64,000 nucleotides of DNA. It comes from Porphyra umbilicalis (Eukaryota; Rhodophyta; Bangiophyceae; Bangiales; Bangiaceae). A program made the position numbers and the translations under genes. Numbering within the stretch: position 1 is the stretch's first letter; each line of letters begins with the position of its first letter. The notes beneath the pieces are model-generated. The model was not told where the DNA came from and searched no databases. It saw only the letters and a program-made list of their open reading frames with translations. The DNA is taken from contig KV918822.1 of the NCBI GenBank assembly GCA_002049455.2, positions 236,332 to 300,331 of the forward strand, in the 5' to 3' direction. Positions 1 to 64,000 of the stretch are shown here, piece by piece.

Positions 1-1
1 G

Positions 2-181
2 CTCGACAGCGACGGGGCGACGCTGCTCCAAGTGGCGCTGTCGGCAAAGGAGCGCGTCACGCGCGACGTGGGACGCTCGCGGGAGCGCGCAGCGGTCCGA
101 AAGCTGGCCGCGGCGCGCCGCACAGTCGCGTGCTTGCGCAACGCTGCCCCGGGCGCCGCTGGCGGGGACTCCTTTGAGTGA
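2..181 (+). CDS. 3' end of a gene entering from the left, unknown function
   Basis: An open frame enters from the window edge and closes at a TGA at 179-181, giving 59 C-terminal residues. The segment is rich in Arg, Ala, Glu and Lys (for example RDVGRSRERAAVRKLAAARR) and looks like an amphipathic or coiled-coil tail followed by a short Gly/Ala/acidic end. Nothing in it identifies a family. It resembles in composition the coiled tail encoded at 4965-5840, but I see no clear alignment. The 3' flank is GC-rich with no obvious polyadenylation signal. Confidence 0.4.
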   Translation, partial: LDSDGATLLQVALSAKERVTRDVGRSRERAAVRKLAAARRTVACLRNAAPGAAGGDSFE

Positions 182-1700
182 CGTCGCTGCGGCGAGAAGC
201 GTGGGACGGTCAGAGGGTGGTCAGCGGGTGACTCTGTGGTTGGGGTGCCCCCCGTGCCTACCGGGTGCACGCGTCGTCACTCGCACACTGTTCACTTGTC
301 GTTGCGCACGCGCCTGCGCGGCGGCAGTTTAGTCGCGGCCGCGGTGGTCACCGCGGGAGCCTCTGGCAGCACGTGTGTTTTGTCGGTACTGTAGTGGCAG
401 TCAACGCGGCAGCGTGCCGTGTGCCAAAAAAATAGCTGTAGGTTTGCCGGATGACGTGTAGAGGTGGCTGTCGCGTCGGACTTGTCACAGCCAGTACCAC
501 ACATCGACGCAGACGACGGTATCCACAGGCACAAACGGCCCACGTCGGACATTCGGACGCCCCCGCTCCGACAGCCACTCTGAGGACCCCCCTCACCCAC
601 CCCCTCCCGAGGGGCTAGTGTACCCCAATCCAAAGGAAAAACCCCCCACAGTTGACTCTGCGAATCTGAGCGGTTTTACGGCAGCCCGGGGGGTTACGAA
701 ACCCAATCCCTCCAATCGATGTAGACGAGGTTTTCCACACATACACTCTACCCAGACGGGGTTTTCCTCAAAACAAATCACCCCCCCTGGGACGGCCCCT
801 CTGCGGACCCCTCGCTGCCCACAGGACCAGAATGACACTTTTGTCCCACCCCCAGTTAGAGTACGTCTATCGATGATTGCGAGATATACTATCAGCTGTT
901 GGCTACACTGCGGGTCGGTATTTCATCGCCAGGATACTTCTAAATTTGCCGGCTTGTCTTCCTTTAACGAGTGGACGCGAAAGACAATTTTGAGATAGCC
1001 ATGCGACGCTCAAGTGAGATCGCCTCAGCATGATTCGGAGGGTCTTGTGCACAACAGTCCAGTGGATCGACGAATAACCTATACTTCAGATTGCCTGTTT
1101 CTCGAGTTACCTCTGTGATCGGGCACTTCATCACGACAGGTGCTGGCCTCGTCCTACGGATCATCTTCGGGACTGATTCTGGGATCGTTCCAGAACCAGT
1201 GTCATCATCTTGGGTACTGTCCTTCAAAATTAAATGTGCGACCTTGTTCAACCGATAGTCTGTTTGCCTATTCCGCAAGCAGAGTGTCTCCCTATTCCGC
1301 CAACAGAGTTAACAAAAACTTGTAGACATTCCCTCCGTGCTCACCAACGCACATTGCTGTGGCTGACGCGTCACTTGCGGGGCAGCGAATTTCGTGCAGA
1401 TTCTTCTGAGAGGTCTCGAACCAGGGGACTGCGAGTTACGGGCGCGCCATCGTCGGGAAAGTGGGGCGCATACTAGACGTGTACTAAGACGCGTACTAGA
1501 CGAAATTTCATGTACTACAGGCCCGATTGCCTTACTGGCATCAATTCGGAGCGGTGGCCGTGAGGGGGGGGCCGAACGCACGTCATCTGGCGGGGGTGGG
1601 GTCCAGAACGTGGGCTACAAGTCCCACGTGCTGGCCCCGGTGGGGTGTACCAGGTAAATCGGGCCAGATTCGTGGGCTTGTAGCCCCTGCTGAAGCAGGC
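182..1700. other. Intergenic stretch without a recognisable gene
   Basis: Both strands hold only short open frames of ordinary composition with no domain-like pattern. The one structured item is a perfect hairpin near 1677-1706: the arm CTTGTAGC pairs with GCTACAAG and an inner CTGCT pairs with AGCAG. Part of the arm (GGCTACAAG) also occurs just upstream near 1612, so this may be a small repeat. Confidence 0.4.
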
Positions 1701-1779
1701 TACAAGTGACGCACATACAAGGAAATCGGGTGTGTCGTCGTCGTTTCGCAGCGTGCCAGGGCCGGTCAGGACGGTTTGT

Positions 1780-1943
1780 CACACATCAATCTGTGTCGAC
1801 GTCCCTGGACTGCCAGAAGCCACCAGCGTTCAGCACGTAGAAGCAAAAGCTCTGGGGGTCACACATCAATCTGTGTGGGGCGTCCCTGGACTGCCAGAAG
1901 CCACCAGCGTTCAGCACGTAGAAGCAAAAGCTCTGGGGGTCAT
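1780..1943. repeat. 80-bp tandem duplication
   Basis: Two adjacent copies of an about 80-bp unit begin with ACACATCAATCTGTGT (1781 and 1861) and run to the phrase CTCTGGGGGTCA. They differ by only a few bases and one inserted base. Each unit starts with a small palindrome, ACACA...TGTGT. The array directly precedes the G-rich minisatellite region. Confidence 0.8.
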
Positions 1944-2224
1944 ACATCACTTTCTTTGCTGATGTTGGCAGTGGTGGCTTGGCGGAGGGCAGGCTGTTGG
2001 TTGGCGGCGGGCTACGTAGTGGTGCGCGGGCGGTTGGCAGGCGGTGGGCTGGTGGCAGCGCGCTGACGGCGTGCAGGCGGTGGCCAGGCGGTGGCCGGGC
2101 GGTGGCATGGTGGCGGGCAGGCGGTTGGTTGGCGGCGGGCTAGTGGTGGGCAAGTGGCGGGCGGGCGGTTGGCAGGCGGTGGGCTGGTGGTGGGCAAGTG
2201 GGCGGCGGGCGGTGGGCTGGTGGC

Positions 2225-2836
2225 GTGTAGGCGGTGGGCTAGTGGCGGGTAGGCGGTGGGTCGTCGGCGGGCAAGTGGCGGCGGGCTGAAGGCGGCAAGA
2301 CGGTGGATCGGCAGCCGGCAAATGCCGGCGGGCTGGCGGCGGCAAGGCGGGGCGTCGGCGGCGGGCAAGTGGCGGGGGGCTGGCGGCGGCAAGGCAGTGG
2401 ATTGGCGGCGGGCAAGGGGTGGAGGCCTGGAGGCGGCAGGACGGTGGATCGGCGGCCGGCAAGTGGCGGCGGGCTGGCGGCGGCAAGGCGGGGCGTCGGC
2501 GGCGGGCAAGTGATGGCGGGCTGGAGGCGGCAAGACGGTGGATCGGCGGCCGGAAAATGGCGGCCGGCTGGCGGCGGCAAGGCTGGGCGTCCGCGGCGGG
2601 CAAGTGGGGGCGGGCTGGCGGCGGCAAGGCGGTGGATCGGCGGCGCGCAAGTGGCGGCGGGCGCACAGCGGGCAGGCGAGGGGTCGGCGGACGGCAATTG
2701 GCGGCGGGCTGACGGCAAGCGGGCGGTGAATCGGCGGCGGGCAAGTCGCGGCGGGCCTACGGCGGGCATGCGAGGGGTCGGCGGCCGGCAAGTGGTGGCG
2801 GGCTGGCGGCGGCGAGGCACGGCTTCCGCGGTGAGT
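2225..2836. repeat. 47-bp G-rich minisatellite, about 12-13 units
   Basis: The element GGCAAGTGGCGGCGGGCTGG recurs with a strict 47-bp step. The same C falls at 2272, 2319, 2366, 2413, 2460, 2507, then 2601, 2648, 2695, 2742 and 2789, with a point change at 2554. The plus strand is G-rich throughout. Because 47 is not a multiple of three, three units make 141 bp and every frame stays open for hundreds of bases. The long open frames here (up to 408 codons on the minus strand) are therefore by-products of the repeat. Looser G-rich sequence flanks it from about 1965 to 3120. Confidence 0.85.
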
Positions 2837-3120
2837 AATCGGTCGGCTGGTAGCGGTTATGTCGGGTGCGGGCCGTTGGTTGGTGGCGGGCGAGTGGGGG
2901 GCAAGCGAGTGGCGGGCAAGTGGACGGCAAGTGGCGGGCATGTGACCGGCACGTGGCAGGCAAGTGGCGGGCTGGCGGCAAGCAGGAGGCGGGAAAGTGG
3001 CGGGCGGGCGGGCCGGTGATAGGAGCCGGTAGGGGGGGTTGTCGGAGGCGCGGGGGGGAGCCTGGGGGGGGGGGGCAGGGACGGTTGGGGGGGGTGAGGG
3101 TCGGGGGCGTGGAGGGCAGC

Positions 3121-4003
3121 CCCTCGAAGCCCGAGGAAGCGCAATATACACCACCATTTTCCCAGCAACGTAATCGATCCAGGCAAAGTCACTTAGGACA
3201 CGCTCGTCGCTCAGAAACAACTGCAATCTGGCTGTCACAGAGGTCTACGGTTCATGTCTAGGACGCAGTTCTTGTCTATACTGCGAGAGTGCAGTGGTGC
3301 GCCGCGGTCTAAAATGCGAATATCGTTCCTATACTATATTGGAAGTTTTGCAGTGTGGAGGGGGGTCGAATATGGCCTAGAACATGCCGTTTCATCCTGT
3401 ACTGGAGGCGTTCGGAGGCAATTTGAAAATTGTGGGTACCGGCGCCAGGACAGCAAATCAGCATATGCCCCACTTTGCAGACGATGTGCGGGGGATCGGG
3501 GACGAGATTGCCACTGAGCTGCGAACAAATTTACTACAGGCCGGCGAGACCCAATCATTTTCAAACGGGGACTGGGTGCGTCTGGGACTGTGCGATTTTC
3601 TCGACGTGCGAACCCACGCATGTTCACCCACTTCCCATCCCCTCTGCACCGGGCAATAGCATGTCGGACGCACTCGTGCCAACTCATATGGAGGCTCCCT
3701 CTGCACACGTTACGTTGACCAGGGATGACGCCCCATGGGCAGGTCTTGCTCTCTCATCGATTTCGACAGACCCTCCTCACGACATCACTCGAAGAAATCC
3801 AGGCTACCATCTGCGATCGAGTCCGTGGGGTAGGAATCTAAATCAATCTTGCGCACTCGTTTACTCAATCCATGAGGACGATCCCCAGGATGATCGTACT
3901 CCGCGTCGCTGCACAAGCCGCTCCTCCTTCCAGGCCCGGCGACGCCGTCGCTCACCCTTCATCGCGTCTTGGCCATTTGTTCCGCTTGGTACGGTCGGCC
4001 AGT
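3121..4003. other. Unannotated flank upstream of the SANT-like gene
   Basis: The sequence is mixed, of moderate GC, with no long frame of protein-like composition and no clear repeat. It may hold the promoter or 5' UTR of the gene starting near 4004, but I see no specific element. Confidence 0.3.
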
Positions 4004-4676
4004 ATGGCGGCCCGCGCTCCGAGGCCGGCGATTGCCGCCGGCATGGCCCACGTCGCCGAGGTACAGGCCGCTCCTGACCCTGAGGACATCCCAGTGCCGG
4101 CGATGCCCGGCGGTGGCGCGCCCGTGGGGCCTCCCGATGGCGGTCCCGCCCTCGGCGGGTGCCCCCCCCTCCCCACCCAAACAAGCGCTCGTCATCGATG
4201 TGCAGCAGAGCCGCCCGGCGGCGTTTTACCATCGTTTGAAGGACGGGCGCGACCCGTGGTGGAGGGGTGAATGGACCGACCAGGAGAACAGGTCTGATCT
4301 CGCGCGCGTCCGCCGCTTTCAAGGCAAGCCGCCGGTGCCCTGCCCGTGGGGCATGTTTGCAAAGACGTTCAAGACCCGCGTCGGCTACCAGTGTCGCAAC
4401 CTCCACTGGGCAATGGTGGAGGCATGCGTCACCATGCCATTCGTCCTGCCTGCTCCGTCCAGGAGACCGTTCAAGGCCCGCAAGCGCAAGGCGACCGTAC
4501 TGCCCGCCTCTCGCAAGAAAGCGTTCAATGCCCGCCAGAGCAAAGCGACAGAGGTGAAGGATGAGGCGGAGGCGGCGGCCCGGCAGGAGGAGGGGAATAC
4601 GGGCGCGTCTGAGGAGGACCCGCCCAGCATCCTCACAAACAGTGGCGGCAGGCTGCTAGCCCTGCCCGGTCTTTAG
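4004..4676 (+). CDS. SANT/Myb-like domain protein, first coding part (apparent frameshift)
   Basis: The chosen start is the ATG at 4004, which opens an Ala/Pro-rich acidic leader (MAARAPRPAIAAGMAHVAEV). That frame must change at the C run around 4164-4171 to reach a conserved-looking segment in the next frame. This segment has a tryptophan-bearing SANT/Myb-like pattern: WTDQEN, then WGMFAKTF, then RVGYQCRN (about 4273-4410). It suggests DNA or chromatin binding. Basic stretches with repeated FKARKRKA/FNARQSKA follow, then an acidic Ala/Glu tail ending at a TAG at 4674-4676. Alternatively the message is spliced at AG|GTGAAG (4553/4554) to the exon at 4965, which would drop the acidic tail. The family match is by motif only, so the role is an inference. 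Confidence 0.5.
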
Positions 4677-4964
4677 GACTCCACCGCCACCCGCAACGCT
4701 CTCGTCCAGTCCTGTCTGTCGCAGTGTTTGTCATTTTTGATCGCTGCGCCGAGTACGTCGCCCGGCGTTTTGTTTGCTCTGCCTCGTCTTGCTGGTGTGT
4801 GCTCGTTGTGTGCCTGTTGGGTGGACGGGGCACGGCGACGCGCGGGGCTCGTATGGCGTGTGGGGTTTTGACTCGGTCATGTGCCTCGGCGCCTCCTACT
4901 GACCAGCAACGCTTCTTCGTGCTCTCTGCATCGGTTTTCCCCTCCCGCGCTTTGTTTTCTACAG

Positions 4965-5840
4965 CCAGTCCGCCGCGCCATCGACGACAAGACCGCCAGG
5001 GAGCTTTTGGGCCGCCAATGTCATCGCCAGCTGCTGCTTGACGGGCGGATGGGCCCAGTCGCCTTTGTTGCGACAGCTACTGACGACCTGGACGCCCTGC
5101 AGGTGGTGGCTGAGCTAGGCGTCAAGGGGGTGGTGACCTACAGCGGCATCCCGGAGGCTGTCGTGTCGTTGCGCGCTCACGCGCCCGACGTCAGGCGGCT
5201 CCGTTGGCGCGTCACCTCTGACGCCGAAATGCAACTGCAGTTGACCCAGAGGTTGCGGCGGGACACCTCGTCGCTCCAAAAGAGGACCAACGCGTTGGCG
5301 GCGGGATTCAGGGACACCTGCCGGCTCCGCGCGGCCACCAGCCACGTCAAGGCTCGCATCCGCCAGCTGGATACCGACCTCGAGAGGATTCGTGAAGGCG
5401 CCGACAAGGCCACCATGGAGCTGGGTCAACGTGAGCACATCATCAACTCCCTCTGCGCGACTGCCCGTAACGCTTTCTGGCGCGCGCAGCTGCGCATGTA
5501 TTTCGCCCAAGGGATCACGGAGGTGATGGCGGCGAGCGTCATGTCGTGTGGTTCTACGGGGCAGGACGCGACTGGCACGCCGCCGGTGCTGCCCGTTTTC
5601 ACGATGTCCAGCCGTGACACCCAGAACCTGCGGCGGAAAAAAGACAAGGCCGTCGCCTTCTGCACCCTGGCGCAGACGGCGGTGCCCTCCCTCAGCCAGC
5701 ACGTGCGGAACAACATGCTCGTGTCGCGAGCTGCCGCCGAGACGACGCGGTCGAATAGGATCGAGCTGCTGCTCGCGTCGGGGACGCAGTACCTGACACT
5801 GGAGGACCGTGCGAGGCCGGGGCAACAGGCTTCCGTATAA
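4965..5840 (+). CDS. Probable last exon of the SANT-like gene, coiled-coil protein
   Basis: A clear 3' splice site (TTTGTTTTCTACAG at 4951-4964) precedes an open segment of 291 codons ending at TAA 5838-5840. It opens with PVRRAIDDKTARELLGRQCH, continues with a short alpha/beta-looking stretch (VAFVATATDDLDALQVVAELGVKGVV), then a long heptad-like region rich in Arg, Leu and Glu (about 5215-5450). Both the acceptor and the candidate donor at 4553 are in phase 0, so joining them keeps the frame. No catalytic motif is visible. If the acceptor is not used, this could be a separate gene starting at an upstream ATG. I cannot name the family. Confidence 0.5.
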   Translation, partial: PVRRAIDDKTARELLGRQCHRQLLLDGRMGPVAFVATATDDLDALQVVAELGVKGVVTYSGIPEAVVSLRAHAPDVRRLRWRVTSDAEMQLQLTQRLRRDTSSLQKRTNALAAGFRDTCRLRAATSHVKARIRQLDTDLERIREGADKATMELGQREHIINSLCATARNAFWRAQLRMYFAQGITEVMAASVMSCGSTGQDATGTPPVLPVFTMSSRDTQNLRRKKDKAVAFCTLAQTAVPSLSQHVRNNMLVSRAAAETTRSNRIELLLASGTQYLTLEDRARPGQQASV

Positions 5841-5911
5841 TATATCAAAAACTTACTCTCGGTGAGATTTGAACTCCCGTCGATGCCCTGAAATATGCGC
5901 TGTCCAAACAA

Positions 5912-6627
5912 TTCCCTGGCCTTTAGGACAGGGTGCTCTTAAAGTGTAGTGATGCACACATATACTTAGATCAAGGGACTTGCTCTCCGTTTCAGAGGTG
6001 GCAGTCTGCATTCGTGTCCTCAGGGATCTGAGGGCGTGTCAGTGTTGGAAGGGTCGCGATGACGCTAAAAGCGAATGGAGTTACGTGGCTGAGAAGGACT
6101 GTCCTGCCACAGGGGTCACAGGGCCCGGACGGCGCCTGCCCCCCTGCCTCCCCCCACCGCCCCGAGTTGCGCGCGGCGACCGCGCGCAGCGACTTCCGGG
6201 GTTCGAAGGGCCTACGATGACCCGCGGATGATCGTGCCTGCGCGCCGGCTTCTGTTGCGGCGGCGCGTCGGCGGTTGCTGAAGCCATCTAGCGGCGCGGT
6301 TAGAGGCGCCCCGTCGCGCGGCGGTCGGTCCCACCCGCCCGCCCGTGAGCCGCGTCGGCCGCCCCGCCCGCCGCGCGCAGGTGCGCTGCACGGCGGGGTG
6401 ACGGCCCCGCCCATGGGCGTCGCGCGACGCCGGCGGGCCGCCGCCGCTGCGGTGGCGGCGGCGGCATCCCTTTCCCCGCCCCACGCCCCCCCCGCCACGG
6501 CAACGTGGCTGTACGTGCCCCCGTGCGCGCTCGCGGCCATGGAGCCGGTTGGCGTGCCCGGTGTCGATGCGTCGCCGAGCGCGCCACCGCCCTGAAGGCC
6601 AGGGTATTGCACGCACGTGCCTGGAAT
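5912..6627 (+). repeat. Dispersed repeat R1, intact copy 1
   Basis: This 716-bp segment begins TTCCCTGGCCTTTAGGACAG and ends GCACGTGCCTGGAAT. The same sequence recurs at 46784-54177, where it is broken by two transposon insertions. Copy 1 carries about 30 bp (about 6199-6229) missing from copy 2. Small inverted motifs, CCCTG...CAGGG and CCAGG...CCTGG, lie at the two ends. A shared open frame (MLSVSEVAVCIRVLRDLRAC...) is present in both copies but has no recognisable domain and probably reflects the repeat rather than a gene. The 3' end lies 15 bp from the tRNA gene. Confidence 0.85.
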
Positions 6628-6642
6628 TAGATAATAACAGCT

Positions 6643-6716
6643 TAACGATAGTGGGATTCGAACCCACGACGTACGGACTACGATTCCGCCGCTCTGACCA
6701 ACTGAACAATATCGTC
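6643..6716 (-). tRNA. tRNA-Thr(CGU): tRNA-Thr, anticodon CGU
   Basis: The minus strand folds into a complete 74-nt cloverleaf. The acceptor stem GACGATA pairs with TATCGTT (one G-U), with discriminator A. The D arm is GTTC/GAGC with an AGTTGGTCA loop. The anticodon stem GCGGA/TCCGT closes a 7-nt loop ATCGTAG with anticodon CGU, which reads ACG (Thr). The variable loop has 5 nt. The T arm GTGGG/CCCAC carries the TTCGAAT loop, so the internal B box is intact. There is no intron and CCA is not encoded. A third position of C matches the GC-rich codon use expected here. Confidence 0.93.
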
Positions 6717-7600
6717 ATCAAAATGGATAACCCAACGAATTTCATAATTAAACAGTCATATTTTTGGTCCACAACTGTTATTACATAAGCCATTTGACGA
6801 GGTATATCTTTGTCTTTTATGATTTCCCTTCATTTCTTAACACTGGGATTAGAAAAGTAATCTACTACACTTAAAAGGTCATGACAGGAAATTCTAGTGA
6901 TATGTGCAGAAGCACTTCGAATCAATGGTGGTCCAGAAAAACAAAGCATGGATAAACATACAGTCAGTCTCAATCAGGGGTCTTCAAGAGTGCACGATTG
7001 GGCTACGCGTACAGTATTTCTCGAAGAAAGAGCTCGCTGGTAGAGAGGATTGACGGGATGAATTGAGGCTGCGGGTAGGGAGTACTTTCTCAAATAGACT
7101 GTGTACATTTCAGGCAGATTTTTAGCTATTGGCTACAGCGGGCCCTGTTAATCCCTGAACAAGACCGAAAGCCTCTGAAGCTGACTGAACGTCGCCCAGA
7201 CGACCTTCAGAGAGCCTCGGAAATCAAAAACCCACATATAGGGTGCTACCGTTTTTATAGTATCAAATAGTGGGGGCCACAATTGGCCGTGTGGGCCGCT
7301 TTTTTGACTTTTCTGGATTTGTGTTTGGGTGCTACTGGTGCTATCTAGCCTGGCGCGGTGCGGGCATGCCCGTGCCCACATTTACGATAAATGGGACCAG
7401 AAAGGGGCTATTTAACGTTGCGACTGCACTTTTCTGGACCTTCCGCGCATCCTGTGCAGCGGGCGAATGATCGCACGTTGGGAGCTGCGGCCTCTGCACA
7501 CAGCACAACTTTATCGGAACTCGCCGGCGCGCAGCAGCAAGATTAACACAATCGTGGTGTCGAGATGACTCGTCATATACCGTGTCGCCGGGGATGGAGA
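6717..7600. other. AT-richer intergenic DNA without a gene
   Basis: Base composition drops sharply against the neighbours. No frame looks coding. A perfect palindromic core GCGGGCATGCCCG sits near 7358-7376 (GTGCGGGCATGCCCGTGC); a related palindrome, GTGCACGGGCATGCCCGCAC, occurs at about 25551-25571. Nothing else is seen. Confidence 0.35.
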
Positions 7601-7807
7601 GCGCAGTGATCGCCGATTCGTGGCGTGAACAGCCAGCGGGCTCTGGTGCAGCAGTGCGCGACGGTCTGCTGTCTGCAGCCTATTTTATCGTGCGGCTCCT
7701 CTCGCGTGCACGTAAATAGCTGTCCGCGATCGCACGACCACTCCGGTCACAGAGCAGTTTTTGAAGCCATGGGCTGCAGCGACGGCGTGCTCAGCGGGAC
7801 AGACCGC

Positions 7808-7905
7808 CCACATTTATCGCAGCGCACCTTCATTTTATCGCACGACTCCCTCGTTTTATCGCACAGCTCCCTCCTATTTAGTGCAACGGACGACGGCTTT
7901 TACGA
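7808..7905 (+). repeat. Short array of about 21-bp TTTATCGCA repeats
   Basis: TTTATCGCA-type motifs recur at about 7812, 7832 and 7852 and, degraded, at 7875, with about 20-21 bp spacing and a shared CTCCCT partner. Further TTTTATCG and CGATAAAA words lie at about 7673 and 7901. A comparable array in inverse orientation lies at 23955-24050, so this is probably a piece of a dispersed element. Confidence 0.6.
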
Positions 7906-7946
7906 TAAAATCTAGCACCTCACAGGTTGCAGTCAGACAAGCACCC

Positions 7947-8295
7947 GCACGCATGCTCGCGCCCTGGCCCCGCGGCGCGGCCCAAGGGCCAGCGTCCACC
8001 TGCTGTCCAGCGAATGGCCCACGAGTTGCAGCTGGAGCTGCAGCTGCCACTCGTGGACTGCTGGCAGCACGACTGCTGTCGTGTTGCCTTGCCGTGCAAA
8101 AGGGGCTCTCTCGCCCCTTGCTGTGTCACAGCTGACCCTGGCACACATTCTCGTGCCCTGGCCCCGCGACGTGGCCCGAGGTCCAGCGTCCTCCTGTGGC
8201 TGCCCAGCCAACTGCCCACGAATGGCGGCTGCCACTCTTCGACTGCTCACAGCGCGACTGCAGGCGTGCTGTCAGGCCGTGCAACAAGGGTTCTA
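7947..8295 (+). repeat. Two diverged tandem copies of about 190 bp
   Basis: The phrase CTCGTGCCCTGGCCCCGCG (with variants) at about 7959 and 8151 opens two successive units. Each continues through GGTCCAGCGTCC-type sequence, a CCCACGA motif and a GACTGCT motif. The copies are clearly related but diverged, and the second is shorter. Open frames across this region on both strands show repeated peptide text for that reason and are not called as genes. Confidence 0.6.
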
Positions 8296-10354
8296 GCTAG
8301 CTGGCCGCTGCCTGCGTCTCGGACTTTCCAGCCCCCTTCCCGTCCCCGCCCCCCGCCCCTGCCAGGCTCCTCCCTCCCGACGATGAGTGGCAGCAGCAGC
8401 CTCGGCGGCGGCGCTTACTTTCCCCTCGCGCTGCCGTCGGCCGACAGGTCGGCGCGCGTCGGGCGTGCCAGCCGGCTGCCTTCATCCCACTCACGATGGA
8501 CGGCTGATCGTCGGCGCCGTCACTGTTGGCGCCTGCCGACATGTGCTGTGGGCAGCACCGCTGCTGCCGCCCACGCGTCGGCGACGAGTATCCTGCGGCG
8601 GGACGGCACGGGCGGTGGCCGCGGCCGCCGCGTCGTGGGCGCGTCAAAGGAAGTTCTGCGTTCCGCGACAGCATGGGGTGGTGGCGGCTACTGCGACGGT
8701 GGCCGCCACCGGCCTCGCCCATTGCGGATGGCTCCCGGCCGGCTGTCGTCCGTGTCGTCCGGCGCCGCAGCCACGTAGTCACCCTTTGGGGGCTGGCGGC
8801 GGCGGCGCTGCAAGCTGCTGCCCGCCGTAGGCGGTACTGCGGGTGGGAAGGCCGGCGGGCGGGCGGGCGGCAGGCAGGCGGCAGGCGCCGGCGGGGCGCA
8901 GCATGAGGAATAGACGGGGACCAGCCCGTGCGAGAGCCGGTAGCGGTTCCGATGCCAATGCCGGCGGCGCGCCGACGTGCACCCGGCGCACGTCTCCGCC
9001 TGCACCACCGTCGCGGTGGCGCGAGAAGGCCGCCGCAGACGCACCCGCCTGGCGCAGCGGATCGATGAAGGCGGCTGTGGTAGCGAGAACAAACGGACGG
9101 GGGTGGGGTGCGGCCGCCACTCGGACGTACGCGCCTGTAGCGGCGGCATCACCGGGGCGGGGCGGACCACGGCATGGCGCCCGCACGCGACCGGGCGAAG
9201 TGCGGGCCAACGTGGCAGCGTCGCCCCCTCCCGAGCCCCCCCCGTACCCCCCCCCCCCCGCGCCAAGAGCGACAACTGCCTGGCGGCCATGCCAGCATGT
9301 AGGTCCTGGCTTCACTGCCGTGGCTGCGGCTGCCCTAGCCACGGCGCTGCGCTCGCGGCGGCAAACAGTCGGACACGTGCTCGTGGCGGCAAGGAAGTTT
9401 AACACGCCGCCCGTCGGGCGGCAGCCGGCGGCGGCCGTTGGTGCAACACGGCCGCTGCCTTAACGGCCCAGCGCGCATCGAGAACGGAAGTCTGGTGTGG
9501 TGCAGCCACGGTGGATATGCGGAGGCCGGTGCACCGGACCCCCCGCCAGTGACTCGCGGCCGACAAAGGCGGAGGGCAGCGGGTGCGGGTGGCTGTGTTG
9601 CCACCGCCGCGGCCGAGGCTGCCGTCATGGGCACGCCGCCGCCGCCGGGGACGCGCAGCGACGGTGGCCGACGGCAGCGCGATTACCGTGGGTCGCGGCG
9701 GCCGCGGCGGCGGTGGCGGTCGGCGGCGTTGCTCGTGTCCGCAGGAGCCCGTCTACGCGGCCAGGCGACACGCCAAGGCCACAACCACCGCGTCGAACCG
9801 CTGCCGCACCGCGGAGCGTTGGCGAGCAGTGGGGGGCGCGTCCACGCCGTCGCCATTGCCGCTGCCGCCGCCGCACTAAGCGTCGTAGCGCGGCCGCACG
9901 GCGGCGGCCCCCTGTTTGGCAGACACAAGCCAACGCGTTGCGACAGGGTGACGGCGTTAATAGGCCGCGGCGCGGCGCGGTTTCCCCCTTCACGCCCGGC
10001 GCACGCCGGCGACAGAGCAGGTGGGGGAGTCGCCGTCCCGCGTGTATAACCGCGCGGGCGCGGGCGACGGTGACCGTGCGGTGGGGGGCAGGGGGAATCC
10101 TGTCGAGCCTGACGGGGGGGGCGGGGGCTGGTGAGTCTGGCGGAGGGGATGCTCTGTCTGGTGATTGCTGGGGCGCATCCGCATGGTTTGGTTCGATTTG
10201 TTGCTAGTTTGGCCTGCTTTGTTTCTCCGTGGCCTGTTCCTGTGCCAGCAATGTGGCGTGGTACGCTCCGAGGCGGTTCGTTGCGCTGCGCGCCTTCTTC
10301 AATCTGATATCTTTAGGGCTGTTACACGTTTTGTTCTCTTTATTTCCCGTGGTA
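8296..10354. other. Very GC-rich region without a supportable gene
   Basis: Open frames of 100-280 codons exist on both strands and in several frames at once, which is expected at this GC content. None shows a domain, a compositional contrast with its shadow frames, or a convincing start. If a gene is present I cannot see it. From about 10160 the composition becomes more AT-rich, leading into the inverted repeat at 10355. Confidence 0.35.
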
Positions 10355-10495
10355 CGGTGAGTTCCCGCTGTCAGATCGGGGGTGATTCAGAAATGTCCTT
10401 GCAGATTTCCATATTTACCCGCCTTGACAACCTGGAATCGCAGGTCAGTTCGCAAACGATCTTCTGGCCGGGATCTTACAGCGATAAATCACTCC
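10355..10495 (+). mobile_element. Left 141-bp terminal inverted repeat of a TA-flanked 10.95-kb block
   Basis: This segment starts CGGTGAGTTCCCGCT directly after a TA (10353-10354). It matches, in inverse orientation, 21158-21307, which ends at a TA (21308-21309) with outer sequence CAGTGAGTTCCCGCT when read inward. Similarity is high over about 145 bp and stops abruptly at the TA. The outer flanks are unrelated. A TA duplication and a CAG start are typical of Tc1/mariner-like termini, but the TIR is long and no DDE/D transposase of that family is seen inside. Confidence 0.7.
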
Positions 10496-10755
10496 ACATG
10501 CGCCGCGAACATTTTTGGGGGTGGCACGCTCTGAGGCTGTTCGTTCGACTGCGCACAATCTTCAATTCTAATCAGGCACAGAGAGAAAACAACCAAGAAG
10601 CAGACGACTAGCGCAAACCAAAAGAGCACAAGCACACAATGCACGCGCACCACCAAGAGCTACATACCCGTCTCAACCTCCATCGCGTTCTTATCCCGCG
10701 GTAGACCAGGCAGCAACGCAATCAGGCGCCCGGGGCTGCGCCTGAACTTGATGGC

Positions 10756-12402
10756 CTAGTTGGTTTCGATCTTCACCATTGAGCTAAAAAGCGCCTTCAG
10801 GCGCGGTTTCGGAGCCCCGGCCTCGTCAATAATAGCGTATGCTGCGGCCATGTCGTCCAGCTGCACTTCTAGGTCGTTGAGCATTGACTGCACCACCGCG
10901 CGACCCCAGATGGAAAAAGGCTGGTTCCGACCGGTCGCCGCCATGCCCACGACGTGCTCCTTGCGGCCGAAGGTGATCTCGTATGTGATGATCTTGCTGG
11001 CGTCGACCGGTATGTGGTCCACCACCCCCACCGCCATCGTGCAGGGGGAGGCCGCCCTGTCGTCCAGCTCTCTTGGCAGGCAAAGTTCGACGACAACAGC
11101 TCCGTTGGGCAGCTGCCCCGAGTCGTGGACCTCGACGATGGTGTAATGCATATCCCGGAAGAGCACGCGGTGGCTCCCGCCCGAGACGACACTGCCGGAG
11201 CCTGCGTCGTCTTCATCAGCATCCTCGATCTCGTCAAACCATGCCCCGCCGCTTCTTGGTAGGCGAAACCGCAAACCACAGATCCTTGCTCACCTGCCTC
11301 GGGGAGTGTGCGTCGGAAAAGTCGAAGCGGATGCCGAATGATGGATCTTGGCCGGCGACATTGGGGGCGGTCAGCAGCGAAACGCCAGCAGGCAGCCGAA
11401 CGGCTCGAGAATTGACAAACGCCAGGGCGTGGGACAGGCGGGTAGCACTCTCCGCCGACCAGTCCGCAAGTACGCTTCCCGGAGCTACCTCCGTACGCAA
11501 GCGCAAACCGCCAAGAAACCGGTGGGACCTGGTGGTGTGTGTCTGTACATTGTGTAAGAGCTTCAGGCCGTCGAGAGTGCTTGGCTGACCGGCGAACCAG
11601 GACCACCGCTTAGTGACGTCGCCCTGTTCCAGAGAGACAACACAATGATGGATATACAGCGCACACGCGCGCATTGCCAAAGACAGCATCGCCAATTATG
11701 TTCCATTGGTCAGTGGCCGTACGTACGACAACAGACGAGATATTAGCAAGCGACCACGAACAACAGGAAAATGCGTCTACCGCAGCACACACGAGAGCGA
11801 CTCGAGCTGACACATACTTGGTCAGGGCGCTTGAAGGTGACCTTCGCAACCGAAGGAAAAACCTTAGCGACGGCTTTGAGTGTGGTCTGCTGGGATGACA
11901 TGACCCGCTTGATGGCATTGATCACGTTCTCCTTGGTGAGGCCGCCCGCGGTGCCACACCCCGAGGCGGCCAAGGACGCGCAGTGGGCTGCACGAACAGC
12001 GACCAACGCGCAGGGAGTTGTCGCCTCGCGAGGGTCGCACGGCTCCAACAGCATCTGGAACAACCAGTGCACTGCCTCGTTCTCGCGTAGCTCCTCTGGC
12101 GCCAAAGTCACTAAGGTGTCTTGGGGGCGCGCACATGCCGTTCCCTCCTCGGGGCTCAGCAAGGGCTGGGAGCCCCCCCGCCTGCGGGCGCGTGACGCGG
12201 CCTCGGGCGTGGCCAGCGCCGCCACGCCCACATTGGTGGCGGCCATGCTGCCCCCGCCGTCCAAAGCATCGACTGAGTGGTCGCTATTGCCGGCAGCCGT
12301 GCCGGCGGCCGTTCCGCCTGTGCCGTCTGCCTCATCCGAGTGGGTCTGAAGCGCCCCAGCAGCACATGACGCACCAGCGGCGATGGAGGGCGTCGTAGCC
12401 AT
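10756..12402 (-). CDS. Spliced gene of unknown function inside the TA-flanked block
   Basis: Exon 1 runs from the ATG at 12402 to 11818. It has an Ala/Gly-rich leader and then a helical Lys-rich segment (KENVINAIKRVMSSQQTTLK). A canonical intron lies at 11624-11817 (donor GTATGTGT, acceptor TCTGGAACAG) and joins in phase 0 to exon 2 from 11623 (GDVTKRWSWFAGQPS...). Exon 2 either stops at 11234-11236 or leads to a third segment ending at 10756. That segment starts WFDEIEDADEDDAG and has a regular alpha/beta look (HYTIVEVHDSGQLPNGAVVVELCLP). Linking segments 2 and 3 needs a frame change near 11240-11290. A 47-nt GT-AG stretch is there, but its phase does not fit, so a sequence error is possible. 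I do not recognise the family; a transposon-encoded accessory protein is possible from context. Confidence 0.5.
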
Positions 12403-14330
12403 TACTTGTGTAGCCGCTCGCGCCGCCGCGTGCAGTACGGTCTCGGAGCACTCGATAGAAGACCGGGACGTTCAGGAAGAGCTGTCGCTGTCGTGTCCGC
12501 TAGACCCAACCCCCGCGCCTTTAAACCCGCGGTAAACCTTCATCAGAGAGCAATTTTCTCAATGAAGGTGGCGTCCGGCATTGGCCGTCACCTAGGGCGG
12601 GCCTCATTTTGTTCTTCGTGCTTCTTGCCATTCGGGCGAGGGCACGTGTCCCCTTCCTGTTCAGTGCATGATGGGGACCTGTCACGGTGCATTCCACCTT
12701 CTGCGGACTGCGAATGATCGTGCTCCATGCCATTGACGACTCATACCGCCTTCGCGACCATCAGAGGTTCTTGATTGCTGACGGACTCCATGCCAGAAAG
12801 TGCAGGACGCGCCGTGGCCGTGTACCGATGCGTGGCGACCTGGCTGGACCCGTTCATTGCGCACGCCTGTGGTTGACTTTTGTGGAGATCAGTGCGTGTC
12901 GTCACCCGGGTCTCTTCGGTCGACGACGCCCAGCGAAAGTCGTTGGGCTCCCGCGCCGGGCGCAAAACGCGAATGTCATCTGCAATGGCCAATCGAAGGA
13001 GGGCCGGCGCCCCAACGCCGTCGTGGGCCGTGACAGTGACAACACCCGCTGCGTCAAACGGACTCGCTGAATCTGCACACTGCCAGCCGTTCTCTCAGAA
13101 ATCCAGCACTCCAACTGTTCGAAACTGTATTGCTATCCTCTAAAAATTGGTGGTTGCAGAAACAAGGGCTGCAGTGTCGACAACCGACAGGCTGTAGAAA
13201 AGGAAACGGATTGGGTGATAAAAAACTCAACGATCGACCTATTGGCTGACACCTGCTGCCAGCCATTTTGCAAGCCAATCATCGTCTCTTGCAAGAGTCA
13301 GGCAGAGCCATTGCAACGCACAATGAGACTTTCTGAGATTTTTGAGCTGCTGGCTCGGGCCAGATGACAACCTGAAGATGGTTCTGGGCCAGACATGTCT
13401 CAATAGAAAAACAAATTTCTTCTGATTTCATGAGATCCTGAGGTGCTTTTCCGGGGCGTACGCCTCCATCGGGCGAATGTGTAAGGATCTCAGCCGATCA
13501 CTAGCCATTCTATTGGTCCACGTTTCAATGACTGCAACCACTCTACAACCGCCATTTTATGGAGGTCAGCAACACCAAATCAGCCTGCGCATGGGCATGG
13601 AGGCCGTTTTCCAAAAGTAGTGGGACAGTTCAAGAGCGAGATTTTTGGGAGAACGACTGAAGATCGTGTAGGCTCAAGCAACTCCCACGGTTCATGCTTC
13701 AATATCTGCCTAACTGGAACTATGTGAAGTGGAATATATTTTACTAGTAAACAGTTGTTTTAAGCAAGGGCCTGTGGCCCAGTGGTAGAATTTCCTGTTG
13801 AGGCCAATCAGCCCAGGGTGCGATTCTTTGCGGAGCGGACGTTATTGCCCCAGAATTTTGGTGTAATTAGACTAATTGCAATGCGTCACAGGCAGGACAA
13901 TGTCGAGTAAATTGAGCCCTCACTGCGTGCGCTGCGCCAAGCTACGCCCCGCACTGCCGACCAAGGATCGCGAAGAGGATCCTGGCAGTGTAGATACATT
14001 CCATCAACAGTGAAAGTATATCGAGGGTGGGTGACCCTTGAGCATTCGTTCCGTGGCAGATATTTCCGGGCTAGTTTCTGCTTCAGCATAGATGTAGGAA
14101 TCTCCACAAAGGGTAGAGACGGGAGGCTCCTTCACAGGGCGTCGCTTTTTGTATCCCTCCACTAAAGCCCACCACCAAACTCGCAGTGAACACCAGGAAA
14201 GCCCAAGAAAAAAACATTGGCACATGTTCGCCAGATCGACTACCCGCAAGCCCCCTCTGTAACAAAGACCAGGACAGAGCCGATGCAGGCTGTTTTGATG
14301 CGGAATCAAGTCTGTTGGGACTCTGCGCCG
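12403..14330. other. Intergenic DNA with repeat fragments
   Basis: No coding frame is convincing. Near 13084-13125 lies a half copy of the MITE described at 58344-58475: CAGCCGTTCTCTCAGAAAT, then CACTCCAACTGTT. At 13768-13840 a tRNA-like sequence carries a perfect A-box pattern, TGGCCCAGTGG, and a degraded B box, GGTGCGATTCT. Its stems do not pair, so it is more likely a SINE head or tRNA pseudogene than a tRNA gene. Confidence 0.4.
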
Positions 14331-16275
14331 CGCAAGCGCCACGTACGAGGCGCCACCCTCCCTGACTGGCTCCGCCAGCCTGCGGGAACGAGGGCAGCTG
14401 TGGACCGCAAAGCGACGTAAGGGCTGGCCGTGCCAGCCTTTTTATCTTCGAGCCCACTGTGTGCCAGAGACCGGCAGTGATCCGCGGCACGTAGCCTCGA
14501 TGTGGGATCAAGTCCCTTGGGGTCCCTGTCCAATTTGGTTTCGCTTTCGATTCAAATCGCAGTCCATGTTTTCTTTAAAACCGAGTGCCTGAAGGTGGAT
14601 CGATGAGATCTCTTGGCAGCTTTGAATTTCATTGGCAACGGTGGGGTGGTCAATCTGGCCGTCGGCCCCCGATTTCCCCAGAATCTAGAGTTTGAATTTG
14701 TGACGACCCGACGAGAATAAAGGCACCACCTGACCGCTGGCGCACGTCCCGCGAATGGCACGCCGCCCCCCCCGCCGATCATGACCGTCGTCGTCGTCGC
14801 TCGCCGTCACCCTTGCTGGTCGCTGCGGCGCCCGCCGGCCCCAGCGGCGTCGCCTCCGCCCCTCGCGCCCGCCTCCGCTTTTTTTGTGCCTGCTCCTCGC
14901 CCCACCGTATTGGATTTTCTTGTGTTAGAGGCCCTGGCGGTGCCGTTGGCCACCGCCGTTGTCCGCCCCTTCCTCCCCCCCTCGGTCCGGATCGTGTCTC
15001 TGTACGCTCCTGTCCCCCCCCGTGCCTTAGGTATACGCTTTCACCGAAGCCTGTGTAGCTGTTTCTGATCAAGGCTTGTACCTGCCCTCTTCGTGAGTGA
15101 TAAAACCTCTTCGCTTTCTTCTTGCTGTGCTCTCGCGCGTCTTCATTGATGGCGCGTATGCTGTCGGGCTGCAACATGTCGCGCAGGTGCCCTCTTTCTG
15201 TCTTGTGGTGTGGCCTAATCACCTATCGCATACGGTGCTACGAGCACCACGGCTCCGAAAAAGGCATGGTGCAGTCTACCACTTTGATCGACATGACAAA
15301 GAGCTGGACAAGGAAATACACATGAACGGCGGACAACGGCCTGCGACGGGTGGGGCGAAGGACAGCATAATACGATGTATACAACTACAGCAGGGGACAG
15401 AGATGATTCATTCTCTAACAAAGAGGAGTTTCATCGTGCACGACAGGGATACAGAGGCACGAGAGCACAGCAAGAAGAAAGCGAAGAGGTTTTATCACTC
15501 ACGAAGAGGGCAGGTACAAGCCTTGATCAGAAACAGCTACACAGGCTTCGGTGAAAGCGTATACCTAAGGCACGGGGGGGGACAGGAGCGTACAGAGACA
15601 CGATCCGGACCGAGGGGGGGAGGAAGGGGCGGACAACGGCGGTGGCCAACGGCACCGCCAGGGCCTCTAACACAAGAAAATCCAATACGGTGGGGCGAGG
15701 AGCAGGCACAAAAAAAGCGGAGGCGGGCGCGAGGGGCGGAGGCGACGCCGCTGGGGCCGGCGGGCGCCGCAGCGACCAGCAAGGGTGACGGCGAGCGACG
15801 ACGACGACGGTCATGATCGGCGGGGGGGGCGGCGTGCCATTCGCGGGACGTGCGCCAGCGGTCAGGTGGTGCCTTTATTCTCGTCGGGTCGTCACAAATT
15901 CAAACTCTAGATTCTGGGGAAATCGGGGGCCGACGGCCAGATTGACCACCCCACCGTTGCCAATGAAATTCAAAGCTGCCAAGAGATCTCATCGATCCAC
16001 CTTCAGGCACTCGGTTTTAAAGAAAACATGGACTGCGATTTGAATCGAAAGCGAAACCAAATTGGACAGGGACCCCAAGGGACTTGATCCCACATCGAGG
16101 CTACGTGCCGCGGATCACTGCCGGTCTCTGGCACACAGTGGGCTCGAAGATAAAAAGGCTGGCACGGCCAGCCCTTACGTCGCTTTGCGGTCCACAGCTG
16201 CCCTCGTTCCCGCAGGCTGGCGGAGCCAGTCAGGGAGGGTGGCGCCTTGTACGCTGCGGTCGTGTAGCGCTTGCG
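14331..16275. mobile_element. Foldback element: two about 0.8-kb arms around a 324-bp spacer
   Basis: Left arm 14331-15135 and right arm 15460-16275 are reverse complements. Frames inside the arms translate identically over at least 76 and 118 codons, so identity is close to 100% internally. The outer 20-30 bp are less perfect and one side has a 10-bp indel (CGCAAGCGC is shared at both tips). The spacer is 15136-15459. A 239-codon frame (15097-15816) crosses the spacer into the right arm but is composition-driven. No transposase is encoded. Inverted GGCGCC motifs mark the arm ends, and GTACG occurs just outside both, which may be a short target duplication. An inverted-repeat assembly artefact should also be considered. 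Confidence 0.85.
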
Positions 16276-16627
16276 AGGGACCTGCCCTAGGGGGGTAGGG
16301 TGGGCGTCGGCTTAGGCCGTCGCGTTACAGGCGTTGCAATGTACGGCGGTGGAACCACTATGTCGGACAGTTGGAGTGCTGAATGTTGGAGGGAAGGGCT
16401 GTAATTTGGAACATGTTCTGCGTGCTCAGTGCAGGAGGACGCGTTTCGGTGAGATTCAATGTGATCTAGCCCGTCATGTCCTTGACGTAGGCCAAAAACG
16501 CTGGCGCGTACCCTACTGCGGGTGTCGTACGCAGCTGGCCCACTGTAGCCGCCGCCGTGGCTGTCACGACGGTGCACTCCCCTTATCGCCTCTGCACGTC
16601 CGTTGCGGTGCTCCGCTGAGGGACGCC

Positions 16628-19600
16628 ATGGCCCCACCTGGAAGACGTGTGGAAGCACCACGCAACGGCCGCGGTCAATTTACGCGTTTCCCTGTGGAGA
16701 CGCAGTCGCGAGCCTTCGTGTTGTGTGACGGGGACGACGTCGAGGAGCCCAGAGATTGGGGGATCCCAACGTCCTCATACAAGACGGCGACAGTATCTTG
16801 GCTGCTCTTTGGACCAATGGGTCCCATCGATCGGGCGGCTAGGGCGTGTCGAATGACGGCCACCACGGGCACTTTCGCCCTGGATGCCCTGTGCTGCGCG
16901 CTGCCGCGTCTGGTAGGCGGGGAACGGGTCTTTGCAACGGGCTCATCGGCCTGTGACGCACTGGTGCTCTTCATAGGCGCAGGCAGCGGCGCGCCTTTTT
17001 CAACTGAGCTCCTCCCCGACGGCGAGCAGGTCCAAGCTGACCCTGTCTCCGTGCGGCGACTCATGCGGCGAGGCGCCGCCAAGGCGGCGCGCTCGGAGGG
17101 GGCCCTCGCTCGCGGCTGGGTGGCCTTGGGACCTGTGCGGGATGCTGTCGATACGCGAGAGCGCCAAGCTCTAGTCCGGGCCGCAGCGGCTCAGTCGAAG
17201 CACAAGCTGTTGTCTGGCTACAACGCGTCGCTGGCAGCGCACGCCCGGGCCGTTTCAACTAGCATCGCGTTGGCCATTCCCGCGGGCATGTTGGAGAACG
17301 CACGTACCCGGTCGGAGATGGCACCTCGCCGCAATGGCGTGGGCAAGGGGACGCGTCGGTCGCGCGCCCGCCTGGCGGGCGGCCGGGTCGTCCCTCGCAT
17401 GCTTCCGGGCGTGCGTGCTGCCCGCCAAGCGCGACAGACTGCAGTGGACACTCCCGGGCTGCCGCGGCACTGGATGCTCTATGTGCGGGGAGGCATCGTG
17501 CATCGCCTATTGTATGTTTAGGGATCTGCCACGGCTGGGCGGCGGCAGTACTCGGCGCAGGATTGAGGCGTATGGTCTTGGCTGGACGCATCGGCTGCAG
17601 CGCGGATACCGGCGTCCGCGGCGGCTGTTGGGGCTGGTGGTGCCTGGCGCCTTATGATCCACGAACGATGGTCCTGGCTGGCAGATAAGGACGGCCGTCG
17701 GGTGCTGGTGTTCGGGATTGAGTTTGATGCCACACACTCGTGCTTGAGGGCCTTGGAGAGTGCCCCGGCCTCCAATGGAGCTGTGCTTCCCGCCGCGTCT
17801 GACGCGGTGCTATGCTTAGGTGGTGACGGTGGAGCCGTCGGCGGGCGAGCAGTGACGCTCATGTTTTGGGCCATGCAGTGCGGTCTCTTGGCTGGCGGCC
17901 GCACCCTTCTCATCCCTTACATGGTTCTTTTTTCAGGGGAGGCCTCCATCTCACTATGAAAGGACATCATCGGCCGCGCCGTTGGCGCCCTCCTCAATAA
18001 GCCGCTGGTCGTGCATCGTGGCGCCTTGTAGGTCAGGGTCAATGTCAAACCGTTGCTGCCCCTCATAGGTATGTTTTTGGCGGGCGACGGCCTGGTATCT
18101 TTTCTTGTGGGAGTGCATAAAGTCCAGTGTCGCTCACCTTTTCTTCTGGATGCTGGTAGTTCTGACTAGTCCGTCTTCCCGCGTTTTCTGTCTGGTCCAT
18201 GCTGTACTGCCCTTTATCTTTTCCATGTGACCGCAGGGGACTATTCTTGGCAGCAGAAGTGCCTTGCGCTCGTGGGTGGCTCCACGAAGCGCCGTTGCGT
18301 CTCGCTTGCGGATTGTGTTTCCGGCGAGTTCGCAAATGTGCTTGGGCATGACCGTCGGCGCCTGACTCGCGATAACGGCAACCAGGCGTCATGGCTGCTG
18401 CTCGTGTGGACGCTAGCCCGAATCGTCTCCGTTTTTGCTGGGTGGAAGCTGGACGGCGCGCTCGTGACAGCCAAGTGCGTCGCGTGCTGGGACTCGGTGC
18501 CAATCTCGACCGGCTGCGCTGCTGCCGTAGAGGGGGGCCACCGCTTTGCGGTCGTCGGAAACGGCTGCACTGTTCGTGCAAAGGGCTCCCACCTGCTGAT
18601 GGTCGGTGGGGTCCTCGATGAGGCAGGTGTCATCAAGATGCTAGCAGCAGCTCGGCGGGCATGTGGCGGCACGCGCTCTGTGTCCCCTTTTTGCGGCCTC
18701 CCCCTCATGCCTGCCGTGCCGTACATGCACACGACGGGGAACATCGTCAAGGCGCTCTTTTTCCATGTCTGCGCCCTTTTGCGCAAACCACTGCGGCTCG
18801 CGCTGCGCTCATTCGCTCTCAAGTGGACAGGAAAGAGTGGGTGCGACAAGCTCTTCTTCCGGGAGTTCATCAAGATCTGCGCCGCCATCGTCGCCTTCCC
18901 GTCCCTGCTGGGCGATGAAGCTGATGGGTGCCTGGGCCAGATTATGGCTATCGCCTCTCTGTTTTGCCAGGCGTGGACTGCAGCATTGTACGCTCACGTC
19001 GGCGGCTCTGCTGACGACGCGGGGTCTGCCGGCGCGACGCGCAAGGCACTCGCTGCTTTGCGCATTGCGTCCACCTTTCTGGTCGTCTACTACAGGGTCC
19101 TCAAGCCGATGGACCCGAAGACAAAGGACAAGGGGGTGTACTCGCTTTATCTGCATGGGGCCGCCATGCACCTGGAGGAGCAGCTAAAAGATGCGGTCGC
19201 ACAAGACTGCAAGCCTTTTACTGACCACGACACAGAGGGGGGCTTGCGGCGCCTCGGGGCGTTCCTGTCGAGCCGCTCAAGCAACACCCCGTGGGCGGCT
19301 GTCGCGGAGGACTGGGCCACGTCCATGGCGCTGTCCCCGAATCTGTCGCGTGCCAAGGCCACAGAGGTGGAGCTGCAGCTGTCGGTCAAGTCCATCCGAG
19401 TGTGTCGCTGCGTCGCGGACATGGACGGGGCGGCAGCAGAGGAGCTTTACCAGCTATTCTCGGGCGTCCAGAAGGATTTCCGGGACGCCGTCAACTGCAT
19501 CAGGCTGCCCGACGGCACAACCACCTACCATTTCACCTCGATTGATGGGGCCAATGACGCCTCCGACGACGCGGTGGCGCCGATGTCCTCAGGGTCGTTT

Positions 19601-19990
19601 TGTGCTCGTGCTCTGCGCATCCGCTCCGCCCAGCTCGACGCATGCTGGTGCGGGGTGCTGACACGGTCCCCGTGCAGCTCATTAGCAACGTCTGCAGGGT
19701 GCCGGTTGTCAACCGGGACCGCGCCGCCGCCGCCATTGCGCCGATCGGCATCCTGCCCGGAGCTCCCTCGCGCTGCCGCGGAGGATGGGGCGGCGGGCAA
19801 TGCGGACGGAGCGGACGAAGGAGAGGATCAGGGCGCGGGCTTCACCGGTCCTGGGGACCAGTTCGCGGCAGCGGACCGGTACGCCGGCGGCGATGGCAAG
19901 GCGCTGGCCGCAAGCGGAATGTTACCATCTCCCGCCGAGATTACCGCCATTGGCCTACCCGTGCACTGCGTGTCCACCAGGGGTTGGTGA
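16628..19990 (+). CDS. Multi-exon gene of unknown function inside the TA-flanked block
   Basis: The likely start is the ATG at 16628 (GACGCCATGGCCC). The first segment runs to about 17513, where TT|GTATGT is a good donor just before a stop. Further segments follow: one with an open frame at 17654-17818 (IHERWSWLADKDGRRVLVFGIEFDATHSCLRA), one after the acceptor TTCTTTTTTCAG at 17936, and the last at 18237-19990 after the acceptor CATGTGACCGCAG. A GTATGT donor is at 18068. The middle exon joins are unresolved because phases are ambiguous. The last exon (about 584 codons) is mostly helical and has a notable stretch YSLYLHGAAMHLEEQLKDA, then a Glu-containing EGGLRRLG and SSRSSN. That resembles a recurring pattern in transposon-derived proteins of many eukaryotes, but I cannot name a family. 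No DDE triad is evident. Confidence 0.5.
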
Positions 19991-19993
19991 GGA

Positions 19994-20075
19994 TAAATCC
20001 TTAGAGGATATATCCGCACAGGATGCTCGTATCCATCCGGGATATGGGCTGAGGCTAGAAGCTCGTAATGTACTC
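19994..20075 (+). repeat. Short dispersed repeat, copy 1 (also 22622-22694)
   Basis: The string GATATATCCGCACAG, followed by a CTCG and later TAATGTACTC, occurs at about 20006-20075 and again at about 22628-22694 in the same orientation. Spacing is similar and bases diverge between the anchors. It starts immediately after the stop of the gene ending at 19990, so it lies in its 3' flank. Confidence 0.5.
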
Positions 20076-20826
20076 AACTCGGAGGGAAAAGAGTAGAGCC
20101 GTCCTTATCGGAGCCCTTGTGCCAGAATAGACAGTACTCAGATCGGACTTGGGACACTCCGCTTTATCCGGTAAGAATATCTGTAAAAGCGATAGCGGCA
20201 GTGGCGCCTTGAGATTCATATGCAGGCGTGCAATCGAATCGTCAAACAAGCCACCTGTCCTATTCGTGCTAGCACAGTTAGTGCAGTCTCCCGAACTTTG
20301 GCCGATCCCGACGAGAAGAACTGTGCTGAACTGATGTGCGGCAGTCATGCATTGGGCCAGATACGAGCTCTCGGCCAATCAGCAGTTGTGCGGACTGCAG
20401 GTTGCTCTTGCTCCCATGGTCCAGAATTGACAAGATTGTAATACGTATTACGACTGCTGATGCGAGGCTCTGAAATGCGGCCAGCCAGAACTGGTTCCAG
20501 CCTCCAGCACAGGTGTTTCTGAATGTCCTGCCGAGGGCACCGGATGGCGACAGAGCCAGGGCAGTCGCCTCTCCGGCCGATCTTTCTTTGCTCTTCGTCC
20601 CGCTCGGGATGCTAGGAGAGTTGCGATCTTATCGAATGTCGCGATCGGATTTTATCCCAGATCGTTGCAAATGCTCAATCCGATATGACTCGTGATCTTC
20701 TCCAGAAATTCTCATCTATTCCGTAATTGAGTTTTCGCCATTGTCATGAGCCCGGTATGCAATCATTATGTATTTCCATGGATTGTATCGGAGTACTGAC
20801 GAAATCTCAGATTCCACCAATCCCTG

Positions 20827-21039
20827 GTGTCCACCACCGCGAGGGCGCGCCGCCTGCTTCCTGAGGAGGTGAGTGCCAAGCTGCGGTTTGAGCCTTTGAT
20901 CCTCCGCCATTTTCTTTCTCGGTGCGGGCGTGGGGCAGTGTCGAGGATCTTAGAGGGGGCTCAGTTGCCTACGGCCGATGTGCGCTCGGCCGCCCGTGAG
21001 CTTTTAGCCATGCTGGACCGCGGGAACCGCGAGATGTAG
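20827..21039 (+). CDS. Small ORF or terminal exon, unknown
   Basis: A 70-codon frame (alternative start; no ATG at its head) ends at a TAG after ELLAMLDRGNREM. Its balanced composition, with regular hydrophobic spacing (VSAKLRFEPLILRHFLSRCG), contrasts with the AT-richer DNA just upstream and looks like real protein text. It may be the last exon of a gene whose earlier exons I did not find, or of the gene ending at 19990. It lies just inside the right inverted repeat of the TA-flanked block. Confidence 0.3.
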   Translation: MSTTARARRLLPEEVSAKLRFEPLILRHFLSRCGRGAVSRILEGAQLPTADVRSAARELLAMLDRGNREM

Positions 21040-21157
21040 CACTTCAATTGCTTGGATCCAGCCGAGGTCCTGAGGCTCTACTCGGCACCATGGCAAAACA
21101 ATTCTGTGTGACACTTTTTCATGCTCGTGTGCTGCCAGCTTTTTGGATAAACTAACT

Positions 21158-21307
21158 GGAGTGATACTGTGATTTTCCGCTGTAAGATCGCCACCCATAC
21201 GATCGTTTGCAAACTGACCTGCGATTCCAGGTCATCAAGGAGGGTAAATATGGAAATCTGCAAGGACCTTGCTCAGTCACCCCTGATCTTGTAGCGGGAA
21301 CTCACTG
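21158..21307 (-). mobile_element. Right 150-bp terminal inverted repeat of the TA-flanked block
   Basis: This is the inverse of 10355-10495. Read inward from the TA at 21308-21309 it starts CAGTGAGTTCCCGCTACAAG. It shares uninterrupted words with the left copy, for example CCTTGCAGATTTCCATATTT and TGGAATCGCAGGTCAGTT. Differences are scattered substitutions plus a few short indels. Together the two define a 10,953-bp unit. Confidence 0.7.
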
Positions 21308-21327
21308 TATCATTGGTTGGGATCACC

Positions 21328-21434
21328 CCCCCAGTTGCAACACCGTACCAAATCGGCCTCTGTGGGGTCGTAGAGGCAGATTTGGAACAGTTTGGCAGCA
21401 GTTGGAGTGAGGGAATTTTGAGAGAACGGGGGTC
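21328..21434. mobile_element. MITE copy, same family as 58344-58475
   Basis: This foldback has the same palindromic core (CAAATCGGCCTC ... GAGGCAGATTTG) and the same right end (CAGTTGGAGTGAGGGAATTT then TGAGAGAAC) as the element at 58344-58475. The left terminus is missing; the copy abuts the right TIR of the 10.95-kb block only about 20 bp away. It is non-coding. Confidence 0.6.
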
Positions 21435-23954
21435 ATGGAAACCACGTAACGGAATGACTCGAATTGGAGTCAGAATTGTCGGCGGTTCCTGCCGCCCAAG
21501 CCACGAGTCTTCCTGCCCGTTCATTTTGTGGTACAACGTCCTCTTGAAGGTTATCCAGGGCTTGGTGTCGTGCCGCGGCACCGGCGCGACGACGACGCCG
21601 CGGACATGCCGCGCTCACCGCCCGTGCACGCATGCTGCTGCGCGCGTGGGCGGTGCCGAAAATCACCCTCGCCGCCGCCGCCGGCCGTGTCTGCCGCAGT
21701 CGATGCATGACACGGCGGTAGCAGCGGCGGTGGCGGAGTCCCCGACCCGCGGGGCCGCCGCGGGCCGTCGGCCATGCGACGGGGCGCGCGGCGGCCACGG
21801 CAACCGCCGCAGACGGCCGTGCAAGTCGCGAGGTGGCCGAACGGCTGTGCCCGTCGCTTCCTCGCCACCGCGGGCAGTTACATTATCGCCGGAAAGCACA
21901 GGGGCGGCGCACCGCTAGCCTCTCCCCCCCCCCCTTCCTTCCTCCCTTGGACGCCCACCGAGCGCCGCCAAACAAATTCGTCGAAGCAGCCCCGCCAACG
22001 GAGATAAGCAGCCGGGAACCTGCAGCTGCACGCCATACTCAGAGGCGCCCGCACCCCAGCCCACGCAGTCGCCACCCGTGGCGCCCCGTACAGTGGCGCC
22101 AGCCACCAACGCGGCGGCGGCGCCGCCACCGTTACTCACCGTGCGTGATGCCTCACCGCCACGGGCGACGTGGGGACCTATCGGCCACCGCGCCGTCGGG
22201 GGGGCAGCACCCGAGCGGCCGCTGCGTCGGTCACGGCGTCATCCTGCCACACCCGACGATCGCCGTCGCGGCGGCGGCGGGGGCGGGCGGCCCGTCTTCC
22301 ATAGCGGGGGGGTGGGGGGGGGGAGAAGGCTGGCCGCGACGCGACGGGAGTGGGGGGGCGAAGGGACGGAAAGGGCGTCAGACACCGAGAGACTGAGCGG
22401 TGACGCGACCGCGCGTGGCACAGGGGAAAGAGAGGGGCGAGATGAGATAAGATTCTAGCCTCACTGGGTGGCCGCGAATAGGTGGCCGTGCCCGCTGGCG
22501 CATCGCGGGCGCCGCCCACTCGGCCGCGCTGGCGAGCGCAGCCGCTCGCTCTCGCACTCGGAAAATTACTGTTGCGGCGGCTGGCTCCTGGGTAGGGACC
22601 AGGGGCTGAGGTGGATGAAGTTGAGCTAGATATATCCGCACAGTATACTCGGATAGATCCATATTCATGCCGTAGCTGCGTATTCTTAATGTACTCTGTC
22701 CATGCACCGACGATTATAATGTGCCTTAATGATTCTCTGAGGTCAGGATATAATGTAATCAGAGTGGAGAGACTTTGCCTGAGTTTATCCGACTCCCGGA
22801 GTCGGCTGTGCGCTACAACAACAGTCTGGGGCAGCCCTTGCGACGCCGCAGGCGAACAAGATGCCAATGTTGGCTACCAGATATGCGATAGGAGCTGGAC
22901 CTTCGCAACTAAGAGAGAAATGTGTCTGGCACTCCTGAGCCGGATGCCCGGACCACGACGTGAAGGTGTTTGGGTATCCGCAGCATGATCCTATCCCCTT
23001 CGCGTGAGGAGCAGCCCTGCCGCCCTGCTTCTCGTCGCATAAAAACTGCGCCTCTTTGCTGTCACAACACTCTCCAGCGTCGACCACTGTTGCACCCCGA
23101 CGAGCACTCGTCGTGACTTGGGGAGCACTGCCCGCAACACCACAAATCTTTCTGTGTCCGACGACGAGATTGTAGCTTTTAGTTTGCACGCTGGAATTGT
23201 GCAGGTACACCATACCACTCCAGTTTCCCAGGAGATTGAGACCACCTCAAAACGTACGTTGGCTGGCGCTAGACTGTGTTGGCGGCGTCGTCGGACAACC
23301 TCTCGTTGGCACATGCGTCGATCCCTATTTGCGCAGAAGTGTCCTCGGACGGAATATACTCACTCTAGGTACACAGATTATAATCGAAATCGGAGCGATA
23401 ACATATCCGAATATAATGCTGATCCTGAATCCGACCGACGAGGTCAGATCCGAATCCAGATACATGATATCATCAAAAACTCAAATCTGAGTGCATGTCA
23501 GCGCAACTGGAGTATATTCAGATTCTATGAAAAGTGACAGATTCAAAAGCCCCTGGTAGGGACCCACCGCCACCACCGCCACCAGTGGGCATCACCGCAG
23601 CTGGGGCTGGCTTCCGCCCAGAGGCAGCAGTGAAACTCATGACAGCACCGCGCGGTCGCGCCCAGTCATCCCAGCTGGCGACGAGCTGAGGCAGCTGCCC
23701 TGCAGGGCACAAGATCGCAGTGGACGTCCATCTGCTGTCGCGGCTGCTGCTGCATCCGTGCCAGCCCAGAAGCAGGTCGAAGCTGGCTGCAGCCAGCTGG
23801 ATGCGCGGGGCGGGTCCGGCGTTGACTGGCGGCCGCAACAGGTGACCTGACCGGGTGGCTGCTGGTCTCGAAAAATCGTCCTGCACAGCTGCAGACATCA
23901 GCGTAAAATCGGGCTGCAGTGTCGAAAAATGCATCGAACGGGGGCTGGCGCACG
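21435..23954. other. GC-rich then AT-richer DNA, no gene seen
   Basis: From about 21560 to 22560 the sequence is extremely GC-rich, and open frames occur in all frames with Pro/Arg/Gly composition. From 22600 to 23550 it is AT-richer and holds the second copy of the GATATATCCGCACAG repeat at 22628. I see no coding frame that differs in quality from its shadows. Confidence 0.35.
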
Positions 23955-24050
23955 TTAAAAAGGCGCCGCCGTACGATAAAAAGGCGCCGTCCTGCCGTAA
24001 AAAGGACGCTGTGATACGGTAATGAAGGTGCGACCGGACGATAAAACTCC
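23955..24050 (-). repeat. Short array of about 22-bp CGATAAAA-type repeats
   Basis: Units such as CGATAAAAAGGCGCCG, CCGTAAAAAGGACGC and ACGATAAAACTCCTCG follow each other every 20-22 bp. On the minus strand they read TTTTATCG..., matching the array at 7808-7905 in motif and spacing. A shared phrase (GCACCTTCATT) supports common ancestry of the two arrays. Confidence 0.6.
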
Positions 24051-27026
24051 TCGCCGCACGAGGAACCCAAGCTCTGGCGGCCGCTGATCTCGAGACGACT
24101 GCAGACAGAAATTGTGGCGGCAGTCTCACATCTGCGCTGGCCGCGCCCCCAGACAAGATGCACGCATCCACAGACTGTGCACCAGACTCGCCGCTGAACA
24201 CGCGCTGTCTGGCGATGCAGATACAGTCACTATCCGCTTATATGGCACCCTTGCGCACTTTGTAGCCCCCGTGCCAGCAATGCATTCTCACGGCGCACCA
24301 CGGCGAGGCGTTCTCGTTTCACTTCCGATCGCTGCCATTTTGACCGAGAAAGGGGCTGCTGGGGCTCATGATCACAGAATTTAAGGACCAATTCAGTTGG
24401 TCGATCGCATGAGGGGGCGTACAATTACGGATTTGCTATGACTTCGAGTTCCACACGCGCGTCCTCCAGCGACACGATCCGACACCAACTCTGAGCATCC
24501 TCGAGCTGGCAACCACCAGACTTCAAACGGGACTGGAGTATGATCAGTTTCTTTTCTGAGAAAAAGAATAGGAAGGATACGACGAGGGGTTTATGAAGAT
24601 CATTCATCGTTGCTGTCCGACAGGTCCTCACTCGCTTCCTTTTCGGGCCCATTACGACCCCCGCCGTCCGAGCCGTCAGGCCCCTGGCCGTCCAAGTCGG
24701 CACTGTCCCCGCAGTCCACTCATTTACATCCTCCATCGTCCAACACGCCACTCCTTCTGCCGTCCGAGTCGTCGCTCTCCCGGCTGGACGAGGCGTCACT
24801 CCCGTCGCCTTCAGTGGCATGGCCTCCCTTGCCCTCGTCCAACCCAGTCTGGCCCTACGTGGCTGGACAACCGCTGTGGGGAAGAAGACGGTGGAGTCGA
24901 TGACGGTGGCGTCGGCGACGGTGGGGCCCAGGACGATTGTCAGCGTCATCGGTGGAAGGACGGATGACGGTATGTTCACATCGATGGGTGCAGTGTGCGA
25001 CAAATCCGTCACGTTTTTCCAATTCCCCCTGTCTGGGCTGCATTCCAGAGGACGATCGCGAGATTTGTCGATGGTTCCCGTGGAAGTTGTCGATCGCGAT
25101 CCTCCCAGTTATATAGCACGTGACATATAACTGGAGCGCATATAACCGGATATTGACTGTACGTTGTCACAGGCCCTGGCGGCGAAACTTTGCGACAGTT
25201 CCCATGCCGCCGCATCGTATTGGTCCGGCAAATCGGGGCCTGCCTGGGGCATGCGTGGGCCTGCGGCGGCCGCAGCTTGTGATAATCTGCATTGGACGTA
25301 GGATCCGGCTCATCGTAGCGATGTCCCAGGTATCCTCTTTTAGGGGCGGAAGCGCTGTTCCGGTTCCGGAAACGGCGCTTTCTTGGAATGGGTGTATTCC
25401 TCACGTTGTGCCGAGTGAAGCGTGGTGGGTTTGCACTGTGTCCAGGATCCGGAAGGCTACGAAAAACCAGATCAAGACAGAAAAAGGGCGTTTTCTGCAG
25501 TGTAGACGGGGGTGCTTACAGCTCGCTAGGCGAGAATCCTGGGATTTCTCGTGCACGGGCATGCCCGCACTGCGTGGGCGTTGCCCAAATAGAGGGGCTG
25601 CTGCAAACGCTCTGTCAAAGGGTGGGTACTTCAACGCCTGGGATCCAGGATCGGGTACACTTCAAATATACCCGTTGAGACGAGAAATAGCGTACCTTTT
25701 TTTGCTTCGTGCTCCGGGTAGAGTAGATTGCTCCCCTCCCAATACTCCAAGCATCCGAGAAGATACCCGAAAAAACTACGCGCGTATGCGCTCTTGAAAA
25801 GTACGCTTGAAGACCCCTGGTCTCAACCCATATCCCGCCCGGAGCATGTCCCGATCGTGCAAGGGGCTGTAGAAGGTCGATCGAATAGTGACCATGATCG
25901 TGCAATCAAGGCTTTTGTAAGCCAAGACGTGGCGATCATATGGATACTGTTATGTGTGACTTTCGCAGGGTAGGCACACTGTGTGTTGGAATGAAGATCC
26001 GGGTCTTTGTTAAAATCTATTATTTCATTATAAATAAGGAGCTATATTTGGGATTCGACTCACGGCTGCTCAACGGATTATCCGCAGGAAAGTTCCGTGA
26101 TCGATGTGGGATCATCTCAGATCATATCATTTTTGGTATGATAGGATAATCCGGCGGCGTGGTACTGGACTTATCCCACACTAGTGCACGGATTAATGTG
26201 AGATCAGGTGACGGATGAACCTGGGATCCATCCAGGAACTGTTTCCAAGACTGTCTGTCAGATAGTTCTGCGGCGCATCCAGCAGCACTGACCCTGGACT
26301 GTTCTACCGATTGAATGCTGACAAAGCCATGCGCTCACAAACTGGATTGGACGGAGATCATTTGAATGTCCATGCCGTAGGATTGAGTCGCCACAGCAGC
26401 GGGCGCCCGTTCTCCATTCTTTTCTTTATTTAGAGACACAGGCGGACTCGTGGAAAGAGAGCAAACTCAGACGGACAACAGTTTCCGGAACAGCACTGGA
26501 GCAGGGCCGCAAAATTGACGAAGAGACCATCCTGACGTCAACTGCTGCAACAAAGCAGAACATAATTTTTTGGCATGCTTGAGGAGCTGCCAACCAGACT
26601 ATCTGTGGGCTGCTTCATGGACCCGCCTGAGGTCTCTCCATCGTGCTGTTTGGGGGCCTCCCTTCATGATCGACTGTGTGACTATCCTCAGTGCAGAACA
26701 TGCAAAAGTTGGCAGGATTTTCTGCGACACTATTTCAGAGATTCATCGCGCGCATGTTCCCTCACTGCCGTGCAAGACTGGTTGTTATAGATTAATTTAC
26801 GGATAAAAACAGAAAAAATAGCAAAGAAAACAAACAAAAAGAGCAGCCACTCTGAGGAGGTGATAAATGCACCCGCTTCCACGGGCAGAAAGAAACGTCG
26901 TTCGGCCGGGGCCAGAGGGCAGCCAAGGGCATGAAGTAAGCCATGACTGTCCAACGTCAGCTTCTCAACGCTTTAGCCGTCGAGTCTTCGTAAAGCGTCA
27001 CCTTGACCGTCAATTGAGCGTGTTCT
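24051..27026. other. Intergenic DNA without a supportable gene
   Basis: A frame at 24425-25012 (minus) encodes a loosely repetitive Thr/Arg/Ala text that follows a degenerate, roughly 33-bp DNA periodicity. A plus frame at 25120-25797 has no domain-like features. The 25551-25571 palindrome GTGCACGGGCATGCCCGCAC is noted above. From 25900 to 26900 the DNA is AT-richer, with small inverted words such as CGGATTATCCG (26079) and a nearby GGATAATCCGG (26144). No gene is called. Confidence 0.35.
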
Positions 27027-27935
27027 CTAGTCAGCTTCCTCATCAGAGAGATCAATATCACCGGCCTCCAGATCCTTCAGCTCGTCCCGCATGCAGCGAA
27101 CAACGCTCTTGCGAGCCTCAGCGCTCTCAGGTCGCAAGAATTTGGGAAAATCCATAGCATCCACGTACCTCTGCAAGCAGGCCGCTCCACCGGCCCGAAC
27201 AGAGGTCCACACTTCAGTAGCGTCCAAAAGAAGCAGCTCAGCAAAGATGGACGTCGCAGCCCCATTAAGATCAAGCGCGCGCTCCATCTCCCGGGCGCCG
27301 TCCTTGAGCTTCAAGCGGTAACTGACGCTTCCCGGGGTGGCCAGCGCGGCCAGTTCCGCTGCTTCAGACGCATTGTGCACACCAGTGGTGATAACGACAC
27401 GCTCCATTGAGGCCTCCTTGACATCATTGTCCATGTACACTCCCAGTGTACGATACGCAAGCAGTCTAGCAGAGGTGCGCCTGCGGTTGCAGCGAGTACG
27501 CAGTCCCTTTCTCAACGCTGCCTTCACTACGCGCCGCTTGCTCGTCCAGCCACTCGCAACATAGTCAATGTTCCCCGCGCATTTCTCAACGGCTTTCTTC
27601 ACGACGCATCGAAGAGGGCGAGTACAGTCTCTGTTCGGGCCTTCCAACTGTCCGGGCGGGGTCAACCATGAGAGGCAATCGTGTTCGGGCGAGTCGACCG
27701 CGCTCCCATTGATACCAGGGCTCACGGATCCGTTGCAAATCTTCTTGAGCATGGCTTGAGCGTAGCGAGAAAAGTAACCAACCACCTCATCCTGAAGCAG
27801 CAGCAGCTCCAACGGCACAATCAACCCAAACACGATATACACAAAAAGCAACCAGTATCGTGTCAGACAACGGTTCTTGTCGGCACGTTTGTGACAGCAG
27901 CGTCGTACGTGTAGTCTACCAAGCCACGCTCGCAC
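27027..27935 (-). CDS. Putative single-pass membrane protein, unknown function
   Basis: A 302-codon frame ends at a TAG (27027-27029). It opens with a Cys/Lys/Arg-rich stretch and then one strong hydrophobic segment (about residues 25-48, TRYWLLFVYIVFGLIVPLEL), as in a signal anchor. The downstream part has NGS and NAS sequons, paired cysteines and a basic middle, and ends in an acidic tail, DIDLSDEEAD. There is no ATG at the head of the frame; the first in-frame codon used is GTG. A 3' splice site, AACTTGATACAG, sits just upstream (intron end at 27940), so an upstream exon is likely. I could not fit a donor in the right phase. No family is recognised. Confidence 0.45.
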   Translation of the reverse strand: MRAWLGRLHVRRCCHKRADKNRCLTRYWLLFVYIVFGLIVPLELLLLQDEVVGYFSRYAQAMLKKICNGSVSPGINGSAVDSPEHDCLSWLTPPGQLEGPNRDCTRPLRCVVKKAVEKCAGNIDYVASGWTSKRRVVKAALRKGLRTRCNRRRTSARLLAYRTLGVYMDNDVKEASMERVVITTGVHNASEAAELAALATPGSVSYRLKLKDGAREMERALDLNGAATSIFAELLLLDATEVWTSVRAGGAACLQRYVDAMDFPKFLRPESAEARKSVVRCMRDELKDLEAGDIDLSDEEAD

Positions 27936-27959
27936 GATCCTGTATCAAGTTAACACGTA

Positions 27960-29157
27960 GGTAAGGGCCTGGAAGCAAAGTATCATACCCCGTGGGAGCT
28001 CCATACGCTCAAGAAGAGGGCAGCATCGACGGCAGGAGAACAGGGCCCGGGAGACCCGACGGGTGCGCCGTCGTTGTCTTCAACGTCACTGTTGGGCATT
28101 ATCGCGTCCTGATGGGCCTTGGGCAGCAACACAAGGCACAGTGATCACTGGCAACCGTCGTCGGGGCCAATGTCAACCAGGGCAGTCTGCTATCGATGTG
28201 AGTCGAGGTCGGATTGCAAGCACGCCTTGCACAATGTCTCCTCATCGTGTCGGCGACCGTTGACCTCCCGAGCCATGATCACAACGCGAGGGCGTAAGCC
28301 AATCATGCAAGCGGATAAAGACCAGTTTTAAATGACAGGCTGTGATGCTGACGAAAGCACAGCTCCACAGTACTTTCCATTACCCGCACTGTCTCGCAGA
28401 TCATTACAGATAGTGCCGCACACGGGCGGCGATCCCGGACAGCTTCGTGGTCAGGAAGACTCACCGATGAGTGGGGACGGAGAGCATGTCTCCGGGACCA
28501 TCTCAGATTGCTTGGCCGATCTCACTTTACGAGGCCATTGATGATCGACTTCTAAGTACATGTGTTCTCTACAATTTTGCAATTGATCGGAGATATATCG
28601 ATTATCCGGCTCGCTCGGTTTCGGCCGACGAGTGATCTCCTTCGAGCTAGTCGCGCCTTCCCCGTCGGATTCAGCGTCTGTGGCCACCCGTTCAGATCGC
28701 TCCACACGGGGACTCCACGGCAGGGCGTCGTGCGGGGACGCCTGGGGCGGTCACCGTTTGTGAGCACGTCAGGGTGGTGGCAGACGCTCTGAACACAGGC
28801 ACCGCACCTCCCCACCGTAGCGGGACGCACCTGCACCCACGTTCGACGCACCGCGCGACGCCCTTTCCGCACCGCGGTGACCGTACTCGCCCCGTCTTGC
28901 TCGCGGACCTCCACGTGCGACCACGCGCATGACGGACGCAGATCGCACTTCACACTCCCATCTGTTGCCTGCTTTTCTTTCATACTGATCACCCGACACC
29001 AACCCTCTTTACCCTACTCTGCCCTGTTTGCTTTCTTGTCTGTTGGGGCTCAGGTCGCGGTTGAGTCTCGGTTCCATGATACACCCGTAAGGGACCGCCC
29101 GACTGTCGCAGTGCGTGACTTTGTGTCTCGCGCTCGCGGACACACGCCCGTGCTTAT
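27960..29157. other. Intergenic DNA upstream of the 138-bp array
   Basis: Short frames only. If the JmjC gene, the array and the transposase form one mobile unit, its left terminus should fall in or near this stretch. I looked for a CACTA start and for an inverted match to 42500-43800 and found none that I would defend. Confidence 0.3.
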
Positions 29158-32100
29158 TCTTCCCGTGTCCGCCCCATCGGTGCGGCGGACACGGATGTGG
29201 CTTCTCGTCGTCCTCGCCCTCGATCTGGGCGAGTGACGGCCACGTCCGCCGGGTACACGCGTTTTCACCAACCCGGCAGACCGTTGCCTTTGCGCTCAAC
29301 TCGGGCCCGCCCCACCGGCGCGGCGGTCCCGAGTAGTGAGTCTGGTCGTCCCCGCCCTCTGTCAGGGCGAGGGACGGCTGGATCGGCTGGGGACACGCGT
29401 TTTCGCATCCTCCGCTGACGCTAGTTGCCACCCTCCACTCGGGCCCGCCCTACCGGCGCGGCGGTCCCGAGAAGTGAGTCTGGTCGTCCTCGCCCTCTGT
29501 CAGGGCGAGGGACGGCCACGTCCGCCGGGTACACGCGTTTTCGCCAACCCGGCAGACCGTTGCCTTTGCGCTCAACTCGGGCCCGCCCCACCTGCGCGGC
29601 GGTCCCAAGAAGTGAGTCTGGTCGTCCCCGCCCTCTGTCAGGGCGAGGGACGGCTGGATCGGCTGGGGACACGCGTTTTCGCATCCCCCGCTGACGCTAG
29701 TTGCCACCCTCCACTCGGGCCCGCCCCACCGGCGCGGCGGTCCCGAGAAGTGAGTTTGGTCGTCCTCGCCCTCTGTCAGGGCGAGGGACGGCTGGATCGG
29801 CTGGGGACACGCGTTTTCGCATCCCCCGCTGACGCTAGTTGCCACCCTCCACTCGGGCCCGCCCCACCGGCGCGGCGGTCCCGAGAAGTGAGTTTGGTCG
29901 TCCTCGCCCTCTGTCAGGGCGAGGGACGGCCACGTCCGCCGGGTACACGCGTCTTCGCCAACCCGGCAGACCGTTGCCTTTGCGCTCAACTCGGGCCCGC
30001 CCCACCGGCGCGGCGGTCCCGAGTAGTGAGTCTGGTCGTCCCCGCCCTCTGTCAGGGCGAGGGACGGCTGGATCGGCTGGGGACACGCGTTTTTGCATCC
30101 CCGGCTGACGCCAGTTGCTACCCTCCACTCGGGCCCGCCCCACCGGCGCGGCGGTCCCGAGAAGTGAGTTTGGTCGTCCTCGCCCTCTGTCAGGGCGAGG
30201 GACGGCCACGTCCGCCGGGTACACGCGTTTTTGCCAACCCGGCAGACCGTTGCCTTTGCGCTCAACTCGGGCCCGCCCCACCGGCGCGGCGGTCCCGAGT
30301 AGTGAGTCTGGTCGTCCCCGCCCTCTGTCAGGGCGAGGGACGGCTGGATCGGCTGGGGACACGCGTTTTCGCATCCCCGGCTGACGTTAGTTTCCACCCT
30401 CCACTCGGGCCCGCCCCACCGGCGCGGCGGTCCCGAGAAGTGAGTCTGGTCGTCCTCGCCCTCTGTCAGGGCGAGGGACGGCCACGTCCGCCGGGTACAC
30501 GCGTTTTCGCCAACCCGGCAGACCGTTCCCTTTGCGCTCAACTCGGGCCCGCACCACCGGCGCGGCGGTCCCGAGTAGTGAGTCTGGTCGTCCCCGCCCT
30601 CTGTCAGGGCGAGGGACGGCTGGATCGGCTGGGGACACGCGTTTTTGCATCCCCGGCTGACGCTAGTTACCACCCTCCACTCGGGCCCGCCCCACCGGCG
30701 CGGCGGTCCCGAGAAGTGAGTCTGGTCGTCCCCGCCCTCTGTCAGGGCGAGGGACGGCTGGATCGGCTGGGGACACGCGTTTTCGCATTCCCCGCTGACG
30801 CTAGTTGCCACCCTTCACTCGGGCCCGCCCCACCGGCGCGGCGGTCCCGAGAATTGAGTTTGGTCGTCCTCGCCCTCTGTCAGGGCGAGGGACGGCCACG
30901 TCCGCCGGGTACACGCGTTTTCGCCAACCCGGCAGACCGTTGCCTTTGCGCTCAACTCGGGCCCGCCCCACCGGCGCGGCGGTCCCGAGTAGTGAGTCTG
31001 GTCGTCCCCGCCCTCTGTCAGGGCGAGGGACGGCTGGATCGGCTGGGGACACGCGTTTTCGCATCCCCGGCTGACGCTAGTTGCCACCCTCCACTCGGGC
31101 CCGCCCCACCGGCGCGGCGGTCCCGAGAAGTAAGTCTGGTCGTCCCCGCCCTCTGTCAGGGCGAGGGACGGCTGGATCGGCTGGGGACACGCGTTTTCGC
31201 ATTCCCCGCTGACGCTAGTTGCCACCCTCCACTCGGGCCCGCCCCACCGGCGCGGCGGTCCCGAGAAGTGAGTTTGGTCGTCCTCGCCCTCTGTCAGGGC
31301 GAGGGACGGCCACGTCCGCCGGGTACACGCGTTTTCGCCAACCCGGCAGACCGTAGCCTTTGCGCTCAACTCGGGCCCGCCCCACGGGCTCGGCGGTCCC
31401 GAGTAGTGAGTCTGGTCGTCCCCGCCCTCTGTCAGGGCGAGGGACGGCTGGATCGGCTGGGGACACGCGTTTTCGCATCCCCCGCTGACGCCAGTCGCTA
31501 CCCTCCACTCGGGCCCGCCCCACCGGCGCGGCGGTCCCGAGAAGTGAGTCTGGTCGTCCCCGCCCTCTGTCAGGGCGAGGGACGGCTGGATCGGCTGGGG
31601 ACACGCGTTTTCGCATTCCCCGCTGACGCTAGTTGCCACCCTCCACTCGGGCCCGCCCCACCGGCGCGGCGGTCCCGAGAAGTGAGTTTGGTCGTCCTCG
31701 CCCTCTGTCAGGGCGAGGGACGGCCACGTCCGCAGGGTACACGCGTTTTCGCCAACCCGGCAGACCGTTGCCTTTGCGCTCAATATGGGCCCACCCCACC
31801 GGCGCGGCGGTCCCGAGTAGTGAGTCTGGTCGTCCCCGCCCTCTGTCAGGGCGAGGGACGGCTGGATCGGCTGGGGACACGCGTTTTCGCATCCCCCGCT
31901 AACGCTAGTTGCCACCCTCCACTCGGGCCCGCCCCACCGGCGCGGCGGTCCCGAGAAGTGAGTCTGGTCGTCCTCGCCCTCTGTCAGGGCGAGGGACGGC
32001 CACGTCCGCCGGGTACACGCGTTTGCGCCAACCCGGCAGACCGTTGCCTTTGCGCTCAACTCGGGCCCGCCCCACGGGCTCGGCGGTCCCGAGTAGTGAG

Positions 32101-32390
32101 TCTGGTCGTCCCCGCCCTCTGTCAGGGCGAGGGACGGCTGGATCGGCTGGGGACACGCGTTTTCGCATCCCCCGCTGACGCCAGTAGCTACCCTCCACTC
32201 GGGCCCGCCCCACCGGCGCGGCGATCCCGAGAAGTGAGTCTGGTCGTCCTCGCCCTCTGTCAGGGCGAGGGACGGCTGGATCGGCTGGGGACACGCGTTT
32301 TCGCATCCCTGGCTGACGCTAGTCGCTACCCTCCACGCGGGCCCGCCCCAGCAACGCGGCGGTCTCGAGAGGCGAGTCCGGTGGTCCTCG
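29158..32390 (+). repeat. 138-bp minisatellite, about 23 units in two subtypes
   Basis: The hairpin motif CGCCCTCTGTCAGGGCG recurs exactly every 138 bp from 29353 to 32251 (22 copies), with a degraded unit before (29215). Two subtypes differ in the middle: one has CACGTCCGCCGGGTACACG (8 units), the other CTGGATCGGCTGGGGACACG (14 units), in a loosely alternating order. Each unit has a second dyad, CTCGGGCCCGCC...GGCGGTCCCGAG. Since 138 is divisible by three and stop-free, a 1,090-codon plus frame and long minus frames read through. I regard these as by-products. The array ends about 250 bp before the ATG of the JmjC gene, so it may act as an upstream or subterminal region. Confidence 0.9.
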
Positions 32391-32637
32391 TTCTGAATTG
32401 TTGCTGGCCACGTCCGAATTTGTTACACTCGAGCCTTGCCCTTGGTCCGTTGTGTCAGTTCTCTCGTGAGATCGGCAGCGCCCTGACCGGGGGGGGGCTC
32501 CCCAAGAGGCTGGTTTTGCATCCTCACCCCAGTGTGTGGCGGGAGCCCTGTGAAATTCTTTTAAAGGTCGCCACTGCCACCCGTGGCTGTGTGACCCAGA
32601 GCCTGTGAGGTGTTCGCTGTCCCCGGTGGCTTCCACG

Positions 32638-35600
32638 ATGCACGGCGCCGACAATGCGTGGACAGTCGGTGGCAGTGGTCAAGCAGACCGTGGCGGTCGC
32701 GCTCAGGACTGTCCAGATCCGAGCGACAGCCGGCTGCGCAGCAATCGGCGCCGTGCTACTCGGTCCAGGCGTGGCGCTCTGACCCCGGCGCAAGCCCTCC
32801 AGGCCGAGGCCGCGGTGGCCGCCCGTCATGCGGCGCAGATGCTGGCGGCAGCTCGGGCCGCGCAGCGCGCCGAGGAGCTTGCGCGGAGAGCTGCGCCCGG
32901 CCAGGGACCGATTTCTCGGCCGGTCGCCGTGCAGTCGCTCGCCAGTTGCGGTGCCAAGCAACGTGGCCATGCCAACAATGACGATGGGCCTTACCGGCCC
33001 TTGGGCGATGCGGCCGATTGCGGATCTGCGCTCGACAACACTCCTGGTACCGCGTCGCGCGCGCGCTCCGAGCTCGAGATCCCGGCCAGCGCAGGCGGAC
33101 TCGGGCGAAGCCGCCACTGCGTGGCTCACGACGGGCCAGGCCATCAACCAAGTGTTGTGCCGCCTGGAGCGGCAATCGCAATGCTGGATGGCGACGACGG
33201 CCCTCGAGATGCGCGTCGAAAAGGGCCGGGGTCGGATCGAGCCTCAATGCACGGTGCTCAGGGCGCTGATCCGCGCTCCCTCGGACCCGAGGGAGCGGCC
33301 CCCAGCTTGGAATCGCTGGTGGCGATCTTCACCGACGCTCGGCGGTCGCTGGTTGGTCAAACTGGGGGATTCTCGCTGGCCCAAGGTCGAATGGTTTTAA
33401 CGGTGCTGGGCATTGCTGGGCCGAGATTCCTTCCGAGCCCACGTCAATTGCGCGCAATGCGCAATTGCCCGGGGGGATGTGGCGATGCGAAGGCTTTTGA
33501 TTCGCTGCTGGTGTCCACTGTAAGGATATTGCAAGGCGGTAACGGCTCGATGGTCAGCCCGGTTGACACGGCCGCGCGCCTCGTCCAAGGTGCACTGGAG
33601 GCACACGCGTGCAGCGGCGCTTGCCAACCCTCACCACGCTCCGCTCCCCCGACGGCCGCAGTAGTGCGCTACCCTGCTCCACCTCCTGCCGAGCTCTCCT
33701 CTGCAGGCCATCGGTCGCCTGTGGCGCGCTCCCCCTCCCCTCCGCACAAGCGCTTCCGGGAGTGTGCTTCCGAGGAGGAAGACCGCCGTGAGATGCGTTG
33801 GGTGCCTGCAGCTGCAGGACGTGCGCGACCCGAACCCCCTTCTGTGGCGCGCTCACGGAAGGTGAGCACACGGCTGCTGCCCCCACCTCGCCCCATCGGC
33901 CCTCGGCTTCTGTTCCCACGTGGGGCCACTCGTCATGTCGAGCTCTTTTCCGGTGATATGTCGTCGCTCGCCGATGGATCCCCCCTGTCGCCTCGCATCT
34001 TTGACGGTATGTTGCTGTGGTTGCTGCATCGGCATGGGAGTGAGGGTCGATTCGGTGGTCTGCGAGTGCTGACGTCATCAGACGCTGCAGATGTTTCCGC
34101 AGCTGGGGGTGGTGACCGGGCTCTGATGGACCGGGCTTGTCACGTAGTGCGCAAGAGGTTGGTGTTCAGCGCGGGAACAGTCTTGATACCTGTGCGTTCT
34201 GGCCGGCTTTGGTGGGGCATTGTCGTGCGGTCCCTGGAGCACATGGTCCAGGTGGTTGTTGAGGCGGAGAGACACGGTAGGGCGCTCGTGGGGGCGGCAG
34301 ACCGCGACTCGGCACTTGTCGTGGTCAACACGTCTTCGGTGGGAATGGGTACAGGTGGCTGGGACGAGCGGGTGGTGGACCAGCTGTTCATCGTGCTGGC
34401 AACAACGATCTGCCGGACGATTCTGCAGACTTCCAACTCGCCTGGGACGCTCACGAGGGTGGTGGAGACCCTGCGGCGGCTGGCGCCGGTAGATGTCATC
34501 CAGACCACCGGAGGCAACCACAACGACTCGGCCGAGAGACTACTCTCGTTCTTCACGCTTCTTCAGTCCGCCACGCCCGGCGCTGCCCGTGCCCTGTTGC
34601 GCAACCATCGTGGGCGTGGCTGTGGCAAGGCGCACGCACCTCGACGCCTTCGCGGCCTCGTGCGACGCGTCGTGGAAGCCCATCGCCCGGGCAATGACTC
34701 TTTCGATGAGGACGAGCCAGCTGAGGAGCTCATGAATGGACGGGAGCTATCTGAGGACGAGTCGGCGAGCACCCACACCATGGAGTACCACGACAGCGAG
34801 GATGGGGGGGCGGGTGGGCGAGACGGCTTTGGTGGGAGTGGCAGAGGCGGCTTTGGTCGGAGGGGCGGAGGGAGCGGGAGCCGCTCTCAGGGCAGCGCAC
34901 GAGGCAGCCGTAGCGGCGGCAGTGACATGCGCAGACAAGAGGGCAGCAGTCGAAGCAGCTCCGGTGACGAGCGACGCCGTGCCGGGGGTGAGCACGACAG
35001 TGCCGACGGTGCCCACGGTGCAGACTGCCTGCACGGCGCCGTCGCGACTGGGCACCACCGCGGCGAAGACGGAGATGTTAATGACGTTGCAAGCGGACGC
35101 GCCCGGGATGGACATGTTCCGGTTAGACTCGATAGCGCCGCCGCAGACGAGCGCCAAGGTCGTCACGGCGCCGGCGCCCACGACGAAGAAAGCGCCCTGC
35201 GGCATGATCGCGGTGGACGCCACGGCGGTGACCGCAGTCATCACCAAGGTCGTGGTGACGGCCGTGAGGGTGGGCGAAGAGATGGAGATCGCCTCGGTGC
35301 TCGTGGTGGTGCTGTTGTTAGAGCATTTGTTGGTGCTACACGGGGTCGCGCTCCTGATGACAATGCTGCAGTTACACGCGATGGCGCCGCCGCCGGTGAG
35401 CACCAAGGTGGCGACGGCGGCGACGCCCACGATGACAATTGCGCTGCGGGGGAGCATCGCGGTCGGCGTCGCGGTGGGGACGATGGTCATCATGACGGTC
35501 GTGACTCGGGCGCTGACGAAGAGCGCCGAGGCGGGAAGCGTTTGCGTGCTGGTGGTGGTGGTGCAGCTGATGCTGCCGCTGCACCTGAACGTCGTCGCGC

Positions 35601-38600
35601 CCGTGGAGGCGATGCTTCTATGATTGGCTATGGTGCTGCCGCGGACGAGCGCACAGGTGGTGACGGCGGCGGCGACATCGATGACGACGGCGCCGGGGGA
35701 TGTGGTCGTGATGAGCGCCTCGGTGGCGCTTGCGGTCGTCAAGACCGGCATGCCGGCGGCGCTGAGGGTGGGGGACAAGGTAGAGAGCGCCTCGGTGCCG
35801 GTCGCCAAGACGGGCGTGCTGGCCGTGTTGAGGGTGGAGACCAAGGTGGAGGGCGCCTCGGCGGTCGTGCTGGTGCTGGTGGGGCTGCTGGTGGAGCTGT
35901 TCGTGATGGTCGCCATGATGACCATGTTGGAAATACACCCACTGGTGCCGCCGCCGATATCCGCCGAGGTGGCGACGGCGGCGGCGACAACGACGACGAT
36001 GGCGCCGGGGAAGATGATGGTCGTGATGAGCGCCGCGGTGGCGCCCGCGGTCGTCAAGACCTGCATGCCGGCGGCGCTGAGGGCGGGGGCCAAGGTAGAG
36101 GGCGCCTCGGTACCGGTCGCCAAGACGGGCGTGCTGGCGGTGCTGAGGGTGGAGACCAAGGTGGAGGGCGCCTCGGTGGTCGTGTTGGTGCTGGTGGGGC
36201 TGCTGGTGGAGCTGTTCGTGATGGTCGCCATGATGACCATGTTGAAAATACACCCACTGGTGCCGCCGCCGATATCCGCCGAGGTGGCGACGGCGGCAGC
36301 GACAACGACGACGACGGCGCCGGGGGAGGTGGTCGTGATGAGCGCCGCGGTGGCGCCCGCAGTCGTCAAGACCGGCATGCCGGCGGCGCTGAGGGCGTGC
36401 GCCAAGGTAGAGGGCGCCTCGGTACCGGTCGCCAAGACGGGCTTGCTGGCGGTGCTGAGGGTAGAGACCAAGGTGGAGGGCGCCTCGGTGGTCGTTCTGG
36501 TGCTGGTGGGGCTGCTGGTGGAGCTGTTCGTGATGGTCGCCATGATGACCATGTTGGCAATACACCCACTGGTGCCGCCGCCGATATCCGCCGAGGTGGT
36601 GACGGCGGCGGCGACATCGATGACAACGGTGCCGGGGGAGGTGGTCGTGATGAGCGTCGCGGTGGCGCCCGCGGTCGTCAAGACCGGCGTGCTGGCGGCG
36701 CTGAGGGTGGGGGCCAAGGCAGAGGGCGCCTCGGTGCTCGTGCTGGTGCTGGTGGGGCTGCTGGTGGGGAAGTTCGCGTTGGCGCCCGTGGTGATCCTGC
36801 TCGAGTAACAAGCGGTGCTGGCTCCGCGTGTGAGCGCCTTCAGCACGCCGCTGAGTGGGAAGGGCGGGATCTCGGCGTGGCCTTTGAGATGGTGTTTTCT
36901 GGTGTCGGGGAGCGACATGCCGAGGGTGTCGGTGGGGGTTTCTCCGCCCGACTTGATGTCTGTTCTGGAAAAGTCGACGGCAGCATAGCCTCGCGTGGCA
37001 GCAGTGTTTGGAACACCTCGGACTCTGCTGATCTGAGGATTCTCGCTGGCATTCCTCCCTCATCGCCTCCATCAGCCCCTCCTGCTTCACCGCCGTCACG
37101 GGACCGCACAGCGGCTGACTCTCAACACGACGCCCGCCTCCACTCGGGCCACATTGATGCGAGAAAAGCTGGCCATCCGGACCTCGGGGCCGCCTGTGTC
37201 AGTACCTCTTGTGGCGAGACCCACCAAACGTCGCGCAGCCGACATGTGGTGGTTAATGAGCCGGCGCTCGGTGCCGAGGATGATGGAAGGGCTCATGCGG
37301 GGTGTGAGGGCGTCGATCTCGTGGACGATCCCAGGCATCCGCCAAGGGCGCGATATGATACACCCGGCAAGGGGCCAACCCCTTTACAGCGACAAAATTT
37401 GGATTTTCACACGATTCCAATATCATGTGTAAGTTCTGTTCCCGAAATGGGCTTGCTCGGAGTAATTCGATCGCATGCCGCGTCAATCAGGACATATGGT
37501 GCGCACGTGTTCCGAATCAAAGATCCCAAGATTCGACCCGCGTCATGTGTCGCGCCGAAGCGGAAGGTGGGGGTGCCGGTCAGAGTACGGGTTCAAACCT
37601 TTCCTCAGTACCCTACAATTGTGAGCGATGTCTTTTCCCGTAGCCCTGATCCCGACCCCACTGTGAAGCGGGGCGAGCTGCGGGCTCAGCTATCACCCGA
37701 GCGGGAGAAGTGGCTCTTGGCTGACGATCTCAAGAAGAAGATCAGGGACAGTAAAGCCGCCCTTCTAGAACAGTACCATGAGTTTGGTGTGCCGCAGTTC
37801 CTCGCCTGTGTCAATGATCCAACCGTGACGTGGGTGAGAGGAAGGACATCTGGTGGCCACGAGACGAAGGTAATGGGTCCTGGAAAGCCCAAACCAGTCG
37901 ATGTGTACTACGTCTCGGACCTAACGCCGTCAAATGAAGATGGGTGTGGTAGGAGTCTGGGCGACCCCGCCTGCACTGCGAAAGCTGTTCCATTCCCCCC
38001 ATCAGAACGCTTCGAGAGCCCCCGAACTCTGAACCATCACAGCATGCTTGGTAACGCCGCCACATACGAAGGTATCAACACAAATCTTCTGTACATGGGC
38101 ACTACCGGATCCCACTTCAGTTGGCACGTTGAGGACCACCTGCTACAGTCCGTCTCGTACTTGCAGTCCGGGGCTAGCAAAATGTGGTTCTTCATTGCCA
38201 AGAGCGAAGTTCCTCGTATGTTACGCGTCTTGGTTGAGCACATGGATCCAGTCGTTCTCGCAGCCGCAGGAGGGGACGTCTGGCAGGTCCTGGGGCTCAA
38301 GGCTAGTTTATGGCCTGCCTCTTTCTTCCTCGCGCATGGTGTCCGTGTGGGTTTCCACAAAATGGTGCCTGGGGACTTTGTCGTGACAGGCTACGGGGTT
38401 CCTCACAGCGGGTTCAACGCGGGGGTTAATGTGGCCTCGGCCGTGAGCCTCGCGTGCACAGGCTGGCTCGTGCATGCGCATGAGCACGCCATGCACTGGC
38501 GCGGAAAGCTTGGGATGCTCATTCCTGTTGAAAAGCTGCTGGTGCTCAGTGCCTTGAAGCTGGCTGATGGGAAATGGTGGTTTGACGACGCCATTGCCTA

Positions 38601-39156
38601 TGAGGCCCTGGAGCCGACAGAATTCCAGCGGGACCTTGGTGACATGGTGTCCTACCTGTCCCAGTACCTCGACTCCGTCCTCTCGTACATGAATACGGAA
38701 GCGATTCCAGCTTGGAGTGGCAAGAAGCCGTCGGCGGTGGACTTTGACCAGGCTCCCCAGCCTGTGCGACGTTTTATCGTCGAAAATGCCATCAAACCAT
38801 CGGGAGAGCCCTTTGCGCTCCCTGAGGAGAAGGAGGGCGCGGGCACAGACTTCTCAGGGGATGGTGCTGCGTGCCCACACTGTGGGATTGTCACCTGGCC
38901 CTCTGTCGTTGTGTGCCCGACGTGCATTCAGCAGCTGGGAGCCGGAGCGGGACCGCGGGCCCCAATCTGCTGTTGGCGCTGCGCGCCGTCGAAGTACGAC
39001 GAGTCCCACTACCAAGCGGCACAGCATGACGGGGAACCTGGTCTTCTCGGGTGTCACGCTCCTCTGGTTGTACAGCGGCTTCCCAACGGCCGCACGTACT
39101 TACTGATCGAGAAGCTCAAGATGATGGGTGGCAACGGCAGCGGAGGAAGGGCATGA
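32638..39156 (+). CDS. Large JmjN/JmjC-domain protein with internal repeats
   Basis: One uninterrupted frame of 2,172 residues starts at ATG 32638. The N-terminal third is Ala/Arg/Pro-rich and then more globular, at about residues 437-650; that part loosely recalls a Ulp1-like fold. The middle (about 700-1400) is Gly/Asp/Arg repeats. A JmjN-like segment lies at about 1590-1635 (GLLGVIRSHAASIRTYGAHV). The JmjC domain follows. Iron ligands are His1830 and Glu1832 (SWHVEDH) and His1923 (VPHSGFNAG). The probable 2-oxoglutarate lysine is Lys1848 (GASKMWFF). The order and spacing fit KDM4/KDM5-type dioxygenases, which demethylate histone lysines in the nucleus. A Cys/His-rich cluster (CPHC...CPTC...CCWRC, about 2079-2150) resembles a zinc finger. 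The transposase gene lies tail to tail 190 bp downstream. The JmjC call is firm; the histone-demethylase role and mobile-element membership are inferences. Confidence 0.85.
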   Translation: MHGADNAWTVGGSGQADRGGRAQDCPDPSDSRLRSNRRRATRSRRGALTPAQALQAEAAVAARHAAQMLAAARAAQRAEELARRAAPGQGPISRPVAVQSLASCGAKQRGHANNDDGPYRPLGDAADCGSALDNTPGTASRARSELEIPASAGGLGRSRHCVAHDGPGHQPSVVPPGAAIAMLDGDDGPRDARRKGPGSDRASMHGAQGADPRSLGPEGAAPSLESLVAIFTDARRSLVGQTGGFSLAQGRMVLTVLGIAGPRFLPSPRQLRAMRNCPGGCGDAKAFDSLLVSTVRILQGGNGSMVSPVDTAARLVQGALEAHACSGACQPSPRSAPPTAAVVRYPAPPPAELSSAGHRSPVARSPSPPHKRFRECASEEEDRREMRWVPAAAGRARPEPPSVARSRKVSTRLLPPPRPIGPRLLFPRGATRHVELFSGDMSSLADGSPLSPRIFDGMLLWLLHRHGSEGRFGGLRVLTSSDAADVSAAGGGDRALMDRACHVVRKRLVFSAGTVLIPVRSGRLWWGIVVRSLEHMVQVVVEAERHGRALVGAADRDSALVVVNTSSVGMGTGGWDERVVDQLFIVLATTICRTILQTSNSPGTLTRVVETLRRLAPVDVIQTTGGNHNDSAERLLSFFTLLQSATPGAARALLRNHRGRGCGKAHAPRRLRGLVRRVVEAHRPGNDSFDEDEPAEELMNGRELSEDESASTHTMEYHDSEDGGAGGRDGFGGSGRGGFGRRGGGSGSRSQGSARGSRSGGSDMRRQEGSSRSSSGDERRRAGGEHDSADGAHGADCLHGAVATGHHRGEDGDVNDVASGRARDGHVPVRLDSAAADERQGRHGAGAHDEESALRHDRGGRHGGDRSHHQGRGDGREGGRRDGDRLGARGGAVVRAFVGATRGRAPDDNAAVTRDGAAAGEHQGGDGGDAHDDNCAAGEHRGRRRGGDDGHHDGRDSGADEERRGGKRLRAGGGGAADAAAAPERRRARGGDASMIGYGAAADERTGGDGGGDIDDDGAGGCGRDERLGGACGRQDRHAGGAEGGGQGRERLGAGRQDGRAGRVEGGDQGGGRLGGRAGAGGAAGGAVRDGRHDDHVGNTPTGAAADIRRGGDGGGDNDDDGAGEDDGRDERRGGARGRQDLHAGGAEGGGQGRGRLGTGRQDGRAGGAEGGDQGGGRLGGRVGAGGAAGGAVRDGRHDDHVENTPTGAAADIRRGGDGGSDNDDDGAGGGGRDERRGGARSRQDRHAGGAEGVRQGRGRLGTGRQDGLAGGAEGRDQGGGRLGGRSGAGGAAGGAVRDGRHDDHVGNTPTGAAADIRRGGDGGGDIDDNGAGGGGRDERRGGARGRQDRRAGGAEGGGQGRGRLGARAGAGGAAGGEVRVGARGDPARVTSGAGSACERLQHAAEWEGRDLGVAFEMVFSGVGERHAEGVGGGFSARLDVCSGKVDGSIASRGSSVWNTSDSADLRILAGIPPSSPPSAPPASPPSRDRTAADSQHDARLHSGHIDARKAGHPDLGAACVSTSCGETHQTSRSRHVVVNEPALGAEDDGRAHAGCEGVDLVDDPRHPPRARYDTPGKGPTPLQRQNLDFHTIPISCVSSVPEMGLLGVIRSHAASIRTYGAHVFRIKDPKIRPASCVAPKRKVGVPVRVRVQTFPQYPTIVSDVFSRSPDPDPTVKRGELRAQLSPEREKWLLADDLKKKIRDSKAALLEQYHEFGVPQFLACVNDPTVTWVRGRTSGGHETKVMGPGKPKPVDVYYVSDLTPSNEDGCGRSLGDPACTAKAVPFPPSERFESPRTLNHHSMLGNAATYEGINTNLLYMGTTGSHFSWHVEDHLLQSVSYLQSGASKMWFFIAKSEVPRMLRVLVEHMDPVVLAAAGGDVWQVLGLKASLWPASFFLAHGVRVGFHKMVPGDFVVTGYGVPHSGFNAGVNVASAVSLACTGWLVHAHEHAMHWRGKLGMLIPVEKLLVLSALKLADGKWWFDDAIAYEALEPTEFQRDLGDMVSYLSQYLDSVLSYMNTEAIPAWSGKKPSAVDFDQAPQPVRRFIVENAIKPSGEPFALPEEKEGAGTDFSGDGAACPHCGIVTWPSVVVCPTCIQQLGAGAGPRAPICCWRCAPSKYDESHYQAAQHDGEPGLLGCHAPLVVQRLPNGRTYLLIEKLKMMGGNGSGGRA
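35620..36790 (+). repeat. 312/315-bp in-frame repeat within the JmjC gene
   Basis: About three and a half copies of a 312- or 315-bp unit (104/105 codons). The phrase ACTGGTGCCGCCGCCGATAT falls at 35941, 36256 and 36568. All lengths are multiples of three, so the JmjC frame is kept and encodes Gly/Asp/Arg/Gln text (GGDGGGDNDDDGAG and RDERRGGARGRQDRHAGG). The other plus frame and a 723-codon minus frame are also open here. Less regular related units extend upstream to about 34900. Confidence 0.85.
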
Positions 39157-39349
39157 GTGAGCTGCGTATTTGCATGTGAGTACTTTATGCTATTCTGCTT
39201 CTTTTCAAGTGACGATGTGTAGTTTGGCCGTTTTTTGTTGGCTGTCGTGCCCGCGTTCAACTTGATGGCCACGACGTAAAATAGGCTCTCATTGTTTCAA
39301 AATCTACAGCAAAACAAGCCGGCTCACTACTCCAGCCGCATCCGCACGC

Positions 39350-42337
39350 TCAACCACTCTTAAAATTGAAGCCTGACCTCTTACTAAACATGAAGTCTTT
39401 GTTCCCGCACGGCAGTACGAACGCCATCCTCCTGACCCTTTCGGCTCGTACGAGAGTGACGCCGGCCGCAGCATCACGTCTGACTACTACAGGCTGCCCC
39501 AAGACGGAAGGCTCCGTCTCTGGCTCTCTCCAAGCAAGACAGGCAAGGTATACATCGCCATCGATTGTCCCGATCGTTTGAACCCGGACGAAGTGTACGG
39601 CTTCGCCGCCGACTGAAGAGGAGCCGGATAATCTCGTGGAAGTCTCCGCCCTGCTAGATATAGACACAGTGGAACCTTCTCGTATTGTGAGGGCCCGCTG
39701 CGGGTGGCGGGCCTTCCGGCAGAACTTGACCGCCGCGTTGGGTGCGTGGGATCGCCAGAACTCCTCTGTTGTGGACGAAACCGCGTGCAGCGCTGTCCTA
39801 GGGCACCACGTGTTCAATGTAGCAGCTGTGTAGCGCTTTTGAGGAGCAAGCTGGTGAAACACAACGGATTTCAATGGCTTTCCGTTTTTTCCGAGCAGCC
39901 ATGAAGGAGGAATGCTGTGGTTCGCAGGCATGGAAAGGGCCCTTGACAAGGTCTCTATTTCACGCCATCGCTGCATGGCGTACTCAGCAGAGTTTCTGTT
40001 GCTGCTCTGTTCCACTTCGCGCTTGGCTTGTTGGTGGAACTTCTCAAATATGAGCTCGCATATTGCAGACCCAAGCTGCGCTAGAGGAAGAGTACGATAG
40101 AGCAGCTCCAACACGCGATGAACAGATGGTCGCTCCCACTTGCCGTCAAAAGGTAGCAGTAGACGCAGCTGAATCATGAGACCCTCACCAAGCAGCTGAA
40201 GGTCAGCAACGGTTGGCCGCTCCCTCATGGCTGACTCTCCGTCAATTGAAATCGTTGGACGATAAAACAGGGCAGCAGCGAACTGTCGCAGGGCTTTGAG
40301 AGCACCGAGAGCAGCAACCGCATGCGGAGACGTCGTGTTTGTGTGTACTAGGTACTGCAGAACTGTGGGACTCACCGTGATCAGCACTGCGTAGTCCGAC
40401 ATTGACAACGTCGTTCCACCCATCTTTTCAGGCTCGAACGAAGAAAGGATAGTATGCGTGGGTACATGCTTTGCACTGCGACGCATTTCCTTCGTAAAAT
40501 TGTCTCGCTGCTGCACAGAGAGTGCATCGTACGCTTCCATTAAGAGATGCGACCCGAGGTTGTAGTAAAGAAGGTGTGAGGGAGCAACGATGATGTGTTC
40601 GTGTATATCAAAGCTGCCGGGACCCCGGGCTTCATGTAACCGCATCAACTGGCTTCCAACTCTGTCTGTCACGCCATTCAACAGGAGGGCTTCCCTCAAG
40701 GAGTCTGCTGACTGATCCACTGAACCTTTCACGGCTGACATGATCGCATGCGTGCGCTCCTGAACTCTGGAATATCTCGTGTCCTGGACGTCAAATGACT
40801 CGGTGCTGCTCACGGCGCGCTCCTTTCTGTGGCTTGTGGTCTTTGGATGGACAATGTCGCAGCTTGTGCAGTGCTCGGTGCCACTCGGTCCGATAGAGTT
40901 CGAGAACTTTGCAGCCATCGGGGAATCGAACACCGCAAGGGACAAGTACGCTCGAACCACGACTTCTTCTTGCTTGAAGGCGTCGTAGACAACCAAGCCA
41001 TTCTTACTCAGTTTTATGATGTCGTCGACGATGCGAGCAATCAATATTTCTGGGCAAGCTCCCGGTGGCAAATAGAAGAGAGGCCGAACGGAAAACGAAC
41101 GATCAGCAAGGGCCAGGGACGTGTACGCTCCGTAGTATCCCTCCAAGCTCCCACGTCTCCGCTTGTAGACACTGAACTCGTCACCGTATAGTGACACGAA
41201 GATAGTGTACGGGTCCTTTCCGGCGAGGTTATCGTCGGCGAGCGGAGGCTCTTCAGCTAGCTCAATGGGAATTAGAGCAGTCAGAGCCGTCCATGAGTCT
41301 TTCTCGCGCCCGGGTGCGCTCCAGACGATGATAACAAAAACTTCATCGGCTCTACTCATCCTCAGCGTGACTGTGCGCTGGCTTGAGACGCATGAATTCC
41401 AGGGCTCCGGAAGAAGGAGGCCTGGAAGGACCTCAAAACACGTGAGCAAGTCACCAACTCGAAGTGCGTGGGAATGGGCATACGTTGCCGGTGAGATCGT
41501 GACTTCTCCATCAGTAGCTATTGCGGTGCTCTTCAACTTGGCCTTAAACTTGGTCTTGCTATCCAAGAAGATCTCTGCGATGCATCCAAGGCCGTACCGG
41601 TATCGGTTGAACACGAAAGCATTCTTGAAGTTGTAGCGAGCGGGGTCTCTGGCAGCCACTGTTTGGAAGAACTCTGCGGGACGCTCAACTGTTCCAATGC
41701 GCGCGTCACCGTCACTGTGAAACAGAGATGCCGTCACAGGATCCCCAAAGTCCCTCTTGATGTGTTCAGAGAACGTAAGGTATGACACAGATACATCAGG
41801 TAGCTTTCTCAGGGCTTTTCCCTTTCCAGAAGGAAGCTGGCGCGTCGTTCTCTCTTTTCGCACCGGAGCAGCAGACTTCAGCATGTGATTGCGAAGCTGC
41901 TGTAGTCGCCACCGCGACGGCCACTTTTCCTCAGGGTCGAACGAGTTCTCGGCCTCTCGCATAATGTCATACTGTCTGAGAGTAACACGGGCGCGCCCGA
42001 AGAGGTAGGTGAAGCACACGAACTCACGACGAGACGCAAACTCCCCGGCTAAGACTTCCTCTTCACTGGAAAAGTCCGTATCTTCGGACGGAATCTCATC
42101 ATCATCAGACTCTGACGTCATGGAGGGGTCTTCTTCACCATGAACAGCATCCGCTGGGAGCGGACTGCTCCATGCAGAGTGCTGCATCTGCCCCGCACTG
42201 CTACTTCCAGGGTTTGCCTTATCAGCAGTGTTTGCAACTGGGGCGTTCGCGGCAAGTTGCGACTCCATGTGCCGGAGGTTCTCGTCTGCAAAGTTAAAGA
42301 AGGCAGATCCACGAGGACCTCGCCTGCGACGCTTCAT
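39350..42337 (-). CDS. CACTA/EnSpm-like (TNP2 or Plavaka type) transposase
   Basis: The frame from ATG 42337 gives 995 residues. I chose this start because it opens a basic KRRRRGPRG stretch; upstream codons in the frame lack an ATG closer to the conserved part. The central region has the layout of TNP2-type transposases. A first Asp lies in SLYGDEFSVYKRR (Asp386), then a Leu/Pro-rich beta region. FDSPMAAKFSNSIGPSG (Asp471) leads to the Cys pair HCTSCDIVH. Then comes a long helical block (HLLYYNLGSHLLMEAYDALS ... GALKALRQFAAALFYR) and a likely catalytic Glu in FEKFHQQAKREVE (Glu765). Such enzymes cut and paste DNA with 2-5-bp target duplications. The gene is intact with no internal stop. A TTTTATATG sequence lies 50-60 bp upstream. 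Terminal repeats of the element were not found. Confidence 0.8.
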   Translation of the reverse strand: MKRRRRGPRGSAFFNFADENLRHMESQLAANAPVANTADKANPGSSSAGQMQHSAWSSPLPADAVHGEEDPSMTSESDDDEIPSEDTDFSSEEEVLAGEFASRREFVCFTYLFGRARVTLRQYDIMREAENSFDPEEKWPSRWRLQQLRNHMLKSAAPVRKERTTRQLPSGKGKALRKLPDVSVSYLTFSEHIKRDFGDPVTASLFHSDGDARIGTVERPAEFFQTVAARDPARYNFKNAFVFNRYRYGLGCIAEIFLDSKTKFKAKLKSTAIATDGEVTISPATYAHSHALRVGDLLTCFEVLPGLLLPEPWNSCVSSQRTVTLRMSRADEVFVIIVWSAPGREKDSWTALTALIPIELAEEPPLADDNLAGKDPYTIFVSLYGDEFSVYKRRRGSLEGYYGAYTSLALADRSFSVRPLFYLPPGACPEILIARIVDDIIKLSKNGLVVYDAFKQEEVVVRAYLSLAVFDSPMAAKFSNSIGPSGTEHCTSCDIVHPKTTSHRKERAVSSTESFDVQDTRYSRVQERTHAIMSAVKGSVDQSADSLREALLLNGVTDRVGSQLMRLHEARGPGSFDIHEHIIVAPSHLLYYNLGSHLLMEAYDALSVQQRDNFTKEMRRSAKHVPTHTILSSFEPEKMGGTTLSMSDYAVLITVSPTVLQYLVHTNTTSPHAVAALGALKALRQFAAALFYRPTISIDGESAMRERPTVADLQLLGEGLMIQLRLLLPFDGKWERPSVHRVLELLYRTLPLAQLGSAICELIFEKFHQQAKREVEQSSNRNSAEYAMQRWREIETLSRALSMPANHSIPPSWLLGKNGKPLKSVVFHQLAPQKRYTAATLNTWCPRTALHAVSSTTEEFWRSHAPNAAVKFCRKARHPQRALTIREGSTVSISSRAETSTRLSGSSSVGGEAVHFVRVQTIGTIDGDVYLACLAWREPETEPSVLGQPVVVRRDAAAGVTLVRAERVRRMAFVLPCGNKDFMFSKRSGFNFKSG

Positions 42338-43815
42338 AGCGCTCGGTTTAACCACAGCCAATGCCTCTATCAAGCAGCGAAACTCACATACATATAAAAG
42401 CAAGTGACGGCCTGGCGCGGACAACACAGGGTCGTAGGGCAGGAGGTCCCACGCTAGAGGACTGCAGGGATGACACTGCCTCTTGCGAACACGACGAGTG
42501 CCCCGCACCCAGCACGGTCACGTTACACAACCGTTAGAGATGCGACAGCACGAACAGCAGCGCTCAAGGCGAATGGCGTGCCCGGGACGCGGGCTCCTCG
42601 CACCGCAAACCGCAACTGGACGATCCCAACGGAGTAGATCAGGCACAGGGTCGCTGCAGTCACCTGCAGGAGCACGGAGTAGTACGGCACAGCACAGTGG
42701 GTGGCGTCTGAGACTGGAGCGGTACATCACAAAGAGAGCTACGAGGAGCCCGAGCTCGTGAGATACATTCTCGGGTGGAGCAAAGACCTGAGATCGTTGT
42801 GAGGTGAAGCGCAGGCCCTTCTGCCAGTTGATCCAGGCGACAGTCTTTCACCCTGTCCTCCGATTGATCTCGCGGACTATCCGTCATCCAGTCTCCGTCC
42901 GATTCACAGCTCAATCCTCTCTACCATCCTCAGGAAAAGGACTGGTGGTCGTCGGGATCAGTTTGCAGGATGTCCTGGCGAAAAATCCCCGGTCGGTTCC
43001 TCTCTCAGTTATGGGATGACCCCAGGATCAACGGTGGGAGATGTTCACGTCATTTCCTCCTCTGATCCTGGGATCGTCACACGCTTTTCTCAAAAACGCG
43101 TCTGACCAACCCTCAGAATCGATCTCGCTGAGTGAGAAAAACTATCCTCGATCATATCCCTTGACAGTTCCTAATCCGTGGCGAGGATTAAATAAGGACG
43201 AGCACACAACTCGCTGTGCATGGATGGAGACTGACTGTATCCCCCTTGGGCGGGGCCACCTGTCGATCGGAAACGTGCCACGGGGCCACCTGTCGATCGG
43301 AAACGTGCCACGACTACAACAACCTGTGGTAGAGAAGGCCACCGGCAACGCGCGCATCTGCTCGACCTGCCTGACAAAATGCCCGAGCTTCTGTTGGAAA
43401 AAAAACATTGGGAAGGGGGGGGGGGGGGGATATGGGAGACAAACTCCAACCAGGGAATACCTGGTTCAAGACCCACTGTTCTGCTGGACACACCGTCCAA
43501 CAGGCGCCACGTGCGCTGCCTCGCCAGCAAGCATGATGCTGTCCTGATCTAGCCGACAGCCAATACTTTTAAAGATTCGGCCCACCCTTTGCGCCAATCA
43601 ACGTTTGCCATCCAGGGGTAAAACGCCACGTGTTCCGACAGCAGCATAGAAGCTTCGCTAATCCAGCTGCTGCCAGTGCGGATCACCTCAGCAGCGCCCA
43701 GCATCGTCGCCGTCGTCGACGCCGCCATTGAGGACAGGAGCTCCTCCGCCGCCGGCGCCGTGCGCGTACCCCCCCAGCGCGTTTTCCCGGTCGACGCCCC
43801 CACGCCGTCTTTGCC
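42338..43815. other. Flank between the transposase and SRP68
   Basis: No gene is seen. A 10-bp perfect stem, CCCAGGATCA/TGATCCTGGG, brackets about 43023-43072. A roughly 29-bp direct repeat (GGGGCCACCTGTCGATCGGA..., about 43252-43311) occurs twice. A 16-nt G run lies near 43416. A CCAAT box (GCCAATCA, about 43591) lies about 220 bp before the SRP68 ATG and may belong to its promoter. Confidence 0.4.
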
Positions 43816-44231
43816 ATGGCTGCCGCTGAAGCTCCCCCCGCTGCTGCCGAGGCGGCACCCACCTCCACCGCCGAACCCTCCCCCCCCCGGTCGTCGCGGC
43901 CGCCGCTGGTACGGCCGCCGGCGGCGGCGCCCCCCCGCCCCCCCCGCCCTCTCCCTCCCCATCCTGGCCACGATCAAGGCCGCCCAAGGCAGCCATGGCC
44001 TCGCACACGGCGACTACCGCCGTTACCGCCGCTACTGCGCGCGGCGCCTCCACCGCGTCCGCGTCGTCTGCCGCGCGACGCACGGCAAGTCCAAATACGC
44101 GCCGCGGCCGCCGCTCACCGCCGCCGCCGTGCGGTCCGACGGGCGGCTGCTCGAGGTGCCCCTCATGACTGCGGAGCGCGCGTGGGCCACCGCCATGGAC
44201 GTGAAGGAGGAAGCGTCGGCGGCGATCGACC

Positions 44232-44265
<34 letters not shown>

Positions 44266-45675
44266 GGGGGCGGGCGCGTCCGCCCCGCGCAACGCCGCGC
44301 GGGCGCGACGGGCAGTGCTCGGGCGGTTGGCCAAGGCCACCGCCGCCGCGCGGCAACTCCAATATCTCTGTGCGGTCGTGGGGGATGCCGCGACGGTGGC
44401 AGAGGCCGACGTGTACGCCGCGTGGGTGGCCGCCAACTGGCGCGTCGAAGCGTCCGACTGGGGGGGGGCGCTCGTGCACTTGGCCACCGCCGGCACGCTG
44501 TATGGGCGGATGGCCGCCGCCGCCGCTGCCGCGGCGGAGGGGGTGGCGACGCGGCCGCCGCGCCACCCGGGGGGGGGGGGGGGGGACGCCCACCGTCTAC
44601 GCGGACCGCGGGGAGGAGATTGCGCCGCTGGTGCGCTTTTGCGCGTACAACCTCGCGCGCCGCGGCGGCGCCGGCGCCGGCGGCGGCGGGGACGTGCCGG
44701 CCGCCGCCGCCGCCGCCGCCGAACGCCGCTACCGCGCGCACCGGTGTTTCCAGCTGGCCGGCCGCCACGCGGCGGTGGCCGCCGCGACCGACGTGGGCGC
44801 CGCCGCCGGCGCGGCCGTCGCGGGCGCGAACGGCGCGGCCGCCCCCGCCCACGCGGGCACCTTTGCGGCGGCGCTCGCGCTGTATGAGCGGGCGGGGGAG
44901 CACGCGGCGGCGGCGGCGGCGGCGGCGGATGAGCTCGAGTTGGAGGCCGCCGCGGCGGCCGCCGAAGCGGAAGGCGACGGCGACGGCAATGGCGACGGCG
45001 CCGGCGCCGGCGACGGGTCCCGGGGCGGGGGGGGGGGGGGGGGGGGCGGACGACCCGCCGCCCGTCGACGCGGCGGCGCTGCGCGCCGAGATGGGCGCCC
45101 TGACCGCCGCGGCGGCGGCGGCGGCGCGCCGCGCGCACGCGCGCGGGGTGCTCGCGTCGGTGACGGGCAGCGGGGACCCGGCCGCCGCCCTGCGCGCGGC
45201 GCCCTTGGCGGCGGGCGGCTGCCTCGTCGACCACCTCGACGGGCCCGTCGTTACGTACTTTGCCCCGCCCGACGGCGGGGGCGGCGGCGCGCCGCGGCCG
45301 CCGTCTGTGGCGGCAGCGGCGGCGGCGGCGGCGGCGGCCACGCCCGCGGGCGTTCTCGGCCCGGTGGGCATTGCGCCGCTGCCGCCGCCGCTCTCCCTCG
45401 TCCCCGCCCCCCCGTGGTGTTTGACGTGGCGCTGTCGGCGGTCACGCTGCCGGCGGGCCTCGACGGCCGTGGGGGGGGGGGGGGGGGCGGGCGACGGTCA
45501 AGGTTTCGGCGGCAGCCACGAGCGGCGTCGCCGCGCGGCCGCCGCCGGCCGCAGCGAGGGGCACGGCGGCCGCCGCCGCGTCGGCTGCCGAGGGGGGGGG
45601 GTGGGGGGAGAGGAGGCGCCCCCCGCGGGCTCGCCGGCGGGGTACTTTGGCCGCTGGTTCCAACGCAAGACGTGA
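43816..45675 (+). CDS. SRP68: Signal recognition particle subunit SRP68 (frame broken at homopolymer runs)
   Basis: SRP68 binds the SRP RNA together with SRP72 in the particle that targets secretory proteins to the ER. The start is ATG 43816 in a strong context (GCCATGGCTG). After an Ala/Pro leader the hallmark SRP68 segment reads LPILATIKAAQGSHGLAHGD, then YRRYRRYCARRLHRVR (about 43960-44065). It is followed by MTAERAWATAMDVKEEAS, a helical RNA-binding region (NAARARRAVLGRLAKAT...) and EEIAPLVRFCAYNL, then near the C-terminus VVFDVALSAVTLPAG and YFGRWFQRKT before the TGA. These blocks lie in order but in changing frames. The switches fall at C runs (about 43880, 45407) and G runs (44569-44585, 45027-45046, 45471-45487, about 45592). 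Ala/Gly runs expand the linker regions. Sequence error at homopolymers is the simplest explanation; a decaying copy is the alternative. Confidence 0.85.
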
Positions 45676-46783
45676 CCACGCGTGGCGCTCCGTTTTATTT
45701 GTTTTCTTATCGCGCAAGCTCGCTGTTGCAGGGATGCCGCACAGGTGCCTCGGGGCGAGGGCGCGGGCGCAGTGCGGATGGCTGTGGCCACCGCGGGCCA
45801 GCCGCCGCTCGGGCTGCCGCCCGCGTTGGCCAGGCAGAGCGGCTGTGGCGGGGACCGGGCGGAACGCTGCGGCGTCGGGGGTGGTCGGCGTCGCAACGGC
45901 CGCGGAGCCGGACGGTCGAGCCGTGTCGACGGCCGCGGTCGTCCAAGGGCGACGGCCACGGCGGACCACCCGCCCGCGTCGAGGCGGGGGCGGCAGCGGC
46001 AGGCGGCCGCGGCGGACACAGCGGCGGCGGCCGCCGCCATTGGCGGCCACGACGCACGCGCGCGGCGCCGTCGCGGCGTGGCGCCCGCGTCGGCCGACTC
46101 CGTCGACGGCGGTGGGGGTGACCGCCAACGACACGCGCCGCGCCGACGGCCGCCGCTGCCGCCTCGCCGCGGCCGCCGCCGCGGGTGCCACGTCGTCGCC
46201 GACGGCGGCTGGCCGCGGGGTGGTGGGGCGGGCGTGCCGCCGCCGCCGCGCTCGGGCGCCAGCGACAGGGGCGGTTGCGGCAGAGGGACGAGAGGTTGGG
46301 GGGGTGGCGGAACGGATGGGGCGGATGCAGGCAAGAGGCGCATCAAACACAACACTGGGTGGTGACACTAGAGGTGGCAATGGTGGGCGCCAGCAGGACT
46401 GCACAGACGGCGGAAACGGTTCGGGCCGAGGCGGACAAAGGCCCCGGAGAGTGCGACGGAGGAGACGGTGGGGGCAGTGACGGAGAGTGTGGCGGCAGAG
46501 GCGGAGGCGGCGGGGGGAGCGGCAGGCGCGGGGCGCCGCCTCGGCTCGCGGGGCTCTGGCGACGCCCGCGTGCCGGCGCCCCGAGCCGCACGTCTCGGAT
46601 GCACCCCGCCGCCGTGCGGCTCTTGGGTCCGTCCGCCGTGGCATCGGCCCCAACCACACGGGCCGACGCCCGCCGCCGAGTGGTTGCGATCAGCGCCGTT
46701 GCCGAGCGGCGCCGACCCGCGAGCGAGTGCACGCGGACAGCAACAACAAAACAAGGATCGGCGCGGCGCTGACCTTTTCTTTT
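45676..46783. other. GC-rich 3' flank of SRP68, no gene seen
   Basis: Many overlapping open frames on both strands have Arg/Gly/Ala/Pro composition, which is expected at this GC content. Nothing domain-like is present. The stretch ends where R1 copy 2 starts. Confidence 0.35.
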
Positions 46784-47206
46784 TTCCCTGGCCTTTAGGA
46801 CAGGGTGCTCTCAAAGTGTAGTGATGCACACATATACTTAGATCAAGGGACTTGCTCTCCGTTTCAGAGGTGGCAGTCTGCATTCGTGTCCTCAGGGATC
46901 TGAGGGCGTGTCAGTGTTGGAAGGGTCGCGATGACGCTAAAAGCGAATGGAGTTACGTGGCTGAGAAGGACTGTCCTGCCACAGGGGTCACTGGGCCCGG
47001 ACGGCGCCTGCCCCCGTGCCCTCTCTACCGCCCCGAGTCGCGCGCGGTGACCGCGCGCAGCGACTTCCGTGATCGTGCCTGCGCGCCGACTTCTGTTGCG
47101 GCGGCGCGTCGGCGGTTGCTGACGCCATCAAGCGGCGCGGTTACAGGCGCCTCGTCGCGCGGCGATCAGTCCCACCCGCCCGCCCGTGCGCCGTGTCGGC
47201 CGCCCT

Positions 47207-50200
47207 CATGTAGTATCTGGGGCTCCCGATCACAATGCAAAATTTTGCATGGGGTGGTCCCCGAGGAGCTCTGAGAGCGCTCGCTGCTCGTGGCGCGTCA
47301 AGGACGTGGCCCAGAAGCCACGCGGGAATGCCTTGACCATTGCATTTACTGCATGGCTGGTGCAATACCATGTCCTGGCGTGTGGTGTCGGTGGTCATAA
47401 CGACATGCATGGTCGACCCCCCCCTGTGGGGTGCCGTGCGGCACCTCCTCCACAGAGCGGCCCACGCTCCACCCCTGCACACTGCTGTGATCCACGCCTT
47501 CCGACCGCCGTATCGGCCGTGATGCCCGTATCTGCGACCGTTTCACCCACCGCCTGGCCCGCCCGCCCCCCCACCCCGCCCGACCCCTCCCCCCACCCGC
47601 CCCCCCCCCCGCCCGCCCCCCCCCGCCGCCCGCCCCCCCCATCTGCTCCCTCTGCTCCCCCGCTCCCGCCTTCCTGCTCTTCTCTCTTTTGCTGGCGCTT
47701 TCCGACCAGCGGGGGCCGGCGGTGCGGGCGGCCCCCACCCCTCTCCCCGCTGCGTCGCGCCGCGCCACCCGCGCCGCTGCGACTGCCGCCCCCGCTTTCC
47801 CTCCCCCCTGCTCTACCACTACCGTCCACCGCTTCCCCGGTCCTAGCACCCCCTGCGCCCTTCCTCCGCACTCCGGGTGGGGGACGTTGCCAGCAGGCAC
47901 CGGCCCCCGCCCCGCCGGGCCGCGGCGTGCTCCTCACCAGCCTCCCCTCGCTGTGGGGTTGGGCGCCCCTCGCCGGAGGCAGGCGGTCTCTGGCGGGTCG
48001 GGCTGGCGGTGGCGGTGCTTGGCGGTGAGGTGCAGGCGCCGGCGTCGGGTGCCAGCAAGCAGGGGGGGGTGCGGCAGCGGGGGCGCTCCAGGTCTCGGCT
48101 GTTGGCGTGGGGGCTCCGGCGAGTAGGCTGGCAAGCGGCGGCGGTTACGCGTCGGCGGTTGGCGGGAGTACCGGTTGTAGGTAACGGCTGGTGGTGGCGG
48201 GTTTTGGCCCGGGTGGTCAGAGGCCATCGATCGTGGATGGGGCGGCTGGTGGTGGTGGCTGGCGGTGGGGGCGGCCGGCGGCCGTAGGGGCCGGCGGCGA
48301 GGTCGGTCGGCGAGCAGCGGCTCTATGAAGGCCAAGCTGTTGATCAAAAGCATGACTATTGTTGTGTCTTCTGCAAAGCATAGGCGGGCAGGGGTAGCTG
48401 GTGTGGAGAGTAGGTAGGGGTGAGAGGGGGTCACGCAAGGGGGGGGGTATGCGTCATCTGTTTTCGGCTGTTGCTGGCTGCTACGGTGCTTGTGAAGCCA
48501 TGCACATAGCAGTGTGTGTCCAATGTGTCCCCACAGACCACTGTACACAACAAAGTGGGCCGTTAGTGGCCTCCTGTTACCAGTGGGTGCCAGAGTACAT
48601 TGGTGATACAACCGCCCATAACGAGTAATGGGCCACGGATAAGTGTGCGTGAGGCTCTCATGGGACTGTTAGGGAGGGCCCAGAGTGCTTTGGCGGCATA
48701 CCACCTCCGCAGGGGGCTCGTACGCTCGCTATTGGGGTGGCTGGGAAGGCTGAAAGCACGTTACGCGCAGTGGGCATCCTATGACAGTACTGGTGTGGCT
48801 TTTCAGGCTCTATCAGGAGTACACCATGTAGCACAGCTAATGCACACAGAAAGTTGGCCAGCAGATGGGCCGGGCGTCGTGGGGGGGTAGCGGTGTATCT
48901 CGCCGCTGTGAACTTGGACGGGCGAAAAAAGAAGGAAGAAATCGTTTGTGCGCTTAGCGACTCACTATTTACTTCCCAGGACCCTTCAGAGCATCAGAAA
49001 CGAGTCTCTCTGAAAAAGTGATGTTTTGGTCGAGTTCGGCCCCGACGTGCCGTATGCTCCCCCTTCTTGGACCATATGGCAGCGGGGAACGCGGCGGTGA
49101 CAAGACCATACCGATCCCCACCGAAGTTGAAAAAAATGGGGACATGGTACTGTAGGAGACATGAAACATTGTTTTCTTTGCAAAAAAGATGCAGAACTGT
49201 TGTAGGCCGCAAGAGAAGCGCAGGGTCACAGCCCACTGGATGGAACAGTGTCAGAGAAATCAAGTGATCCACTTGATTGGGCAGTGTCAGTGTCGATCTG
49301 CCGAATACACTGGATCTGAGATGCTGTCAGCGGGGGTCCATTCACACTGCTTGGTGGAGTCATCTCCAGCCTGATCTGCCGCCAGGCCCCCCTCAGTTGG
49401 TTGCCACGACGGTCACGACTGCCGTCGTCAGTGCCTTTCTTTCCGTTGTGTTGGTTCTCACGTGCTGATAGAAGGTTCCACCTCCCTCCTGCCCCCGTCT
49501 CCCATCTCTTCTCCCCAGCAGTGATGCTTCTTCGCTCACTTCCCCCTGCAGTCGCTGTTCCCCCCGCCCGCTGCTGCCTCCCCCGCCCGCTGCTGCCTCC
49601 CTCGCCCGCTGCTGCCTCCCCCGCCCGCTGCTACCTCCTCCGCCCGCTGCTGCCTCCCCCGTCCTCTGCTGCCTCCCCCGTCCTCTGCTGCCTCCCCCGC
49701 CGCTGCTGTCTCCCCCCCCGCTGCTGCATCTCCCCCGCTGCTGCACCCTTCCCCACTGCTGCCCCCCCCCATCTTTATTACTTTCCCCCGACCGTGGCTG
49801 GTCCCCCTCACCGCCGCTGTCCCGCCTCACCGCCGATGAGTCCCCTACCGCCGCTGATCCCCCCGATCGCCACTGCTTCCCCTCTTCGCCGCGGCTCTCA
49901 TGCCGACCGCCCACACGTCGGGGTCACCGCCACCGACCGCCAGCGGGGGCGGTCGCCAGCGGCGGGGGCGGCGGCCAGGGGCAGCAGCGGCGGTCAACAG
50001 CGCGGGCAGTGGCCAAGGGCGGGGGCGGCGGAAAGCGGCGGGGGAGGTGGCTGGCAGCGCGGGCGGCCGCCAAGTGCGGGGGCGGCGACGAGAGGCTGGG
50101 GCGGTGGCCGGCAGCGCGGGCGGCCGCCAAGGGCGGGGGCATCGTCCATAGGCGGGATTGGTGGCTGGCCGCGCGGTCGGCTGCCGGCAGCAAGGGTGCC

Positions 50201-50688
50201 GCCCGGCTGTGGGGCGGTGGCTAGCGGCGGGGGCGGCGCCAGCAGAGGGAGCGACAGCCAGTGGCGTGGCCAAAAGCTCGGGGGGGGTGGTCAGCGACAG
50301 AAGCGAGCGCGCAAAACCTGCGGCTACCAAGGGGGGGGGGGGAGACAGCCAGGAAGGGGGGGTGAGGCGGTCGGCAGGGAGGGGGCTGCGACCAGCAGCG
50401 ATGGCCGTTGCCAGCAGCTGAGGAGGGGGATACAGCAGCAGCGTTGGACGCGCTGGAGCAAACCGAGGCAGACGGTCATACACAGACACGAGTACAAGGG
50501 GTACAAGGAGTGTACTGAAGTACCATTCCTCTCACGTGGCATCATCCTCGCTCGAACCCCCCCCCCCCAGAAGCCCCGAAATCCCCTCCCCCACCCCCCC
50601 ACGTGGCGGCACGACAGGCGTTCCCCCCCCCCCCCACCAACCCATGCGGATTTTTTGCATTGTGATCGGCGTTCTCAAATACTACCTC
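47207..50688. mobile_element. Non-autonomous DNA transposon, copy A (3,482 bp)
   Basis: The target duplication GCCGCCCT lies at 47199-47206 and 50689-50696. The ends are CATGTAGTAT and ATACTACCTC. The inverse match continues inward through CGATCACAATGCAAAA over about 50 bp, with mismatches. The interior has no transposase. It alternates C-rich (47540-47960, 49490-49900) and G-rich (47960-48310, 49920-50420) blocks around an AT-richer centre (48330-49380) with CAGTGTCAG-containing short repeats. An 8-bp duplication fits hAT-like elements, though 8-9 bp also occurs with Mutator-like ones; the terminal bases are not typical of either. Confidence 0.85.
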
Positions 50689-50761
50689 GCCGCCCTGCCC
50701 GCCGTGCGCAGGTGCGCTGCGTGGTGGAGTGACGGCCTCGCCCGTGGGCGCCGCGCGACGC

Positions 50762-53700
50762 CATGTAGGATCCCAGGATCTAAAACAACATGCGAACGTT
50801 TGCATCTCAAAACAGCTGAGAAGCTCTGAGAGCGCTCGCTGCTCGTTGCTGCGGCCGTGCGTCCAGCACGAGTCCCAGGCCCCAGAAGGGAATGCCTCGG
50901 CCATTGCATTTACTGCTTCGCTATTGCAATACCATGGCTAGGTATGGAATGTCGGTGGTGATGGCGACACGCACGGCCGACCCCCCCCCCCCCAGGATGC
51001 TGTGCGGCACCCCTTGCACAGATGTGATCCATCCCCCCCCCCCCGCCCGATGCTCCGAGCCACATCGTCCGACCGCCGTGTCGGCCGTCATGCACGTGTC
51101 GCGGCTGTATTGCACCTGTCCCGCCCGCCTGCCACGCCCCCCTTCCCCACGCCCCCCTCCCCCCCCCCCCCCGCTGCTCCCCTCTTCTCCCTCTGCTCCC
51201 CCGCTTCTATCCCTCTACTCTTCTCTCCCCTGCTTTCGCGTTCCGCCCATGGGGGGCCGGTGGCGGGGACGGGCACCACCCCGTGCCCCGTCGCACCGCG
51301 CTACGCCACCCGCCCCGGTTCGACCCCCGCCCCCACATTGCCTCCCCCCTGTCCTATCCGCCGCCTTCCTCCTCTTCCCCTGTCCCAGGCCCCCTTGTGC
51401 GCTCCCCCTTTACCCCGGGGGCTGGCGGTATCAGCGGGCACCGCCTTCCGCCGCGCCGCGCCGTGGCTCTCCCGACGCGGCGCAGCGACCTCCGCCCTTG
51501 CCCCTCTCCGCTCCCCCATGTGAAGGGGTCGGCGGCGGCCGGTGGGGCCGACGACGGGCGCAGCGTGCGGCAGGGGCGGCGGGTGGCGGGGGCAGCCTGT
51601 GCGGGGGCGGCCTGTTCGGGGGCGGCCTGTGCGGGGGTGGCGGGCGGCGGGGGCGGCGGGCGGCGAGAGCGGTGGGCGGCGGGAGCGGCGGGCAACGGGA
51701 GCGGCTCACTGTGGCACAGCCGTCGGCGGGCGCAGCCGGCCGTAGGCGTGGACGGAGGTGGGGGCGGGCGCTGGCGGGCGCGGCGACCAGCGAGCGAGGT
51801 GGCCTCTGGCTGAGGCGGGTCTTAGGTTGGGTGGTCGGCGGGTGGGGTACCTGGCGGCGGGGGCTGGTGGTGGGAGTGGCTGGTGGTGGGAGCGGCCGGC
51901 GGCGGGAGCAGCCGACGGCGGGGTCGATTGGCGTCAGTCTGCCGGCGGTGGGGGCGGCTAGCGGCGGGCGGCGATGGAGCCTGTGCAGGTGGGCGGTCGA
52001 TGGGGGTGGTGGCCGACCGCAACTGCTGGTTGGCTGCGGGGCTAGTGAGGGGGCCAGCGAGCGGCGGCGGCTAGCAGCGGCGGGTGTCAGAGTGGGCGGT
52101 CGGTGGGTGGGGTGGCTGGCGGCCACACAGGGGGATTACGCGCCGCGGCTGTGGGAGAGGGGGATACCCCCGAGCTATAAACGAGTCTGAGTAGAGTTCA
52201 CCGGATGCCTGGTGTGCAAGAGACCCACGCCCACCATGTGCTGACTGCTGGGTTGATCAAAAGCACCACGTACGTTCTGTGGGCGTCCAGTGGGGCTGCT
52301 GATGTGGTTCCAGTGGGGCTGCTGATGTGGTGCTTCGGGCTCTACACACAGTATAGGGTGTGTGGTGAGCACGCACACCAAAAGTTGGCTAGCCCACAGG
52401 CTGAGCACAGTGGGGAGGTGGTGGCAGTTTCCAGGTTCGGTGGTAGGAGTTGTGACCTTCGGGGGGTGCAAAGAGCATGAAGGAAGCCTTTGTACGCTTA
52501 GCCAGTGGCAATGCCGTTCTCAGGACCCTTCAAAGGTTCAGAAACGAGTCTTTAAAAAAAAAGTGATGTTTTGGTCAAGTTCCTCCCAGACGTGCCGTCC
52601 GCTCCTCCTCATGAGACCAGATGGCAGCTGAGTACCACGCGACAACCAGACCATACCAACTTATGTGGAAACTAATAAGAATGGGCACAGAGTACTGTAC
52701 GAGGCATGTGGTGACGTTTTTTCTGCGAGAAAAGAAACAGAACAGTTGTAGGCAGAAAAGGAAGCGTAGAGTCGTAACTCACTGGATTGGACAGTGTCAG
52801 CACCAACACGTGATTCACTGGATTGATCAGTGTCAGTGTCAATCTGCCGTGTACAGTGGATCTCACACGCTGTCAGAGGGGGTCCTGACGCACCTGTTGA
52901 TGGAGGTCTCTCCTGTCTGCTCAGTGCCCATGCCTCTCTCAGTTGGGCGGTGTCCCAGCTGCGCGGTGTCGCCGCGGCAGCAACGACCGCTGTCGTGACT
53001 GTTTGGAGGCCTGCTGAATTCCGCCGTTGCTGACTCCCCCCAGCGTCGCCGCTCCCACCACAACAGTGCTTTCCCCCCCATTGCGGCCTCCCTCCTCCAC
53101 CGCTGCCTCCCTCCACCACCGCTGCCTCCCTCCAACAACACTGCGTTTTTCCCCCACCGCTGCCTCCCCCCGCCACTGCTGCCCCCCACTACCACTGATG
53201 TCCCCCCCCAGCGTCGCCGCCCCCATCTTTGCACAGCCCCATCGACCAGCGCTGTCTCCCCCTATTTCTGCCACCTTCCCCTGCTGTTGTTGTCTCGCCC
53301 CACTGCTGCTGTGTCCTCTTTTCAGCGTCATCCCCCCTCCATCACCGCTGCAACCATAGGTAGCCTCACGAAGCCGGGTGGTGGCGGGGGGGTGAGCCAG
53401 CGTCCTGCAGCGTGTCACCGCCACAGCTCTCTCTGCTCCCGGCGCGGCCGCAGGCCCGCTGCATACCCCCGTCCTTTTTACTGCGCGGGGTGTGACTTCT
53501 GACTCATCTACCGTCGAGGCGGACACGCTCGCCGCCGCCACCGCCGCGGAGCACGCGGGAACGGCGGCAGCCAGAAGCGGGGGGGGGCGGTGGCGCGCAT
53601 AGACTGCGGCGACCAGGGGGAGGGGGGGGGGGCGATTACCGCGCGGGGGGAGGGGGGAAACGATCAGCAAGGAGGAGGCGGCAGTCACCTGGGCAAGGCG

Positions 53701-53972
53701 GTGGCCAGGCGGGAAACAGTAGCAGTGTCGGACGAGCTGGAGCAATACCGAGCCAGACGGTCATGCACAGACACGAGTACAAGGGGTAAAAGGAGTGTTG
53801 TGAAGTACCATTCCTCGCACGTGGCATCATCCCCGCTCGAACCCCCCCCCCCCCCAGAAGCCCCGAAATCCGCTCCCCCACCCCCCCACGTGGCGGCACG
53901 GCAGGCGTTCCCCCCCCCCCGAACTGAGATGCAAACGTTTGCATGTTGTTTTAGATTTGCAAATCCTACCTC
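50762..53972. mobile_element. Non-autonomous DNA transposon, copy B (3,211 bp), same family as A
   Basis: The target duplication CGCGACGC lies at 50754-50761 and 53973-53980. The ends are CATGTAGGAT and ATCCTACCTC. The inverted match continues through ATCTAAAACAACATGC and AACGTTTGCATCTCA. Copies A and B share sequence at both ends (for example CTCTGAGAGCGCTCGCTGCTCG near 47269 and 50824) and through the centre (48960-49380 against 52510-52920). They also have the same order of C-rich and G-rich blocks. No transposase frame is present. B sits 73 bp from A within the same R1 copy and in the same orientation. Confidence 0.85.
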
Positions 53973-54177
53973 CGCGACGCCGGCGGGCCGCCGCCGCTGC
54001 GGTGGCGGAGGCGGCACCTCTTTCCCCGCCCGACGCCCTCCCCACCACGGCAACGTGGCTGTACGTGCCCCCGTGCGCGCTCGCGGCCATAGAGCCGGCC
54101 GGCGTGCCCGGTGTCAATGCGTCGCCGAGCGCGCCACCGCTCTGCAGGTCAGGGTATTGCACGCACGTGCCTGGAAT

Positions 54178-54933
54178 CCTTTGGACTTTTTCCCATCGAG
54201 GGCCCTTTTTCGATGACATCTCGATGACACCGGGACCCGCCAGGATCCGGGTGCTGGGACGGGGTTTCAATGGACATCGATGAGATGCTCGATGGGGATT
54301 GAGAATTCACTTATAATAATTTAAGTACTCTCGTACATGTATTGTGTGACGGCATCTTACCTCGTTCGACACCGCCGTGGTCGACGTTCCTTCGTCGTGG
54401 TCCGGACCCCCGTTGAAGGCAAGGCGGCAGTCGTATGATGATGCGTGCCGAACGTGCTTGAACGTAGAAGACAGTCACTCGGTAATTTGACTGTACTGAC
54501 CGTGGTTTGTTCGGACGCTCGCAGTCCTCTGCCCCGTGCTTCGGGGTGCTCGGGGTGCGGCGACATAGGGTTTTTCTTGCTTGTGGAGATGAAGCCAAGT
54601 CGCGTTCACGGCACTCGTCCTCGTGAAGAAGACGACGTGCACGGTGATCGCGACGACGGCGAATCGGCGACTGCTGAGACACTTTTCAACTCAATTACCA
54701 ATGCAATGCATCCTGGTCAAACGCAAAATCTCTGCTGCTCACGTCAGGTCGCACATTCGGTCATCAATCGGATGGATCGCGGTTGGGCCTCTCCGGCCAA
54801 GTCTCATCGAGACGGTGGGCTCGATGATATGTTCGATGGGCCTCATCGAGACAATTTTTGATGGATCGATGGCTCATCAACGGGTCGATGACATGCCGAT
54901 GGACAAAAAGTCCCAAGCAGACGATGGTGAGTA
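54178..54933. other. TCGATG-rich intergenic stretch
   Basis: Words such as TCGATGA, CATCGA and TCGATGG recur often at 54190-54300 and 54780-54910. They include a loose inverted pair, CCCATCGAG ... CTCGATGGGG (about 54189 and 54282). No coding frame is convincing. Confidence 0.4.
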
Positions 54934-55901
54934 TGGTGCTTTGCTGAGAAATGGAGCATGCACGTTTGCGCAAACAAACATGCACACCCGACCACTGCGA
55001 GCATTGACCCGTGCTGTGGGGAGACCCATGATATTTCCGGGTGATGTGTGACATGTCAAGCATCCCGACTAGGTTCGCCGGGCCCTTGGGCCGACAACGG
55101 CTGACAGGAGCTGGAAAACTGCACTCTAAGTGACCCGGTGGCAAGTACCTGCTGACACCCGCGGTGGTCTTTGTGAAACGATGCCAGAACATGCACGCTG
55201 ACAGCCTAAGCAGGACAAGACTTCTTAAGCCACCGGCCACAGCGGTGCCGTCAGGAGCGTCCGCCCTAACCGGCCCCTCATGTTTGCTCGCAGAGGCTGA
55301 ATCGGCCTCCGAACATGCATGACGTTTGAGGAGTTCTTGCAATTCTTTTCTCTCCGTTCGGGCCGTTCATTGGCCCTCCGAACACGTGAGCTCCGTGACC
55401 AGTAGATCGCCTTTGTTTATTGACATCGAGACGTGTCACTGACATTCTTTTGACCAATCACCATCGATGAAGGGTACAGCAGTGACTGGATCCAGCCCAC
55501 CTGCGTTTCTTCTGGGGCACCAGATGGCACAGGTGCGCAGTCTCTGTCTTGTGGACCGTGGAGAGCCGGCCCAAATACTGTGAAACTAGGCCGCCTGACG
55601 CAGCCAATGGGCGCGTGATCACATTCATTGAACCGGTATTCTGACAGGGTTTGGGCAGTGTTGTTGACATTGAATAATGAGAAGTCATTGGCTGCATGAT
55701 GAGCCCTCAGTCCCACGTCTTACGATGTGCCAGTGGGTGGCTGTGGCTTTCGCCGGTGATGCCAGGTGCAATTGCACTTGGGACGCTATCGGTCCCCTGA
55801 AGCCAGGTGAGACACGATCTGATGGACATCCTGACATCGGTCCACCTCGGCAAACGTTTGCACTCGCAAACGTGCATGCTCCATTTCTCAGCAAAGCACC
55901 A
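54934..55901. mobile_element. TA-flanked non-autonomous DNA transposon, 968 bp
   Basis: Perfect 37-bp terminal inverted repeats start TGGTGCTTTGCTGAGAAATG (54934-54970 and 55865-55901). A TA lies immediately outside each end (54932-54933 and 55902-55903). The interior has no transposase-like frame. The TA duplication suggests mobilisation by a Tc1/mariner-type enzyme. The perfect ends suggest recent activity. A GCAAACGTTTGC palindrome lies next to the right repeat (about 55853). Confidence 0.88.
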
Positions 55902-55903
55902 TA

Positions 55904-56784
55904 GCAAAAGTTCACAATAGAGACCTTCCGCGACTGCGACGTGGGTATCGAATGTGGGTAATTTGTGGGTCGCCCGACTGGTTTTTTAAGGAAGCCACAT
56001 CCACCCCTTCGGAGCTTCGGCATGTATCAAATGTGGGTCGGCGGTCTTACCACACACCTTGCGGATTCGCTTACAGTGTCCGGGGGGAGACTGCTGACGG
56101 CGCCGGTGTTGGCGCCCTGTGCGTACGCCAGCGATTGCGGGTGGACTGCCGACGGCGCAGGTGACGGAGTCAGGAACACTGGACAATGAGGAGTTGATGG
56201 CCATGATCAAAGCAGCTTGGTAAAAAAGGAACAGAAGGATCGTCGGGTGGGTGGGTGGTGGGGGGACGGTTCCAGCGACACCGTGGAGGCGCGGCGGGGG
56301 AAGGGCGCCGGATATGTGAGAAAACAGCGATCGGGCGTCTTTCCTTGGGAACCCATACAACTGGGCATCGAAGGCCAACGGATGCCAGCGATTGGCAGAA
56401 AAAACAATGTATGCAACGTCTGCACAGCTTTCGCTGGCGCCCACGTCTCCAACCCCACGGCCGCCCACCCCTCCACGTCGACGGGCACGGCGTCGCCGCG
56501 GCACGGCCACGTCGGTGATGCCGTCGGCGGCCACCCCCGCGGCCAAGCCCGCTGCCACAATGCCGACCGTCACAGCGCCGCCGACCTCCCGCGGCGATGG
56601 CGATTCAATGTCGGCGGCCTAGGCGGCTGCTGTTGACTCGTCGTTGGCCGTGTCGGCGGCTGTGCTCTCGGCGTCGTCGTCCGCGGCGCTGGTCGTTGGC
56701 CTTGGCAGCACCGTAGACCCGACGATGGTATCGCTTGCGGCGCCCGACGTTGGCGGTGGTGGAGGCACGATGGGAGGGATGGGC
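55904..56784. other. Intergenic DNA without a gene
   Basis: Frames on both strands overlap without domain signal. The left part is the outer flank of the TA-flanked element; the right part is the 3' flank of the membrane-protein gene at 56785-57840. Confidence 0.35.
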
Positions 56785-57840
56785 TCAAGCAGGGTTGGAG
56801 CGATGGTGGCTGCGCCACTGCCTCTGCTGACCCCACACGGTAATCAGCACCACCACCACGTTGCCCACCGCTGTGATGAGCGCCGTGGCGATCGCCGCTA
56901 CGCCCAAAATGATCGCCACGAGCACTTTCGCATTGACGTCGGCGTCTGGCGGGACAACCTCCTCAGGAGTTTGCTCCGTGGGCGACTGGTTATGAGGGCG
57001 TAAGACGCGCCATAACGGCGTAAAGTTGGGGCCTGGGCCGTGCGAAGGCGGAGCGAAGTCGTGCCGGGTCCGGTTGAAATTCTCGAGAGCACGGAACCTT
57101 ACCGAAGAGGGTTGCCACTCGGTCATCACAAGCGGGTCTAATGGAGCGGAAGAAAGGGCGACAGGTACCTGCAGCAGTGGGAAGAGGTCGCCTTGATAGC
57201 TCACGGTGACGTTGGAATCACAGAGCGAGTACGAGCACCGCTTTCGTACGACCATCTCGGACGTGGTGCTCGAGTAACTCTCGAACAGGCCACCCGTGAT
57301 GAAGCTCGGTTGTGCACAGGCATTGAGCGTGTCGGGTGGCACAAGTTGTCCGCCGCACAGAGCCGTACGCGTAGTGCGAAGAGGCACTATCTCGGCGTCG
57401 ACGGCGCAGATAGTAGTCCGAACGAAGCCCGCAGCCGCCACCCCCGCCTCGGAGGTGGCACCGAAGTGTACCTCCCAATCGGCCTCGGCGTCTGTCTCTG
57501 ACGTCACCACGGCTGCACATGACCCGCCGCCCTCTACCACCTTCGTCCATTGGAGGGATCCTATCCACTCGTTGACGCCGATGGCCAGTGAGCGAACGTA
57601 CTCGCTCGGGAAGCAGCGCTGGGAACCCGGAGGCTCAAAAGAGTCCTCGGCTTGACCATCTGGGGGGCGGGCGATAGGTACGGGGTACACTTGGTCGGCA
57701 GGCACACGAGAAGAACAAGTGGACAGCGCCTCGCCCGTGACCGTCGAGGCCACTGCGACAAAGACTGCCATGCACACCGCGAGTGCCGCCGAGGCCGAGC
57801 ATGCCAGGAGCAGGGACCCTTGCTGATCACAAGCCGCCAT
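56785..57840 (-). CDS. Two-helix membrane protein with Cys-rich ectodomain, unknown
   Basis: The ATG at 57840 gives 351 residues; the open frame extends a little further upstream but only from a TTG. Residues about 8-35 form a hydrophobic segment (LLLACSASAALAVCMAVFVA), likely a signal peptide or signal anchor. A second strong hydrophobic segment lies near the C-terminus (VLVAIILGVAAIATALITAV), followed by a short basic tail. Between them lie several cysteines, N-glycosylation sequons (DSNVTV, NFNRT, HNQS) and a proline-rich stalk. The layout suggests a type I surface or secretory-pathway protein. I do not recognise the family. Confidence 0.6.
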   Translation of the reverse strand: MAACDQQGSLLLACSASAALAVCMAVFVAVASTVTGEALSTCSSRVPADQVYPVPIARPPDGQAEDSFEPPGSQRCFPSEYVRSLAIGVNEWIGSLQWTKVVEGGGSCAAVVTSETDAEADWEVHFGATSEAGVAAAGFVRTTICAVDAEIVPLRTTRTALCGGQLVPPDTLNACAQPSFITGGLFESYSSTTSEMVVRKRCSYSLCDSNVTVSYQGDLFPLLQVPVALSSAPLDPLVMTEWQPSSVRFRALENFNRTRHDFAPPSHGPGPNFTPLWRVLRPHNQSPTEQTPEEVVPPDADVNAKVLVAIILGVAAIATALITAVGNVVVVLITVWGQQRQWRSHHRSNPA

Positions 57841-58343
57841 AGGAGCACAGGCGCCAAAGCAGCGCTCACTCCACAGCAAGAACAGGGTGTACTCCGCGGT
57901 GCGGGTGTGGCACGGACAACGCGGCTGCGGCTCAGCGGTAGCGTCGGCGTGGTTGTCAGTCCACTGCGATCGGCGTCACGCACGAAAGCGCCACGGGGGG
58001 GGGTAGCTGGGCCTCCCAAGCGGTGGGGAAACCCCGTCAAATGGGAGGCAGTTGTGCTGGGGTACACGGGGGGGGCAGCCGCCACAGCTGGACGTCGCAG
58101 CTGAACGTCGCAGCTGGACCGCTGACGCGCACGCGCGGGTGTCCAAGGTCGCGTCCGGGACCGGCGCGCTTGGGCCCTTCGTAGAAATGCTCGGCCACCA
58201 ACCACAATGGAGCTGGGGATCCTTGCTGCATGATGCAACAAGGATCGCCAGCGCAGCGCTCACTAAAGCCAGGCTCGTGACAAGCCGGAAGTTCTTCTCA
58301 TGCACCACTGGTTCTCGGCGAGAACTTCTCTCACAGTACTGTA
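57841..58343. other. Upstream flank with a signal-peptide-like partial frame
   Basis: On the minus strand, about 58303-58010, a frame reads HEKNFRLVTSLALVSAALAI, then VASCS and a Cys/Pro-rich stretch. It resembles in plan the start of the neighbouring membrane protein. It has no in-frame ATG at the right place, so it may be a broken paralogue or chance. No gene is called. Confidence 0.3.
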
Positions 58344-58475
58344 CAGCCGCTCTCCTAAAAATCTCACACTGCAACTGTTGCAAAACTCTTGCAAAACGGC
58401 CTCCACGCGGTCGTCGAGGCCGATTTGTATAAGTTGTGCAACAGTTGGAGTGAGATGTTTTTGAGAGAACAACTG
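58344..58475. mobile_element. 132-bp foldback MITE with TA duplication
   Basis: The ends CAGCCGCTCTCCTAAAAA and (inverse) CAGTTGTTCTCTCAAAAA are each preceded by TA (58342-58343 and 58476-58477). The inverse similarity continues through CAACTGTTGCA to a central palindrome around CGGCCTC/GAGGCCG. The whole element can therefore fold into one hairpin. Related copies are at 21328-21434 and, as a half, at about 13084-13125. Confidence 0.8.
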
Positions 58476-58477
58476 TA

Positions 58478-59459
58478 TAATACAGTACAGTCTGTCTCCA
58501 ATGCTGTGCACCCTCTACAGTATGGCGATCGTATGACCAGCAAGTAGCCTCGGTTTTTCGTGCAGCAGACGACGATCGGAAGCCACGATCGCCCTTGATC
58601 GTACCGTAGAGGCCGGTCGACCGCGTTTGATACTATCCACCCCTGCGTAGAAAAGGCCTGCTTGAGGGCATATCCAGCAATGGAGCCAACCGCCAAACCC
58701 AACGACCACGTGTCAGCAACGTGGGGCCCTAGGGCCCTGCTACTGGCTCTCCAACCGTCGAGCCAAAACTAAAGTAGATTTGGATCACATCCTAGCCACC
58801 ATTGCCCGTTTGGCAAAACCGTGCCACGTTTTTGTGTTTGGGTGTTTGGATCTATTGGTGGAGACGCTCTCACCGGCGGTGTGGCCACCCCTGGGCAAAG
58901 CGTCCACCCGCGTTTCCAGGCGGGCTACTCGTGTGCGAGTCCTGACCAAGACGGATGCCCGATATCGCGTGCAAGCCACCACCACCCCCACCACCCCCCC
59001 CCCCCCGCGTCGCGCCGCGGTGGAGCGGCGCCCAGCGGTGGTGGCGCCCGCCGCCCCCGCCCGCTAGCGGTGCTTGCCGGCCGCGGTGCCGCCGCGGAGC
59101 GCCGCCCGCCCACCTGCTCGCGCGGCGCCGCGGGGCGGGTCGCCGACGGCTCCTCGCAGCGCCTACCCGCGAGCCGCCGCGCAACGACCGCTGCGCGCGG
59201 CGGGCGTGCCCGCCTCCCCGTAGAGGCGGCCGCCGCCGCCGCCACTGGCGGCCGCCGCCCAATGTGGTGACGCCCCGCCGCGGCCGCTGCTCCCCCCCCT
59301 CGCCCCGCCGCGACCGCCGGTCCGCGCCGGTCGGCGGCGGCGCGTGCGTCCCCGCGTCTTTTGCCCGCCCCCCACGCGGCGTTTGCGGCTGCCCCCGTGG
59401 TTTTGTTTGCCCCCCCAACCGTCCCCTCCCCCCCCGCCGCCCCGGGGCCACGCGCCACC
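58478..59459. other. Upstream region of the WD40 gene
   Basis: Mixed composition up to about 58960, then extremely GC-rich with C runs. No gene is supported. The last part may be the promoter and 5' UTR of the gene starting near 59460. Confidence 0.3.
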
Positions 59460-60428
59460 ATGGGCGCGGGTGATCCCCCCCCCCCCCGCTGCCGGCGGCG
59501 GTCGTCCCCGCCATGGCGGCGGCCGCCCACGGGGGCGCCCTCGACGCGCTCGCGCACCCCGGCGGGCTGCTCGTCGCGTACGGCGCGGGCGACGCGGTCG
59601 TCATTGCGGCGGGGGGGGACTTGACGCCCCTCGCCGTGCTGCCGCCGCCGCCGGCGCCGGCGCCGCGCCGCCGTGTCGCCGAGGCCGCCGGCGGGGCGGG
59701 CGCGGCGGTGGTCAATGGCGGCGGCGGGGGGGGGGGGGGGGGAGGGGGGGTGCCGGGAGACCCGCCGCCCCTGCGCTCCGTGACGGCCGTGGCGTGGCGG
59801 GCCGACGATGGGGCACTCGCGGCGGCTTATGGGGACACGGTCGTCATTTACGCGCCGACGGAGGCGGGCGGTGACGACGACGACGACAGCGACATTGACG
59901 GCAGCGGCGGCGGCGGCGGCGGCGGCGGTGGCGAGGCGGGCAACGTGGCGGGCCTCCCCGGCGCAGCGACCCCGCGGCTGCCCGTCTGGCGCGTCGACGC
60001 TGTCGAGGCGGTGCTGGTCGTGCCCCCCCACCCCCCCCCCCCCGGTGGGGCACCCCCCCCCTCCCCCCCCCCCCCCCCCCCCACCGGCGGTCGCGCGCCT
60101 CTCCTGGTCTTCCGCCGGTGACCGCCTCGCCGCCGTCGGTACGACGTCGGTCGTTTGGGCGTTGGGCCCCCCCCCCGCCCCCCCCGGCGCGGCCGCCTCC
60201 CCCCCGCGCTGGCAGCCGCAGCGCCCCCCCCCTTCCCCGGCAGCCCCGACGACGCCGTCCACGATTGGCGCGTGCTGTTGCAGCCGCCGCCGCCGGCGGG
60301 GCCGACCCCAACCGTCGGCGGCCTGTCGGCCGACGGGTCGCTCCTGGCAGCAGCGGCGGCGGGCGCGCCCGCGGGCGTCGTGTGGAGCATTGCCGCGTGC
60401 GTCGCGGCGGGCGTCGGCGGCGGTGCGA

Positions 60429-60471
<43 letters not shown>

Positions 60472-63251
60472 GTCGCCGCCCACCTCCCTGCGGCGGCAGA
60501 CGCGCGGCGCCCCCGTGTATGCAGAGTTGACGTTTGGGCGGTCGGGCGTCGCGTCGCTCGACTGGAAGCCCCGCGGCGGCGGCCACCCGGCGTTACTCTC
60601 CACCAACCGCGACGGCACGCTGCGCCTGTGGGCGCACGTCCCCCCCCCCGCGCCTGGCAGCGCCGGCGGTGGCGGCGGCACGTCCCCCCCCCCTACGGCG
60701 CGGACCCCGACGCGACGCCCTTTATGGCGGAGACCCCTTCGCCGGCGCAGTTGGGCAGGGAGGAGCTGGTGCCGATGGCGCCGCTGCCGCGGCCGCCGGC
60801 CTTGGCGCCGCGGCGGCGGCCACCGGCGATCGATCGCCAGCCGGCATCGGCGGTGGCGAAGCAGCTGATGGTGCGGGCACCACCGCCGCGGCCGCCGGTC
60901 TGGTTGGCCCGGCGGCGGCCGCCGGCGGTGGCTCGCCAGCGGGCGTGCGTGGCGGAGAAGGAGCTGGTGGAACGGGCGCCGCCGCCGCGGCCGCCGACTT
61001 TGGTGGCTTGGCGGCCGCCGCTGGCGGCCACTCGCCGGCGGGCGTGCGTGGAGGAGACGGAGCTGGTGGTGCGGGCGCCGCCGCCGCGGCCGCCGGCTTT
61101 GGTGGCTCGGCGGCCGCCGCCGGCGGCGACTCGCCAGCGGGCGTGCGTGGAGGAGACGGAGCTGGTGGTACGGGTGTCGACGCCGCGGCCGCCGACTTTG
61201 GTGGCTCGGCGGCCGCCGCCAGCGGCGACTCGCCAGCGGGCGTGCGTGGAAGAGACAGAGCTGGTGGGGCGGGCGCCGCCGCCGTGGCCGCCGATTTTGG
61301 TGGCTCGGCGGTTGCCACCGGCGGCGACTCGCCAGCGGGCGTGCGTGGGGGAGACGGAGCTGGTGGTACGGGCGTCGCCGCCGCGGCCGCCGACTTTAAT
61401 GGCTCGGCGGCCGCCGCCGGAGGCTACTCGCCATCATGCGGGGGGGGCGGCGGAGGTTTTGATTATGCGGGCGCCGCCGCCGCGGCCGCCGACTTTGGTG
61501 GCTCATCGGCCGCCGTCGGCGGCGACTTGCCAGCGGGCGTGCGCGGAGGAGATAGAGCTGGTAGTGCGGGCGCCACCGCCGCGGCCGCCGACTTTGGTGG
61601 CTCGGCGGCCGCCGCCGGCGGCGTTTCGCCAGCGGGCGGGCATGGAGAAGACGGAGCTGGTGGTGCGGGTGCCGCCGCCGAGGCCGCCGGCTTTGGTGGC
61701 TCGGCGGCCGCCGCCAGCGGCGACTCGCCAGCGGGCGTGCGTGGAAGAGACAGAGCTGGTGGGGCGGGCGCCGCCGCCGTGGCCGCCGATTTTGGTGGCT
61801 CGGCGGTTGCCACCGGCGGCGACTCGCCAGCGGGCGTGCGTGGGGGAGACGGAGCTGGTGGTACGGGCGTCGCCGCCGCGGCCGCCGACTTTAATGGCTC
61901 GGCGGCCGCCGCCGGAGGCTACTCGCCATCATGCGGGGGGGGCGGCGGAGGTTTTGATTATGCGGGCGCCGCCGCCGCGGCCGCCGACTTTGGTGGCTCA
62001 TCGGCCGCCGTCGGCGGCGACTTGCCAGCGGGCGTGCGCGGAGGAGATAGAGCTGGTAGTGCGGGCGCCACCGCCGCGGCCGCCGACTTTGGTGGCTCGG
62101 CGGCCGCCGCCGGAGGCTAGTCGCCATCATTCGGAGGGGGCGGCGGAGGTGTTGATGGTGCGGGCGCCGCCGCCGCGGCCGCCGTTTTTGGTGGCTCGGC
62201 GGCCGCCGCTGGCGGCCATTCGACGCCGGGCGTCCGTGGACGAGACGGAGCTGGTGGAGCGGGCGCCGCCGCCGCGGCGGCCGAGTCTGGTGGCTCGGCG
62301 GCCGCCGCCGGCGTCGACTCGCCAGCGGGCGTGCGTGAAGGAGACGGAGCTGGTGGTACGGGCGTTGCTGCCGCGGCCGCCGACTTTGGTGGCTCGGCGG
62401 CCGCCGCCAGCGGCGACTCGGCAGGGGGCGTGCGTGGAGGAGACAGAGCTGGTGAAGCGGGCGCCGCCGCGGCGGCCACCGACTTTGGTGGCTCGGCGGC
62501 CGCCGCCGGCGGCGATTTGCCAGCGGGCGTGCGTGGAGGAGACGGCGCTGGTGGTGCGGGCGCCGCCGCCGCGGCCGCCGACTTTGGTGGCTCGGCGGCC
62601 GCCGCCGGAGGTTACTCGCCATCATGCGGGAGGGGCGGCAAAGGTTTTGATGGTGCGGGCGCCGCCGCCACGGCCGCCGACTTTGGTGACTCGGTGGCCG
62701 GCGCCAGCGGCGACTCGCCAGCGGGCGTGCGTGGAGGAGACGGAGCTGGTGGTACGGGCGTCGCCGCCGCGGCCGCCGACTTCAATGGCTCGGCGGCCGC
62801 CGCTGGCGATGACTCGCCAGCGGGCGTGCGTGGAGGAGACGAAGCTGGTGGAGCGGGCGCCGCCGCCGCGGCCGCCGGCTTTGGTGGCTCGGCGGCCGCC
62901 GCTGGCGGCCACTTGTCGCAGGGCGTGCGTGGCGGGGAGGGAGCTGGTGGTGCGGGCGCCGTCGCCGCGGCCGCCGGCTTTGTTGGTTCGCTTTCGGTTG
63001 CGGGAGGTGGCTCCACAGCTGCAGGACCGGCCGCTGATGCGGCCGCCGCGGCGGCCGCAGCTCCCCGTTTGGCGGCTTTGCCTCACGCTCCCGTGGTTTT
63101 GGGCGGCGCGGACCCCCCGCCGGGTTCTTTTCTGTTCCAGTTGCGGGTGCGCCAGACCGCCACGGATAGAGCAGAGTTCTTCTGCCTCCGCGACGACCTG
63201 GCGGCCCATATCTTTATTGAGCGGGGGTCCCTTCTGGAGCCGTATCTGTAG
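59460..63251 (+). CDS. WD40-repeat protein resembling the Rav1/DmX (rabconnectin-3) N-terminus, frame broken at homopolymers
   Basis: The ATG at 59460 (GCCACCATGG) opens a leader that, allowing for a C-run shift, continues into AAAAHGGALDALAHPGGLLV. Beta-propeller blades then follow in order: LRSVTAVAWRADDGALAAAY with VVIYAP; VARLSWSSAGDRLAAVGTTS with VVWAL; GGLSADGSLLAAAAAG with VVWS; and VASLDWKPRG with LLSTNRDGTLRLWAHV (60540-60645). The blade order and spacing recall Rav1/DmX, which regulates V-ATPase assembly. Frames change at C and G runs (for example about 59480, 59730, 60060, 60166, 60640). After the propeller comes a 99-bp repeat and then a natural-looking C-terminus (GSFLFQLRVRQTATDRAEFF ... 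LEPYL) ending at 63249-63251. The usual long Rav1 C-terminal region is absent, so the family call is tentative; WD40 is fairly safe. Confidence 0.6.
60740..63080 (+). repeat. 99-bp coding minisatellite, about 23 units, with a higher-order duplication
   Basis: Units of 33 codons repeat the phrase GCGACTCGCCAGCGGGCGTG and GACTTTGGTGGCTCGGCGG. In the frame continuous with the C-terminus of the WD40 gene it encodes Ala/Gly text (DFGGSAAAAGGDSPAGVRGG); in another frame, open from 60118 to 63597, it encodes Pro/Arg text. A block of about four to five units is duplicated almost exactly 495 bp apart (start points 61246 and 61741). A single in-frame TAG at 62118-62120 (TAC in sister units) interrupts the Ala/Gly frame. 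Confidence 0.85.
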
Positions 63252-63637
63252 CGTTCAACGGTTTTTTTTTGCCATCATGGCTTTTTTTTTTTCCTCACAC
63301 ATTGGCACGTCGGCGGAAGCCACCACGCCGACCCGGGATAGGAAAAACTCTTGGACGGCCTCCTTTCTATCTAGGAAGACGGACGAGGCCGCCGCTCTGT
63401 ATGGCGTAGGCGGATGTCCGCGAGTGGCTTATACTTTCAAGCTGCAGCATGACTGGTGTACAAGTAAGAGGATTTTGCCGTGCTCGCTTCTCGGACGGAG
63501 TCGCAGGGTCGGACAGAGTCGGTGTGTAGGAAAAAAAAACCCGGCGAAGGGGAAAAAAAAACCGTGTATGATTGTCGTACAAAAGTCGATGCAGTAGTCG
63601 AGCACTCCACACGCGCAGAGACCCCACCGTCACAATT
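63252..63637. other. Intergenic spacer with T and A runs
   Basis: Runs of T at about 63261 and 63282 and runs of A near 63532 and 63555 break the GC-rich background. It separates two plus-strand genes and may hold the polyadenylation region of the first and the promoter of the second. I see no canonical motif. Confidence 0.35.
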
Positions 63638-64000
63638 ATGAACAGAGATACAACTCAAGCCAAGTCACCATCCGCGCAATCGCTGCCACTGGTACCACAG
63701 GCAGCGTCCTCCTCGTCGTCGCCCGATTCGCCAGCGGCCGCATTATGCGGCCGCGGCGTCATGGAACGGCTTGGACCCGATACGGTGTTCCTGGCCGCCG
63801 TGAAGCGGGCCTGCTTGGTCTGCAACGAGTTCCAGCCTCGCCCCTTCCTCCGCTTGACCGAGCCGATACCGGCCGAGGCCGCAGCGCGGCGGACAACGGC
63901 CGCGCTTGCGGCCGCGGCTGGTGATGCGCCGGTACGCGGCGACGCGTCGACGCCACCACTCGGAGAAGATGAAGACGGAGGCAATGCGGCCGCACTCGCG
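63638..64000 (+). CDS. 5' part of a gene running off the right edge
   Basis: From ATG 63638 (in MNRDTTQAKSPSAQSLPLVP) the frame is open for 121 codons to the window end. It has a Ser/Pro/Ala-rich start, then a better-structured segment, VMERLGPDTVFLAAVKRACL, leading to a CLVC pair and NEFQPRPFLRLTEPIP, then an Ala-rich acidic linker. The CxxC could start a zinc-binding unit. It is too short to name. The opposite strand is also open over part of this range, as is usual here. Confidence 0.5.
   Translation, partial: MNRDTTQAKSPSAQSLPLVPQAASSSSSPDSPAAALCGRGVMERLGPDTVFLAAVKRACLVCNEFQPRPFLRLTEPIPAEAAARRTTAALAAAAGDAPVRGDASTPPLGEDEDGGNAAALA

Follow-up and report, generated by a model that had tools for sequence, protein, structure and literature searches.

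A gene for a JmjC dioxygenase lies tail to tail with a transposase gene in a 64,000-nucleotide stretch of DNA from the red alga Porphyra umbilicalis (the whole stretch analysed, here called the window). This raises the question of whether the dioxygenase belongs to a transposon and, if it does, what it might do there. The initial annotation had described a 2,172-residue, KDM4/5-like JmjN/JmjC protein ending 190 bp from a TNP2-like transposase on the other strand, and had left their membership in one element unproven, as terminal repeats had not been found. It proposed a search for other convergent copies of the pair, for shared ends with short duplications and for a transposon-specific JmjC clade. 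A single-copy JmjC gene lying outside the element ends would have spoken against the idea.

An EnSpm/CACTA-type element with a JmjC gene

Comparison of closely related copies revealed a 17,242-bp CAC…GTG element spanning 25977-43218 of the window, its edges reading CACTGTGTGTTGG... at the left and ...CTCGCTGTG at the right. Within it lie the JmjC gene, the TNP2-like transposase, a 138-bp tandem array and a 302-aa ORF (Table 1). Against seven other neighbourhoods, some of them copies without both ends, similarity to the window ran from about 25977 to 43218. Shared ends and a CA duplication thus enclose the two genes, which supplies the evidence of membership that had been missing. A plain inverted-repeat search for the terminal repeats was swamped by GC-rich simple repeats; the window is G+C-rich throughout.

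The length of the 138-bp array varies strongly among element copies, from <1 kb to >7 kb (including the C174 neighbourhood, L022 and L023). A 1,090-aa ORF at 29336-32608 was rejected as a gene: most of it is array, and its Pfam hits were too weak to count. The 302-aa ORF is open in the C15 and C87 copies and has stops in the C2 and C95 copies; no Pfam match was obtained for it or for nine other large ORFs of the window. A tRNA gene lies at 6643-6716 of the window on the minus strand.

Table 1 Features of the element (window positions) and of an example copy of a second repeat family (locus positions)
Feature	Position	Strand
2-bp target-site duplication, left copy (CA)	25975..25976	.
Left terminus, CACTGTGTGTTGG...	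25977..26000	+
ORF, 302 aa, no Pfam match, function unassigned	27027..27935	-
Tandem array of a 138-bp unit, about 22 copies, lying 5' of the JmjC gene; doubles as an open frame	29295..32387	.
Gene of the JmjC protein, 2,172 aa counted from the first ATG (ORF opens at GTG 32605)	32638..39156	+
Tandem repeat within the gene, 312-bp unit, about 3.5 copies; coding stretch rich in Gly, Arg and Asp	35655..36735	+
C-terminal 552 aa, conserved between subfamilies	37498..39153	+
Pfam JmjC domain, residues 1829-1947 of the GTG frame	38089..38445	+
Cys-rich C-terminal motif (CPHC...CPTC...CWRC), common to the host C344 gene	38872..38982	+
TNP2-like transposase; conserved start ATG 42337, ORF up to GTG 42508	39350..42337	-
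Right terminus, minus strand = CACAGCGAGTTGTGTGC...	43185..43218	-
2-bp target-site duplication, right copy (CA)	43219..43220	.
CXC-SET (E(z)-like) and VEFS frames, example copy (second copy, L051)	L050:265-3897 and L050:5554-6462	+ and -

The description of the JmjC protein as 2,172 residues long with intact iron and 2-oxoglutarate residues was borne out by its coordinates, by the Pfam JmjC match (E = 5.8e-15, 56 bits) and by the presence in the translation of H1830, E1832, K1848 and H1923 (ATG numbering), which make up the HxE...H pattern and lysine of JmjC enzymes. Both His are kept in all 17 transposon JmjC rows that were aligned, and the Glu and the Lys in 16 each. At +10 after the first iron His, Ser is found in 17/17 transposon rows and in the host gene C344, and Asn in KDM5C, JMJ13 and the other two host genes, so the substrate or activity may differ.

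Outside this core the earlier labels fared less well. Four proteins were searched for JmjN without a Pfam match at E ≤5, with HMMER filters that drop most matches above about 0.1; a JmjN-like reading around GAHVFRI was made by eye only. PHD, Tudor, ARID and C5HC2 were absent from the Pfam results (E 0.01 for the whole protein, E 5 for the C-terminus), and the Cys-rich motif had no Pfam zinc-finger match over the cut-off, DZR appearing at E 1.2 only. The N-terminal 1,631 aa gave no matches in the loci of other subfamilies. The closest solved structures by sequence are Arabidopsis JMJ13 (4e-19 alone, 4.7e-40 by profile), KDM5, JMJ14 and KDM4. On this sequence evidence the KDM4/5-like label holds for the JmjC core only, which is related to KDM5, JMJ13 and KDM4, so the protein is not to be classed as KDM4 or KDM5.

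The stop codons of the two convergent genes are about 193 bp apart, close to the earlier figure. Transposase_21 (TNP2, PF02992) matched the window transposase at 2.2e-5 and 24.2 bits, below the gathering score of 28.6 bits, and matched all three members scanned (two of them 99% alike) with a best value of 5e-6. In EnSpm/CACTA transposases the region from the second D to the last E holds a C(2)C and an H(3-4)H motif (PMC12730594). A CxxC at 547/550 is invariant in three rows and His 636, 638 and 645 are conserved, with no clear H(3-4)H by eye. Candidate DDE residues are D443, D528 and E818/E822, from an alignment read by eye only.

Shared ends and pairing across the genome

Both ends and their flanks were read in nine elements, comprising subfamilies A and B and a C69 derivative; C16 and C157 gave right ends only. 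The check for shared ends with 2-bp duplications around the gene pair gave a positive result in six of the nine: C62 (CA), C15 (TA), C2 (TG), C95 (TG), and the B-subfamily copies on C15 (TG) and C8 (GA). The chance of six matches in nine at 1/16 each is 4e-6 (binomial). The flanks of C87 match at three bases (TAT), not at two, and those of C27 and the C69 derivative (2/9) have no matching duplication. The JmjC gene and the transposase lie inside the shared ends in C62, C15, C87 and C2. The C2 copy has itself landed in a further JmjC/transposase element, within the right end of the latter, and gene pieces of that element adjoin it.

The EnSpm group is characterised by CAC...GTG ends (PMC12730594). 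Such termini were present in the elements read, and the 2-5 bp target-site duplication of EnSpm/CACTA elements was seen at 2 bp in 6/9, with one more at 3 bp only. The literal CACTA pentamer is absent: left ends read CACTG or CACCG, and right ends CACAG or CACGG. The element is an autonomous-looking EnSpm/CACTA-type DNA transposon with a TNP2-like transposase and a JmjC dioxygenase. It resembles known members in its CAC...GTG ends, short duplication and TNP2-like transposase, and differs from them in having CACTG rather than CACTA, an extra JmjC gene and, in the window copy, no subterminal repeats above shuffle level.

A 24-base left-end pattern found 31 matches in the genome with ≤3 mismatches (reversed-pattern control, 0) and a 34-base right-end pattern found 11 at the same tolerance (control, 0). 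A same-strand JmjC lies ≤25 kb inside 15 of the 31 left ends, the chance expectation being about 1.2% per end; the other 16 have no JmjC within 25 kb. The transposase lies 709-842 bp inside seven of the 11 right ends, and four are without a scored transposase.

Two individual insertions were unusual. At C69:72390-79721 about 7.3 kb separate left and right family ends, with no JmjC or scored transposase within and no flank duplication; this is likely a non-autonomous derivative. Around the B-subfamily copy on C15 (L040, L046) the insertion flanks appeared by eye to be inverted copies of each other, making the target palindrome-like. A palindromic target was not noticed by eye in the other copies looked at.

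The search for other convergent copies in the same 83.8-Mb genome showed a JmjC gene tail to tail beside 41 of the 44 scored transposase loci (44 scored among 305 candidates), the matched stretches of paired genes being 197-970 bp apart. At two of the three unpaired loci, C76 and C95:16906, the transposase is partial and has no JmjC nearby, and at C503 the JmjC is 5.8 kb off and not convergent. The pairing is not due to chance. Over the 41 pairs, JmjC identity and transposase identity to the window copy are correlated (Spearman 0.70, partly driven by a closely related subfamily; for two split transposase matches identity was averaged by hand).

Pfam JmjC matches in the genome number 105. The C-terminus of the window protein was found at 79 places, many of its matches being partial or with stops (82 JmjC rows were merged to 79, and 46 transposase rows to 44). 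No scored transposase is near 38 of the 79, in a count for which only 44/305 transposase candidates were scored; at C2:186538, which belongs to the 38, transposase pieces are present. The JmjC gene is therefore multicopy and inside the element ends, not single-copy and outside them. No relatives of the JmjC or the transposase were confirmed in viral contigs. Of ten light-harvesting matches in the genome, two were compared with solved structures, and for both the best match was entry 7y5e (Porphyridium purpureum), consistent with a red-algal host.

Age, constraint and origin of the JmjC gene

At paired loci of other subfamilies the JmjC is 57-70% identical in residues to that of the window. A deeper family is 32-34% identical in its JmjC (tblastn), with nine places at ≥74% to its own member. 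In all three copies of it that were read, a convergent transposase piece lies just downstream of the JmjC; that in C212 was found by tblastn (29%, 2e-11) and those in C164 and C173 by DNA similarity to the C212 stretch (97% and 82%).

Between representatives of the family-1 subfamilies read, dN/dS was 0.11-0.20 for the JmjC, and between family-1 subfamilies it was 0.085-0.146 for the transposase; one pair within the deeper family gave 0.28. These ratios are rough because synonymous sites are near saturation in the subfamily comparison (pS 0.63-0.74), where pN, at 0.16-0.26, is far below pS. Judged by them, the JmjC is shown to be under purifying selection between subfamilies. Ratios against the host gene C344 (0.20-0.52) were saturated and set aside, and L006 was excluded from alignment A2 for stop codons. 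In the young subfamily (A) the JmjC gave 0.45-0.84 where the ratio was defined, one B pair gave 1.86 and the transposase of young copies gave 0.95-2.06, all from few changes and as expected for drift after insertion.

In a 22-row tree a branch with support 100/100 separates the 17 transposon JmjC rows from all others, in keeping with the proposed transposon-specific clade. The host gene C263 groups with KDM5C. The nearest host gene found, C344 (L003:988-1926), joins nearest to the transposon branch, by a long branch that the program flagged as uncertain. It is single-copy (the next match by score is 32% identical) and has both the Cys-rich C-terminus of the transposon enzymes and Ser at +10, which makes it a candidate donor of the transposon JmjC or a candidate domesticated descendant.

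Taken together, it is almost certain that this is one element in which the JmjC is maintained as a functional part. Partial or stop-bearing matches and the lack of clear constraint among young copies would suit a hitch-hiking host gene fragment with no function for the element. That explanation is contradicted by the dN/dS of 0.11-0.20 between subfamilies, by the keeping of the JmjC in two families about one-third identical and by its retention at 41/44 scored transposase loci, and is very improbable. Even harder to credit is a duplicated host gene cluster with a domesticated transposase: the large 17 kb unit with its variable tandem array might be read in that way, but the shared termini and 2-bp duplications contradict it, as do the differing flanks and the copy inserted into another's end.

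Possible role of the JmjC protein

In the proposed mechanism the transposase would cut and paste the element, and the JmjC protein would act as a histone lysine demethylase that strips a repressive mark, most likely H3K27me3 and less likely H3K9me3, from the chromatin of the element. Loss of the mark would leave the ends of the element accessible and allow its genes to be transcribed. Targeting of the protein may depend on its long low-complexity N-terminus or on its Cys-rich C-terminus. Of the closest relatives, JMJ13 acts on H3K27me3, and KDM5 and JMJ14 act on H3K4. A search for C5 DNA methyltransferases (PF00145) gave no candidates in the genome, in an assembly that may be incomplete and where introns could hide exons; the search was positive in 10 of the 14 control genomes, each of the ten being prokaryotic. 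As no cytosine DNA methyltransferase was detected, a histone mark is favoured as the target, and a histone eraser would do the job ascribed to TET/JBP in fungal transposons. In the red alga C. merolae, H3K27me3 is reported on 50% of repetitive elements and is associated with low expression (PMC5405695). It seems probable, though with moderate confidence, that the element-encoded JmjC counters the silencing of its own element.

Two other roles for an element-owned JmjC were considered. The protein might be a chromatin tether, or a hydroxylase of another protein such as the transposase, and might in this way direct insertion or control transposition, as the Ser for Asn at +10 in 17/17 transposon rows, the long repetitive N-terminus and the lack of a histone-reader domain in Pfam would allow. 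Since the His, Glu, His and Lys are retained across deep divergence and the closest solved relatives are histone demethylases, this is thought rather unlikely. The presence of KDM5 and JMJ14 among the closest structures would fit instead a KDM5-like enzyme that takes methyl groups off H3K4 and thereby damps the activity of the element or of genes nearby, a form of self-restraint rather than anti-silencing. KDM5C, however, clusters with host C263 in the tree, apart from the transposon clade, and we regard such a role as distinctly improbable.

An anti-silencing JmjC would have partial parallels. Fungal DNA transposons, including EnSpm and Plavaka elements, carry TET/JBP (Kojima 2025, PMC12730594). 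These too are DNA transposons, some CAC...GTG-ended, with a dioxygenase thought to undo silencing; their enzyme acts on DNA 5-methylcytosine in fungal hosts, whereas here it is of the histone-demethylase type, in a red alga with no cytosine methyltransferase detected. The words JmjC and Jumonji do not occur in the main text of that paper. It cites a SET histone methyltransferase on HarbingerS and MuDR elements of Phytophthora, which, as cited there, are likewise transposons owning a histone-modifying enzyme, but a writer rather than an eraser and in other superfamilies. The VANC proteins of Arabidopsis VANDAL elements are sequence-specific anti-silencing proteins (PMC10398659, PMC5735166) and so also element-encoded anti-silencing factors; they belong to another superfamily, and JmjC is unmentioned in the passages concerned. 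Endogenized giant viruses of Amoebidium have many KDM4-like JmjC genes, proposed to evade host chromatin silencing (PMC11244446). Like the present element they are selfish DNA with JmjC genes; unlike it, they are viral insertions with multi-exon JmjC genes, not transposase-encoding elements with defined ends.

No description of a JmjC-bearing transposon was found among the matches listed from the open-access literature. As far as these searches show, transposons with their own DNA demethylase or histone methyltransferase are already known and the histone-type eraser is new; if the proposal is true, this would be the first transposon lineage with a histone eraser of its own, retained across deep divergence. 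It would pose the testable question of whether histone-mark erasers are selected for in the transposons of hosts whose silencing does not use cytosine methylation. The family offers a ready study system: its copies run to dozens, their ends are defined, both intact and broken enzyme genes occur, and the host has a single-copy relative.

A second repeat of the genome has Polycomb-type domains. There are 76 CXC (E(z)-type) and 85 SET matches, with a SET 114-405 bp downstream of 71 of the 76 CXC; no CXC match lies within 15 kb of any of the 79 JmjC places. A Pre-SET search was uninformative, giving no matches in the genome or in the controls. No ends or transposase of this CXC-SET/VEFS repeat were identified in the stretches read, and it is possible that it represents a mobile family carrying Polycomb PRC2 subunits. 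Tentatively, histone methylation rather than DNA methylation might be the currency of a host-transposon arms race here, with the CACTA-type family owning a histone eraser (the JmjC) and an unlinked, ~70-copy repeat owning Polycomb writer subunits: a CXC-SET protein resembling E(z) and, as seen in the two copies read, a VEFS frame resembling Su(z)12. Both the addition and the removal of H3K27 methylation would then be in the hands of mobile elements. The two copies, on C71 and C261, are 99.4% identical over 7.5 kb and encode a 1,211-aa protein closest to EZH2 (7e-35). On the opposite strand, and convergent with it, is a VEFS-box (Su(z)12) frame, matched at 2.4e-9 in the C71 copy and open in that on C261.
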